38,489 nt of DNA from Lachnospiraceae bacterium (GTDB taxonomy: Bacteria > Bacillota > Clostridia > Lachnospirales > Lachnospiraceae). Where the stretch lies: assembly GCA_024694055.1 (NCBI GenBank), contig JAILKC010000003.1, positions 1-38,489 on the forward strand, in the 5' to 3' direction. Below are positions 1-38,489 of the stretch, piece by piece (within the stretch, counting starts at the first letter, position 1; each line of letters begins with the position of its first letter). The position numbers were made by a program, and so were the translations under genes. Under the pieces are notes generated by a model. That model had not been told where the DNA came from. It made no database searches and worked only from the letters and a program-made list of their open reading frames with translations.

Positions 1-847
1 GTGGGTAAAGGATAATGCATCCGATCCCGATATTGCAAAGAGTGCAGAGAAGGCCAAGAAGGCATATGCAGGTACAGAGCTTCAGGGTAAGACACTCGGT
101 ATCATAGGTCTTGGCGCGATAGGCGGTAAGGTTGCCAATGCTGCAACAAGCCTTGGTATGACAGTGCTTGGATATGATTCTTATCTGTCTGTAGATGCAG
201 CCTGGAACATAAGCCGTGCCGTAAAGCATGTGGGCAATGTAGATGATATCTATGCAGAGTGTGACTTTATCACGATCCATGTACCGCTTCATGACAGCAC
301 TAAGAATTATATCGATAAAGAAGCGATCGCTAAGATGAAGGACGGCGTGATCATCTTAAACTTTGCAAGAGACCTTCTGTGCAATGAGAAGGATATCTTG
401 GACGGCATCAAGTCAGGCAAGATCCGTAAGTATGTATCAGACTTCCCGAATGCTACGACTGCAGGTCAGGAAGGATGTATCGTGATCCCTCACCTTGGTG
501 CTTCTACGGAAGAGTCAGAAGATAACTGTGCGGTTATGGCGGTTAAGGAGATGAGAGATTACCTTGAAAACGGTAATATCAAAAACTCTGTAAACTATCT
601 CAACTGTGATATGGGTATCTGCGAGCAGGCAGGTCGTATAGCCGTTATCCATAAGAATATCGCCAATATGATCGCAAGCTTTACAGGAGTGTTCGGTGAG
701 ATGGGTATCAATATCTCTGATATGACCAATAAGTCAAAGGGTGACTACGCTTATACGATGCTCGATATCGAGACACCTTCAAGCGATGAGATTGTTAAGA
801 AACTTGAGGCAATTGACGGTGTTATACGCGTAAGAGTCGTTAAATAA
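1..847 (+). CDS. serA: D-3-phosphoglycerate dehydrogenase, 3' part (5' end outside window)
   Basis: This is the C-terminal 281 residues of an NAD-dependent 2-hydroxyacid dehydrogenase, open in frame from base 2 to the stop at 845-847. The Rossmann motif GLGAIG is encoded at about 110-127. It is followed by the active-site Arg in NFARDLL and the catalytic His in PHLGAST. The last ~75 residues (from about base 640) look like an ACT domain, the usual L-serine-binding feedback module of SerA. The enzyme oxidises 3-phosphoglycerate to 3-phosphohydroxypyruvate, the first step of serine synthesis. The N-terminal substrate domain and the start lie upstream. A DUF1015 gene, a frequent neighbour of serA in clostridia, lies 2.5 kb downstream, so the usual cluster seems to be interrupted by an islet. 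The identification is secure. Confidence 0.96.
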   Translation, partial: WVKDNASDPDIAKSAEKAKKAYAGTELQGKTLGIIGLGAIGGKVANAATSLGMTVLGYDSYLSVDAAWNISRAVKHVGNVDDIYAECDFITIHVPLHDSTKNYIDKEAIAKMKDGVIILNFARDLLCNEKDILDGIKSGKIRKYVSDFPNATTAGQEGCIVIPHLGASTEESEDNCAVMAVKEMRDYLENGNIKNSVNYLNCDMGICEQAGRIAVIHKNIANMIASFTGVFGEMGINISDMTNKSKGDYAYTMLDIETPSSDEIVKKLEAIDGVIRVRVVK

Positions 848-872
848 CGAATGACCAATATACAGTAAGAAT

Positions 873-1012
873 ATGTGGCATGTAAACATAATTCAACGTA
901 GCGGCGCTTCCGCTCCGTTCCAGGCGTAGCGGTACGTAAGTCAGCAAAATACGCTGACTAAGTACCGACGCCTTCCAAGGCGCTACTAACGAATTATGTT
1001 TGCATGCCACAT
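873..1012. repeat. 140-nt imperfect palindrome / giant hairpin between convergent genes
   Basis: The outer arms are near-perfect inverted repeats: 873-894 begins ATGTGGCATG and 991-1012 ends GCATGCCACAT, with one G-U type mismatch. Inside are further paired blocks: GTAGCG (899-904) with CGCTAC (981-986), GGCGT (923-927) with ACGCC (968-972), GTAC (932-935) with GTAC (962-965), and AGTCAGC (939-945) with GCTGACT (953-959), leaving a short loop near 946-952. It lies between serA (+) and a convergent small gene (-), so it could stop transcription from both sides. It is much longer than an ordinary terminator and resembles a MITE or intergenic palindromic repeat. No transposase lies nearby. Which class it belongs to cannot be told from one copy. 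Confidence 0.8.
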
Positions 1013-1057
1013 TTATATTTTTGTCTATAATTGATACATTTATATATCTAAGAGCGA

Positions 1058-1315
1058 CTATACAGTTGACATTATATCGCCGAAGTCGTCCTTCATCTTT
1101 TGCTCATATTCGAGGGCGTTCTCTGTGGCAAGATCCATGTATTTGATGAATATGTCCTCGACGGGCATTCCTTTTTCCATGGCCAGTTCCTGCAGGATGG
1201 GCCTTAACTTCTCGATCTGCTCGGATACCCTGACCTTCTCGGGATCAACATCCGGCATCACTTTATCTGCATATTCCATTATCTTATTAAGCATTTCTCT
1301 GTCTTCTTTAGTCAT
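1058..1315 (-). CDS. Small acidic hypothetical protein (85 aa)
   Basis: I do not recognise a family. The 85-residue product is hydrophilic and probably mostly helical, with many Glu, Asp, Lys and Met. It has no signal peptide, no membrane segment and no cysteine. The ATG at 1313-1315 has a good ribosome site on the minus strand (GGAGGC, at 1321-1326) at suitable spacing, which supports real translation and this start. It is the only convincing minus-strand gene in the window and converges with serA across the 140-nt palindrome. A plus-strand reading frame over the same bases lacks comparable initiation signals. Existence is likely; function is unknown. Confidence 0.7.
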   Translation of the reverse strand: MTKEDREMLNKIMEYADKVMPDVDPEKVRVSEQIEKLRPILQELAMEKGMPVEDIFIKYMDLATENALEYEQKMKDDFGDIMSTV

Positions 1316-1455
1316 AATCTGCCTCCGATCTATTTGTCTATAGCGATATAATACGCCTAATCAGTTTTATTTTCCATACAAACCGTATTTATTTCAACAC
1401 CCGAGATCACACGTGTAATGGTAAGGATGAAAATATTATGCTAGACTATATACGT

Positions 1456-1475
1456 AATTTTGTGAAATTTTGTGA
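1456..1475. repeat. Tandem 10-bp direct repeat
   Basis: AATTTTGTGA occurs twice back to back (1456-1465 and 1466-1475), followed by a related AATCATGAAA. It sits in the 368-bp gap between the minus-strand gene and the Nif11-like gene, about 40 bp upstream of a TATAAA (1515-1520) that could be a -10 box with a poor -35. It could be a regulator site for the downstream transcript; that is inference only. I saw nothing else definable in 1327-1455. Confidence 0.4.
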
Positions 1476-1562
1476 AATCATGAAAAAGGTGTGGCAATAC
1501 TTATGTATCTTTCGTATAAATATATATAGGAGATCACGCTTACAGATAAGGAGGTAAGATCC

Positions 1563-1616
1563 ATGAATAAAAATGGACCAATAACCCCGTCCCCAGGGTT
1601 CAATGCTAGACATTGA
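1563..1616 (+). CDS. Possible 17-codon leader peptide upstream of the Nif11-like gene
   Basis: An ATG at 1563 is preceded by a near-ideal ribosome site, AAGGAGG (1548-1554), 8 nt away. The reading frame encodes MNKNGPITPSPGFNARH and stops with TGA at 1614-1616. The stop lies in the 3' arm of a hairpin that is followed by five T residues. This is the geometry of a translated leader controlling an attenuator. Alternatively the stretch around 1574-1630 is a REP-like intergenic palindrome and the short ORF is fortuitous. The strong ribosome site is the main argument for translation. Confidence 0.4.
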   Translation: MNKNGPITPSPGFNARH

Positions 1617-1625
1617 ATTCTTTTT
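1596..1625 (+). terminator. Terminator- or attenuator-like hairpin upstream of the Nif11-like gene
   Basis: TTCAATG (1599-1605) pairs with CATTGAA (1611-1617) around the loop CTAGA. G-U and G-C pairs extend it to 1596/1620, and TTTTT follows at 1621-1625, then GGGG (1626-1629). The stem is AT-rich, so termination may be weak or conditional. CCCC runs upstream (1584-1587 and 1591-1594) can pair with the GGGG and give an alternative fold. Confidence 0.5.
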
Positions 1626-1683
1626 GGGGTAGTGTCGCATATATTATCAGAATACGTAAATATATTGTAAGGAGGGGATTGCA

Positions 1684-2067
1684 ATGAATGATAATGAAAT
1701 AAAGACTAAAGAACTTAATGATGCGATTAAGGAAATGTGGGACAGCCTAACCGACGAGCAGAAGGAAAAGGCCAAAGAATGTAAGAGCATGGATGAGCTG
1801 ATGCTTCTGGCAGGCAGGTACGGAATAGAACTCCCGGACGAAGTGCTTGTGACAGCTGCTGGAGGCAACACTAACATGTTTTATAAAACTGTTAAATGTC
1901 CGTATTGTGCTTGCGGTGTTTCAGCCGAAGTGATCGGAGATGGTTCCGGCAAATGTGTAGCAACATGCTTGTGTGGTAAAAAGTTTAGCTTCTTAAACGG
2001 TGTATATTATGATGAGAATGGAAGAATGATCGAGCCTTCGGATGTAAAAAAAGGATTATTTTGCTAA
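1684..2067 (+). CDS. Orphan Nif11-like leader protein with cysteine-rich C-terminus (possible RiPP precursor)
   Basis: The 127-residue product has two parts. Residues 1-61 are acidic and helical and end in LPDEVLVTAAGG, with an upstream KSMDELMLLAGRYGIEL stretch. This is the pattern of Nif11-type/double-glycine leaders used by some ribosomally made peptides, with the expected cut after Gly60-Gly61. Residues 62-127 hold seven cysteines: C72, C75 and C77 (CPYCACG), C91, C95 and C97 (CVATCLCG), and the C-terminal C127. The CPYC...CLCGKKF spacing could equally be a small zinc ribbon. No lanthionine synthetase, radical SAM enzyme, YcaO or peptidase-transporter is nearby, so it is an orphan. Translation is supported by AAGGAGGGG just upstream of the ATG. 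The leader-like part is fairly clear; the fate of the Cys-rich part is open. Confidence 0.75.
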   Translation: MNDNEIKTKELNDAIKEMWDSLTDEQKEKAKECKSMDELMLLAGRYGIELPDEVLVTAAGGNTNMFYKTVKCPYCACGVSAEVIGDGSGKCVATCLCGKKFSFLNGVYYDENGRMIEPSDVKKGLFC

Positions 2068-2134
2068 ACCGGATCGTAATATCGGGCAGTGATGATTCGG
2101 ACATTGGACCAAAAGGTTTGGACAAAAATATATG

Positions 2135-2177
2135 GAGCATATATCGCCTTTTAAGAAGGCATATATGCTCTTTTTTT
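2135..2177 (+). terminator. Rho-independent terminator after the Nif11-like gene
   Basis: GAGCATATAT (2135-2144) pairs with ATATATGCTC (2161-2170). An inner CCTT/AAGG pairing closes the loop, and seven T residues follow (2171-2177). The end of the T-run forms the first bases of the trpS -35 box. Confidence 0.88.
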
Positions 2178-2204
2178 GACGCATATGTCGGGGTGTGGTA
2201 TCAT
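2176..2204 (+). promoter_or_regulatory. Promoter for trpS (TTGACG-N17-TATCAT)
   Basis: TTGACG at 2176-2181 and TATCAT at 2199-2204 are separated by exactly 17 bp, a good vegetative-sigma promoter about 50 bp before the GTG start of trpS. The -35 overlaps the T-run of the preceding terminator, so the two transcription units abut directly. No T-box fits in this short leader. Confidence 0.75.
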
Positions 2205-2254
2205 AGGGAGAAAAGAAAAAACAGGGCTAATAAGGCTTACTATGGAGGGATATT

Positions 2255-3310
2255 GTGAATACGGGAAATGAAAGCGCTAATGCAGGTAACGGTATGAGCG
2301 CAGATAATGCAAATGTTGAAAAGAAAGTTATGCTGTCGGGCATACAGCCAAGCGGTGATCTGCACCTTGGCAATTATTTGGGAGCGATCAAGAACTGGGC
2401 CGACAGGGTGAATGAATATGAGTGCTATTACTTTATGGCAGATCTGCATACCATTACGGTAAGGCAGGATCCCAAGGAACTCAGAAGACGTTCCGTAGAG
2501 ATGCTTGCGCTTTATATAGCTTGCGGACTTGATCCTGAGAAGAATACACTCTTTTTACAGTCTCATGTACCGGCTCATGCACAGCTTGGATGGGTGCTTG
2601 ACTGCTATACCATGTTCGGCGAACTGTCCCGTATGACACAGTTTAAGGATAAATCCGAGAAGCATAAGGATAATATCAATGCCGGTCTTTTTACATATCC
2701 GTCCCTTATGGCTGCGGATATATTGCTGTATCAGCCCCATTATGTACCGGTCGGTGAGGATCAGAAGCAGCATGTGGAGCTTACGAGAGATCTGGCTATC
2801 AGATTTAACAATATATACGGTGATGTGTTCAGAGTTCCGGAACCGTACATCAGCAAGGTGGGAGCACGTATATACAGTCTTACGACTCCGGGATCGAAGA
2901 TGAGTAAGTCTGATCCTAACGGCTGTGTATTCCTTATGGATGAGCCGGATGTGATCATGAAGAAGTTTAAACGTGCCGTGACCGATTCCGATACTGAAAA
3001 CTGTGTAAGATTTGATAAGGAGAACAAGCCGGGCGTAGCCAATCTTATGAATATCTACTCGACCATCACCGGTAAGAGTTACGATGAGATTGAACACGAA
3101 TTTGCAGGACAGGGATATGGAGTATTCAAGCCAGCTGTCGGCGAAGCCGTAGTGGATACGCTTGCACCGATAAGAGAAGAGGCTAAGCGCCTAATCGCAG
3201 ATAAGTCATACCTTGAGAATGTATACAGACAGGGCGCCGAGAAAGCATCATATATTGCGAACAAGACACTTCGTAAGGTATATAAGAAGGTTGGATTTTA
3301 TCAGATTTAA
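2255..3310 (+). CDS. trpS: Tryptophanyl-tRNA synthetase
   Basis: This class I aminoacyl-tRNA synthetase charges tRNA-Trp with tryptophan using ATP in the cytosol. The 351-residue protein has the HIGH-type motif in SGDLHLGNYLGA (HLGN about 37-40) and a perfect KMSKS at about 215-219. Other TrpS hallmarks are QPSG, the MADLH segment and VGEDQKQHVELTRD. The GTG at 2255 has GGAGGG (2244-2249) in front of it. It gives a polar N-terminal extension of about 24 residues before the conserved KKVMLSGIQPSG; a start at the ATG of residue 14 is possible but has no better ribosome site. It has its own promoter and is followed 12 bp later by the DUF1015 gene. No tryptophan biosynthesis gene or T-box is seen. 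Family assignment is certain. Confidence 0.96.
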   Translation: MNTGNESANAGNGMSADNANVEKKVMLSGIQPSGDLHLGNYLGAIKNWADRVNEYECYYFMADLHTITVRQDPKELRRRSVEMLALYIACGLDPEKNTLFLQSHVPAHAQLGWVLDCYTMFGELSRMTQFKDKSEKHKDNINAGLFTYPSLMAADILLYQPHYVPVGEDQKQHVELTRDLAIRFNNIYGDVFRVPEPYISKVGARIYSLTTPGSKMSKSDPNGCVFLMDEPDVIMKKFKRAVTDSDTENCVRFDKENKPGVANLMNIYSTITGKSYDEIEHEFAGQGYGVFKPAVGEAVVDTLAPIREEAKRLIADKSYLENVYRQGAEKASYIANKTLRKVYKKVGFYQI

Positions 3311-3322
3311 TAGGAGATAGAT

Positions 3323-4549
3323 ATGGCAACAGTAAGACCGTTTATGGCATACATGCCGGCTTTGGGGCATGAAGATAAGATAGCTGCACTTCCGTATGAT
3401 GTATATAACAGAAAAGAAGCTGCAGAAGTGGTGAAGGACAATCCTGAGTCTTTTTTAAGGATCGACAGGGCCGAGACCAATTTTTCTGACGATGTTGATA
3501 CGTATGATGACAGAGTATATGACAAAGCCGATGAACTCATAAAGGAATTCATAGATAAAGGGCTTTTTGTTAAGTCTGATAAGCCTTGCTACTATGTATA
3601 TGAACTTATAATGGATGGCAGAAGCCAGACCGGATTTGTCGGATGCTCATCGGTTGCGGAATATAACAGCGGTATTATTAAGAAACACGAGAATACTCTT
3701 GCTGCAAAGGAAGCGGACAGGATCCATCATATAGACAGGACCAATATGCAGACCGGTCCGATCTTTTTGGCGTTTAAGAGTAATGCTGCAGTAGATTCGT
3801 ATCTTTCGGATGTTAAGACACGTAAGCCGTATTATGATTTTACAAGTGATGACGGCATAGGGCATCGTGTATGGATCATAGATTCCGAGGCAGAGATATG
3901 CTCTGTTTCGGACATATTTGGTAAGATGGATGCTCTCTACATAGCAGACGGTCATCATAGATGTGCTTCCGCATGCAGAGTGGGAAGTGAGAGACATACA
4001 GACGGAAAGGATAAAGAGTCGGATTATTTCTTGAGTGTACTTTTTCCTGACAGTTGCCTTAAGATCATGGATTATAACCGTGTCATAAAAGATCTTAATG
4101 GCTTAAGTGATGAGGAATTCCTTAAAAAACTTGAGGAATACTTTGATATTAAGAGCAGTGACAGTGCCGTAAGGCCCGAAAAAAAGGGTCAGTGCGGAAT
4201 GCTCATAAAGGATAAGTGGTATAAGCTTACATTTAAGAGTGAGTATATTGATGATGATCCGGTAGACGGACTGGATGTGTCACTTTTGCAGAAATATGTT
4301 CTTGACGGTATCCTTGATATAAAGGATCCCAAGACGGATAAAAGGATAGATTTTGTAGGCGGTATAAGAGGGCTTAAGGAACTTGAACGCAGATGCAGTA
4401 CTGATTGTGTGCTTGCATTTGCAATGTATCCCACGGATATCAATGAACTTATGGCAGTTGCCGATGCGGGCAGACTTATGCCTCCCAAGAGTACATGGTT
4501 TGAGCCGAAATTAAGAAGCGGGCTGTTCCTGCATTATATCGGTGAGTAG
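3323..4549 (+). CDS. DUF1015 family protein
   Basis: The 408-residue cytoplasmic protein matches the DUF1015 family from its start (ATVRPFMAYMP, then AALPYDVYNR). It keeps the family's central signatures: KKHENTLAAKEADR (about 120-133) and the His-rich ADGHHR (208-213), which looks like a metal or phosphate site. The family's biochemical role is unsettled to my knowledge. It is often encoded beside serC/serA in clostridia, suggesting a link to serine metabolism. Here it follows trpS by 12 bp, with AGGAGA before the ATG, and lies 2.5 kb from serA. Length is typical. Family membership is confident, function is not. Confidence 0.9.
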   Translation: MATVRPFMAYMPALGHEDKIAALPYDVYNRKEAAEVVKDNPESFLRIDRAETNFSDDVDTYDDRVYDKADELIKEFIDKGLFVKSDKPCYYVYELIMDGRSQTGFVGCSSVAEYNSGIIKKHENTLAAKEADRIHHIDRTNMQTGPIFLAFKSNAAVDSYLSDVKTRKPYYDFTSDDGIGHRVWIIDSEAEICSVSDIFGKMDALYIADGHHRCASACRVGSERHTDGKDKESDYFLSVLFPDSCLKIMDYNRVIKDLNGLSDEEFLKKLEEYFDIKSSDSAVRPEKKGQCGMLIKDKWYKLTFKSEYIDDDPVDGLDVSLLQKYVLDGILDIKDPKTDKRIDFVGGIRGLKELERRCSTDCVLAFAMYPTDINELMAVADAGRLMPPKSTWFEPKLRSGLFLHYIGE

Positions 4550-4575
4550 ACAGACAGATCAAGAGGGCGGTGGAT

Positions 4576-6816
4576 ATGAAGGATAAGCTGTACAAGATGA
4601 TGAATTGGCCTGAGATAGAGGCCATAGTATACGGTGAAGAGGGAATGCCCCAGACCATACTTGGAAGGCATAATGTGTCTTCTTATACTTTGTTTCAGAC
4701 TTTTCAACCCAATGCCAAATCTGTTGTGCTTGCGCTTGAGGATGACAAAAAATCCGATAAAAGCAAGGAATACACAATGGAGCTTGCAGATGAAGAGGGC
4801 TTTTATGCCATAGCGATCTTAGGCAAGGCAAAGGGGGCTTACCATTATGTTGTAACCGATATCAAGGGCAAGAGACATATAGTCAATGACCCTTATGATA
4901 AGAATATCTATGAGAATATCATCGGGATCAAAGACAGTGATGCTGATGGTTTTACCGATGGCGGGATGTATGGAGCGTACAGGATATTCGGAAGTCATGT
5001 GACTACGGTCGGTGGATATAAGGGCGTTCTTTTTAGAGTATGGGCGCCTAATGCGATAAGGGTATCAGTGGTTGGTGATTTCAATGAATGGAACGGTAAG
5101 AGCCATCCTATGATCAAAGACGAGGAGAGCGGAGTGTTCTCGCTTTTTGTTCCGGGACTTGACGGCGGCGCTGAGTACAATTACGAGTTGCACGTTAAGG
5201 GTGGAAGAATTCTTGTCAAAAAGGATCCTTATGCCAAAGCGATTGAAGACGGCAGGTCTGTTGTGATCACCGACAAGAAATATAAATGGGTCGATACTGA
5301 CTTTTACGGCAACAAGGCAGTACTGCGGGATTACAAAAAGACTCCTGTAAGCATATACGAATTTGACATTAAGGACATAATCGGAAGAGGCGGACATTTA
5401 AGTGATACGTCTGCTGATAAGCTTGTTGAAGAGCTTAAAGAAGCCGGATATACATATGTACAATGTGCTATTACAGGAGATTTCCCTTATACTACCCGTT
5501 ACGAGGTTGAATATTCTGATATACAGAAGTTTGTTGCCAAACTTCATAAGGCCGGCATAGGTCTTATCGCAGTATGGAATCCCGCTTATTTTACGTCGGG
5601 AGAGGACGGACTTGACCAATATGACGGTACGTATCTCTATGGTCATATGGATGAGAGAAAAAGATATAATCCGGCATATAATGGGTTGTATTATAACTAT
5701 GACAGACCGGAAGTCAGAGCCTATCTTTTGTCATCTGCCAGATTCTTGGTAGAAGAATTTCATGTGGATGGGTTGCATATAGACGGTCTGACCTCCATGT
5801 TATATCTTGATTACGGCAAATATGACGGTGAATGGGTGGCCAATATCTATGGCGGACATGAGAACTTGGAAGCGATTGATTTTATAAAAGCGCTTAATTC
5901 GATGCTTCATAAGTACTTCCCGCACATCATCACCACGACCAAAGAAGTGTCTGCGTTCCCTAAGGTGACTGCACCGGTGGAGGAAGACGGACTTGGCTTT
6001 GATCTTGTATGGAATAACGGCTTTATGGAAGACTATGTGAACTTTATCAAGTCTGAGGCCGGAAAAGGCAACATGCATAAGATCACAGACAATATGTCAT
6101 ATGCATATGCAGAGAACTATGTTCTTACCATATCAAAGGACGATGTGCTGATGGCCAATGATTATGATCATTTAAGAGTGGAAAATGGTGCGACCCTGTA
6201 TGATTACATTCCCGTATCGGATGAGAATAAGCCCGCGGTATCCAGAGCCACACTTGCATTTATGTGGGCGCATCCCGGTAAAAAGCTGCTTAGCAAGGGA
6301 CAGGCAACGCCGGCACAGCTTGCGGTACTTAATGGAATGTATAAGGAGTTGAGCGCATTTTACAGTCTTGACGTCAATCCTTATGGCTTTGAATGGATCA
6401 AGTCCATTGATGACGGGGACGGTGTAGTGGCATTTGTCAGAAAGGATGAATATCTTAATCATTCCATTTTTGTCGTATGTAACTTCTCCTGGAATGAATA
6501 TGCGAATTATAAGTTCGGCATGCCTTATGAAGGCAAGTATAAGATGATATTTAATTCTGAAGACAAGAAGTACGGCGGCAAAGGTACTGTCAATACCCGT
6601 TTTAAGGAGACAAAAGAAGAGTTCTATGACGGAAGAGCCAATAGCCTGACTGTTAAACTTGCGCCGATGAGTGTATGCTATTACAGTTATACGCCTTATA
6701 CAGAACAGGAGCTATTAAAGATAGCCCAGGAGAAAGTCGACAGGTTCAAGGAAAAATTGGAAAAAGAAGCCAAGGAAAAAGCGAAAGAACTTAAAGGCAA
6801 GTCTTCTTCGAAGTGA
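4576..6816 (+). CDS. Degenerate glycogen-branching-enzyme (GlgB/GH13) homologue, probably inactive or repurposed
   Basis: The 746-residue protein has the GlgB layout: an N-terminal extension, a CBM48-like domain (about 148-240, FRVWAPNAIRVSVVGDFNEW), a GH13 barrel (about 260-590) and a C-terminal beta domain. GlgB-specific stretches remain, such as MLYLDYGKYDGEWV, YGGHENLEAIDF and FPKVTAPVEEDGLGFD. Key GH13 positions differ: region I reads AVWNPAYF instead of LDWVPGHF; region II GLHIDGL keeps the nucleophile Asp but loses the Arg; TTTKEVSAFP has Lys where the AE(E/D)ST general-acid Glu should be; and ISKDDVLMAN replaces LSHDEVVHGK. The C-terminus is a charged, coiled-coil-like Lys/Glu tail. 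I chose ATG 4576 over GTG 4570 because GAGGG (4563-4567) is 8 nt from the ATG. It may be a glycogen-binding or regulatory pseudoenzyme; activity cannot be excluded. Confidence 0.85.
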   Translation: MKDKLYKMMNWPEIEAIVYGEEGMPQTILGRHNVSSYTLFQTFQPNAKSVVLALEDDKKSDKSKEYTMELADEEGFYAIAILGKAKGAYHYVVTDIKGKRHIVNDPYDKNIYENIIGIKDSDADGFTDGGMYGAYRIFGSHVTTVGGYKGVLFRVWAPNAIRVSVVGDFNEWNGKSHPMIKDEESGVFSLFVPGLDGGAEYNYELHVKGGRILVKKDPYAKAIEDGRSVVITDKKYKWVDTDFYGNKAVLRDYKKTPVSIYEFDIKDIIGRGGHLSDTSADKLVEELKEAGYTYVQCAITGDFPYTTRYEVEYSDIQKFVAKLHKAGIGLIAVWNPAYFTSGEDGLDQYDGTYLYGHMDERKRYNPAYNGLYYNYDRPEVRAYLLSSARFLVEEFHVDGLHIDGLTSMLYLDYGKYDGEWVANIYGGHENLEAIDFIKALNSMLHKYFPHIITTTKEVSAFPKVTAPVEEDGLGFDLVWNNGFMEDYVNFIKSEAGKGNMHKITDNMSYAYAENYVLTISKDDVLMANDYDHLRVENGATLYDYIPVSDENKPAVSRATLAFMWAHPGKKLLSKGQATPAQLAVLNGMYKELSAFYSLDVNPYGFEWIKSIDDGDGVVAFVRKDEYLNHSIFVVCNFSWNEYANYKFGMPYEGKYKMIFNSEDKKYGGKGTVNTRFKETKEEFYDGRANSLTVKLAPMSVCYYSYTPYTEQELLKIAQEKVDRFKEKLEKEAKEKAKELKGKSSSK

Positions 6817-6849
6817 TGATGTGATACTCCGGTAAAAAATATAATGATC

Positions 6850-6898
6850 GCCCTGTTAAAAAAATGGAGAAAATCATACTTGTCTTAAAGGGCTTTTT
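6850..6898 (+). terminator. Possible terminator after the GlgB-like gene
   Basis: GCCCT (6850-6854) plus TTAA (6856-6859) can pair with TTAA (6885-6888) plus AGGGC (6889-6893) across a one-base bulge and a loop of about 25 nt, followed by TTTTT (6894-6898). The loop is large, so efficiency is doubtful. The structure overlaps the tRNA promoter. Confidence 0.4.
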
Positions 6899-6908
6899 GG
6901 ATTATAAT
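6880..6908 (+). promoter_or_regulatory. Promoter for tRNA-Thr (TTGTCT-N17-TATAAT)
   Basis: TTGTCT (6880-6885) and a perfect TATAAT (6903-6908) are spaced by 17 bp. Transcription would start about 25 nt before the mature 5' end of the tRNA. Confidence 0.8.
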
Positions 6909-6938
6909 TCTTAGCGTGTCCGTTTAAAGGATGCGTGT

Positions 6939-7011
6939 GCCGATGTAGCTCAGTCGGTAGAGCACTTCACTCGTAATGAAGGGGTCATGAGTTCGAGTCT
7001 CACCATCGGCT
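6939..7011 (+). tRNA. tRNA-Thr, anticodon CGT
   Basis: A full cloverleaf is visible. The acceptor stem is GCCGATG (6939-6945) with CATCGGC (7004-7010), 7 pairs. The D-arm is GCTCAGTCGGTAGAGC. The anticodon stem is CTTCA/TGAAG (6965-6969/6977-6981) with loop CTCGTAA, anticodon CGT at 6972-6974, reading ACG. The T-loop is TTCGAGT (6992-6998). The outermost T-stem pair is A-C. The CCA end is not encoded, so it must be added after transcription. It is flanked by its own promoter and terminator. Confidence 0.96.
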
Positions 7012-7026
7012 TGCACAAGTTTACGT

Positions 7027-7060
7027 AACTCGGAAATATCAGATATTTCCGAGTTTTTTT
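7027..7060 (+). terminator. Rho-independent terminator after tRNA-Thr
   Basis: AACTCGGAAATAT (7027-7039) pairs with ATATTTCCGAGTT (7042-7054) around a CA-centred loop, and the T-run continues to 7060. It is a strong intrinsic terminator directly downstream of the tRNA. Confidence 0.92.
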
Positions 7061-7061
7061 C

Positions 7062-7090
7062 TTGTGTGAGATGTTGTTATATGATATTAT
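7062..7090 (+). promoter_or_regulatory. Probable promoter for argH (TTGTGT-N17-TATTAT)
   Basis: TTGTGT (7062-7067) and TATTAT (7085-7090) are 17 bp apart, starting right after the tRNA terminator and about 40 bp before the argH start. The -35 match is moderate. Confidence 0.55.
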
Positions 7091-7130
7091 CAATTTTAGA
7101 TTTAATTTGCGAAGAAGATGGAGGTGTGCC

Positions 7131-8504
7131 GTGGCAGGATTATGGGGCGGCCGATTTACCAAGAATACAGATGATGAAGTATTTGCCTTCAATGAATCCT
7201 TTTCTTTTGATCACAGACTTTTTGACAAGGATATAGAAGGCAGTATAGCTCATGTTAAGATGTTGGCCAAACAGGCTGTTATCTCTGACAAAGAAAGAGA
7301 TGACATCATACAGGGGCTTAAGAAGATAGAGGATGATGTCCACTCAGGTGAGATTGCTTTTTTACCTGAGTATGAGGACGTTCACAGCTTTGTGGAAGCT
7401 CATCTTATAAAACTTATCGGAGATGCCGGCAAGAAGATGCATACCGGACGCAGTCGTAATGATCAGGTTGCGCTTGATATGAAGTTGTACGTACGTGAAG
7501 AGATAGGCAGTATAGATGCGCTTTTATGCGAACTTCAAAAGGCGCTTCTTGATATCATAGAAGCCAATACAGGTACATATATGCCCGGTTTCACGCATAT
7601 GCAGAAGGCGCAGCCTGTTACGGTCGCGCATCATATGGGTGCATATATGGAGATGTTTATCAGAGACAGAAGCAGGCTTAAAGATATTTTTGCGCGCATG
7701 AATTACTGTCCGTTAGGCAGCGGAGCTTTGGCAGGTACAACTTATCCGCTTGACAGAGAATACGTTGCAAAGGAACTTGACTTTGCCGGCGCCACCAGAA
7801 ACTCCATGGATTCGGTATCCGACAGGGATTATGTGATAGAACTCTTATCTGCACTTTCCGTTATCATGATGCATTTAAGCAGATTCAGCGAAGAGATCAT
7901 TATATGGAACAGCAATGAATACCGTTTTGTTGAATTGGATGATGCATATTCTACCGGTAGCAGCATCATGCCTCAGAAGAAGAATCCGGATATTGCGGAA
8001 CTTGTCAGAGGTAAGACGGGAAGAGTGTACGGGGCACTTATGAGTATGCTCACCACAATGAAGGGAATACCGCTTGCATATAATAAGGATATGCAGGAAG
8101 ACAAGGAGATGACCTTTGATGCGATAGATACGGTAAAGGATTGCATACATCTTTTCACGGGAATGATTAAGACCATTTCTTTTAACAAAGATCAGATGGC
8201 GGTAAGTGCCATGAAGGGATTCACCAATGCGACCGATGCTGCGGATTATCTTGTAAAAAAAGGCGTTCCTTTCAGAGATGCTCATGGGATCATAGGAAGC
8301 CTGGTTTTATATTGTATAGACAACGATAAAGCCATTGAAGACTGTGCGCTTGATGAACTTAAGAAGATTAGTGATGTTTTCGACGAAGACATCTATGATG
8401 CGATCAGCTTAAAGACATGTGTGGATAAGCGAACTACGAAGGGCGGTCCCGCCCCTGACAGCATGAATGAAGCGATAAAGTATTACAGAGATCATATAAA
8501 ATAA
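7131..8504 (+). CDS. argH: Argininosuccinate lyase
   Basis: This enzyme splits argininosuccinate into arginine and fumarate, the last step of arginine synthesis. The product is 457 residues, normal for ArgH, and belongs to the fumarase/aspartase superfamily. It begins MAGLWGGRF, the typical ArgH N-terminus. It carries HTGRSRNDQVALD, THMQKAQPVTVAHH and the superfamily signature GSSIMPQKKNPD (about 276-287). The GTG at 7131 is preceded by GGAGG (7120-7124); longer in-frame starts would add an AT-rich non-conserved stretch. No other arg gene is in the window; asd follows 33 bp later and may be cotranscribed. Assignment is certain. Confidence 0.97.
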   Translation: MAGLWGGRFTKNTDDEVFAFNESFSFDHRLFDKDIEGSIAHVKMLAKQAVISDKERDDIIQGLKKIEDDVHSGEIAFLPEYEDVHSFVEAHLIKLIGDAGKKMHTGRSRNDQVALDMKLYVREEIGSIDALLCELQKALLDIIEANTGTYMPGFTHMQKAQPVTVAHHMGAYMEMFIRDRSRLKDIFARMNYCPLGSGALAGTTYPLDREYVAKELDFAGATRNSMDSVSDRDYVIELLSALSVIMMHLSRFSEEIIIWNSNEYRFVELDDAYSTGSSIMPQKKNPDIAELVRGKTGRVYGALMSMLTTMKGIPLAYNKDMQEDKEMTFDAIDTVKDCIHLFTGMIKTISFNKDQMAVSAMKGFTNATDAADYLVKKGVPFRDAHGIIGSLVLYCIDNDKAIEDCALDELKKISDVFDEDIYDAISLKTCVDKRTTKGGPAPDSMNEAIKYYRDHIK

Positions 8505-8537
8505 TACGGGTCATAAGAACCCGGCTAGGAGGAGATT

Positions 8538-9620
8538 ATGGAGAAGTTAAAAGTAGGTATACTCGGAGCAACGGGAATGGTAGGTCAGAGATTCACATCT
8601 CTGCTTGAGAATCATCCTTGGTTTGAGGTTACAACCGTAGCTGCCAGTGCAAGGAGCGCCGGCAAGACGTATGAAGAGGCCGTGGGTGAGCGCTGGAAGA
8701 TGGACACCCCAATGCCTGAAGCGGTTAAAAAACTTGTGGTTATGAACGTGTCAGATGTTGAGGCGGTAGCAGGAAGCGTTGATTTTGTATTTTCTGCTGT
8801 AGACATGACCAAGGAAGAGATACGCGCGATCGAAGAGGAATATGCCAAGACTGAGACTCCTGTTGTATCCAACAACAGTGCGCACAGATGGACTCCTGAT
8901 GTGCCCATGGTGGTTCCGGAGATCAATCCCGGCCATATGGATGTAATTCAGTATCAGAGAAAGAGACTTGGAACGACAAGTGGTTTTATTGCTGTTAAGC
9001 CCAATTGTTCTGTTCAGAGTTATGTGCCTGCGCTTACTGCATGGATGGAATATGAGCCTACTCAGGTGGTTGCTACTACTTATCAGGCTATTTCCGGAGC
9101 CGGTAAGACATTTAAGGACTGGCCTGAGATGGTTGGCAATGTGATCCCTTATATCGGAGGTGAAGAAGAGAAATCCGAGATGGAGCCGCTTCGTATATGG
9201 GGAAGCATTGTAGATGGCAAGATAGAGCCGGCCAAGGCTCCTCTTATCACATGTCAGTGTATCAGAGTACCTGTTCTTAACGGTCATACTGCAGCTGTAT
9301 TTGTTAATTTTGCAAAGAAGCCTTCCAAGGAAGAACTTATAGACAAACTCCTTGCATATAAAGGAGTTCCTCAGGAACTTAATCTGCCCAGTGCACCCAA
9401 GCAGTTCATTCAGTATCTGACAGAGGATAACAGACCTCAGGTCACTCTGGATGTTGATTATGAAAGAGGCATGGGTGTCAGCATAGGAAGACTCAGAGAA
9501 GATAAGATCTATGATTATAAGTTTGTAGGTCTGTCACATAACACGGTAAGAGGCGCTGCAGGTGGGGCAGTGCTTTGTGCAGAACTTTTGAAGGCACAGG
9601 GGTATATCAACAAAAAGTAG
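8538..9620 (+). CDS. asd: Aspartate-semialdehyde dehydrogenase
   Basis: This enzyme reduces aspartyl-4-phosphate to aspartate semialdehyde with NADPH, the branch point to lysine/DAP, threonine and methionine. The 360-residue protein has an N-terminal nucleotide loop GATGMVGQRF (about 10-19), the catalytic Cys157 in KPNCSVQ, and a conserved ISGAGKTF stretch. Length and the NNSAHRW and VPEINPGHMD stretches place it with the archaeal/fungal-type Asd branch rather than the short E. coli type. AGGAGGAG sits directly upstream of the ATG. dapB, a downstream enzyme of the same pathway, is encoded 11 kb away in the ilv cluster. Confidence 0.95.
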   Translation: MEKLKVGILGATGMVGQRFTSLLENHPWFEVTTVAASARSAGKTYEEAVGERWKMDTPMPEAVKKLVVMNVSDVEAVAGSVDFVFSAVDMTKEEIRAIEEEYAKTETPVVSNNSAHRWTPDVPMVVPEINPGHMDVIQYQRKRLGTTSGFIAVKPNCSVQSYVPALTAWMEYEPTQVVATTYQAISGAGKTFKDWPEMVGNVIPYIGGEEEKSEMEPLRIWGSIVDGKIEPAKAPLITCQCIRVPVLNGHTAAVFVNFAKKPSKEELIDKLLAYKGVPQELNLPSAPKQFIQYLTEDNRPQVTLDVDYERGMGVSIGRLREDKIYDYKFVGLSHNTVRGAAGGAVLCAELLKAQGYINKK

Positions 9621-9638
9621 TAAGGGAGAGTAAGTATA

Positions 9639-11006
9639 ATGCTTATCGGCAGAGATGCGGAGATCAATGTATTAAACGAGTACGCAAGACGCGCCGGCAA
9701 TCAGGTCATGATCATGTATGGCTTAAACGGTGTGGGCAAGTCTGCGTTGGTCAGAGAGTTTTTGCGTGATATCGATCATAGCCTGATGCTTGATTGCAAA
9801 CAGGTATATGAGAGAGAACAGCTCTATCAGTGGAGCAATGTCAGCGGACTCGGTCTCGATCTTCCGGAATATCCGCAGTACAGTGATCTTTTTACGGCCA
9901 TAGACGGATATTTTGCGGAAAGTGATTCGAAGAATGTTGTGGTATTTGATGAGTTTCAGTATCTTCTTAAGTACTCCAATGATTTTACAAACAGTCTTTT
10001 TGATTTCCTGACTATGACCGGTAAGCAGTATTTCTTTATTCTTGTGAGTTCTTCGATCGAGTGGGTCGAGAATTCGATGGTATCCAAGATCGGAGCGAGG
10101 GCAAGAGGAATATCGGGATTTTTCAAGGTCAAGGAATTAAGTTTTGCCGATTTCAGATCTTACTTTACCAAGTTCAGATATGATGAGTGTGTGACAGGAT
10201 ATGCTATACTTGGCGGCATTCCCAAACTTTGGAATTACTTTGACAAGAATAAGGGCTTTAAGGACAATATCCTGCATAACATACTTGATCCGAATGCACC
10301 TTTACTTACATACGGTGAAGATTTTGTGGCAAGCGAACTCAGAGAAACCAGCGTATACAATACAATACTCTGGGCACTTGCCAATGATAAGAAAAAACTT
10401 AACGATCTTTATGCGCACACCCAGTTCTCAAGAGCCAAGATATCCGTATACATCAAGAATCTCATGGAACTTGGCTTTGTAAGCAAGGCTTTTTCTGTGG
10501 ATACGGAAGGCAGAGAGAACACACAAAAGGGTGTGTATGACATCTGCTGTAATTTCGTCAATTTTGCATATCAATTCCTATTCCCTTACAGGAGCGAGCT
10601 GCAATTCAAGGATGCAACGCAGTATTACAATGAGCATATCAGGGGAGGGCTGAAAAAGTACACAGCCAAGTATTTCCCGGCTATATGTAAGGAATATCTC
10701 GATACCCAGAACAGTTTAAGCAATCTTCCTATTAAATATGACCGTATGGGATCATGGATAGGCAAAGCGGGTACCATTGATTTTGTGTGCAGAGATGCCG
10801 GAGATCATACGCTCATAGCACTTTGTAACTGGGAAAAGCCCATGATGCGTTTTGATGATTATGAGTGGCTTATGTATTGCGCAAAGCAGGCCAAGATAAA
10901 TGCTGATTACGTCTATCTGTTCTCGGCGGGCGGATTTGATGACGGACTGCATTTTGCGGTAAGCAGCAAGAAGAACATTAAACTCATTACTTTGGACGAA
11001 CTGTAA
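9639..11006 (+). CDS. Archaeal-type P-loop ATPase with degenerate DUF234/nuclease-like C-terminus
   Basis: The 455-residue protein has an N-terminal STAND/archaeal-ATPase-like domain: Walker A GLNGVGKS (28-35), Walker B VVVFDE (100-105) and SSSIEW as a sensor-like segment. A winged-helix region follows (about 260-290, FSRAKISVYIKNLMELGFV). The C-terminus resembles DUF234, often a PD-(D/E)XK-like fold. GTIDFVCR keeps the first Asp, but the expected ECKW-type strand reads ALCNWEKP, so the Glu and Lys that would complete a nuclease site are missing. GAGAG-type purines precede the ATG. The TAA at 11004-11006 directly abuts the topB GTG, implying translational coupling. The family is abundant but its role is unclear; a DNA-linked or defence role is only a guess. 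Confidence 0.8.
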   Translation: MLIGRDAEINVLNEYARRAGNQVMIMYGLNGVGKSALVREFLRDIDHSLMLDCKQVYEREQLYQWSNVSGLGLDLPEYPQYSDLFTAIDGYFAESDSKNVVVFDEFQYLLKYSNDFTNSLFDFLTMTGKQYFFILVSSSIEWVENSMVSKIGARARGISGFFKVKELSFADFRSYFTKFRYDECVTGYAILGGIPKLWNYFDKNKGFKDNILHNILDPNAPLLTYGEDFVASELRETSVYNTILWALANDKKKLNDLYAHTQFSRAKISVYIKNLMELGFVSKAFSVDTEGRENTQKGVYDICCNFVNFAYQFLFPYRSELQFKDATQYYNEHIRGGLKKYTAKYFPAICKEYLDTQNSLSNLPIKYDRMGSWIGKAGTIDFVCRDAGDHTLIALCNWEKPMMRFDDYEWLMYCAKQAKINADYVYLFSAGGFDDGLHFAVSSKKNIKLITLDEL

Positions 11007-13031
11007 GTGGGCAAGAGACTTATCATAACGGAAAAACCCAGTGTTGCCAGAGAATTCGGTAAAGCATTGGGCGAAAAAATGAAAAACTTCGACGGCTATA
11101 TGGAGTCGGACGGATATATCATCACGTGGTGTGTGGGCCATCTCGTGACCATGTGTTATCCTGATGTATATGACCCGGCTTTAAAAAAATGGTCGCTTGA
11201 CACTATCCCTTTTATACCGGATACATATCGTTATGAGATCATAGATAACGTTAAGAAGCAGTTTGAGATCATCAAAAAACTGTTTCACAGAGATGACATA
11301 GATGTCATATATAATGCCGGTGACTCGGGACGTGAGGGAGAATATATTCAGCGTCTTGTCAGGCAGGAAGCGGGATACCGCGAAGGAATCACGTGGAAGA
11401 GGGTATGGATAGATTCGCAGACGGAAGATGAGATTAGGCGCGGCATAAACGAAGCCAAGGATATGTCGGAATATGACAACCTCTCCGATTCGGCGTATTT
11501 AAGGGCTCAGGAAGATTATCTTATGGGTATCAATTTCTCCAGAGCACTCGCCCTTAAATATCAATATGTGATCAAGGACTTTCTTAATGATCCAAAATGT
11601 ATCATTTCGGTCGGACGTGTGATGACCTGTGTTCAGGGAATGGTGGTCAAAAGAGAAAGAGAGATACGCGATTTCGTCAAGACGCCTTTTTATAAGCTTC
11701 AGTGTACGTTTGACTCGGGCGATACGTCTTATGTGGGTGAGTGGAAACTGACGGAAGACAGCGACTATAATGCACATCCCAAGCTTTATAAGAGCAATGG
11801 CTTCAATGATAAGGAAACAGCAGAACAGTTTGTCAATGCGTTAAGCAATGTCGGCAGTGCAACTGTTACCGGAATAGAAAAAAAGAAGAATACAAAGAAT
11901 CCACCGCTTTTATATAATCTGGCGGAACTTCAAAATGACTGTTCTAAACTTTTTAAGATCAGTCCCGATGAAACGCTTAAAATAGCCCAGGAACTGTATG
12001 AAAAGAAGTTAACGACTTATCCGAGAACTGACGCAAGAGTGCTATCTTCGGCGGTTGCGACTGAGATCGAGTCTAATCTTAAGGGCTTGCAAAATATCGG
12101 CGCCATGAAACCGTATGTCAGTCATATACTGGAATCGAATGCACATGCAAAACTGGCAAAATCAAGATATGTTGATGATAAGCAGATAACCGATCATTAC
12201 GCGATCATACCGACGGGACAGGGATTGTCGGCTTACACAAGCCTGTCGGCCGATGCAAAAAAAGTGTATGAGATCATAGTCAGAAGATTTCTTGCTATCT
12301 TTTATCCCGGAGCCGTATATCAGAAGATGGTCATTACCACGAAGATCGGTAACGAAAGTTTTTTTTCAAATTATAAGACATTACTGTCGGAGGGTTATCT
12401 GGCAGTTATGAATTATTCTTTTAAACAGGCCAAGGCTTCAGGCGCAGAGGAAGATAAACAGGAAAGTAAAGCGGGAGAAGATGAACTTGAGCAGCATGCA
12501 GACAAGGCTCTGGAAGAGTTTTTGAATTCTCTTAAGAAGAACACTGAGGTAACTCCCGGTAAGATCGAGATCAAAGAAGGAGAGACGACTCCACCGAAGA
12601 GATATAATTCCGGAAGCATTATTTTAGCCATGGAAAATGCAGGTCAGCTCATCGAAGATGAGGAGTTGCGCGCACAGATAAAGGGTAGCGGGATCGGAAC
12701 CTCTGCTACCAGAGCTGAGATACTTAAAAAGCTTTTTGACAGAAAATATCTTGCTCTTGATAAAAAGACTCAGGTCATTACGCCGACTCTTTTGGGCGAG
12801 ATTTTATATGAAGTGGTAGACAGCTCGATCAAACCTCTGCTTGACCCGAAACTGACGGCGAGTTGGGAGAAGGGCCTTACGCAGGTGGCCGGTGGAGAGA
12901 TCGCAAAAGAAGAATATACAAAGAAACTTAATGACTATGTGATAAGACGTACCAATATGGTCAAATCCATCAGAGTGGGACGCGGAGATGTTATTAAGAC
13001 CTTCGAACAGGTGAAAGGATATTATAAATGA
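11007..13031 (+). CDS. topB: DNA topoisomerase III (type IA)
   Basis: This type IA topoisomerase relaxes and decatenates DNA by single-strand passage. The N-terminal Toprim domain has the Glu in ITEKPSVAREF (E9) and the acidic NAGDSGREGE (103-112). The active-site Tyr338 lies in TTYPRTDAR, with Arg340 beside it. Later conserved parts include GSGIGTSATRAEI and TPTLLG. At 674 residues it ends without C-terminal zinc fingers, as expected for TopB rather than TopA. An acidic, probably disordered insertion lies at about 472-500. The GTG start abuts the stop of the ATPase gene and the 3' end overlaps the next gene by 4 bp, so three genes appear translationally coupled. No integrase or conjugation genes are visible, arguing against an integrative element. 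Confidence 0.93.
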   Translation: MGKRLIITEKPSVAREFGKALGEKMKNFDGYMESDGYIITWCVGHLVTMCYPDVYDPALKKWSLDTIPFIPDTYRYEIIDNVKKQFEIIKKLFHRDDIDVIYNAGDSGREGEYIQRLVRQEAGYREGITWKRVWIDSQTEDEIRRGINEAKDMSEYDNLSDSAYLRAQEDYLMGINFSRALALKYQYVIKDFLNDPKCIISVGRVMTCVQGMVVKREREIRDFVKTPFYKLQCTFDSGDTSYVGEWKLTEDSDYNAHPKLYKSNGFNDKETAEQFVNALSNVGSATVTGIEKKKNTKNPPLLYNLAELQNDCSKLFKISPDETLKIAQELYEKKLTTYPRTDARVLSSAVATEIESNLKGLQNIGAMKPYVSHILESNAHAKLAKSRYVDDKQITDHYAIIPTGQGLSAYTSLSADAKKVYEIIVRRFLAIFYPGAVYQKMVITTKIGNESFFSNYKTLLSEGYLAVMNYSFKQAKASGAEEDKQESKAGEDELEQHADKALEEFLNSLKKNTEVTPGKIEIKEGETTPPKRYNSGSIILAMENAGQLIEDEELRAQIKGSGIGTSATRAEILKKLFDRKYLALDKKTQVITPTLLGEILYEVVDSSIKPLLDPKLTASWEKGLTQVAGGEIAKEEYTKKLNDYVIRRTNMVKSIRVGRGDVIKTFEQVKGYYK

Positions 13032-13693
13032 ACGAGGCTTCGATAAAAGAACTGTACAGTCTGGACAAGACCATTGCAGCCGATATATTTGACGGGATCA
13101 CTTATCCGTGGGAGGCACTGCCCAAGATAAAAGAATTTATTATGGAACTGGGTGCGACTCTTGATCCGGACAGGTTTGACAGGCATGGTGATGACATATG
13201 GATAGCCAAGAGCGCCAAAGTTTTCCAGAGTGCATATATCGGCGGTCCGTGCATTATAGACGAAGAAGCGGAGATTAGGCATTGCGCATTCATACGTGGA
13301 AGTGCTATAGTTGGCAAGGGTTGTGTTGTAGGCAACAGTGTTGAACTGAAAAATGTGATTTTGTTTGATAAGGTTCAGGTTCCGCATTATAATTATGTAG
13401 GTGACAGTGTTTTGGGATACAGATCTCATATGGGAGCCGGTTCCATAACGTCCAATGTTAAGAGCGACAAGACTCTTGTGGTCGTTAAGAGTAAGGATGA
13501 ACAGATCGAGACGGGGCTTAAGAAGTTCGGAGCCATGCTTGGCGACGGAGTAGAAGTCGGATGCAATTCGGTACTTAATCCCGGAACAGTGATCGGAAAG
13601 AACGCCAGCATATACCCCACAAGCAGCGTAAGAGGAGTGATACCTGCGGGATATATATATAAGAGCCGTACAGAGATTGCCAAGAGAGTGTGA
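13028..13693 (+). CDS. Hexapeptide-repeat (left-handed beta-helix) transferase-like protein
   Basis: The 221-residue product is dominated by imperfect hexapeptide repeats of the LpxA/GlmU-C type, from about residue 65 to 205 (IGGPCIIDEEAEIRHCAF, IRGSAIVGKGCVVGNSVE, LNPGTVIGKNASIYP). The stretch KKFGAMLGDGVEVGCNSVL is like the acyl-acceptor part of sugar-nucleotide acyltransferases. There is no N-terminal pyrophosphorylase domain, only about 60 helical residues. Substrate is unknown; a nucleotide-sugar or other acetyltransferase is likely from the family. The ATG overlaps the topB stop (ATGA at 13028-13031), showing translational coupling. Confidence 0.85.
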   Translation: MNEASIKELYSLDKTIAADIFDGITYPWEALPKIKEFIMELGATLDPDRFDRHGDDIWIAKSAKVFQSAYIGGPCIIDEEAEIRHCAFIRGSAIVGKGCVVGNSVELKNVILFDKVQVPHYNYVGDSVLGYRSHMGAGSITSNVKSDKTLVVVKSKDEQIETGLKKFGAMLGDGVEVGCNSVLNPGTVIGKNASIYPTSSVRGVIPAGYIYKSRTEIAKRV

Positions 13694-13696
13694 TGA

Positions 13697-15166
13697 ATGA
13701 ATTCCATTACGTTTAGCAAGTTAAAAGAAGAAGAGAAGATAGAGATATTTATCAACAGTGAGATAGATGATGTGCTGCATGGTCTGTTGGTGCTCAATAT
13801 GGATAATTTTGCGACTATTCGTGATCAGATCGGTGTTGATGATATGTCCGGTGTCCTTAAGAAGTTTGAGGACAGCTTTAACATGCTTTTCCGCGGAAGT
13901 GATATAGTGGTTAAGCTTAAAGGCGATGAATTCATAGTACTCACCAAGAATATAAAGGAACTTGGTAATGTGGAACTGCTTGCGTCCAAGATATTGTCCG
14001 CTGTGTCGAGTACGGATGTCGGCGGCAACTTGAAGATGACCTGCAGTATCGGTATTGCCATATATCCGTTCCACGGGGTTACATATGATGAGCTCAAAAG
14101 CGTGGCATACAGGGCAATGATCCGCGCCAAGAATAACGGTAAAAACTGTTATATGATATATAATGCGGCATGGACCAAGCTGCTGTATCACGATTATGTG
14201 TATGATAAATCATCGTATGAGAAATGGAAGAACAGTGATCTTATCACCATGGTCAACAACAGGGGACTTTTGGAGGCTTGTTCCAACATGTTCAGAGATG
14301 GCAGAGACGCCATGTCGGCCATGAATTCCATATTGGAACTTGGGTGTTTGTATCTTGGATTTTCCAGAGTATATTATTTTTCGCAGTCATCCGTTAAAGA
14401 TGATGTCAGAAAGAGACTCACATATGCCAATTCAGGCTTTGAGTATACATCCGAAAGCGATATAATGAGAGCGCTGCGCGAGGATATGGAAGCAAGGATA
14501 TCAGAGAACTACGACTGTGTTGCGCTTATAGACTCAGATGATCCCGGTGTCGATGAAGAGATCAGGCTCACGCTTAAGGATAAGGACATCAATCAGATAC
14601 TGTATTTCCCGATCAGTAAAGGTGAAGTGTTCAGAGGAGCGTTTATATTCGAGAATATGTCGGTGGACAAGATCGACATGACTTATGATGAACTGAATGA
14701 ACTGGGAGAACAGATGCGTTCGGTACAGTCATATTTCTACAGTTCGCATACCAAGAGATTTGCGAAAGAGAACATCGCAAAGTTGGAGCTTTTCGAGAAC
14801 ATTCCGGCATCGGTATTTATCATAGATGCGCAGACGCATGTCATCGAGTTTGCCAACTTAAGAGCCAAGGAACATGTAGATGGCGGACATATCGGAGATA
14901 TATGTTATTCGACATTCTGCAACAGGAACTCACCCTGTGAGAACTGTCCTCTGAATAAGATGGATCCTGATTATGTACACGCCAACGGTAAGTATGAGTA
15001 TTTCAATTATGCCACGAGAGAATGGACGAATAATCTGTATTCGTGGATGGGCGTATATGATAACAGGAATAAGGCCATCATGATATCGGTTGATGTGAGT
15101 GATTATGTCAGCGATATGGATAAGGTGACCAAGTTGGCAATGGGTTCCGATCCTGATGAGCTGTAA
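13697..15166 (+). CDS. GGDEF-GAF-PAS signalling protein with altered GGDEF motif
   Basis: The 489-residue soluble protein starts almost directly with a GGDEF domain (about 22-155). A GAF-like region (about 195-350) and a C-terminal PAS-like domain (about 370-475) follow. The signature reads KGDEF (75-79) instead of GGDEF. The metal-binding strand reads LNMDNF where LDIDxF is usual, so one Asp is Asn. The RxxD inhibitory-site pattern (RGSD, 66-69) is intact. These changes suggest weak or no diguanylate cyclase activity, possibly c-di-GMP binding instead. The PAS part carries a cysteine cluster, CYSTFCNRNSPCENCP, which could hold a metal or respond to redox. The start is ATG 13697, 3 bases after the previous stop, without a clear separate ribosome site. 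Confidence 0.85.
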   Translation: MNSITFSKLKEEEKIEIFINSEIDDVLHGLLVLNMDNFATIRDQIGVDDMSGVLKKFEDSFNMLFRGSDIVVKLKGDEFIVLTKNIKELGNVELLASKILSAVSSTDVGGNLKMTCSIGIAIYPFHGVTYDELKSVAYRAMIRAKNNGKNCYMIYNAAWTKLLYHDYVYDKSSYEKWKNSDLITMVNNRGLLEACSNMFRDGRDAMSAMNSILELGCLYLGFSRVYYFSQSSVKDDVRKRLTYANSGFEYTSESDIMRALREDMEARISENYDCVALIDSDDPGVDEEIRLTLKDKDINQILYFPISKGEVFRGAFIFENMSVDKIDMTYDELNELGEQMRSVQSYFYSSHTKRFAKENIAKLELFENIPASVFIIDAQTHVIEFANLRAKEHVDGGHIGDICYSTFCNRNSPCENCPLNKMDPDYVHANGKYEYFNYATREWTNNLYSWMGVYDNRNKAIMISVDVSDYVSDMDKVTKLAMGSDPDEL

Positions 15167-15173
15167 ATCGATT

Positions 15174-15191
15174 CAAAATGCAAGCATTTTG
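15174..15191 (+). other. Small palindrome upstream of the NifU-like gene
   Basis: CAAAATG (15174-15180) and CATTTTG (15185-15191) form a perfect 7-bp inverted repeat with loop CAAG, just after the GGDEF gene. The T-rich tract that follows is interrupted, so it would be a weak terminator; it could also be an operator. A clear -35/-10 pair for the next gene was not found. Confidence 0.4.
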
Positions 15192-15229
15192 TTCGTTTAC
15201 TATAAATTATATTTGAAAGGAGTTTTCAC

Positions 15230-15922
15230 ATGATCTATTCAAAAGAAGTTGAAGAAATGTGTCCGGTTGCACAGGGTGTCAACCACGGATGCGCTCCTAT
15301 CCCTGAGGAAGCCAAGTGGGTAAAGGCTAAAGAGGTAAAAGATATCTCCGGATTTACACACGGCGTAGGCTGGTGTGCACCTCAGCAGGGAGCTTGTAAG
15401 CTTTCGCTTAATGTTAAGGAGGGCATCATACAGGAAGCGCTTGTAGAGACTATCGGATGTTCCGGTATGACTCATTCGGCTGCTATGGCTGCTGAGATTC
15501 TTCCCGGCAGAACAGTACTTGAGGCACTTAATACAGACCTTGTATGTGATGCTATCAATACAGCCATGAGAGAGCTTTTCCTCCAGATTGTATACGGTCG
15601 TTCACAGAGTGCATTCTCTGAGGATGGACTTCCTATCGGTGCAGGACTTGAGGATCTTGGTAAGGGCCTTCGCTCACAGGTTGGTACAATGTATGGTACT
15701 CTTAAGAAGGGCCCCAGATATCTTGAGATGGCAGAGGGATACGTTACAGGTATCGCGCTTGACAAGGATGATCAGATCATCGGTTATCAGTTCGTAAGCC
15801 TTGGCAAGATGACTGACTTCATCAAGAAGGGCGATGATCCCAATACTGCTTGGGAGAAGGCTAAGGGTCAGTATGGCCGCGTAGACGAAGCAGTCAAGAT
15901 CATCGATCCGAGAAAGGAATAG
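15230..15922 (+). CDS. NifU/IscU-like iron-sulfur scaffold-type protein
   Basis: The 230-residue protein contains an IscU/NifU-N-like core. The segment ALVETIGCSGMTHSAAMAAEI matches the IscU strand-helix around its second cluster cysteine, here C77. Further cysteines at C49 and C56 (GWCAPQQGAC) and in LVCDAIN fit cluster binding. It has extra N- and C-terminal parts that classical IscU lacks. It is followed 12 bp later by the GGGtGRT gene, a pairing I recognise as conserved in Firmicutes and some other anaerobes. No iscS or suf gene is in the window. AAAGGAG lies upstream of the ATG. It probably binds or transfers an Fe-S cluster to or with the GGGtGRT partner; this is inference. Confidence 0.82.
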   Translation: MIYSKEVEEMCPVAQGVNHGCAPIPEEAKWVKAKEVKDISGFTHGVGWCAPQQGACKLSLNVKEGIIQEALVETIGCSGMTHSAAMAAEILPGRTVLEALNTDLVCDAINTAMRELFLQIVYGRSQSAFSEDGLPIGAGLEDLGKGLRSQVGTMYGTLKKGPRYLEMAEGYVTGIALDKDDQIIGYQFVSLGKMTDFIKKGDDPNTAWEKAKGQYGRVDEAVKIIDPRKE

Positions 15923-15934
15923 GAGGATAATACA

Positions 15935-16945
15935 ATGGCATTATTTGAATCATATGAAAGACGTATTGACAAGATCAATTCGGTATTGAAAAGCTATGGT
16001 ATCTCCTCTATAGAAGAAGCTGAGAAGATCACCAAGGATGCCGGACTTAATGTATATGACATGATCAAGGGTATTCAGCCCATCTGTTTTGAGAATGCAT
16101 GTTGGGCATATACGGTAGGTGCTGCTATAGCTATCAAGAAGAACTGCCGTAAGGCTTCAGAGGCTGCTGCAGCAATAGGCGAGGGCCTTCAGGCTTTCTG
16201 TATTCCCGGTTCCGTTGCTGATACACGTAAGGTTGGTCTTGGCCACGGTAACTTAGGAAAGCTGCTTCTCGAAGAGGAGACAGAGTGTTTTGCTTTCCTT
16301 GCAGGTCACGAGTCATTCGCAGCTGCAGAGGGAGCTATAGGTATCGCAGAGAAGGCTAACAAGGTTCGTAAGAAACCCTTGAGAGTCATCCTTAACGGAC
16401 TTGGTAAGGACGCTGCACAGATCATCTCACGTATCAACGGATTCACATTCGTGGAGACAGAGTATGATCCATATACCAATACTGTAAAGGAAGTTAACAG
16501 AATCGCATATTCTGAGGGACTCAGAGCAAAGGTTAACTGCTACGGTGCCAACGATGTATGTGAAGGTGTTGCTATCATGCATAAGGAAGGCGTAGATGTA
16601 TCTATCACAGGTAACTCTACCAATCCTACAAGATTCCAGCATCCCGTTGCAGGTACATACAAGAAGGAGTGCATCGAGCAGGGCAAGAAGTACTTCTCAG
16701 TAGCATCAGGCGGTGGTACAGGACGTACACTTCATCCCGATAACATGGCTGCAGGTCCTGCTTCATACGGTATGACCGATACACTCGGACGTATGCATTC
16801 AGACGCACAGTTCGCAGGTTCTTCTTCGGTTCCTGCTCACGTTGAGATGATGGGTCTTATCGGTGCTGGTAATAACCCCATGGTAGGTATGACGGTTTCG
16901 GTTGCCGTATCTATCGAGGAGGCTGCTACAGCAGGTAAGTTCTAA
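15935..16945 (+). CDS. GGGtGRT family protein
   Basis: The 336-residue protein contains the signature that names its family, SGGGTGRTLHP (GGGTGRT at 259-265), and other glycine-rich loops such as GLGHGNLGKL and GLIGAGNNPMVGM. It has no signal peptide or membrane segments and is a full-length member. The glycine-rich motifs suggest nucleotide or cofactor binding, but no function is established as far as I know. AGGAGG precedes the ATG. The upstream NifU-like gene is 12 bp away and both share one terminator at 16968-16999, so they form a two-gene operon. Codon choice in both genes is more biased than in the flanking regulatory genes, which suggests high expression. Confidence 0.9.
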   Translation: MALFESYERRIDKINSVLKSYGISSIEEAEKITKDAGLNVYDMIKGIQPICFENACWAYTVGAAIAIKKNCRKASEAAAAIGEGLQAFCIPGSVADTRKVGLGHGNLGKLLLEEETECFAFLAGHESFAAAEGAIGIAEKANKVRKKPLRVILNGLGKDAAQIISRINGFTFVETEYDPYTNTVKEVNRIAYSEGLRAKVNCYGANDVCEGVAIMHKEGVDVSITGNSTNPTRFQHPVAGTYKKECIEQGKKYFSVASGGGTGRTLHPDNMAAGPASYGMTDTLGRMHSDAQFAGSSSVPAHVEMMGLIGAGNNPMVGMTVSVAVSIEEAATAGKF

Positions 16946-16967
16946 TAATATCTTATATGTATATCAT

Positions 16968-16999
16968 TGAGCTCAGGCATTTTTGCCTGAGCTCATTTT
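16968..16999 (+). terminator. Rho-independent terminator of the NifU-like/GGGtGRT operon
   Basis: TGAGCTCAGGCA (16968-16979) pairs perfectly with TGCCTGAGCTCA (16984-16995) around a T loop, followed by TTTT and further T-rich sequence. It is a strong 12-bp stem. Confidence 0.92.
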
Positions 17000-17085
17000 A
17001 GTTTTGCGTGAAACTCTTTGTATATTGAGAAATATGAGAAAATGTGGTATTTTTTATAGTAATGAAAAAAAGAAGGTAGACGTAC

Positions 17086-17664
17086 ATGAGATCAGCACAT
17101 AAGATAATTATTCCCATATTTTTGATAAGCCTTATGGTATGTGCCGGATGCGGCAAGAAGAATAGTAAGGAGCTTGATGCATATTATGACTCCATGAACA
17201 GATTTGCCACGGGTATGGCCAAGATTGCCGCGGACTTGGAAGCGGTGGACACTTCAGTCCCGGGGGCCTCGAACGAGGTACTTGGATATCTTGATAAGAT
17301 AAATGAACAGCTTGCTACTTTGGCAGAGATAGAAGTACCGGATGAATTCGCAAGTAATGAGGAACTTGCGGACGAGGCGTATGAATATATGCAGCAGGCT
17401 GTCAGTCTTTTTCATCAGTACTATGAGGATCCGGATTGCGAGAGAGCGGTCTTTGAAGTTGCTACCGAGAATTATTCGAGAGCAATGAAGAGGGTCAATT
17501 ATATATCATACATATTAAAAGGTGAGCTTCCTGAAGGATCAGACTACGAAGTTATAGAGAACAATACGGATTTTGCTCCTGTTACTGATGGTAATGAACC
17601 TGTAATGGATGAATATTCGGACGACATGATCATGGATGATGAGTCGGAGGAGATCCTGGAATAA
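17086..17664 (+). CDS. Putative lipoprotein
   Basis: The 192-residue protein begins with a positively charged N-terminus and a hydrophobic stretch (8-18). It ends in a lipobox-like CAGC with the candidate lipidated Cys22, although a Cys at -3 is unusual. The mature part is acidic and probably helical (about 28-145). The tail is very acidic and disordered (many Asp, Glu and Met, about 150-192). I recognise no domain. It would be anchored on the outer face of the cell membrane. It precedes a FlhB-C-like gene by 15 bp and a coiled-coil membrane protein, suggesting a cotranscribed set of unknown role. GAAGG lies upstream of the ATG. Confidence 0.75.
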   Translation: MRSAHKIIIPIFLISLMVCAGCGKKNSKELDAYYDSMNRFATGMAKIAADLEAVDTSVPGASNEVLGYLDKINEQLATLAEIEVPDEFASNEELADEAYEYMQQAVSLFHQYYEDPDCERAVFEVATENYSRAMKRVNYISYILKGELPEGSDYEVIENNTDFAPVTDGNEPVMDEYSDDMIMDDESEEILE

Positions 17665-17679
17665 AGAGAATCATACAAT

Positions 17680-17976
17680 ATGATGCAGGGTAAGGAAAAG
17701 GATAAAAACAGAACAGCCATCGCGCTTGAATACAATCCTGATGAGTCTGAAGCACCGAAAGTCATAGCTTCCGGCAAAGGGCTTGTTGCGGACAAGATTA
17801 TAGAAGAAGCTAAGAAGGCTGATGTTCCTGTTCATAAGGACAGTAAGCTTGCGGGAACCTTAAGCAAGTTAGAGATTGGTGAGATGATCCCGCCTGAACT
17901 GTATGAGGCAGTTGCCGAGATACTTGTATTTGTCGATGCGATGGAGAAGATACAAGCCAAGAGCAAAAAGCGATAG
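17680..17976 (+). CDS. Stand-alone FlhB cytoplasmic C-domain protein (YlqH-like)
   Basis: The 98-residue product matches the C-terminal part of FlhB/EscU flagellar and type III export switch proteins, the part after the NPTH autocleavage site. The match runs from AIALEYNPD through APKVIASGKG, VPVHKDSKLAGTL, EIGEMIPPELYEAVAEIL and FVDAM. It lacks the FlhB membrane domain and the cleavage motif, as in the small YlqH/FlhX-type proteins of Firmicutes. Such proteins may modulate export in motile species; no flagellar gene is in this window. The ribosome site is weak (AAAGAG). ATG 17680 and ATG 17683 are both possible starts. Confidence 0.85.
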   Translation: MMQGKEKDKNRTAIALEYNPDESEAPKVIASGKGLVADKIIEEAKKADVPVHKDSKLAGTLSKLEIGEMIPPELYEAVAEILVFVDAMEKIQAKSKKR

Positions 17977-18001
17977 TTAAACACTTAGTCGGAGGTTTGG
18001 T

Positions 18002-18460
18002 ATGAGCACAGAGAATGAAGTAAAGAGCCCTTACGATACAAAGAGCGTGGAACAAAACGAAGAATTGCAGACAGGCATACTTAATGAATTGCATGCCCTG
18101 CAGAAGAAGACGCTAATGTATCAGAGGTTGTCTGCAGGACTTATGTTGGTGTTTGTGATCGCCGTTTTATGTGTAATTCCGTCACTTCTCAGTACACTTA
18201 AGGCAACAAGAGAGACTCTTGCCGGCGTAGATGCGGCGGTTGCGCAGGCCAATGAGGTGATAGCTGAGGCTAATGGCGCTGTAGCTGAAGTCGAAGAGGC
18301 TATGAATGATCTTTCCAATTTTGTCAATACTGCCGGGGAAGAATTGACTTCAGTGGCTGATGGAATTACGCAGGTTGATTTTGAAACGCTTAACAGGGCT
18401 ATCGAGAATCTTGACGCTACGGTTCAGCCTTTTGCCAACTTTTTTTCAAAATTCAAATGA
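18002..18460 (+). CDS. Single-pass membrane protein with coiled-coil tail
   Basis: The 152-residue protein has a polar N-terminus, one transmembrane helix (about 45-65) and an Ala/Glu/Val-rich heptad region (about 66-125) likely to form a coiled coil. A short C-terminal segment ends FFSKFK. There is no lipobox. The pattern (repeated ANEVIAEANGAVAEVEEAM) resembles methyl-accepting or apolipoprotein-like coiled coils, but I recognise no family. GGAGG precedes the ATG. It follows the FlhB-C-like gene by 25 bp. Topology would leave the coiled coil either outside or in the cytoplasm; the sequence does not decide. Confidence 0.75.
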   Translation: MSTENEVKSPYDTKSVEQNEELQTGILNELHALQKKTLMYQRLSAGLMLVFVIAVLCVIPSLLSTLKATRETLAGVDAAVAQANEVIAEANGAVAEVEEAMNDLSNFVNTAGEELTSVADGITQVDFETLNRAIENLDATVQPFANFFSKFK

Positions 18461-18500
18461 TGAGTTAAAGATACAGCGTGATAATAAGATAGTATAGGAT

Positions 18501-18521
18501 GAGACATTCTGTGAATGTCTC
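18501..18521 (+). promoter_or_regulatory. Perfect inverted repeat just upstream of ilvB ribosome site
   Basis: GAGACATT (18501-18508) and AATGTCTC (18514-18521) form a perfect 8-bp inverted repeat with a 5-base centre, 6 bp before GGAG (18527-18530). No T-run follows, so it is not a terminator. It could be an operator or an mRNA hairpin controlling ilvB translation. Confidence 0.5.
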
Positions 18522-18537
18522 GGAATGGAGATATGAG

Positions 18538-20160
18538 ATGAATGGTGCAGATATAATGGTTAAATGCCTGGAGGCGGAAGGGGTTAAGGATATATTCGGC
18601 TATCCCGGCGTGGCTATAGCGCCCTTTTATAACAGTGTCCTTGATTCGGATATAAGAAGCATACTTGTAAGAACGGAACAGAGTGCTGCTCATGCAGCCA
18701 GCGGATATACACGTGCTTTTAACAATGAGCTTCCCGGCGTATGTGCAGTAACTTCCGGCCCCGGTGCGACCAATCTTATCACCGGTATTGCGACTGCTTT
18801 TGCTGACAGTATTCCGCTTGTATGCATCACGGGACAGGTCAAGCGTGAGCTTATCGGCACCGATGCGTTCCAGGAAGCTGACATTACCGGGGCGTGTGAG
18901 AGCTTTGTGAAATATTCATATCTTATCAGAGATGTCGAGGATATTCCGAGGGTGTTCAAGGAAGCCTTTCATGTGGCAAGTACCGGACGAAAGGGACCGG
19001 TGCTCATAGATGTGCCGATAGATGTACAACAGGCTACCGTTAAGAATTTTAAATATCCTGACAGCGTGGATATGCGTACATATAAGCCCACGGTCAAGGG
19101 CAATGCCGTGCAGATGAAGAAGGTCATACATGAGCTTGAGAAAGCCAAGCGGCCTGTTCTTTGCGCCGGCGGCGGCGTTCTGCTCAGTAAGGGTAAGTAC
19201 GAGGTGCTCAGTTTCGTAGAAAAGCATAATATTCCGGTAGTCACCACTATGATGGGTATAAGCGTGGTTCCGACGGAACATAAACTTTGCTACGGTATGG
19301 TCGGCAATAACGGCAAGCCATATGCAAACAGAGCGATGAATGAGGCGGATCTCCTTATCATGGTCGGCGCATCGATCGCTGACAGATCTGTCACTCAGCC
19401 TGATCTTGTAACAAAGGGCAAAGTGGTTGTACATATAGATGTTGATCCTGCTGAGATCGGCAAAAATGCAAGCTCCAACATTCCGCTTGTAGGCGATGCC
19501 AGGGCGATATTTGATGAACTGTTGAAGATCGATTATGAGGCTGATTACAGTGAATGGCTTAAGACTCTTGATGAATACAAGATATCGATGGCGATTAAAC
19601 GTTCACCTGATCCTTCCTATGTTGATCCCGCCGCCTTTATCAATATGTTAAGCCACAGTATGGATAAAGATGCGATCTACATAGCAGATGTTGGGCAGAA
19701 TCAGATATGGAGCTGCGACAATGTATGTATAAGAGAGGGCAAGTTCATGACTACCGGTGGTATGGGTACAATGGGATACTCTATACCTGCTGCTATCGGA
19801 GCCAAGTTAAGACGCCCCGAGAGACAGGTAGTGGCTGTATGCGGAGACGGCGCTTTTCAGATGAGCATGTGTGAATTTGCTACTGCCAGACAACATGGAG
19901 TTCCCATGAAAGTCGTAGTGCTTACGAATAATTATCTCGGTATGGTACGTGAGTATCAGCATTATACATATCACGACAAGTATTCGGTGGTTGACCTGTC
20001 CGGCAATCCCGACCTGGAAAAACTGTCATCAGCTTATGATATGTCATACATCAAACTGACAGACATGTCAGGAGCACAGGCAGCTATCGACAAGTTCCTC
20101 GCAGACAGTAACTCATGTATCCTCGAGGCGATTATAGATCCCATGGATCTTGTCAAATAG
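18538..20160 (+). CDS. ilvB: Acetolactate synthase large subunit
   Basis: This TPP-dependent enzyme condenses two pyruvates, or pyruvate and 2-oxobutyrate, in valine/isoleucine/leucine synthesis. From ATG 18538 it is 540 residues. It shows GYPGVAIAPFYN, the catalytic Glu47 in RTEQSAAHAASG, TSGPGATNLITG, the FAD-region QEADITG, and the TPP motif from GDGAFQ (about 436) to NNYLGMV. I prefer ATG 18538 (MNGADIMVKCLEAEG) over ATG 18499: GGAG lies 7 nt before it, and the longer form would put the inverted repeat at 18501-18521 inside the coding region. It heads a cluster with ilvN, dapB, a second ilvN and ilvC. Confidence 0.95.
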   Translation: MNGADIMVKCLEAEGVKDIFGYPGVAIAPFYNSVLDSDIRSILVRTEQSAAHAASGYTRAFNNELPGVCAVTSGPGATNLITGIATAFADSIPLVCITGQVKRELIGTDAFQEADITGACESFVKYSYLIRDVEDIPRVFKEAFHVASTGRKGPVLIDVPIDVQQATVKNFKYPDSVDMRTYKPTVKGNAVQMKKVIHELEKAKRPVLCAGGGVLLSKGKYEVLSFVEKHNIPVVTTMMGISVVPTEHKLCYGMVGNNGKPYANRAMNEADLLIMVGASIADRSVTQPDLVTKGKVVVHIDVDPAEIGKNASSNIPLVGDARAIFDELLKIDYEADYSEWLKTLDEYKISMAIKRSPDPSYVDPAAFINMLSHSMDKDAIYIADVGQNQIWSCDNVCIREGKFMTTGGMGTMGYSIPAAIGAKLRRPERQVVAVCGDGAFQMSMCEFATARQHGVPMKVVVLTNNYLGMVREYQHYTYHDKYSVVDLSGNPDLEKLSSAYDMSYIKLTDMSGAQAAIDKFLADSNSCILEAIIDPMDLVK

Positions 20161-20178
20161 TAATTTGAAAGGATGAAT

Positions 20179-20664
20179 ATGAAGAGAATATATTCGGTTT
20201 TGGTTGAGAACAGATCGGGTGTACTTATGAAAGTTGCCGGATTGTTTTCGAGAAGGAATTTCAATATTGATTCATTGGCGGTCGGCGAGACGGAGGATGC
20301 GTCTGTTTCGAGGATGACGATAGTCAGTTCCGGTGATGAAAGAACCATAGAGCAGATCGAGAAGCAGCTTAATAAGAAGTTGGATGTTATTAAAGTTAAG
20401 ACTTATGATGAGCATTCGGGTATCAATCGAGAGATGATGCTTGTCAAGGTCAAGTACAATAAGAACAATCGCAGAGACATCATGGAGAACTGTGAGATCT
20501 TGGGAGCGTCGATCGTTGATATGTCCAATAACCTTATGATAATACAGATATGCGATACGCCTGAAAGGACTGCGATGTTCCTTAAGATGCTCAAGGGCAT
20601 CAGTATACTTGAAGTAGCAAGAACCGGAACCTTATCTCTTACAAAGTGTTCCGAAGCTGAATAA
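20179..20664 (+). CDS. ilvN: Acetolactate synthase small (regulatory) subunit, copy 1
   Basis: The 161-residue protein has an N-terminal ACT domain (YSVLVENRSGVLMKVAGLF) that binds valine for feedback control, and a C-terminal IlvN/IlvH domain (REMMLVKVKYNKNNR to LEVARTGTLSL). GAAAGG (20167-20172) is 6 nt from ATG 20179 but touches ATG 20173, so the second ATG is the likelier start. It follows ilvB by 18 bp and clearly pairs with it. A divergent second small subunit is encoded at 21523. Confidence 0.93.
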   Translation: MKRIYSVLVENRSGVLMKVAGLFSRRNFNIDSLAVGETEDASVSRMTIVSSGDERTIEQIEKQLNKKLDVIKVKTYDEHSGINREMMLVKVKYNKNNRRDIMENCEILGASIVDMSNNLMIIQICDTPERTAMFLKMLKGISILEVARTGTLSLTKCSEAE

Positions 20665-20683
20665 TATAAGGAGTATGTGAATT

Positions 20684-21436
20684 ATGGTAAGAATGATTAT
20701 GCACGGCTGCAACGGCCGTATGGGACAGATGATCACCAAGATCGCTGAAGAGGAGAAGAACATACAGATAGTAGCAGGCGTTGATAAGTTCGGTGGCATG
20801 AAGAATGACTATCCGGTGTTTGAAGATATTAAGGATTGCGATGTGGAGGCTGATGTGGTCATAGACTTTACCAATTCCGAAGCAGTTGACGGCCTTCTTA
20901 CTTATTGTAAGGATAAGAAGCTGCCTATAGTATTGTGCACTACCGGTATGTCTGATAAGCAGCTTAAGGACATAGAAGATGCTTCAAAGCAGATCCCGAT
21001 CTTAAGATCAGGTAATATGTCACTTGGAATCAATACACTTATAAAAGTGCTTAATGAAATAAGTCCGGCGCTTGCTAAGGCAGGATTTGATATTGAGATA
21101 GTTGAGAAGCATCACAGACATAAGCTTGATTCGCCCAGCGGCACGGCGATCCTTCTTGCGGACAGTATCAATGAGAGCCTTCCTGAAAAATATGATTATG
21201 TATATGACAGAACTGACAGGAGGCAGGAGCGCCCGGTAAATGAGATAGGCATATCGGCTGTTCGAGGTGGCTCCATCGTGGGCGACCATGATGTGATCTT
21301 TGCGGGGCTTGATGAAGTCATTACTCTTTCGCACAGAGCTTATTCGAGAAGTGTATTTGCCAAGGGTGCTATTACGGCAGCACTTTTCCTTTCCGATAAG
21401 AAGTCGGGAATGTACTCGATGGCGGATTGCCTGTAA
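20684..21436 (+). CDS. dapB: 4-hydroxy-tetrahydrodipicolinate reductase
   Basis: This enzyme reduces the DapA product towards diaminopimelate and lysine, using NAD(P)H. The 250-residue protein shows the nucleotide loop GCNGRMG (8-14), CTTGMSDKQ, SGNMSLGIN and the family signature HHRHKLDSPSGTA (143-155) with its catalytic His and Lys. Length is typical. It lies inside the branched-chain cluster, 19 bp after ilvN; dapA is absent here. A terminator and a fresh promoter follow at 21448-21512. Confidence 0.95.
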   Translation: MVRMIMHGCNGRMGQMITKIAEEEKNIQIVAGVDKFGGMKNDYPVFEDIKDCDVEADVVIDFTNSEAVDGLLTYCKDKKLPIVLCTTGMSDKQLKDIEDASKQIPILRSGNMSLGINTLIKVLNEISPALAKAGFDIEIVEKHHRHKLDSPSGTAILLADSINESLPEKYDYVYDRTDRRQERPVNEIGISAVRGGSIVGDHDVIFAGLDEVITLSHRAYSRSVFAKGAITAALFLSDKKSGMYSMADCL

Positions 21437-21447
21437 TAATACTTATA

Positions 21448-21476
21448 TTGACAGTAACAGAGTATATTGCTAGAAT
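21448..21476 (+). promoter_or_regulatory. Promoter for ilvN2-ilvC (TTGACA-N17-TAGAAT)
   Basis: A consensus -35, TTGACA (21448-21453), and TAGAAT (21471-21476) are separated by exactly 17 bp. Predicted start is near 21483, inside the hairpin that begins at 21479, so the hairpin may act as an operator or a 5' mRNA stem for this promoter and as a terminator for read-through from dapB. Confidence 0.75.
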
Positions 21477-21478
21477 AG

Positions 21479-21512
21479 AGATTGTGCAAATTTAGGCACA
21501 ATCTTTATTTTT
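21479..21512 (+). terminator. Intrinsic terminator overlapping the ilvN2 transcription start
   Basis: AGATTGTGC (21479-21487) pairs with GCACAATCT (21496-21504) around an 8-nt loop, followed by a T-rich run (21504-21512). The run overlaps the TTG just before the ilvN2 ribosome site GGGAGC. It would end transcripts from the ilvB-ilvN-dapB side. Confidence 0.75.
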
Positions 21513-21522
21513 GGGAGCAAAT

Positions 21523-22041
21523 ATGAGCAGTGCTATTAAAAAGAAGGCGTTCTCGTTGTTAGTGGAGAATACTTCGGGAGTTCTCAACAGAATATCAGGC
21601 CTTTTTGCAAGACGTGGATATAATATCGAGAGTATTACGGCGGGAGTTACGGCAGATCCCAGAGTTACACGTATCACTGTGGTTGCATCAGGTGATGACG
21701 AGATACTTGATCAGATCGAGAAGCAACTTGGTAAGCTTGTGGATGTGGTCGATATAAGAGAACTCAAGCCGGAGAATAGTGTATATAGGGAACTTGCTCT
21801 TATCAAGATCAAGGTTTCTTCCAAGGACAGATCTGAGATTAGTTCTTTGGTGGACGTGTTCGGCGCGGATATAATAGATGTATCCAAGGAAGGTCTTATC
21901 GTGGAGATGACGGGTAAGCAGAGCAAGATTGATGCATTTTTGGAATTGCTTGACGGATATGAGATATTGGAACTGGCCAGGACCGGTATTGCCGGACTCA
22001 GACGCGGAACCGATGATATAGTATATCCGAAGCTTGGGTAG
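21523..22041 (+). CDS. ilvN: Acetolactate synthase small subunit, copy 2
   Basis: The 172-residue protein has an ACT domain (FSLLVENTSGVLNRISGLFARRGYN region) and a C-terminal small-subunit domain ending LELARTGIAGLRRG. It is clearly homologous to the first ilvN but diverged along its whole length; this copy looks like the more canonical IlvH form. ATG 21523 with GGGAGC (21513-21518) in front is preferred to the in-frame TTG at 21511. It is followed after 60 bp by ilvC, with its own promoter at 21448. Two small subunits for one nearby large subunit suggest either a second IlvB elsewhere or differential feedback regulation. Confidence 0.93.
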   Translation: MSSAIKKKAFSLLVENTSGVLNRISGLFARRGYNIESITAGVTADPRVTRITVVASGDDEILDQIEKQLGKLVDVVDIRELKPENSVYRELALIKIKVSSKDRSEISSLVDVFGADIIDVSKEGLIVEMTGKQSKIDAFLELLDGYEILELARTGIAGLRRGTDDIVYPKLG

Positions 22042-22083
22042 ATGATAAAGGCTGTAAGCTATAATCATATAAGTGTTTGATAG

Positions 22084-23124
<1,041 letters not shown>

Positions 23125-23144
23125 GATTTATGTGAAGAATATTT

Positions 23145-23179
23145 AAGGGCAGGTGCATTTTTTGCACTTGCCCTTTTTA
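23145..23179 (+). terminator. Rho-independent terminator after ilvC
   Basis: AAGGGCAGGTGCA (23145-23157) pairs with TGCACTTGCCCTT (23163-23175), with one G-T pair, and runs into TTTTT. It is a strong intrinsic terminator closing the ilv transcription unit. Confidence 0.93.
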
Positions 23180-23196
23180 TATGTGGATTATTAAGG

Positions 23197-23202
23197 TATA
23201 AT
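23197..23202 (+). promoter_or_regulatory. -10 box upstream of ruvA
   Basis: A perfect TATAAT lies 48 bp before the ruvA ATG. At 17 bp spacing the -35 position (23174-23179) is TTTTTA, part of the ilvC terminator T-run, so the -35 is weak. Confidence 0.45.
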
Positions 23203-23250
23203 ACTAATTGTGTACAGTTTGAACTGTGCATTTGATGGAGAAGAGGTATT

Positions 23251-23859
23251 ATGTACGCATATTTTATCGGCAAAGTGGCACAGGTGGGCGCAGACAGTAT
23301 CGTGCTTGAGACCAATGGCATAGGATACAATATCATCATGTCGGCAAGAGATTTAAGCGAGATCATCCCCGGTGATGAACTTAGGATCTATACCTATACG
23401 AGTGTTCGTGAAGATGCCATATGGCTCTATGGCTTTTTGGACAGAGAGACTCTTTCGTTTTTTAAACTTCTGCTTACGGTGAACGGAGTGGGGCCGAAGG
23501 GAGCGCTGGGAATTCTTTCGGGGGCATCTGTTGATGATATCCGGGTGGCGATCATAGCTCAGGATGCCAAGACGCTCAGCAAGCTGCCGGGGATAGGAGC
23601 CAAGACTGCAGCGAGGATCATTCTTGACCTTAAGGACAAAGTAAGTGCAGGAGATATACTGGGCGGACTGGGTGAGGACGTAAATACTTCATCCGGTCAC
23701 ACATCTTCTGCGAAAACAGGTGTAAAAGCAGAGGCAACAGAGGTACTGACCACTCTCGGATACAGCGCGTCCGAAGCCATGCGTGCATTGAACCGCCTTG
23801 AATATTCTGAAGATATATCGACTGAAGATCTTGTCACAATGGCACTCAGAGAACTGTAG
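23251..23859 (+). CDS. ruvA: Holliday junction branch-migration subunit RuvA
   Basis: RuvA binds four-way DNA junctions and loads the RuvB motor. The 202-residue protein has the OB-fold N-terminus (MYAYFIGKVAQV to VREDAIWLYGF), two helix-hairpin-helix motifs (LLTVNGVGPKGALGIL, LSKLPGIGAKTAARII) and the C-terminal RuvB-binding domain (ATEVLTTLGYSASEA to ALREL). Length is normal. Its partner ruvB is not adjacent but 3 kb downstream, behind a dehydrogenase and leuCD. It is followed 11 bp later by the dehydrogenase gene. Confidence 0.97.
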   Translation: MYAYFIGKVAQVGADSIVLETNGIGYNIIMSARDLSEIIPGDELRIYTYTSVREDAIWLYGFLDRETLSFFKLLLTVNGVGPKGALGILSGASVDDIRVAIIAQDAKTLSKLPGIGAKTAARIILDLKDKVSAGDILGGLGEDVNTSSGHTSSAKTGVKAEATEVLTTLGYSASEAMRALNRLEYSEDISTEDLVTMALREL

Positions 23860-23870
23860 GAGGTGAGCTT

Positions 23871-24860
23871 ATGAGATTATTATTCTATGCGGCAAAGGTG
23901 TATGACAGAAAATCATTTGAACCGGTGAATGAAGAATTCCCGGAGATAGAGATAGACTATATCGAACATGAACTTGAACCCCTTACGGCTCCGCTTGCTA
24001 AGGGATACGACGGAATATGTGCATTTGTGAGTGCGGATGTGGGAAGTGAGACTCTGCAGATACTGCATGATAACGGAGTTAAGTATGTACTCATGAGATG
24101 TGCCGGATACAACAATGTGGATGTCGATAAGGCCAAGGAACTGGGCATAACGGTCAAACGTGTTCCGGGCTATTCTCCCGAAGCGGTAGCAGAACTTGCG
24201 ATGGGACTTGCTCTTGCGGTGAACAGACGTCTGTACAAGGCCTATAATAAAGTGAGAGAGAACGATTATACACTTAAGGGACTGCGTGGAGTGAACTTCT
24301 ATCAGAAGACTGCGGGGATTGTCGGTACCGGCAAGATCGGAGCGGCCATGGCCAGAATATGCAAGGGTTTTGGTATGAATATCATAGCCTATGATGTATA
24401 TGAAAATCCGGACCTAAAGGACTTCGTGGAATATGTATCTCTTGATGAACTTTTTTCAAGAAGTGATCTGATTTCTTTACATTGCCCGCTTATGGACAAC
24501 ACCTATCATATGATCAATATTGAAAATATCAAGAAGATGAAAGACGGTGTGATACTTGTCAATACATCAAGAGGTGCATTGGTAGATACGGATGAACTGA
24601 TCGAAGGAATACGACTTAATAAATTCCTCGGCGTGGGTCTGGATGTATATGAAGAGGAAACAGGCAATGTATATGAGGACAGATCCGATGAGATCATGCA
24701 GCATTCCGTTACGGCCAGACTTTTGTCCTTCCCCAATGTGATGATAACCTCACACCAGGGCTTTTATACGTTGGAGGCTCTTGAAGCGATTGCACATACT
24801 ACACTTACTAATATGATAGATGCTAAAAACGGTGTTCATAACGGCAATGATGTTGCGTAG
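23871..24860 (+). CDS. D-lactate dehydrogenase-type 2-hydroxyacid dehydrogenase
   Basis: The 329-residue NAD-dependent D-2-hydroxyacid dehydrogenase has Rossmann motif GTGKIG (152-157), catalytic Arg234 in NTSRGALVD, a Glu in GLDVYEEE and His295 in TSHQGFYT. MRCAGYNNVD is typical of the LdhA-like D-lactate branch, so fermentative reduction of pyruvate to D-lactate is the likely role. Related 2-hydroxyacid dehydrogenases acting on 2-oxoisocaproate or other 2-oxoacids cannot be excluded, and lying next to leuCD makes that worth noting. AGGAGG precedes the ATG. It follows ruvA by 11 bp and is followed by a hairpin with a T-rich tail. Confidence 0.88.
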   Translation: MRLLFYAAKVYDRKSFEPVNEEFPEIEIDYIEHELEPLTAPLAKGYDGICAFVSADVGSETLQILHDNGVKYVLMRCAGYNNVDVDKAKELGITVKRVPGYSPEAVAELAMGLALAVNRRLYKAYNKVRENDYTLKGLRGVNFYQKTAGIVGTGKIGAAMARICKGFGMNIIAYDVYENPDLKDFVEYVSLDELFSRSDLISLHCPLMDNTYHMINIENIKKMKDGVILVNTSRGALVDTDELIEGIRLNKFLGVGLDVYEEETGNVYEDRSDEIMQHSVTARLLSFPNVMITSHQGFYTLEALEAIAHTTLTNMIDAKNGVHNGNDVA

Positions 24861-24912
24861 ACAAGTGTATGACTGACAGGAACCGGAATGCTTCCGAATA
24901 TGCTTGTTTTGA

Positions 24913-24941
24913 TTGATATACCTCGAAAAATATGGTATTTT
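24913..24941 (+). promoter_or_regulatory. Probable promoter for leuCD within a hairpin
   Basis: TTGATA (24913-24918) and an extended -10, TGG-TATTTT (-10 at 24936-24941), are 17 bp apart. The -10 lies in the loop of the hairpin 24921-24960, so this promoter is embedded in the terminator of the preceding gene. Confidence 0.5.
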
Positions 24942-24965
24942 ATTACTGTATTTTTCGAGGTTTGT
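24921..24965 (+). terminator. Terminator-like hairpin between the dehydrogenase and leuC
   Basis: CCTCGAAAAATA (24921-24932) pairs perfectly with TATTTTTCGAGG (24949-24960) around a 16-nt loop, followed by TTTGTT. It should end the ruvA-dehydrogenase transcript or act as an attenuator ahead of leuC. Confidence 0.7.
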
Positions 24966-25005
24966 TATATGGTGTTTTAAAGAATTGGAGAGGAATGAAA
25001 AGATT

Positions 25006-26271
25006 ATGGGAATGACTATGACACAGAAGATCCTGGCTGCGCATGCGGGACTTAAAAGCGTGGAGGCAGGACAGTTAATAGAGGCTAAACTTGATCTGGT
25101 ACTTGGCAATGATATTACTTCGCCGGTAGCTATTCACGAGATGGACAAGATGAAAGTGGACGGAGTGTTTGATAAGGATAAGATAGCACTCGTGCCTGAT
25201 CATTTTGTTCCCAATAAGGATATAAAGTCTGCAGAACATTGCAAATGTGTCAGAGAATTTGCGAAGAAAAATGATATAACGAATTATTTTGAAGTTGGGC
25301 AGATGGGCATAGAGCATGCGCTTTTACCTGAAAAAGGTCTTACGGTCGCCGGTGACGTGATCATAGGCGCGGATTCACATACGTGTACATATGGTGCTGT
25401 TGGTGCATTTTCTACGGGCGTGGGAAGTACTGACATGGCTGCCGGTATGGCTACGGGCATGGCGTGGTTTAAGGTGCCTTCAGCGATTAAATTTGTACTT
25501 AAGAACAAGCCTGCGAAATGGGTGAGCGGTAAGGACATTATTCTGCATATCATAGGTAAGATAGGTGTGGATGGAGCATTATATAAATCGATGGAATTTA
25601 CCGGAGACGGAATACAGTATCTGACCATGGATGACAGATTCACCATAGCCAATATGGCGATAGAAGCCGGTGGCAAGAACGGGATATTCCCCGTGGATGA
25701 TCTGTGCCTTAAGTATATAAGCGAGCACAGTAACAGAAAGCCTGTAGTATATGAGGCTGATGCGGATGCGGTATATGATGAAGTGATTGAGATCGATCTT
25801 GCCACGCTCAGACCTACAGTGGCTTATCCTCATCTTCCGGAGAATACCAAGACTATAGATGATTCTGTTAAGGATGATATCAAGATTGATCAGGTGGTTA
25901 TCGGATCATGTACCAACGGACGTATGGATGATCTAAGGATTGCCGCATCCATACTTAAGGGCAAGAAGGTTGCGGCTGGAATGAGACTAATAGTGATACC
26001 CGGTACACAGCAGATATATCTTGATGCCATGGAAGAAGGCCTTATAAGGACCTTTGTTGAAGCGGGCGGAGTTGTATCGACACCCACGTGCGGACCCTGT
26101 CTTGGCGGATATATGGGTATTTTGGCTGAGAATGAACGCTGCGTATCCACGACTAACCGTAACTTTGTAGGACGTATGGGGCATATTTCTTCGGAGATAT
26201 ATCTTGCCAGCCCGGCTGTAGCTGCGGCCAGTGCCATTGCAGGCAGGATCGCAGATCCCGAGACTGTATGA
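25006..26271 (+). CDS. leuC: 3-isopropylmalate dehydratase large subunit
   Basis: LeuC with LeuD isomerises 2-isopropylmalate to 3-isopropylmalate in leucine synthesis, using a [4Fe-4S] cluster. The 421-residue protein has the three cluster cysteines C302 (GSCTNGR), C362 and C365 (CGPCLGG), and aconitase-family stretches such as [23 protein letters not shown] 25006 ([15 protein letters not shown]) is the start seen in related LeuC; a start at 24913 would run through the hairpin. GGAGAGG lies 12 nt upstream, slightly far, so MTMTQKI at 25012 is an alternative. leuD follows after 42 bp; leuA and leuB are not in the window. Confidence 0.96.
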
Positions 26272-26313
26272 TGATTATGATATATGTATAGATAAGCGCA
26301 GAAAGGAACAACG

Positions 26314-26802
26314 ATGGAAAACGCACACGGAAAAGTGATCAAATACGGAGACAATGTAGATACCGATGTTATTATACCGGCAAGATATCTTAACAGTTCG
26401 GATCCGAGTGAACTGGCAACTCATTGCATGGAGGATCTGGATAAGGATTTCTTAAGCAAGATGAAGCCGGGTGATATCATGGTGGCAGAGAAGAATTTTG
26501 GTTGTGGTTCATCAAGAGAACATGCCCCGATCGCTATCAAGGCCTGTGGTATCAGCTGCGTAATAGCAGAGACTTTTGCAAGGATATTCTACAGAAACGC
26601 CATTAATATAGGCCTTCCCATCATAGAATGTCCCAAAGCCGTTGCGGGTATAGATAACGGCGATGAAGTATCGATAGATTTTGACAGCGGGATCATCAAA
26701 AATATTACGAAAGGTACGTCGTTCAAAGGGCAGCCTTTCCCTGAATTCATGCAGAAGATAATTGACGCGGAAGGACTTGTCAATTATATTAATAGTAAGT
26801 GA
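26314..26802 (+). CDS. leuD: 3-isopropylmalate dehydratase small subunit
   Basis: The 162-residue swivelling-domain partner of LeuC has [15 protein letters not shown] (about 12-26), the active-site loop [12 protein letters not shown] and [19 protein letters not shown], all diagnostic of LeuD. Length fits the clostridial/archaeal-type small subunit. AGAAAGGAAC lies before the ATG. ruvB begins 10 bp after its stop, without an obvious ribosome site of its own. Confidence 0.96.
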
Positions 26803-26812
26803 TTTTTTTCCT

Positions 26813-27802
26813 ATGGAACGTAAGATTCTCAACACAAAGATCACTTCGGATGATATCAAGAATGATAATGTTCTCAGACCTGAATTTCTTAAGGATTATA
26901 TAGGCCAGGAGAAGGTTAAGTCATCCATGAAGGTGTATATTGATGCGGCTAAAGCCAGAGGTGAGAGCCTCGATCACGTCTTGCTGTACGGTCCTCCGGG
27001 ACTTGGCAAGACTACTTTGGCTTGTATCCTTGCCAATGAGATGGGCGTGAACATCAAGATCACTTCCGGACCGGCAATAGAGAAACCGGGTGAGCTTGCT
27101 GCAATATTGAGCAAGTTAAGAGACGGAGATCTGCTCTTTATTGATGAGATACATCGCCTTAACAGACAGGTTGAAGAAGTATTGTATCCCGCCATGGAAG
27201 ATTATGCCATTGATGTTGTGACTGGCGTTGGACCGGATGCAAGAAGCTACAGGCTTAAACTTGCGCGTTTTACGCTTGTTGGTGCAACTACGAGAGCGGG
27301 AATGCTGACGGCTCCTTTAAGGGACAGATTCGGCATGATACAGAAGCTTGAATTCTATGATCCGGATGAGCTTAAGACCATTATACTCGGTTCGGCATAC
27401 AGACTCGGTGTCGATATAGATGAGGACGGCGCATATGAGATGGCGCGCAGGAGTCGTGGTACACCGAGAATAGCCAACAGACTTCTCAAGAGAGTCAGAG
27501 ATTATGCTCAGGTCAAATATGACGGGCTTATCACAAAGGATGTAGCTGATGAGGTCCTTGGAATATTGGACATTGATCCGATGGGCCTTGATAAGACCGA
27601 TAAGAATATACTTAACACTATTATAGACAAGTTCGGAGGCGGACCTGTGGGTCTTGACACTCTGGCAGCGACCATAGGTGAAGATCCGGGTACCATAGAG
27701 GATGTATATGAGCCGTTTTTACTGATGAACGGTTTCATCAACAGGACTCCCAAGGGAAGGACCGTTACCGACGAGGCGTACAGACATCTGGGACTTAAGT
27801 AA
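26813..27802 (+). CDS. ruvB: Holliday junction branch-migration ATPase RuvB
   Basis: This hexameric AAA+ motor drives branch migration with RuvA. From ATG 26813 it is 329 residues: Walker A GPPGLGKT (60-67), Walker B FIDEIHRL (DEIH 111-114), [26 protein letters not shown] with the RuvB beta-hairpin and arginine-finger region, and a C-terminal winged helix ([19 protein letters not shown]). The ATG is preceded only by an AT-rich stretch, with no recognisable ribosome site, so expression probably depends on coupling to leuD just upstream; an in-frame upstream start would lie inside leuD. It is separated from ruvA by three metabolic genes. Confidence 0.96.
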
Positions 27803-27817
27803 TGCGAGGTATATCAA

Positions 27818-28864
27818 GTGACAGATCACATTACAGATCACGTAATCATAGTTGACGATGATGTAACCAATCTGAATATGGCGGGTCATATTCTGTCCAA
27901 GAATAAGATGCATGTCACGGCACTTAAGTCGGGCAAAGCTTTGCTTGCGCATATGAAGGAGCATAAGGCTGATCTTATCCTTCTTGATATCATTATGCCT
28001 GATATGGACGGATATGAGACCTTAAGACGGCTCAGAGAACAGGAAAAAGACGGAGAAGAGACTCCGATCATATTCCTGACGGCCAATGAAGATTATGATG
28101 CCGAGGCCAAGGGACTTGAACTCGGTGCCATTGATTTTATCAAGAAGCCATTTATCCCTGAAGTTTTGGCGCTCAGAGTCAGACATATGTGTGATCTTAT
28201 CAAGCTTCAGAAGAATCTTGAGAATGAAGTTGAGATCAAGACAGAAGAAAATGACAGACTTTTCAGACATGTCATTCGTACCCTGGCAGATGCGATAGAT
28301 GCCAAGGATAATTATACCAAGGGACATTCGGGAAGAGTGGCAGAGTATTCAAGGTCAATTGCAAGGAGATATGGATATACCGAGAGACAGCAGAATGAAA
28401 TATTCATGATGGGTATTCTTCATGATGTTGGTAAGATCGGTATTCCCGATGCTGTGATCAATAAGCCTGAGAAACTCACTGCGGAGGAGTATTGCCTTAT
28501 TAAGAGCCATCCGGTGGTCGGGGCCAATATTTTAAGTAATATTTCTGAGATGCCCTCTCTTATGACGGGTGCCAGGTGGCATCATGAGCGTGTGGACGGC
28601 GGAGGATATCCTGACGGACTTAAGAATAAGGATATTCCGGAGGCTGCGCGTATCATAGCCGTTGCGGATGCGTACGATGCCATGACCAGCAGACGAAGCT
28701 ACAGAGACATACTTCCGCAGGACAAAGTCAGAGCGGAGCTTGAAAATGGCAGGGGTAGCCAGTTTGATCCGGTATTTGCGGATATAATGCTTCGTATGAT
28801 GGATGAAGACAAAGGCTATGAGATGAGGGAGAAGATAGATGAAGGAGCGGAAGGTAAGCAGTGA
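27818..28864 (+). CDS. HD-GYP response regulator (probable cyclic-di-GMP phosphodiesterase)
   Basis: The 348-residue protein joins an N-terminal receiver domain (1-125; acidic triad VDDD, phosphoacceptor Asp57 in LLDIIMPDMDG, FLTAN and Lys110 in KKPF) to an HD-GYP domain (150-335; GHSGRV, His202-Asp203 in ILHDVGKIGIP, HHERVDGGGYPDG with GYP 263-265). All metal ligands I can place look intact, so hydrolysis of cyclic-di-GMP is likely. The GTG start has GAGG (27806-27809) 8 nt upstream. The 3' end overlaps the next gene, a hybrid histidine kinase, by 26 bp, so that kinase or the following one is the natural candidate to phosphorylate it. Confidence 0.93.
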   Translation: MTDHITDHVIIVDDDVTNLNMAGHILSKNKMHVTALKSGKALLAHMKEHKADLILLDIIMPDMDGYETLRRLREQEKDGEETPIIFLTANEDYDAEAKGLELGAIDFIKKPFIPEVLALRVRHMCDLIKLQKNLENEVEIKTEENDRLFRHVIRTLADAIDAKDNYTKGHSGRVAEYSRSIARRYGYTERQQNEIFMMGILHDVGKIGIPDAVINKPEKLTAEEYCLIKSHPVVGANILSNISEMPSLMTGARWHHERVDGGGYPDGLKNKDIPEAARIIAVADAYDAMTSRRSYRDILPQDKVRAELENGRGSQFDPVFADIMLRMMDEDKGYEMREKIDEGAEGKQ

Positions 28865-31448
28865 AGTAAGCAGAATATCACATATTGCTCTGGTCATTAC
28901 GATCAATGTTTTTTCTGCTGTCCTTGTATTGCTTAATTCCTTAATGAATTGGGACCTTTGGACCACTCCTCTTTTTATATGTGTGGCTGTTGTTACGGTT
29001 GCCATGTATTTTACCAGCAGAGCATCCAATCAGCATACGATGTATTTCTATGCTTCGATGATCATGCTGGAACTGTTCTATTATTGTGTCAAAGCGCCAT
29101 CTGTCTATGACGCTACTCCCGTTATCATAATCGCACTTATCATGCTTGCGCTTTCCGGCAACAGAAATGTTATCCGTGCATGTATTCTGATCGGATATCT
29201 CGGATTTTTCTTTAAGGTATATATTTCTCATAAAAACGGTCATGATATTCTCGTAACCAAGGGAGATGTCATGACTTTAATTATGCATCTTTTTTTGGTA
29301 ACACTTGCCGGATTTGCTGTTATGAGAGTCTACTATGTGTGGAAGAAATCTGAAGATATGTACAAAAAACGTATCACTCAGATTGAAGAAGAGAACCGCA
29401 AAGCCAATGACTTTATGGCCAATGTATCGCATGAGATCCGTACTCCCGTTAATGCCGTTATAGGTCTTACCAATGTAATTATGGATCGAATAAGCGATAA
29501 AGATGCAAAAGAAGATATCAGGTCCGTTAATGATGCAGGTCATCGTGTTGCGGATCAGATAAGCGATATACTTGATTACACCGAGATCGATATGAATAAG
29601 CTTGTGGTCAATGATGAAACTTACATGCTTTCTTCGCTGATCGATGATATCGCAACCAAGCTTAACAGTATAGCCAGACCTGAAGTGGAAGTTATCTTCG
29701 ATATATCAGCGGACATACCTTCCGTACTTATAGGTGATATAAGCAAGATCAGGAGAGTGTTGTGGCATATCATCAGTAACGGTATCAAATTCACCAAATC
29801 AGGTGGTGTATATATACGTGTGTATTCTCTAAGGCGTCAGTACGGTGTGAATCTGTGCGTTGAAGTGACTGATACCGGAGTGGGAATGGATGATGATGAG
29901 ATCGGAAGAGTGCTTGATAAGTTCTATCAGGCCAATTCGGGCAGAAACAGGGCGGCCGGAGGTTTGGGCCTTGGAATGTCCATTGCACATGGTTTCGTGA
30001 AGGCCATGGGAGGTTTCCTTACAATTGAGAGCAAGAAGGGTGAAGGCACCAAAGTATGCGTGAGCATACCTCAACATATAGCTGAGGAATCATCATGCAT
30101 GGCTATTAATGATACCAACAGCCTTTGCCTTGCATCCTTCCTTCATTTTGATAAGTATCAGAATCCTCAGGTCAGAGCGTTCTACAATAATATGATCAAG
30201 AACCTTGTGCAGGGGCTTGGCATAATGGTATACAGGGTTGACAAACTCGGAGATCTAAAGAAACTGCAGGATATATACAATCTCACACACCTGTTTATGG
30301 GTACTGAAGAATATAACATTGATCCTGCGTACATAGAAGCCTTGGCTGCACAGATAGAAGTGATAGTGATCGCGGATACGAGATTTGAACCTTCACCGGG
30401 AACCAATGTCAGAGTTGTACGTAAGCCGTTTTATGGCTTCCCGCTTGTTAATCTCGTCAATTCCGGTACCTATAAGCGGAATGAACTTATTACGTCTGCA
30501 GGACTGTATTGTCCGGGGGTCAAAGCGCTTGTGGTTGATGACGAACGCATGAATCTTCTTGTGGCAGAGGGTATATTTAAGAAATACGGAATGGTAGTCA
30601 CTACTGTCGGTACGGGTGTCGATGCAGTCAATATATGCAAAAAGCAGAGCTTTGACCTGATCTTTATGGATCATATGATGCCTGAGATGGATGGTATTGA
30701 GGCCATGAAACAGATCAGGACCAATGCAGGCAAAGAGGGAAAGGAACTGACCATAATCGCGCTTACCGCCAATGCTGTCAGCAGCGCAAGGGAGATGTTC
30801 CTTAATGAGGGCTTTGATGAGTTCGTGCCCAAGCCCATAGAGAATGCCGATCTTGAGAGAGTGCTGCGGCGCGTTCTTCCCAAATCAGCAATTATCGAAC
30901 TTGAAGGTGAAAAGAGTCAGGAGAAAAAAGATGATATCTTCTATGACACCATAACCGATACGACTTCTTTTGCCAAAAGTGAGAATGAGATCGGAGAGAG
31001 CTTTGCAAAACTCACGAATGTGGGAATAGATACTTTGTCGGCGATGAAATACTGTCAGAATGACAGCAGTTTCTATGTGATGCTGCTTAAGAATTTCGCT
31101 CTTGATTTTGACAATAAGGCACCTGAACTTAAGACTTTGTTTGAAGAGAAGAACTGGCATGATTATTCTATCAGAGTCCATGCTCTTAAAAGCGCGTCCA
31201 AGATGATAGGTCATGATGAAATGTCAAGCCTGTCAAGCAGACTTGAGGAAGCGGCCAAGGCTGACGACGGGCATGCGGTTGAAGCTGAACACGGCAAACT
31301 TATGAGTATGTATACCGAAGTAGTGAGCCTGATCAGGCAGACGTATAAGATGCCGAATGAAGATATTCCCGAGATTGCCAGTGCCGGTATTGCGGATGTA
31401 TCTGACAATGAAGAAGAATATGAAGTACTCGAGTTTAAGCCTGAATAA
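28839..31448 (+). CDS. Membrane hybrid histidine kinase with pseudo-receiver, receiver and HPt domains
   Basis: The 869-residue sensor has an N-terminal membrane domain (several helices, about 14-165) without a large extracellular loop and a short coiled coil. HisKA follows, with His198 in NVSHEIRTPVNAVIGL, then HATPase (N314, DTGVGM at 345-350, GLGLGM at 375-380). A receiver-like region (about 430-540) lacks the phosphorylatable Asp (THLFMGTEEY) yet keeps a VVRKPF end. A true receiver (about 562-680) has Asp611 in FMDHMMPEMDG, and a C-terminal HPt carries His781 in RVHALKSASKMIG. The parts needed for a phosphorelay are all present. The ATG lies inside the end of the HD-GYP gene, with GAGGGAG upstream. 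The ligand is unknown. Confidence 0.92.
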   Translation: MKERKVSSEVSRISHIALVITINVFSAVLVLLNSLMNWDLWTTPLFICVAVVTVAMYFTSRASNQHTMYFYASMIMLELFYYCVKAPSVYDATPVIIIALIMLALSGNRNVIRACILIGYLGFFFKVYISHKNGHDILVTKGDVMTLIMHLFLVTLAGFAVMRVYYVWKKSEDMYKKRITQIEEENRKANDFMANVSHEIRTPVNAVIGLTNVIMDRISDKDAKEDIRSVNDAGHRVADQISDILDYTEIDMNKLVVNDETYMLSSLIDDIATKLNSIARPEVEVIFDISADIPSVLIGDISKIRRVLWHIISNGIKFTKSGGVYIRVYSLRRQYGVNLCVEVTDTGVGMDDDEIGRVLDKFYQANSGRNRAAGGLGLGMSIAHGFVKAMGGFLTIESKKGEGTKVCVSIPQHIAEESSCMAINDTNSLCLASFLHFDKYQNPQVRAFYNNMIKNLVQGLGIMVYRVDKLGDLKKLQDIYNLTHLFMGTEEYNIDPAYIEALAAQIEVIVIADTRFEPSPGTNVRVVRKPFYGFPLVNLVNSGTYKRNELITSAGLYCPGVKALVVDDERMNLLVAEGIFKKYGMVVTTVGTGVDAVNICKKQSFDLIFMDHMMPEMDGIEAMKQIRTNAGKEGKELTIIALTANAVSSAREMFLNEGFDEFVPKPIENADLERVLRRVLPKSAIIELEGEKSQEKKDDIFYDTITDTTSFAKSENEIGESFAKLTNVGIDTLSAMKYCQNDSSFYVMLLKNFALDFDNKAPELKTLFEEKNWHDYSIRVHALKSASKMIGHDEMSSLSSRLEEAAKADDGHAVEAEHGKLMSMYTEVVSLIRQTYKMPNEDIPEIASAGIADVSDNEEEYEVLEFKPE

Positions 31449-31481
31449 GGCCATGTACCTATATGGGAGGATCTGCTCCAT

Positions 31482-34154
31482 ATGAATACCAAAAGAATGG
31501 TTGAGTGGTTTACAAAGACATATCCGGATATAGCTGAGAGGAAATTTGCCATCTCGGGTATAACCACTGCTGTTACACTGCTCGTGATCTTAATATGGGA
31601 TATATTTATCGGTGAACCGCTTGTCAGGGTCATTACTTTGGCGCTTTCTTTGGTTGCGGCATGGATGGCTTTGGTATTTTTTCTTTATATTCACAGAGCT
31701 TCTTTCGGAGCTACGCTTATCTCGATTGTAATTGTATGTGTGGTCGTTCCGCTCATGTTCTTTACGGGTGATGGTATATACGGATGCACTCCGTTGTGGA
31801 TAGCCTTTGCCTTTATGTATATCGGCATCAATCTTAAAGGCAGGCGCAGACCCGCGCTTATCATACTGCTGTTAGCCGTCACTGTCGGTTGCTATATGTT
31901 GGCATGCGCAAGGCCGGATCTTTTGATACATCATGTTGATATGGCCAAGGCTTATCTGGATTCCGGCGCATCTTTGGTTGCAGTGGGTGTTTTGTCACAT
32001 ATTCTGATAGGCTTTCTTGTAGAGATATATGATGGCGAGAGGAATACTGCCGAGACTCGGAAAAAGGAGATTGAATCTCTCAATCTCGCACAGAGCAGAT
32101 TCTTCTCCAGCATGAGCCATGAGATCAGGACTCCGATCAATACCATAGTTGGCCTTAATGAGATGATCCTTAGAGAAGATATATCACCGGAAGTGGCGGA
32201 CGATGCCAAGAATATCGAATCGGCCAGTAAGATGCTGTTACAGCTCATCAATGATATCCTTGATATGTCCAAGATAGAAGCCGGTAAACTTGATCTGACT
32301 CCGATCGCATATGATGTTGGAGATATGCTATCCGATATAGTCGGAATGCTGTGGGTAAGAGCCAAGGAAAAGGGATTGCAATTCCATGTCGATCTTGATC
32401 CGCATCTGCCGTCCAAGCTCTATGGCGATGAGATGAGGATCAAACAGGTTCTCATCAATGTTCTTACCAATGCGATCAAATATACCAAAGAGGGTTCTGT
32501 TAACTTTACGATCCAGTGTGAGAGAACTGAAGACAATAAAGCTAAGGTCGTATATTCAATAAGTGATACGGGTATAGGTATCAAGAAAGAGAACATCCCT
32601 TATCTTTTCTCGGCGTTCAAGAGAGTTGATGAAGAGAAGAACAGACATATCGAAGGAACCGGACTGGGTCTGGCGATCGTTAAGGAATATGTTGACCTTA
32701 TGGGCGGAAACGTCACTGTTAACAGTGTTTATACCCAGGGTACCACGTTTATCGTTGAGATACCGCAAGAGGTAGCTGATTCCAGAGAGATCGGAGAGCT
32801 CAATATTGAAGAACGCCATGAGATGAATGAGCGTACTCATTACAAGAGAAGATTTGAAGCTCCTGAAGCAAAGATCCTTGTAGTGGATGACAATTCTTCA
32901 AATATCATGGTTGTTACCAAATTGCTTCGTGATACGAAAGTTAATGTGGACAGTGCCAAGAGTGGTGAAGAAGCCTTAAAAAAAGCTTTTTCAAAGCATT
33001 ATCATGTTATATTCATGGATCATCTCATGCCTGGAATGGATGGTATAGAGTGTATGCACAAGATCCGTGAACAAGTCGGAGGGTTGTGTAATGATTCCAA
33101 GATCATAGCGCTCACCGCCAATGCGGGAAGTGAGAATAAAGCACTTTATGCAAGAGAAGGATTTGATGGATATCTTGTTAAGCCTGTCAGCGGTGATGAA
33201 CTTGAAAAAGAACTCATCCGTATGCTTCCCAAAGAGATCGTTCAGGCCATAGATTTTGAAGCCAGAGTGGAACTCGAAGGACAGACAGATTCGGCTATCA
33301 GAGTTAAGAGAGTATCTTTGCTTATCACGACCGACAGTGTGTGTGATCTTCCGGCTGATATACTTAAGCAGAATGACATCAGGGTTATTCCTTACTATGT
33401 AAGTACGGATAAAGGATTGTTCTTGGATGGTAAAGAGATCAACTGCACCGAGATGATCGATTATATGACGGATAATCCGGGTAAAGCAAAAGCAATGCCG
33501 CCTACTTCTGCGGACTATGAAGCATTCTTTGCAAAACAGCTTCTTACAGCCAATAATGTCATCCATATATCCATGGCCGGCAGCGAATCTGAAGGATATG
33601 CGATTGCATCTGAAGCAGCTCAGACGTTTGACAATGTAAGTGTAATAAACAGCGGACACTTATCAAGCGGACTCGGACTTATGGTGCTTGCTGCTCATAA
33701 GATGGTAGTAGAGGGATATACACCCGACAGGATACTTAAGGAATTACCATTATACAGAAATAAGATATCTACCGGATTTATGGTGAGATACGCGGACAGC
33801 ATGGCGAGAGCAGGCAAGATAAATAAAGCTTTTGCAGTGGCCTCCGACTTTGCGTTTTTGCATCCTATCATGATATTGAAAGACAGCAGACTGACCTTGG
33901 GCAGAATATTCTTCGGCACATTTGCCTATGCACAACGCAGATATATCAAAGAATCATTTGCTGAACCGGACAGGATAGACACCTCCAGACTGTTTATCAC
34001 ACATTCCGGATTGGATGCTGAACAACTGCGCGAGATCAAGAGGCAGGTCGAAATGTATATCAAGTTTGATGAAATCATATTCCAAAAGGCTTCGCCTGCC
34101 ATAACGGCTAATTGCGGACCGGGTTCCTTCGGGCTGTTGTACACGACTATATAA
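31482..34154 (+). CDS. Membrane hybrid histidine kinase fused to a DegV (fatty-acid-binding) domain
   Basis: The 890-residue protein has an N-terminal multi-helix membrane region (about 22-182). HisKA (His213 in MSHEIRTPINTIVGL) and HATPase (NVLTNAIKYT, SDTGIGI 361-367, GTGLGLAIV 392-400) follow. A receiver (463-585) has DD469-470, Asp513 in FMDHLMPGMD and Lys567. A full DegV/FakB-type domain (about 611-890) completes it, with TTDSVCDLP, VIPYYVS, PPTSADYEAFF, SVINSGHLSSGLGLMVLAA, HPIMILKDSRL and GRIFFGTFAYAQR. DegV proteins bind a fatty acid and hand it to the FakA kinase, so a lipid-responsive kinase is the obvious idea (inference). No HPt is present; the upstream kinase supplies one. GGGAGG lies upstream of the ATG. 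The frame is unbroken, so the fusion is real in this sequence. Confidence 0.93.
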   Translation: MNTKRMVEWFTKTYPDIAERKFAISGITTAVTLLVILIWDIFIGEPLVRVITLALSLVAAWMALVFFLYIHRASFGATLISIVIVCVVVPLMFFTGDGIYGCTPLWIAFAFMYIGINLKGRRRPALIILLLAVTVGCYMLACARPDLLIHHVDMAKAYLDSGASLVAVGVLSHILIGFLVEIYDGERNTAETRKKEIESLNLAQSRFFSSMSHEIRTPINTIVGLNEMILREDISPEVADDAKNIESASKMLLQLINDILDMSKIEAGKLDLTPIAYDVGDMLSDIVGMLWVRAKEKGLQFHVDLDPHLPSKLYGDEMRIKQVLINVLTNAIKYTKEGSVNFTIQCERTEDNKAKVVYSISDTGIGIKKENIPYLFSAFKRVDEEKNRHIEGTGLGLAIVKEYVDLMGGNVTVNSVYTQGTTFIVEIPQEVADSREIGELNIEERHEMNERTHYKRRFEAPEAKILVVDDNSSNIMVVTKLLRDTKVNVDSAKSGEEALKKAFSKHYHVIFMDHLMPGMDGIECMHKIREQVGGLCNDSKIIALTANAGSENKALYAREGFDGYLVKPVSGDELEKELIRMLPKEIVQAIDFEARVELEGQTDSAIRVKRVSLLITTDSVCDLPADILKQNDIRVIPYYVSTDKGLFLDGKEINCTEMIDYMTDNPGKAKAMPPTSADYEAFFAKQLLTANNVIHISMAGSESEGYAIASEAAQTFDNVSVINSGHLSSGLGLMVLAAHKMVVEGYTPDRILKELPLYRNKISTGFMVRYADSMARAGKINKAFAVASDFAFLHPIMILKDSRLTLGRIFFGTFAYAQRRYIKESFAEPDRIDTSRLFITHSGLDAEQLREIKRQVEMYIKFDEIIFQKASPAITANCGPGSFGLLYTTI

Positions 34155-34155
34155 C

Positions 34156-34184
34156 TTGCAAATAATCTTGAGCGATACTATAAT
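34156..34184 (+). promoter_or_regulatory. Promoter for zapA (TTGCAA-N17-TATAAT)
   Basis: TTGCAA (34156-34161) and a perfect TATAAT (34179-34184) have 17-bp spacing. It lies directly after the DegV-kinase stop and 33 bp before the zapA ATG, marking the start of the division/wall operon. Confidence 0.8.
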
Positions 34185-34216
34185 AATGTGGTCAAATAAA
34201 AAGGGAGATATGGCGT

Positions 34217-34624
34217 ATGGCACTTAAATCTGATACAGAGGTTATCATAGGGGGCAAGGTATATACCATCAGTGGATATGAGAGCGAAGAGTACATGCAG
34301 AAGGTCGCGTCTTATATCAACAATATGTTCAATGAATTCGCGGCCAATGAGGCGTTTCGCAAGGCCAATGTCGAACAGCAGGGTGTACTGATGCAGATCA
34401 ATATTGCGGATGCGTATTTTAAAGAAGCAAATAAGCTTGCTGCTTCGCAGGAGACCATAAGTGCCAAAGAGAGGGAACTGTACGATGTCAAACATGAGCT
34501 TGTGAATGCGCAGATGAAGCTTGAGAATATTGACAGGAATCTAAAGGCGGCCAGAGAAGAACTTGCAGAGAAGGATAAGAAGATCGTAAGACTCGAAACT
34601 GAGTTGAAAAACTTTAAGAAATAG
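34217..34624 (+). CDS. zapA: Cell division protein ZapA
   Basis: The 135-residue protein has the ZapA N-terminal globular part (TEVIIGGKVYTISGYESEEY, then VASYINNMFNEF) and a long C-terminal coiled coil (about 75-135, with LYDVKHELVNAQMKLENI). ZapA bundles FtsZ protofilaments at the division ring. The coiled coil is somewhat longer than in Bacillus ZapA. ATG 34217 has GGGAG (34203-34207) upstream; an ATG at 34210 is in another frame and stops at once. Downstream genes are a U32 family gene and a FtsW-PBP fusion, in keeping with a division role. Confidence 0.92.
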   Translation: MALKSDTEVIIGGKVYTISGYESEEYMQKVASYINNMFNEFAANEAFRKANVEQQGVLMQINIADAYFKEANKLAASQETISAKERELYDVKHELVNAQMKLENIDRNLKAAREELAEKDKKIVRLETELKNFKK

Positions 34625-34632
34625 TTAAATCT

Positions 34633-34658
34633 GAGGGAATCGATTGATTCCCTCTTTT
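34633..34658 (+). terminator. Hairpin with T-run after zapA that contains the U32 ribosome site
   Basis: GAGGGAATC (34633-34641) pairs perfectly with GATTCCCTC (34646-34654) around loop GATT, followed by TTTT. It has the form of an intrinsic terminator, with a short T-run. The 5' arm contains GAGGG, which lies 6 nt before an in-frame TTG (34644) of the U32 gene, so folding would hide the ribosome site. Confidence 0.75.
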
Positions 34659-36869
34659 AGTATTATGAATAAAACAGATGTAGTCAAAGACAGGAAAATT
34701 GAATTGCTTGCACCTGCCGGAGATATGCTTTGCTTGAATGCAGCTATCATGGGAGGCGCAGATGCCATATACCTGGCAAGAGAAAAGTATGGAGCCAGGG
34801 CCGGTGCTGTGAATTTTGGGCAGACTGAAATATTACAGGCGCTTGATCTTGCACATATTCACGGTAAGAAGATATATTTGACTCTGAATACACTTATTAA
34901 GGAGAGAGAATTTGGTGATATATACGGATTCTTGATTCCTATGTATGAACACGGACTTGATGGGGTCATCATTCAGGATACGGGCCTTATTGATATGCTT
35001 AAGTCCTGCTTTCCGCTTCTTCCGATACATGCAAGCACACAGATGACACTTACGCATGAAAAAAGCGTAAACCTTCTGTTACAAAATGGCGTAGACAGAG
35101 TGGTCCTTGCAAGAGAACTCTCGTATGAAGAGATCAGGCGAATAAAGGAAAAGACGGACGCGGAGATAGAAGTATTTGTACATGGTGCCATGTGCTACAG
35201 TTACTCAGGAGCGTGTCTTTTCAGCTCGTTTCTGGGTGGGAGAAGCGGTAACAGAGGCAGATGTGCGGGACCGTGCAGGCTTCCGTATGATGAAGGCAGG
35301 TATTTGCTCAGCTTGAGGGATATGTGCTATCTTGAACACATAGACAAACTTATGGATGCCGGAGTCGATTCTTTTAAGATAGAGGGAAGACTTAAGGCAC
35401 CGGAATATGTATATGCTGTCACATCGATATACAGAAAATATATAGATGCTTATCTGTGTACGGGCAGTATTAATGTTGCAGCTGAAGACATTGAACGTCT
35501 GGGTGACAGATATTTAAGAGGCGGAAAATCCGGCGGATATCTTTTTGCGCATAATGATACGGACATGGTGACCATAGCCAGTCCTTCCTATAAAGGCAAT
35601 GGCAAAGATGCCGAAAAGCCCGTAAGTATGCGATTTGACGCAGCACCGGAGGCTGGGAGACTGCATTGTAGCGCGTGTTTTCACGTGAAACAACCTATGC
35701 GTATGACTCTGCTTGATGACACCGGTGTCAGTATCACCGTAAAAGGCGATGAAGTCGAAAAAGCCTCTAAAAGAGCCGCTACAGAAGAAGAAGTAAAAGA
35801 CAGATTGTGCAAGACGGGTGGAACAGGATATAAGGTATGTGACATCAGTCTTGAACTTGATGATGATTGCTTTCTGCCTGTAGCTGCACTTAATGAACTT
35901 AGAAGAAAAGCGATCGAAACCTATAAAGATAAGATACTCGGCCCGTATGCAAGATATGCGGATGGAGATAAGATAGCAACATATAAAAGCGCTTGCATAA
36001 ATGCATCGGGTAATGAGGTTGAGAAGGAATTAAAAACAAACAGAAAACATGGGGCTGTATCCTTGGCGATTAAAAGCGTCGCACAGTTTGATGCTTTGAA
36101 TGGATATGATCCTTGCAGGATATATATACCTTATGATCTGATATATTCCGGCATGATTAAAAAAGAACGTATTTCGAAGTATCACGATGCACATCCTCAT
36201 ACCGAAGTATATATAAGACTACCGAGGATATTCAGACAAAGATCCGATTCCTATATGGATGAGGCCATGGAATATATCAAAGGGCGCAATGATGTAGATG
36301 GCATTTTGGTATGTAATTTGGAAGAACTCTCATTGTGTTCTGATCTTCCCGGCAGAATAAAAGTTATAACCGATCATGATCTGTACGTATGGAACGACAG
36401 AAGTTATGCATATATAAGGAGTATGTCTGATGAGGTGACGGCTCCCTTGGAGCTTTCCTTAAATGAACTGCAGGATCTTTCTTTGCATAAAGATATGGAA
36501 CTTGTCATATACGGCAGAGCACCGTTGATGGTAAGTGCCGGATGTGTGCAAAAGACACGTAACGGATGCAATAAGTCATATGGTGGTTTCGCCGATCCAA
36601 TCACAGACAGATACGGGAAGAAAGAACCGGTCTACACGGCATGCTTGCACTGCTATAATGAGATATATAATTCGGTACCGACGTCGTACCATAAGAAACT
36701 GGAACGAATAAGCAGGATGGGATTTGCGGGTTACAGAATAGAACTGACGGATGAAGACGAGGTTCTTACCGGCAAAATTGCGGAGTATTATTTGAATAAT
36801 GAGAAAAATGATGAGTTATTCCCTGTAAGCGACTACACAACCGGACATATGGATAAGGGAGCAATCTGA
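34644..36869 (+). CDS. U32 peptidase-family protein (RlhA/TrhP-like, with DUF3656-type C-terminus)
   Basis: The protein is 741 residues from TTG 34644 or 734 from ATG 34665. The N-terminal half is a U32 domain: ELLAPAGDML, GADAIYLA, and the signature around FVHGAMCYSYSGACLFS with C184, C191, C207 and C211 (NRGRCAGPC). In characterised relatives such cysteines hold an [4Fe-4S] cluster and the enzymes hydroxylate tRNA or 23S rRNA, so an RNA hydroxylation role is more likely than proteolysis. The C-terminal half (about 370-740) resembles the long RlhA-type extension. Start choice: TTG has GAGGG at ideal spacing but sits in a hairpin; ATG 34665 has no ribosome site. It lies between zapA and the SEDS-PBP gene, 4 bp before the latter. 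Confidence 0.9.
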   Translation: MIPSFSIMNKTDVVKDRKIELLAPAGDMLCLNAAIMGGADAIYLAREKYGARAGAVNFGQTEILQALDLAHIHGKKIYLTLNTLIKEREFGDIYGFLIPMYEHGLDGVIIQDTGLIDMLKSCFPLLPIHASTQMTLTHEKSVNLLLQNGVDRVVLARELSYEEIRRIKEKTDAEIEVFVHGAMCYSYSGACLFSSFLGGRSGNRGRCAGPCRLPYDEGRYLLSLRDMCYLEHIDKLMDAGVDSFKIEGRLKAPEYVYAVTSIYRKYIDAYLCTGSINVAAEDIERLGDRYLRGGKSGGYLFAHNDTDMVTIASPSYKGNGKDAEKPVSMRFDAAPEAGRLHCSACFHVKQPMRMTLLDDTGVSITVKGDEVEKASKRAATEEEVKDRLCKTGGTGYKVCDISLELDDDCFLPVAALNELRRKAIETYKDKILGPYARYADGDKIATYKSACINASGNEVEKELKTNRKHGAVSLAIKSVAQFDALNGYDPCRIYIPYDLIYSGMIKKERISKYHDAHPHTEVYIRLPRIFRQRSDSYMDEAMEYIKGRNDVDGILVCNLEELSLCSDLPGRIKVITDHDLYVWNDRSYAYIRSMSDEVTAPLELSLNELQDLSLHKDMELVIYGRAPLMVSAGCVQKTRNGCNKSYGGFADPITDRYGKKEPVYTACLHCYNEIYNSVPTSYHKKLERISRMGFAGYRIELTDEDEVLTGKIAEYYLNNEKNDELFPVSDYTTGHMDKGAI

Positions 36870-36873
36870 CATA

Positions 36874-38489
36874 ATGCTGTACATATATACTGAAATATCA
36901 AAATACATTATTTTGGCATTCATGCTTTTGTATGTGCTTGAATGCATATTATACGAGATAAAAGGCGAGAACAGGGCAAAGAGTAAGGGTATATATATAA
37001 GACAGGGCATATATCTGTTTGTGGTGCAGGCTCTGTCGTATTCAACCCTTTGTCTTAAGACGGGTAAACTTGACTATGCATTTTTCTGTCTGTTTGTACA
37101 GATAGTGCTGTTTGGCTGCATCATATTGTCGTCGGTAATGTATCCCGGAGCCGACAGGCTTTTACTTAACAATATGGGACTGCTTCTAAGCATTGGATTT
37201 ATAATATTAAGTCGACTTGACTTCAATAAGGCGCTTAAGCAGTTTGCAATCGTTGCGGTCTCACTTATCATTGGTATGTTTGTTCCGATGCTCATGAAAA
37301 AGATGGCAGGACTTAAGGATCTGGGATATGTTTTTGCAGTAACAGGTCTTATACTTCTCGCGATCGTGCTTATACTCGGAAGCGCCACTCATGGCAGTAA
37401 ACTGTCTTATTCGATCGCGGGCATTACTTTTCAACCGTCGGAAGTGGTAAAGATCATATATGTCTTTGCGGTAGCGGGCCTTTTGGGCAAATCCAAGAGC
37501 TTTGTTGATATAGCAGTGGCTACGGTTGCGGCCGCATCACATGTACTTATACTGGTTCTTTCAAAGGATCTTGGAAGCGGTCTTATATTCTTTATCACGT
37601 ATATTGTAATGCTTTTTATTGCCACAAGGAATTACGCCTTTTTGGCTGCCGGTCTGTTATCGGGCGCCTTGGCATCGGTGGCGGCATATAAACTTTTTGC
37701 TCATGTCCAGGTAAGAGTACAGGCTTTTCTGGATCCTTTTTCCACCATAGACAGACAAGGGTATCAGATAACCCAGTCCCTCTTTGCGTTGGGATGCGGC
37801 AATTTCTTCGGTACCGGATTAAGTAAAGGCGCACCGGGGGATATACCGTATGTTGAATCCGATTTCATATTCTCAGCGATATCGGAAGAGATGGGCGGAA
37901 TATTTGCCATTTGCATGCTTTTAGTGTGCATATCCAGCTTTATCGTGATCATGCGTACCTCGATGACGGGCAGAGGGAGATTTTACAGACTGCTTGCAGG
38001 AGGCTTCGGAACTTTGTATTTGTTCCAGGTGTTTTTGACTGTCGGAGGAGGCATAAAATTTATTCCGCTTACCGGTGTGACGCTTCCTTTTGTAAGTTAT
38101 GGCGGTACAAGTGTGCTTGCAAGTGTGCTGACTTTTTATGTTGTTCAAAGTGTCATTATAGATAAATATGATCATGAAGTTCATGATGAGGTGGAGCAGG
38201 GGAAGGTAAGAAGAGCAAGAACTGTGGAAACATGGCTTACTGTAGGATTCTTTGGGACACTGTTTTTGGCAATGATCATATATTTCTGTGTATATGTGGC
38301 CAACAACGAACAGGAACTTATCAATAACTCATATAATTCCCGTCAGAAAAAGTTGGCTATGGAGAATATACGAGGGAGTATATATGACAGAGGCGGCAAG
38401 ATTCTTGCCCGGACAGTTACCGACACGCTTGGAAGAGAGAGAAGAGAATATCCTTATGCGGGACTTTTTGCGCATACAGTCGGCTTTTC
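36874..38489 (+). CDS. FtsW/RodA/SpoVE-type glycosyltransferase fused to class B penicillin-binding protein (3' end outside window)
   Basis: An open frame runs without a stop from ATG 36874 to the window end (538 codons). Residues 1 to about 430 are a polytopic SEDS protein: FQPSE (186-190), the Asp232 segment LSKDLGSGL, GYQITQSLFALG, GTGLSKGAPGDIPYVESDFIFSAISEEMGG and PFVSYGGTS. After a charged linker (DKYDHEVHDEVEQGK) comes another membrane helix (about 454-476). This continues into NNSYNSRQ (484-491) and RGSIYDRGGKILA (500-512), the start of a class B PBP pedestal domain; the transpeptidase domain would lie beyond the window. SEDS proteins polymerise peptidoglycan and class B PBPs crosslink it; here both seem to be one polypeptide. 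AAGGGAG lies 12 nt upstream, and U32 ends 4 bp before. Confidence 0.88.
   Translation, partial: MLYIYTEISKYIILAFMLLYVLECILYEIKGENRAKSKGIYIRQGIYLFVVQALSYSTLCLKTGKLDYAFFCLFVQIVLFGCIILSSVMYPGADRLLLNNMGLLLSIGFIILSRLDFNKALKQFAIVAVSLIIGMFVPMLMKKMAGLKDLGYVFAVTGLILLAIVLILGSATHGSKLSYSIAGITFQPSEVVKIIYVFAVAGLLGKSKSFVDIAVATVAAASHVLILVLSKDLGSGLIFFITYIVMLFIATRNYAFLAAGLLSGALASVAAYKLFAHVQVRVQAFLDPFSTIDRQGYQITQSLFALGCGNFFGTGLSKGAPGDIPYVESDFIFSAISEEMGGIFAICMLLVCISSFIVIMRTSMTGRGRFYRLLAGGFGTLYLFQVFLTVGGGIKFIPLTGVTLPFVSYGGTSVLASVLTFYVVQSVIIDKYDHEVHDEVEQGKVRRARTVETWLTVGFFGTLFLAMIIYFCVYVANNEQELINNSYNSRQKKLAMENIRGSIYDRGGKILARTVTDTLGRERREYPYAGLFAHTVGF

Follow-up and report, generated by a model that had tools for sequence, protein, structure and literature searches.

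The large DegV family is known for proteins that carry fatty acids for FakA. For the FakB members, a passage of PMC8892158 describes R173 and R205 as completely conserved, with Arg173 being required for fatty acid kinase activity and Arg205 docking FakA. A connection to signalling is made in the passages of PMC5539427 on S. aureus, where the activity of the two-component system SaeRS requires fatty acid kinase. As for gene context, passages of two further papers mention degV adjoining hemolysin III genes (PMC3146951) and a DegV gene within a deleted region (PMC12688256), and no kinase-DegV protein appears in the DegV passages of these papers or of PMC3533761, PMC8406281, and PMC3091722. A search of the open-access literature for DegV paired with a kinase or relay, with preprints and most subscription journals outside its scope, found no characterised or reported protein of this kind, in agreement with an earlier sequence-only reading, which knew of no characterised protein with the HisKA-HATPase-REC-DegV architecture.

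The window (the whole stretch of DNA analysed, 38,489 nucleotides from a Lachnospiraceae bacterium) encodes such a protein, with two signalling genes upstream. The features are as follows.

27818..28864, forward strand: response regulator REC-HD-GYP of the c-di-GMP phosphodiesterase type, 348 aa (Pfam)
28839..31448, forward strand: partner hybrid kinase HisKA-HATPase-REC-Hpt, 869 aa (Pfam; HALK at aa 781)
31482..34154, forward strand: kinase-receiver-DegV hybrid fusion (P0001), 890 aa, one ORF
31530..32036, forward strand: N-terminal membrane region, aa 17-185, 5-6 helices (AlphaFold2 helices, hydropathy peaks)
32088..32285, forward strand: HisKA, aa 203-268 (Pfam 3.1e-18)
32118-32120, forward strand: codon of the phosphoacceptor His213, within HisKA
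32424..32771, forward strand: HATPase_c, aa 315-430 (Pfam 3.1e-28)
32874..33212, forward strand: receiver (Response_reg), aa 465-577 (Pfam 8.6e-23)
33018-33020, forward strand: codon of the receiver Asp513 (FMDH at aa 511)
33255..33308, forward strand: receiver-DegV linker, aa 592-609, low confidence (pLDDT <50 in the full-length model)
33321..34142, forward strand: DegV (FakB-like) domain, aa 614-887 (Pfam, residue census, AlphaFold2, Foldseek)

As the sequence-only reading had proposed, the membrane sensor, the HisKA domain with His213, the HATPase, the receiver with Asp513, and the full DegV domain lie in a single unbroken frame, which opens with ATG and contains no internal stop in the ORF list. 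The hydropathy profile of the N-terminal region has five separate hydrophobic stretches, and its AlphaFold2 model shows six membrane-type helices; the Pfam scan found no match in this region, and a DUF6057 match was found somewhere in the protein in 2 of 49 relatives. His213 sits in the motif SHEIRTP starting at aa 212 and is invariant in a 49-row alignment of the fusions, as are the receiver residues D469, D470, D513, T545, and K567. Together with the ATP-binding G boxes DTGIG and GTGLG, the hybrid-kinase catalytic set (H-box His, G boxes, receiver Asp/Thr/Lys) is complete by motif check. The DegV match covers positions 3-277 of the 280 in the Pfam profile (4.4e-36, 125.1 bits against a cut-off of 27) and also scores above the NCBIfam cut-off (TIGR00762). 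No FakA kinase parts were found in the window fusion by Pfam.

The same architecture recurs widely. The genome holds six kinase-DegV fusions, the window copy and five elsewhere, and HisKA, HATPase, REC, and DegV were all found by Pfam in 49 of 49 scanned full-length fusions (48 of 69 plus the window). In 66 of the 69 full-length fusions from named records the DegV domain starts at residue 597-643, the exceptions being 520, 580, and 580. Fused frames without a stop and of at least 600 aa occur in at least 11 of 20 genus genomes (own genome counted), in at least 26 of 392 order genomes (scoring about 250 bits or more), and in at least 3 of 398 phylum genomes, all three in the family of the host; the order and phylum counts are lower bounds, with at most six candidates scored per genome. 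The recurrence across order and genus genomes rules out a single-strain oddity. The 80 named loci, of 191 matching relatives, were retrieved by one peptide pattern from the six own-genome fusions, which biases them towards fusions and partly builds in the conservation at aa 716-724. Among plasmids, 920 records match at E 1e-40 and none covers more than 80% of the query, the matches listed being kinase-receiver parts.

In gene order, the real unit is a cassette in which a second hybrid kinase precedes the DegV kinase and is itself often preceded by a response regulator (HD-GYP here). The HD-GYP regulator that the sequence-only reading placed two genes upstream is indeed present at 27818-28864 with its motifs intact (HDVGK and HHERVDGGGYP), and its gene overlaps that of the partner kinase. 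The Hpt of the partner scores 23.7 bits, slightly below the Pfam cut-off of 24.6, and no second Hpt was found in this partner-fusion pair. In other genomes, too, the fusion is preceded by homologues of the partner: a same-strand gene is found within 150 bp upstream in 65 of the 69 loci having an upstream gene call, most frequently with a 4-base overlap (24/65), and the 50 partners scanned by Pfam (49 of the 65 upstream genes plus that of the window) contain HisKA and HATPase in every case, REC in 49, and Hpt in 33. The partner at one locus, L114, has no recognisable ATPase part. A kinase H-box lies within 3 kb upstream in 61 of 63 fusion loci vs 0 of 34 standalone-DegV loci, a comparison with an uneven control, the standalones being searched about 1.5 kb to either side. 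This co-conserved partner kinase, the six genome copies, and the loss of FakB-defining residues described below go beyond the earlier reading.

The link to c-di-GMP signalling suggested in that reading is strengthened by the second-upstream genes, of which 50 were scanned: 44 encode REC, 25 HD or HD-GYP, and 10 GGDEF, with neither HD nor GGDEF in at least 15. Another cassette of the same genome (C95) is flanked by a CheA-type gene and flgM-flgN-flgK, and no c-di-GMP gene was found among its scanned neighbours, so the relay output is not always c-di-GMP. Downstream of the fusions no conserved partner was found, the most frequent family being REC (10/51).

Exactly one Hpt was detected in 58 of 59 gene pairs, on the partner side in 43 and after DegV in 15, and no pair has two, in a set that excludes loci with cut genes or without an upstream kinase H-box and with an Hpt model trained on motif-positive members of that same set. 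In the remaining pair (L131) the Hpt is in neither protein. Counting the bare Hpt motif gives 38 pairs with the partner only, 15 with the fusion only, none with both, and 6 with neither. Ten of the 49 scanned fusions themselves carry an Hpt after DegV. Of the 15 fusion-side cases, the seven placed in the tree all fall in one clade and thus look like one lineage, leaving few independent events behind the one-Hpt rule. Rare forms encode, within the cassette, a DegV without a kinase of its own: locus L063 is laid out as HK-REC plus DegV-Hpt and keeps the one-Hpt pattern, and in L162 and L068 DegV is a separate gene still inside the cassette.

Fusion and split DegV forms make up one group with an SH-aLRT of 99 in a quick, midpoint-rooted tree of 89 chosen sequences with long branches, including the own-genome L009. 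The split forms are nested among the fusions, and the fusions alone need three changes on the tree. Distances of the DegV half correlate with those of the partner kinase (Mantel r 0.93) and of its own kinase half (0.92), correlations that could arise from shared vertical descent alone.

The DegV domain of the window retains the FakB fold. Its AlphaFold2 model (pLDDT 92.9, pTM 0.90) aligns by Foldseek with S. aureus FakB1 5uto at a TM of 0.85/0.86 and an rmsd of 2.7, and with 2dt8 at a TM of 0.86. The residues that define FakB function were taken from PMC8892158, and motif and spacing rather than a FakB1 alignment served to locate them on FakB2. At the place of His270 of the carboxylate network, 79 of 86 fusion domains have Asn and 2 have His, vs His in 31 of 33 standalone DegVs, a set of four own-genome and 29 top-scoring loci from relatives (L014 dropped) that favours typical DegVs. 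The FakA-docking Arg205 is kept in 1 of the 86 vs 30 of the 33, its place being hydrophobic in 76 fusion domains, and the catalytic Arg173 in 28 vs all 33; His270 and Arg205 are both kept in none of the fusions vs 29 standalones. Ser95 is kept in 56 fusion domains, and Thr or Ser stands at the Thr62 place in 73. In the window, K779, F811, and N877 stand at the places of FakB1 Arg173, Arg205, and His270, and the Thr62-Ser95-Ser171-His270 network reads A, S, A, N, the Ser95 equivalent alone being retained among the FakB residues checked. Since 31 of 33 standalones have Gly at the Ser171 place, that position is non-diagnostic. Ser724 and the GPG-loop residue Gly879 are retained, and 31 positions carry a family-specific conserved residue in the fusion DegVs, such as N877, C878, Y821, and D833, with A870-S871 also among the strongly conserved ones. 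The loss of FakB residues and these 31 positions were counted for a repurposed DegV module.

Our best reading of these sequences is that the DegV domain was released from FakA and recruited, for input or docking, into a phosphorelay of two kinases and one Hpt, which may often feed c-di-GMP turnover. We give a probability of about 0.5 to a cassette relay with a single shared Hpt in which DegV is a regulatory module, most likely a ligand-binding input. The fusion gene would be the third cassette member after the REC-HD-GYP and the Hpt-bearing hybrid kinase, and both kinases would work as one relay around the shared Hpt. Phosphate may pass from the receiver of either kinase to this Hpt and on to the response regulator, whose phosphorylation would alter c-di-GMP breakdown here and synthesis in other cassettes. 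Descended from a FakB-like carrier that departed the FakA pathway, the DegV domain would now be a cytosolic relay module, most likely holding a predicted ligand in the EDD cleft whose bound state biases phosphoryl flow. The cleft may bind some other lipid or ligand; if still a lipid, it may be held by changed head-group chemistry near the conserved Asn877-Cys878. Broadly, the DegV fold in the kinase, having shed its fatty-acid-handling parts, has probably been repurposed for sensing or docking. A bolder version, which we put forward tentatively, is a new class of intracellular receptor in which an ex-carrier fold with an Asn877-Cys878 ligand site would let a hydrophobic molecule control a relay setting c-di-GMP and, in the C95 cassette, motility.

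By analogy with the C-terminal domain of FakA, which a passage of PMC9136124 describes as a structural relative and binding partner of FakB, DegV could be a ligand-free docking or dimerising piece that holds together both kinases, or receiver and Hpt. The cassette DegV is fused to, or its gene adjoins, a receiver or Hpt and can be a separate gene, and the change at the Arg205 place from charged to hydrophobic is what a new interface might show. This account nevertheless seems somewhat doubtful, as the DegV fold is intact overall and the family-specific conservation extends to A870-S871 and to the former head-group site (N877, C878), which suggests a function of the cleft. Conserved cleft residues would suit a docking surface equally well as a ligand site.

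An arrangement of receiver followed by effector is the standard layout of response regulators. DegV directly follows REC in the Pfam order, and phosphorylation of Asp513 could alter binding or release by DegV, making it an effector rather than an input. We consider this unlikely, since the DegV-Hpt protein of L063 and the lone DegVs of L068 and L162 have no attached receiver, and the Hpt after DegV in some fusions is more in keeping with control of the relay than with a final output.

Quite improbable is a functional FakB domain, in which a fatty acid gates the kinase or an acyl chain is passed to FakA, as the sequence-only reading had proposed. The TM to palmitate-bound FakB1 and the partial retention of Ser95, Thr/Ser62, and Arg173 are in its favour. 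So is the presence of FakA, which that reading had asked about, in 37 of 41 genomes including the own genome, whose single copy (G000:C176) shares a contig with the standalone DegV L002. Against it, the residues that passages of PMC8892158 describe as fully conserved in FakBs are largely lost from the fusions, so that neither FakB-type binding with acyl hand-over nor a lipid pocket with intact head-group chemistry finds support. Moreover, the genome already has four standalone DegVs, three of which keep His270, Arg205, and Arg173 (L004 keeps Arg173 alone). With Ser95 and Thr/Ser62 retained as counted above, many fusion members could still bind a carboxylate.

A false join of a degV gene to an unrelated kinase gene by misassembly or frameshift can practically be dismissed, although the genome is a draft of 186 contigs and 84% completeness, because the join recurs in the five further own-genome fusions and, in other records that include isolates, in 69 full-length copies. 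The stop near 33250-33320 in related strains suggested as a sign of sequencing error was not borne out as an artefact, the separate DegV genes of L162, L068, and L063 being natural forms.

Collectively, the genomes examined, from Lachnospiraceae and related bacteria, place a DegV branch without FakA-type residues in a signalling cassette. If the proposed relay is true, a lipid-carrier fold would have been converted to a signalling module, the cassette would be a natural two-protein relay with the Hpt on either protein, and it would offer a first handle on c-di-GMP or motility control in little-studied anaerobes.

Compared with known systems, the window domain shares its fold with the FakB/DegV family (PF02645, TIGR00762; 2dt8, 5uto) and differs in its fusion to a kinase or its place in a relay cassette, in the changes of His270 to Asn and of Arg205 to a hydrophobic residue, in the loss of most Arg173, and in its family-specific positions. 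To our knowledge, the SaeRS kinase carries no fused DegV domain. The likeness to SaeRS is that the Fak system is tied to a sensor kinase, as passages of PMC5539427 describe. FakA_C (PF13684), in the passages of PMC9136124, is a FakB-related fold that binds a partner protein, as proposed for a docking DegV; it matches weakly in 4 of 49 fusions (Pfam), but the window domain reaches a query-normalised TM of 0.45 to 6w6b vs 0.85 to FakB1. With hybrid kinases of the BarA, TorS, and ArcB type, the fusion has the HisKA-HATPase-REC order and catalytic residues in common, BarA and TorS being the best NCBIfam matches and all three scoring far below the curated cut-offs. Unlike these kinases, it carries a DegV domain after the receiver, and in most cases the Hpt belongs to another hybrid kinase, whose gene lies upstream.

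The frame at 31482-34154 (+) encodes 890 residues, in which four domains were identified by Pfam.

Pfam domains of the window fusion, a hybrid histidine kinase-receiver-DegV protein (residue numbers; gene on the + strand)
aa 203-268, HisKA
aa 315-430, HATPase_c
aa 465-577, Response_reg
aa 614-887, DegV

His213, Asp513 and the remaining catalytic residues of the kinase and receiver are all present, confirming the kinase-receiver-DegV arrangement in one frame described by the sequence-only reading. Across 49 aligned full-length relatives, His213, D469, D470, D513, T545, and K567 show no variation. The N-terminus, for which no Pfam match was found, has five hydrophobic regions, and six membrane-type helices appear in the AlphaFold2 model. 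The full-length model has a mean pLDDT of 82 but a pTM of 0.45, meaning that the individual domains are for the most part confidently predicted, whereas their placement relative to each other is not.

The fusion belongs to a family. At 2.28 Mb in 186 contigs (84% complete), the window's own genome contains ten matches to DegV, of which four are standalone and six lie within frames of at least 900 aa; all six are kinase-receiver-DegV proteins, two with a terminal Hpt motif. A scan of named genomes matched 191 relatives, 80 of which were kept. The kinase H-box is in frame in 70 of these, and the other 10 run past the contig end. Among the 69 full-length relatives, DegV starts at residue 597-643 in 66, and 18 carry a 216-281 aa extension C-terminal to DegV. 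All four domains were found in each of 49 fusions scanned (48 of the 69 plus the window's), with Hpt detected by Pfam in 10. The recorded taxonomy of the 80 comprises 52 Lachnospiraceae, 10 Oscillospiraceae, 4 Eubacteriaceae, and 1 Treponemataceae (a metagenome bin), while 13 have no recorded family; isolates are included, three Butyrivibrio records among them. Two DegV frames, 708 and 751 aa long (G342:C11 and G307:C14, as genome:contig), have one in-frame TAG each.

The fusions lie in a recurrent cassette. Where a gene was called upstream of the fusion (69 loci), it is on the same strand and within 150 bp in 65, most commonly with a 4-base overlap (24 of 65). Fifty upstream partners, the window's and 49 from the 65 loci, were scanned by Pfam, revealing HisKA-HATPase in all 50, a receiver in 49, and Hpt in 33; by alignment, partners share 28-44% identity with the window partner. 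At 50 loci a second upstream gene lies on the same strand no more than 200 bp away; 44 of these genes encode a receiver, 25 HD or HD-GYP, and 10 GGDEF, which strengthens the link to cyclic-di-GMP suggested earlier from the window's HD-GYP regulator. No conserved downstream gene was found at the fusion loci. As a control, a kinase H-box occurs within 3 kb upstream at 61/63 fusion loci, and within about 1.5 kb on each side at 0/34 standalone-DegV loci and 1/10 sister-group loci.

Several neighborhoods were observed in addition. In the window, 23251-27802 holds ruvA (23251-23859) and ruvB (26762-27802), with a 2-hydroxyacid dehydrogenase gene and leuC/leuD-type genes between them. Own-genome contig C145 (3356-14991) carries a tandem pair of cassettes in the order HK-REC-Hpt, HK-REC-DegV, REC-HD-GYP, HK-REC-Hpt, HK-REC-DegV (HK, histidine kinase; REC, receiver). 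In contig C12 (1527-8420), the Hpt of the cassette is carried by the DegV fusion, and the flanking genes encode a 136-aa protein lacking any Pfam match and a 262-aa protein whose receiver is at the C-terminus. In contig C95 (1-9569), an HK-REC-Hpt gene is followed by a divergent HK-REC-DegV gene, and this cassette has a CheA-type gene with Hpt, P2, and HATPase domains on one side and flgM, flgN, and flgK on the other; the cassette output is thus not always cyclic-di-GMP. In another genome of the genus (L163), flgM and flgN likewise follow a kinase-receiver-DegV gene. These two neighborhoods likely indicate a link to flagellar or chemotaxis control.

Each kinase pair generally owns one Hpt. Based on a profile derived from Hpt domains of the family itself, Hpt lies on the partner only in 43 of 59 partner-fusion pairs, on the fusion only in 15, on both in none, and on neither in one (L131); a bare motif count gave 38, 15, 0, and 6. 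Of the fusion-side cases, seven were placed in the tree, all within one clade, so few events underlie the one-Hpt rule. Locus L063, outside this clade, shows the rule in a different layout, with a kinase-receiver protein lacking Hpt adjoining a DegV-Hpt protein. DegV is also found as a separate 286-aa gene directly 3' of a kinase-receiver-Hpt gene (L162), and as a separate 287-aa gene overlapping a receiver-Hpt gene, the 5' portion of which falls outside the stretch covered (L068). The fusion-type Asn described below is present in all three DegVs. The conserved feature is thus DegV inside the relay cassette, fused or not. At L114:3464-4180, a 239-aa partner kinase with H-box and receiver, without a recognizable ATPase part, adjoins an intact DegV-Hpt fusion.

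According to PMC8892158, the fatty-acid carboxylate in S. aureus FakB1 is held by Thr62, Ser95, Ser171, and His270, while catalysis depends on Arg173 and FakA binding on Arg205, two arginines that are completely conserved in FakBs. We compared these places, located from motifs and spacing in S. aureus FakB2 as FakB1 itself is absent from the alignment, between 86 fusion domains (80 named, 5 own-genome, and the window's) and 33 standalone DegVs. The His270 place is Asn in 79/86 fusions and His in 2/86, whereas 31/33 standalones have His; Arg205 is retained in 1/86 versus 30/33. The two together occur in 0/86 fusions versus 29/33 standalones, leaving the previously proposed fatty-acid hand-over unsupported. 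Arg173 is found in 28/86 versus 33/33, Ser95 in 56/86 versus 33/33, and the Thr62 place is Thr in 17 and Ser in 56 fusions versus 29 and 4 standalones. Ser171 is not diagnostic, since 31/33 standalones have Gly there. The window reads A/S/A/K/F/N at the Thr62/Ser95/Ser171/Arg173/Arg205/His270 places. The fusion domain is not decaying. At 31 positions, including Tyr821, Asp833, Asn877, and Cys878, one residue reaches at least 80% in fusions and stays below 25% in standalones, although conservation at residues 716-724 is in part a product of the search pattern. The DegV fold of the window fusion is predicted to be intact, with an AlphaFold2 pLDDT of 92.9 and TM scores of 0.80-0.86 for the best five PDB matches, FakB1 (5uto) included.

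In a tree of 89 domains, fusions and split forms group together (SH-aLRT 99) and adjoin a standalone group (support 95; joint 98), apart from the remaining standalones. The nine sister sequences in this tree retain the His, the two Arg, and the GGR motif as judged by eye, so the residues were probably lost with or after entry into the cassette. The nearest standalone group (L155-L161, L069-L071) has an HCGP motif and mostly TAAVN-type residues replacing TSQ, and may represent a further DegV branch that binds a ligand of its own. FakA is encoded in 37 of 41 genomes, the own genome included; the latter has one copy, sharing a contig with a standalone DegV. Three of the four own standalones have His270, Arg205, and Arg173, and L004 has Arg173 only. 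Ordinary FakA-FakB work can therefore fall to other genes.

The window system is best read as a phosphorelay of hybrid kinases in which a DegV domain has been repurposed. Its gene content suggests that both kinases would feed the single Hpt, with the response regulator as target. We favor the DegV domain as a ligand-gated or partner-gated input module of this two-kinase relay. The DegV half correlates with the partner kinase (Mantel r 0.93) and with its own kinase half (0.92; p 0.001, 58 loci), values that common descent could also give. No description of a kinase-DegV protein was found in the open-access literature searched, most subscription journals being outside this scope, and domain databases may list the architecture. 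The main rival to an input module is a purely docking DegV domain, which has a parallel in FakA, whose FakB-related domain itself docks FakB (PMC9136124).
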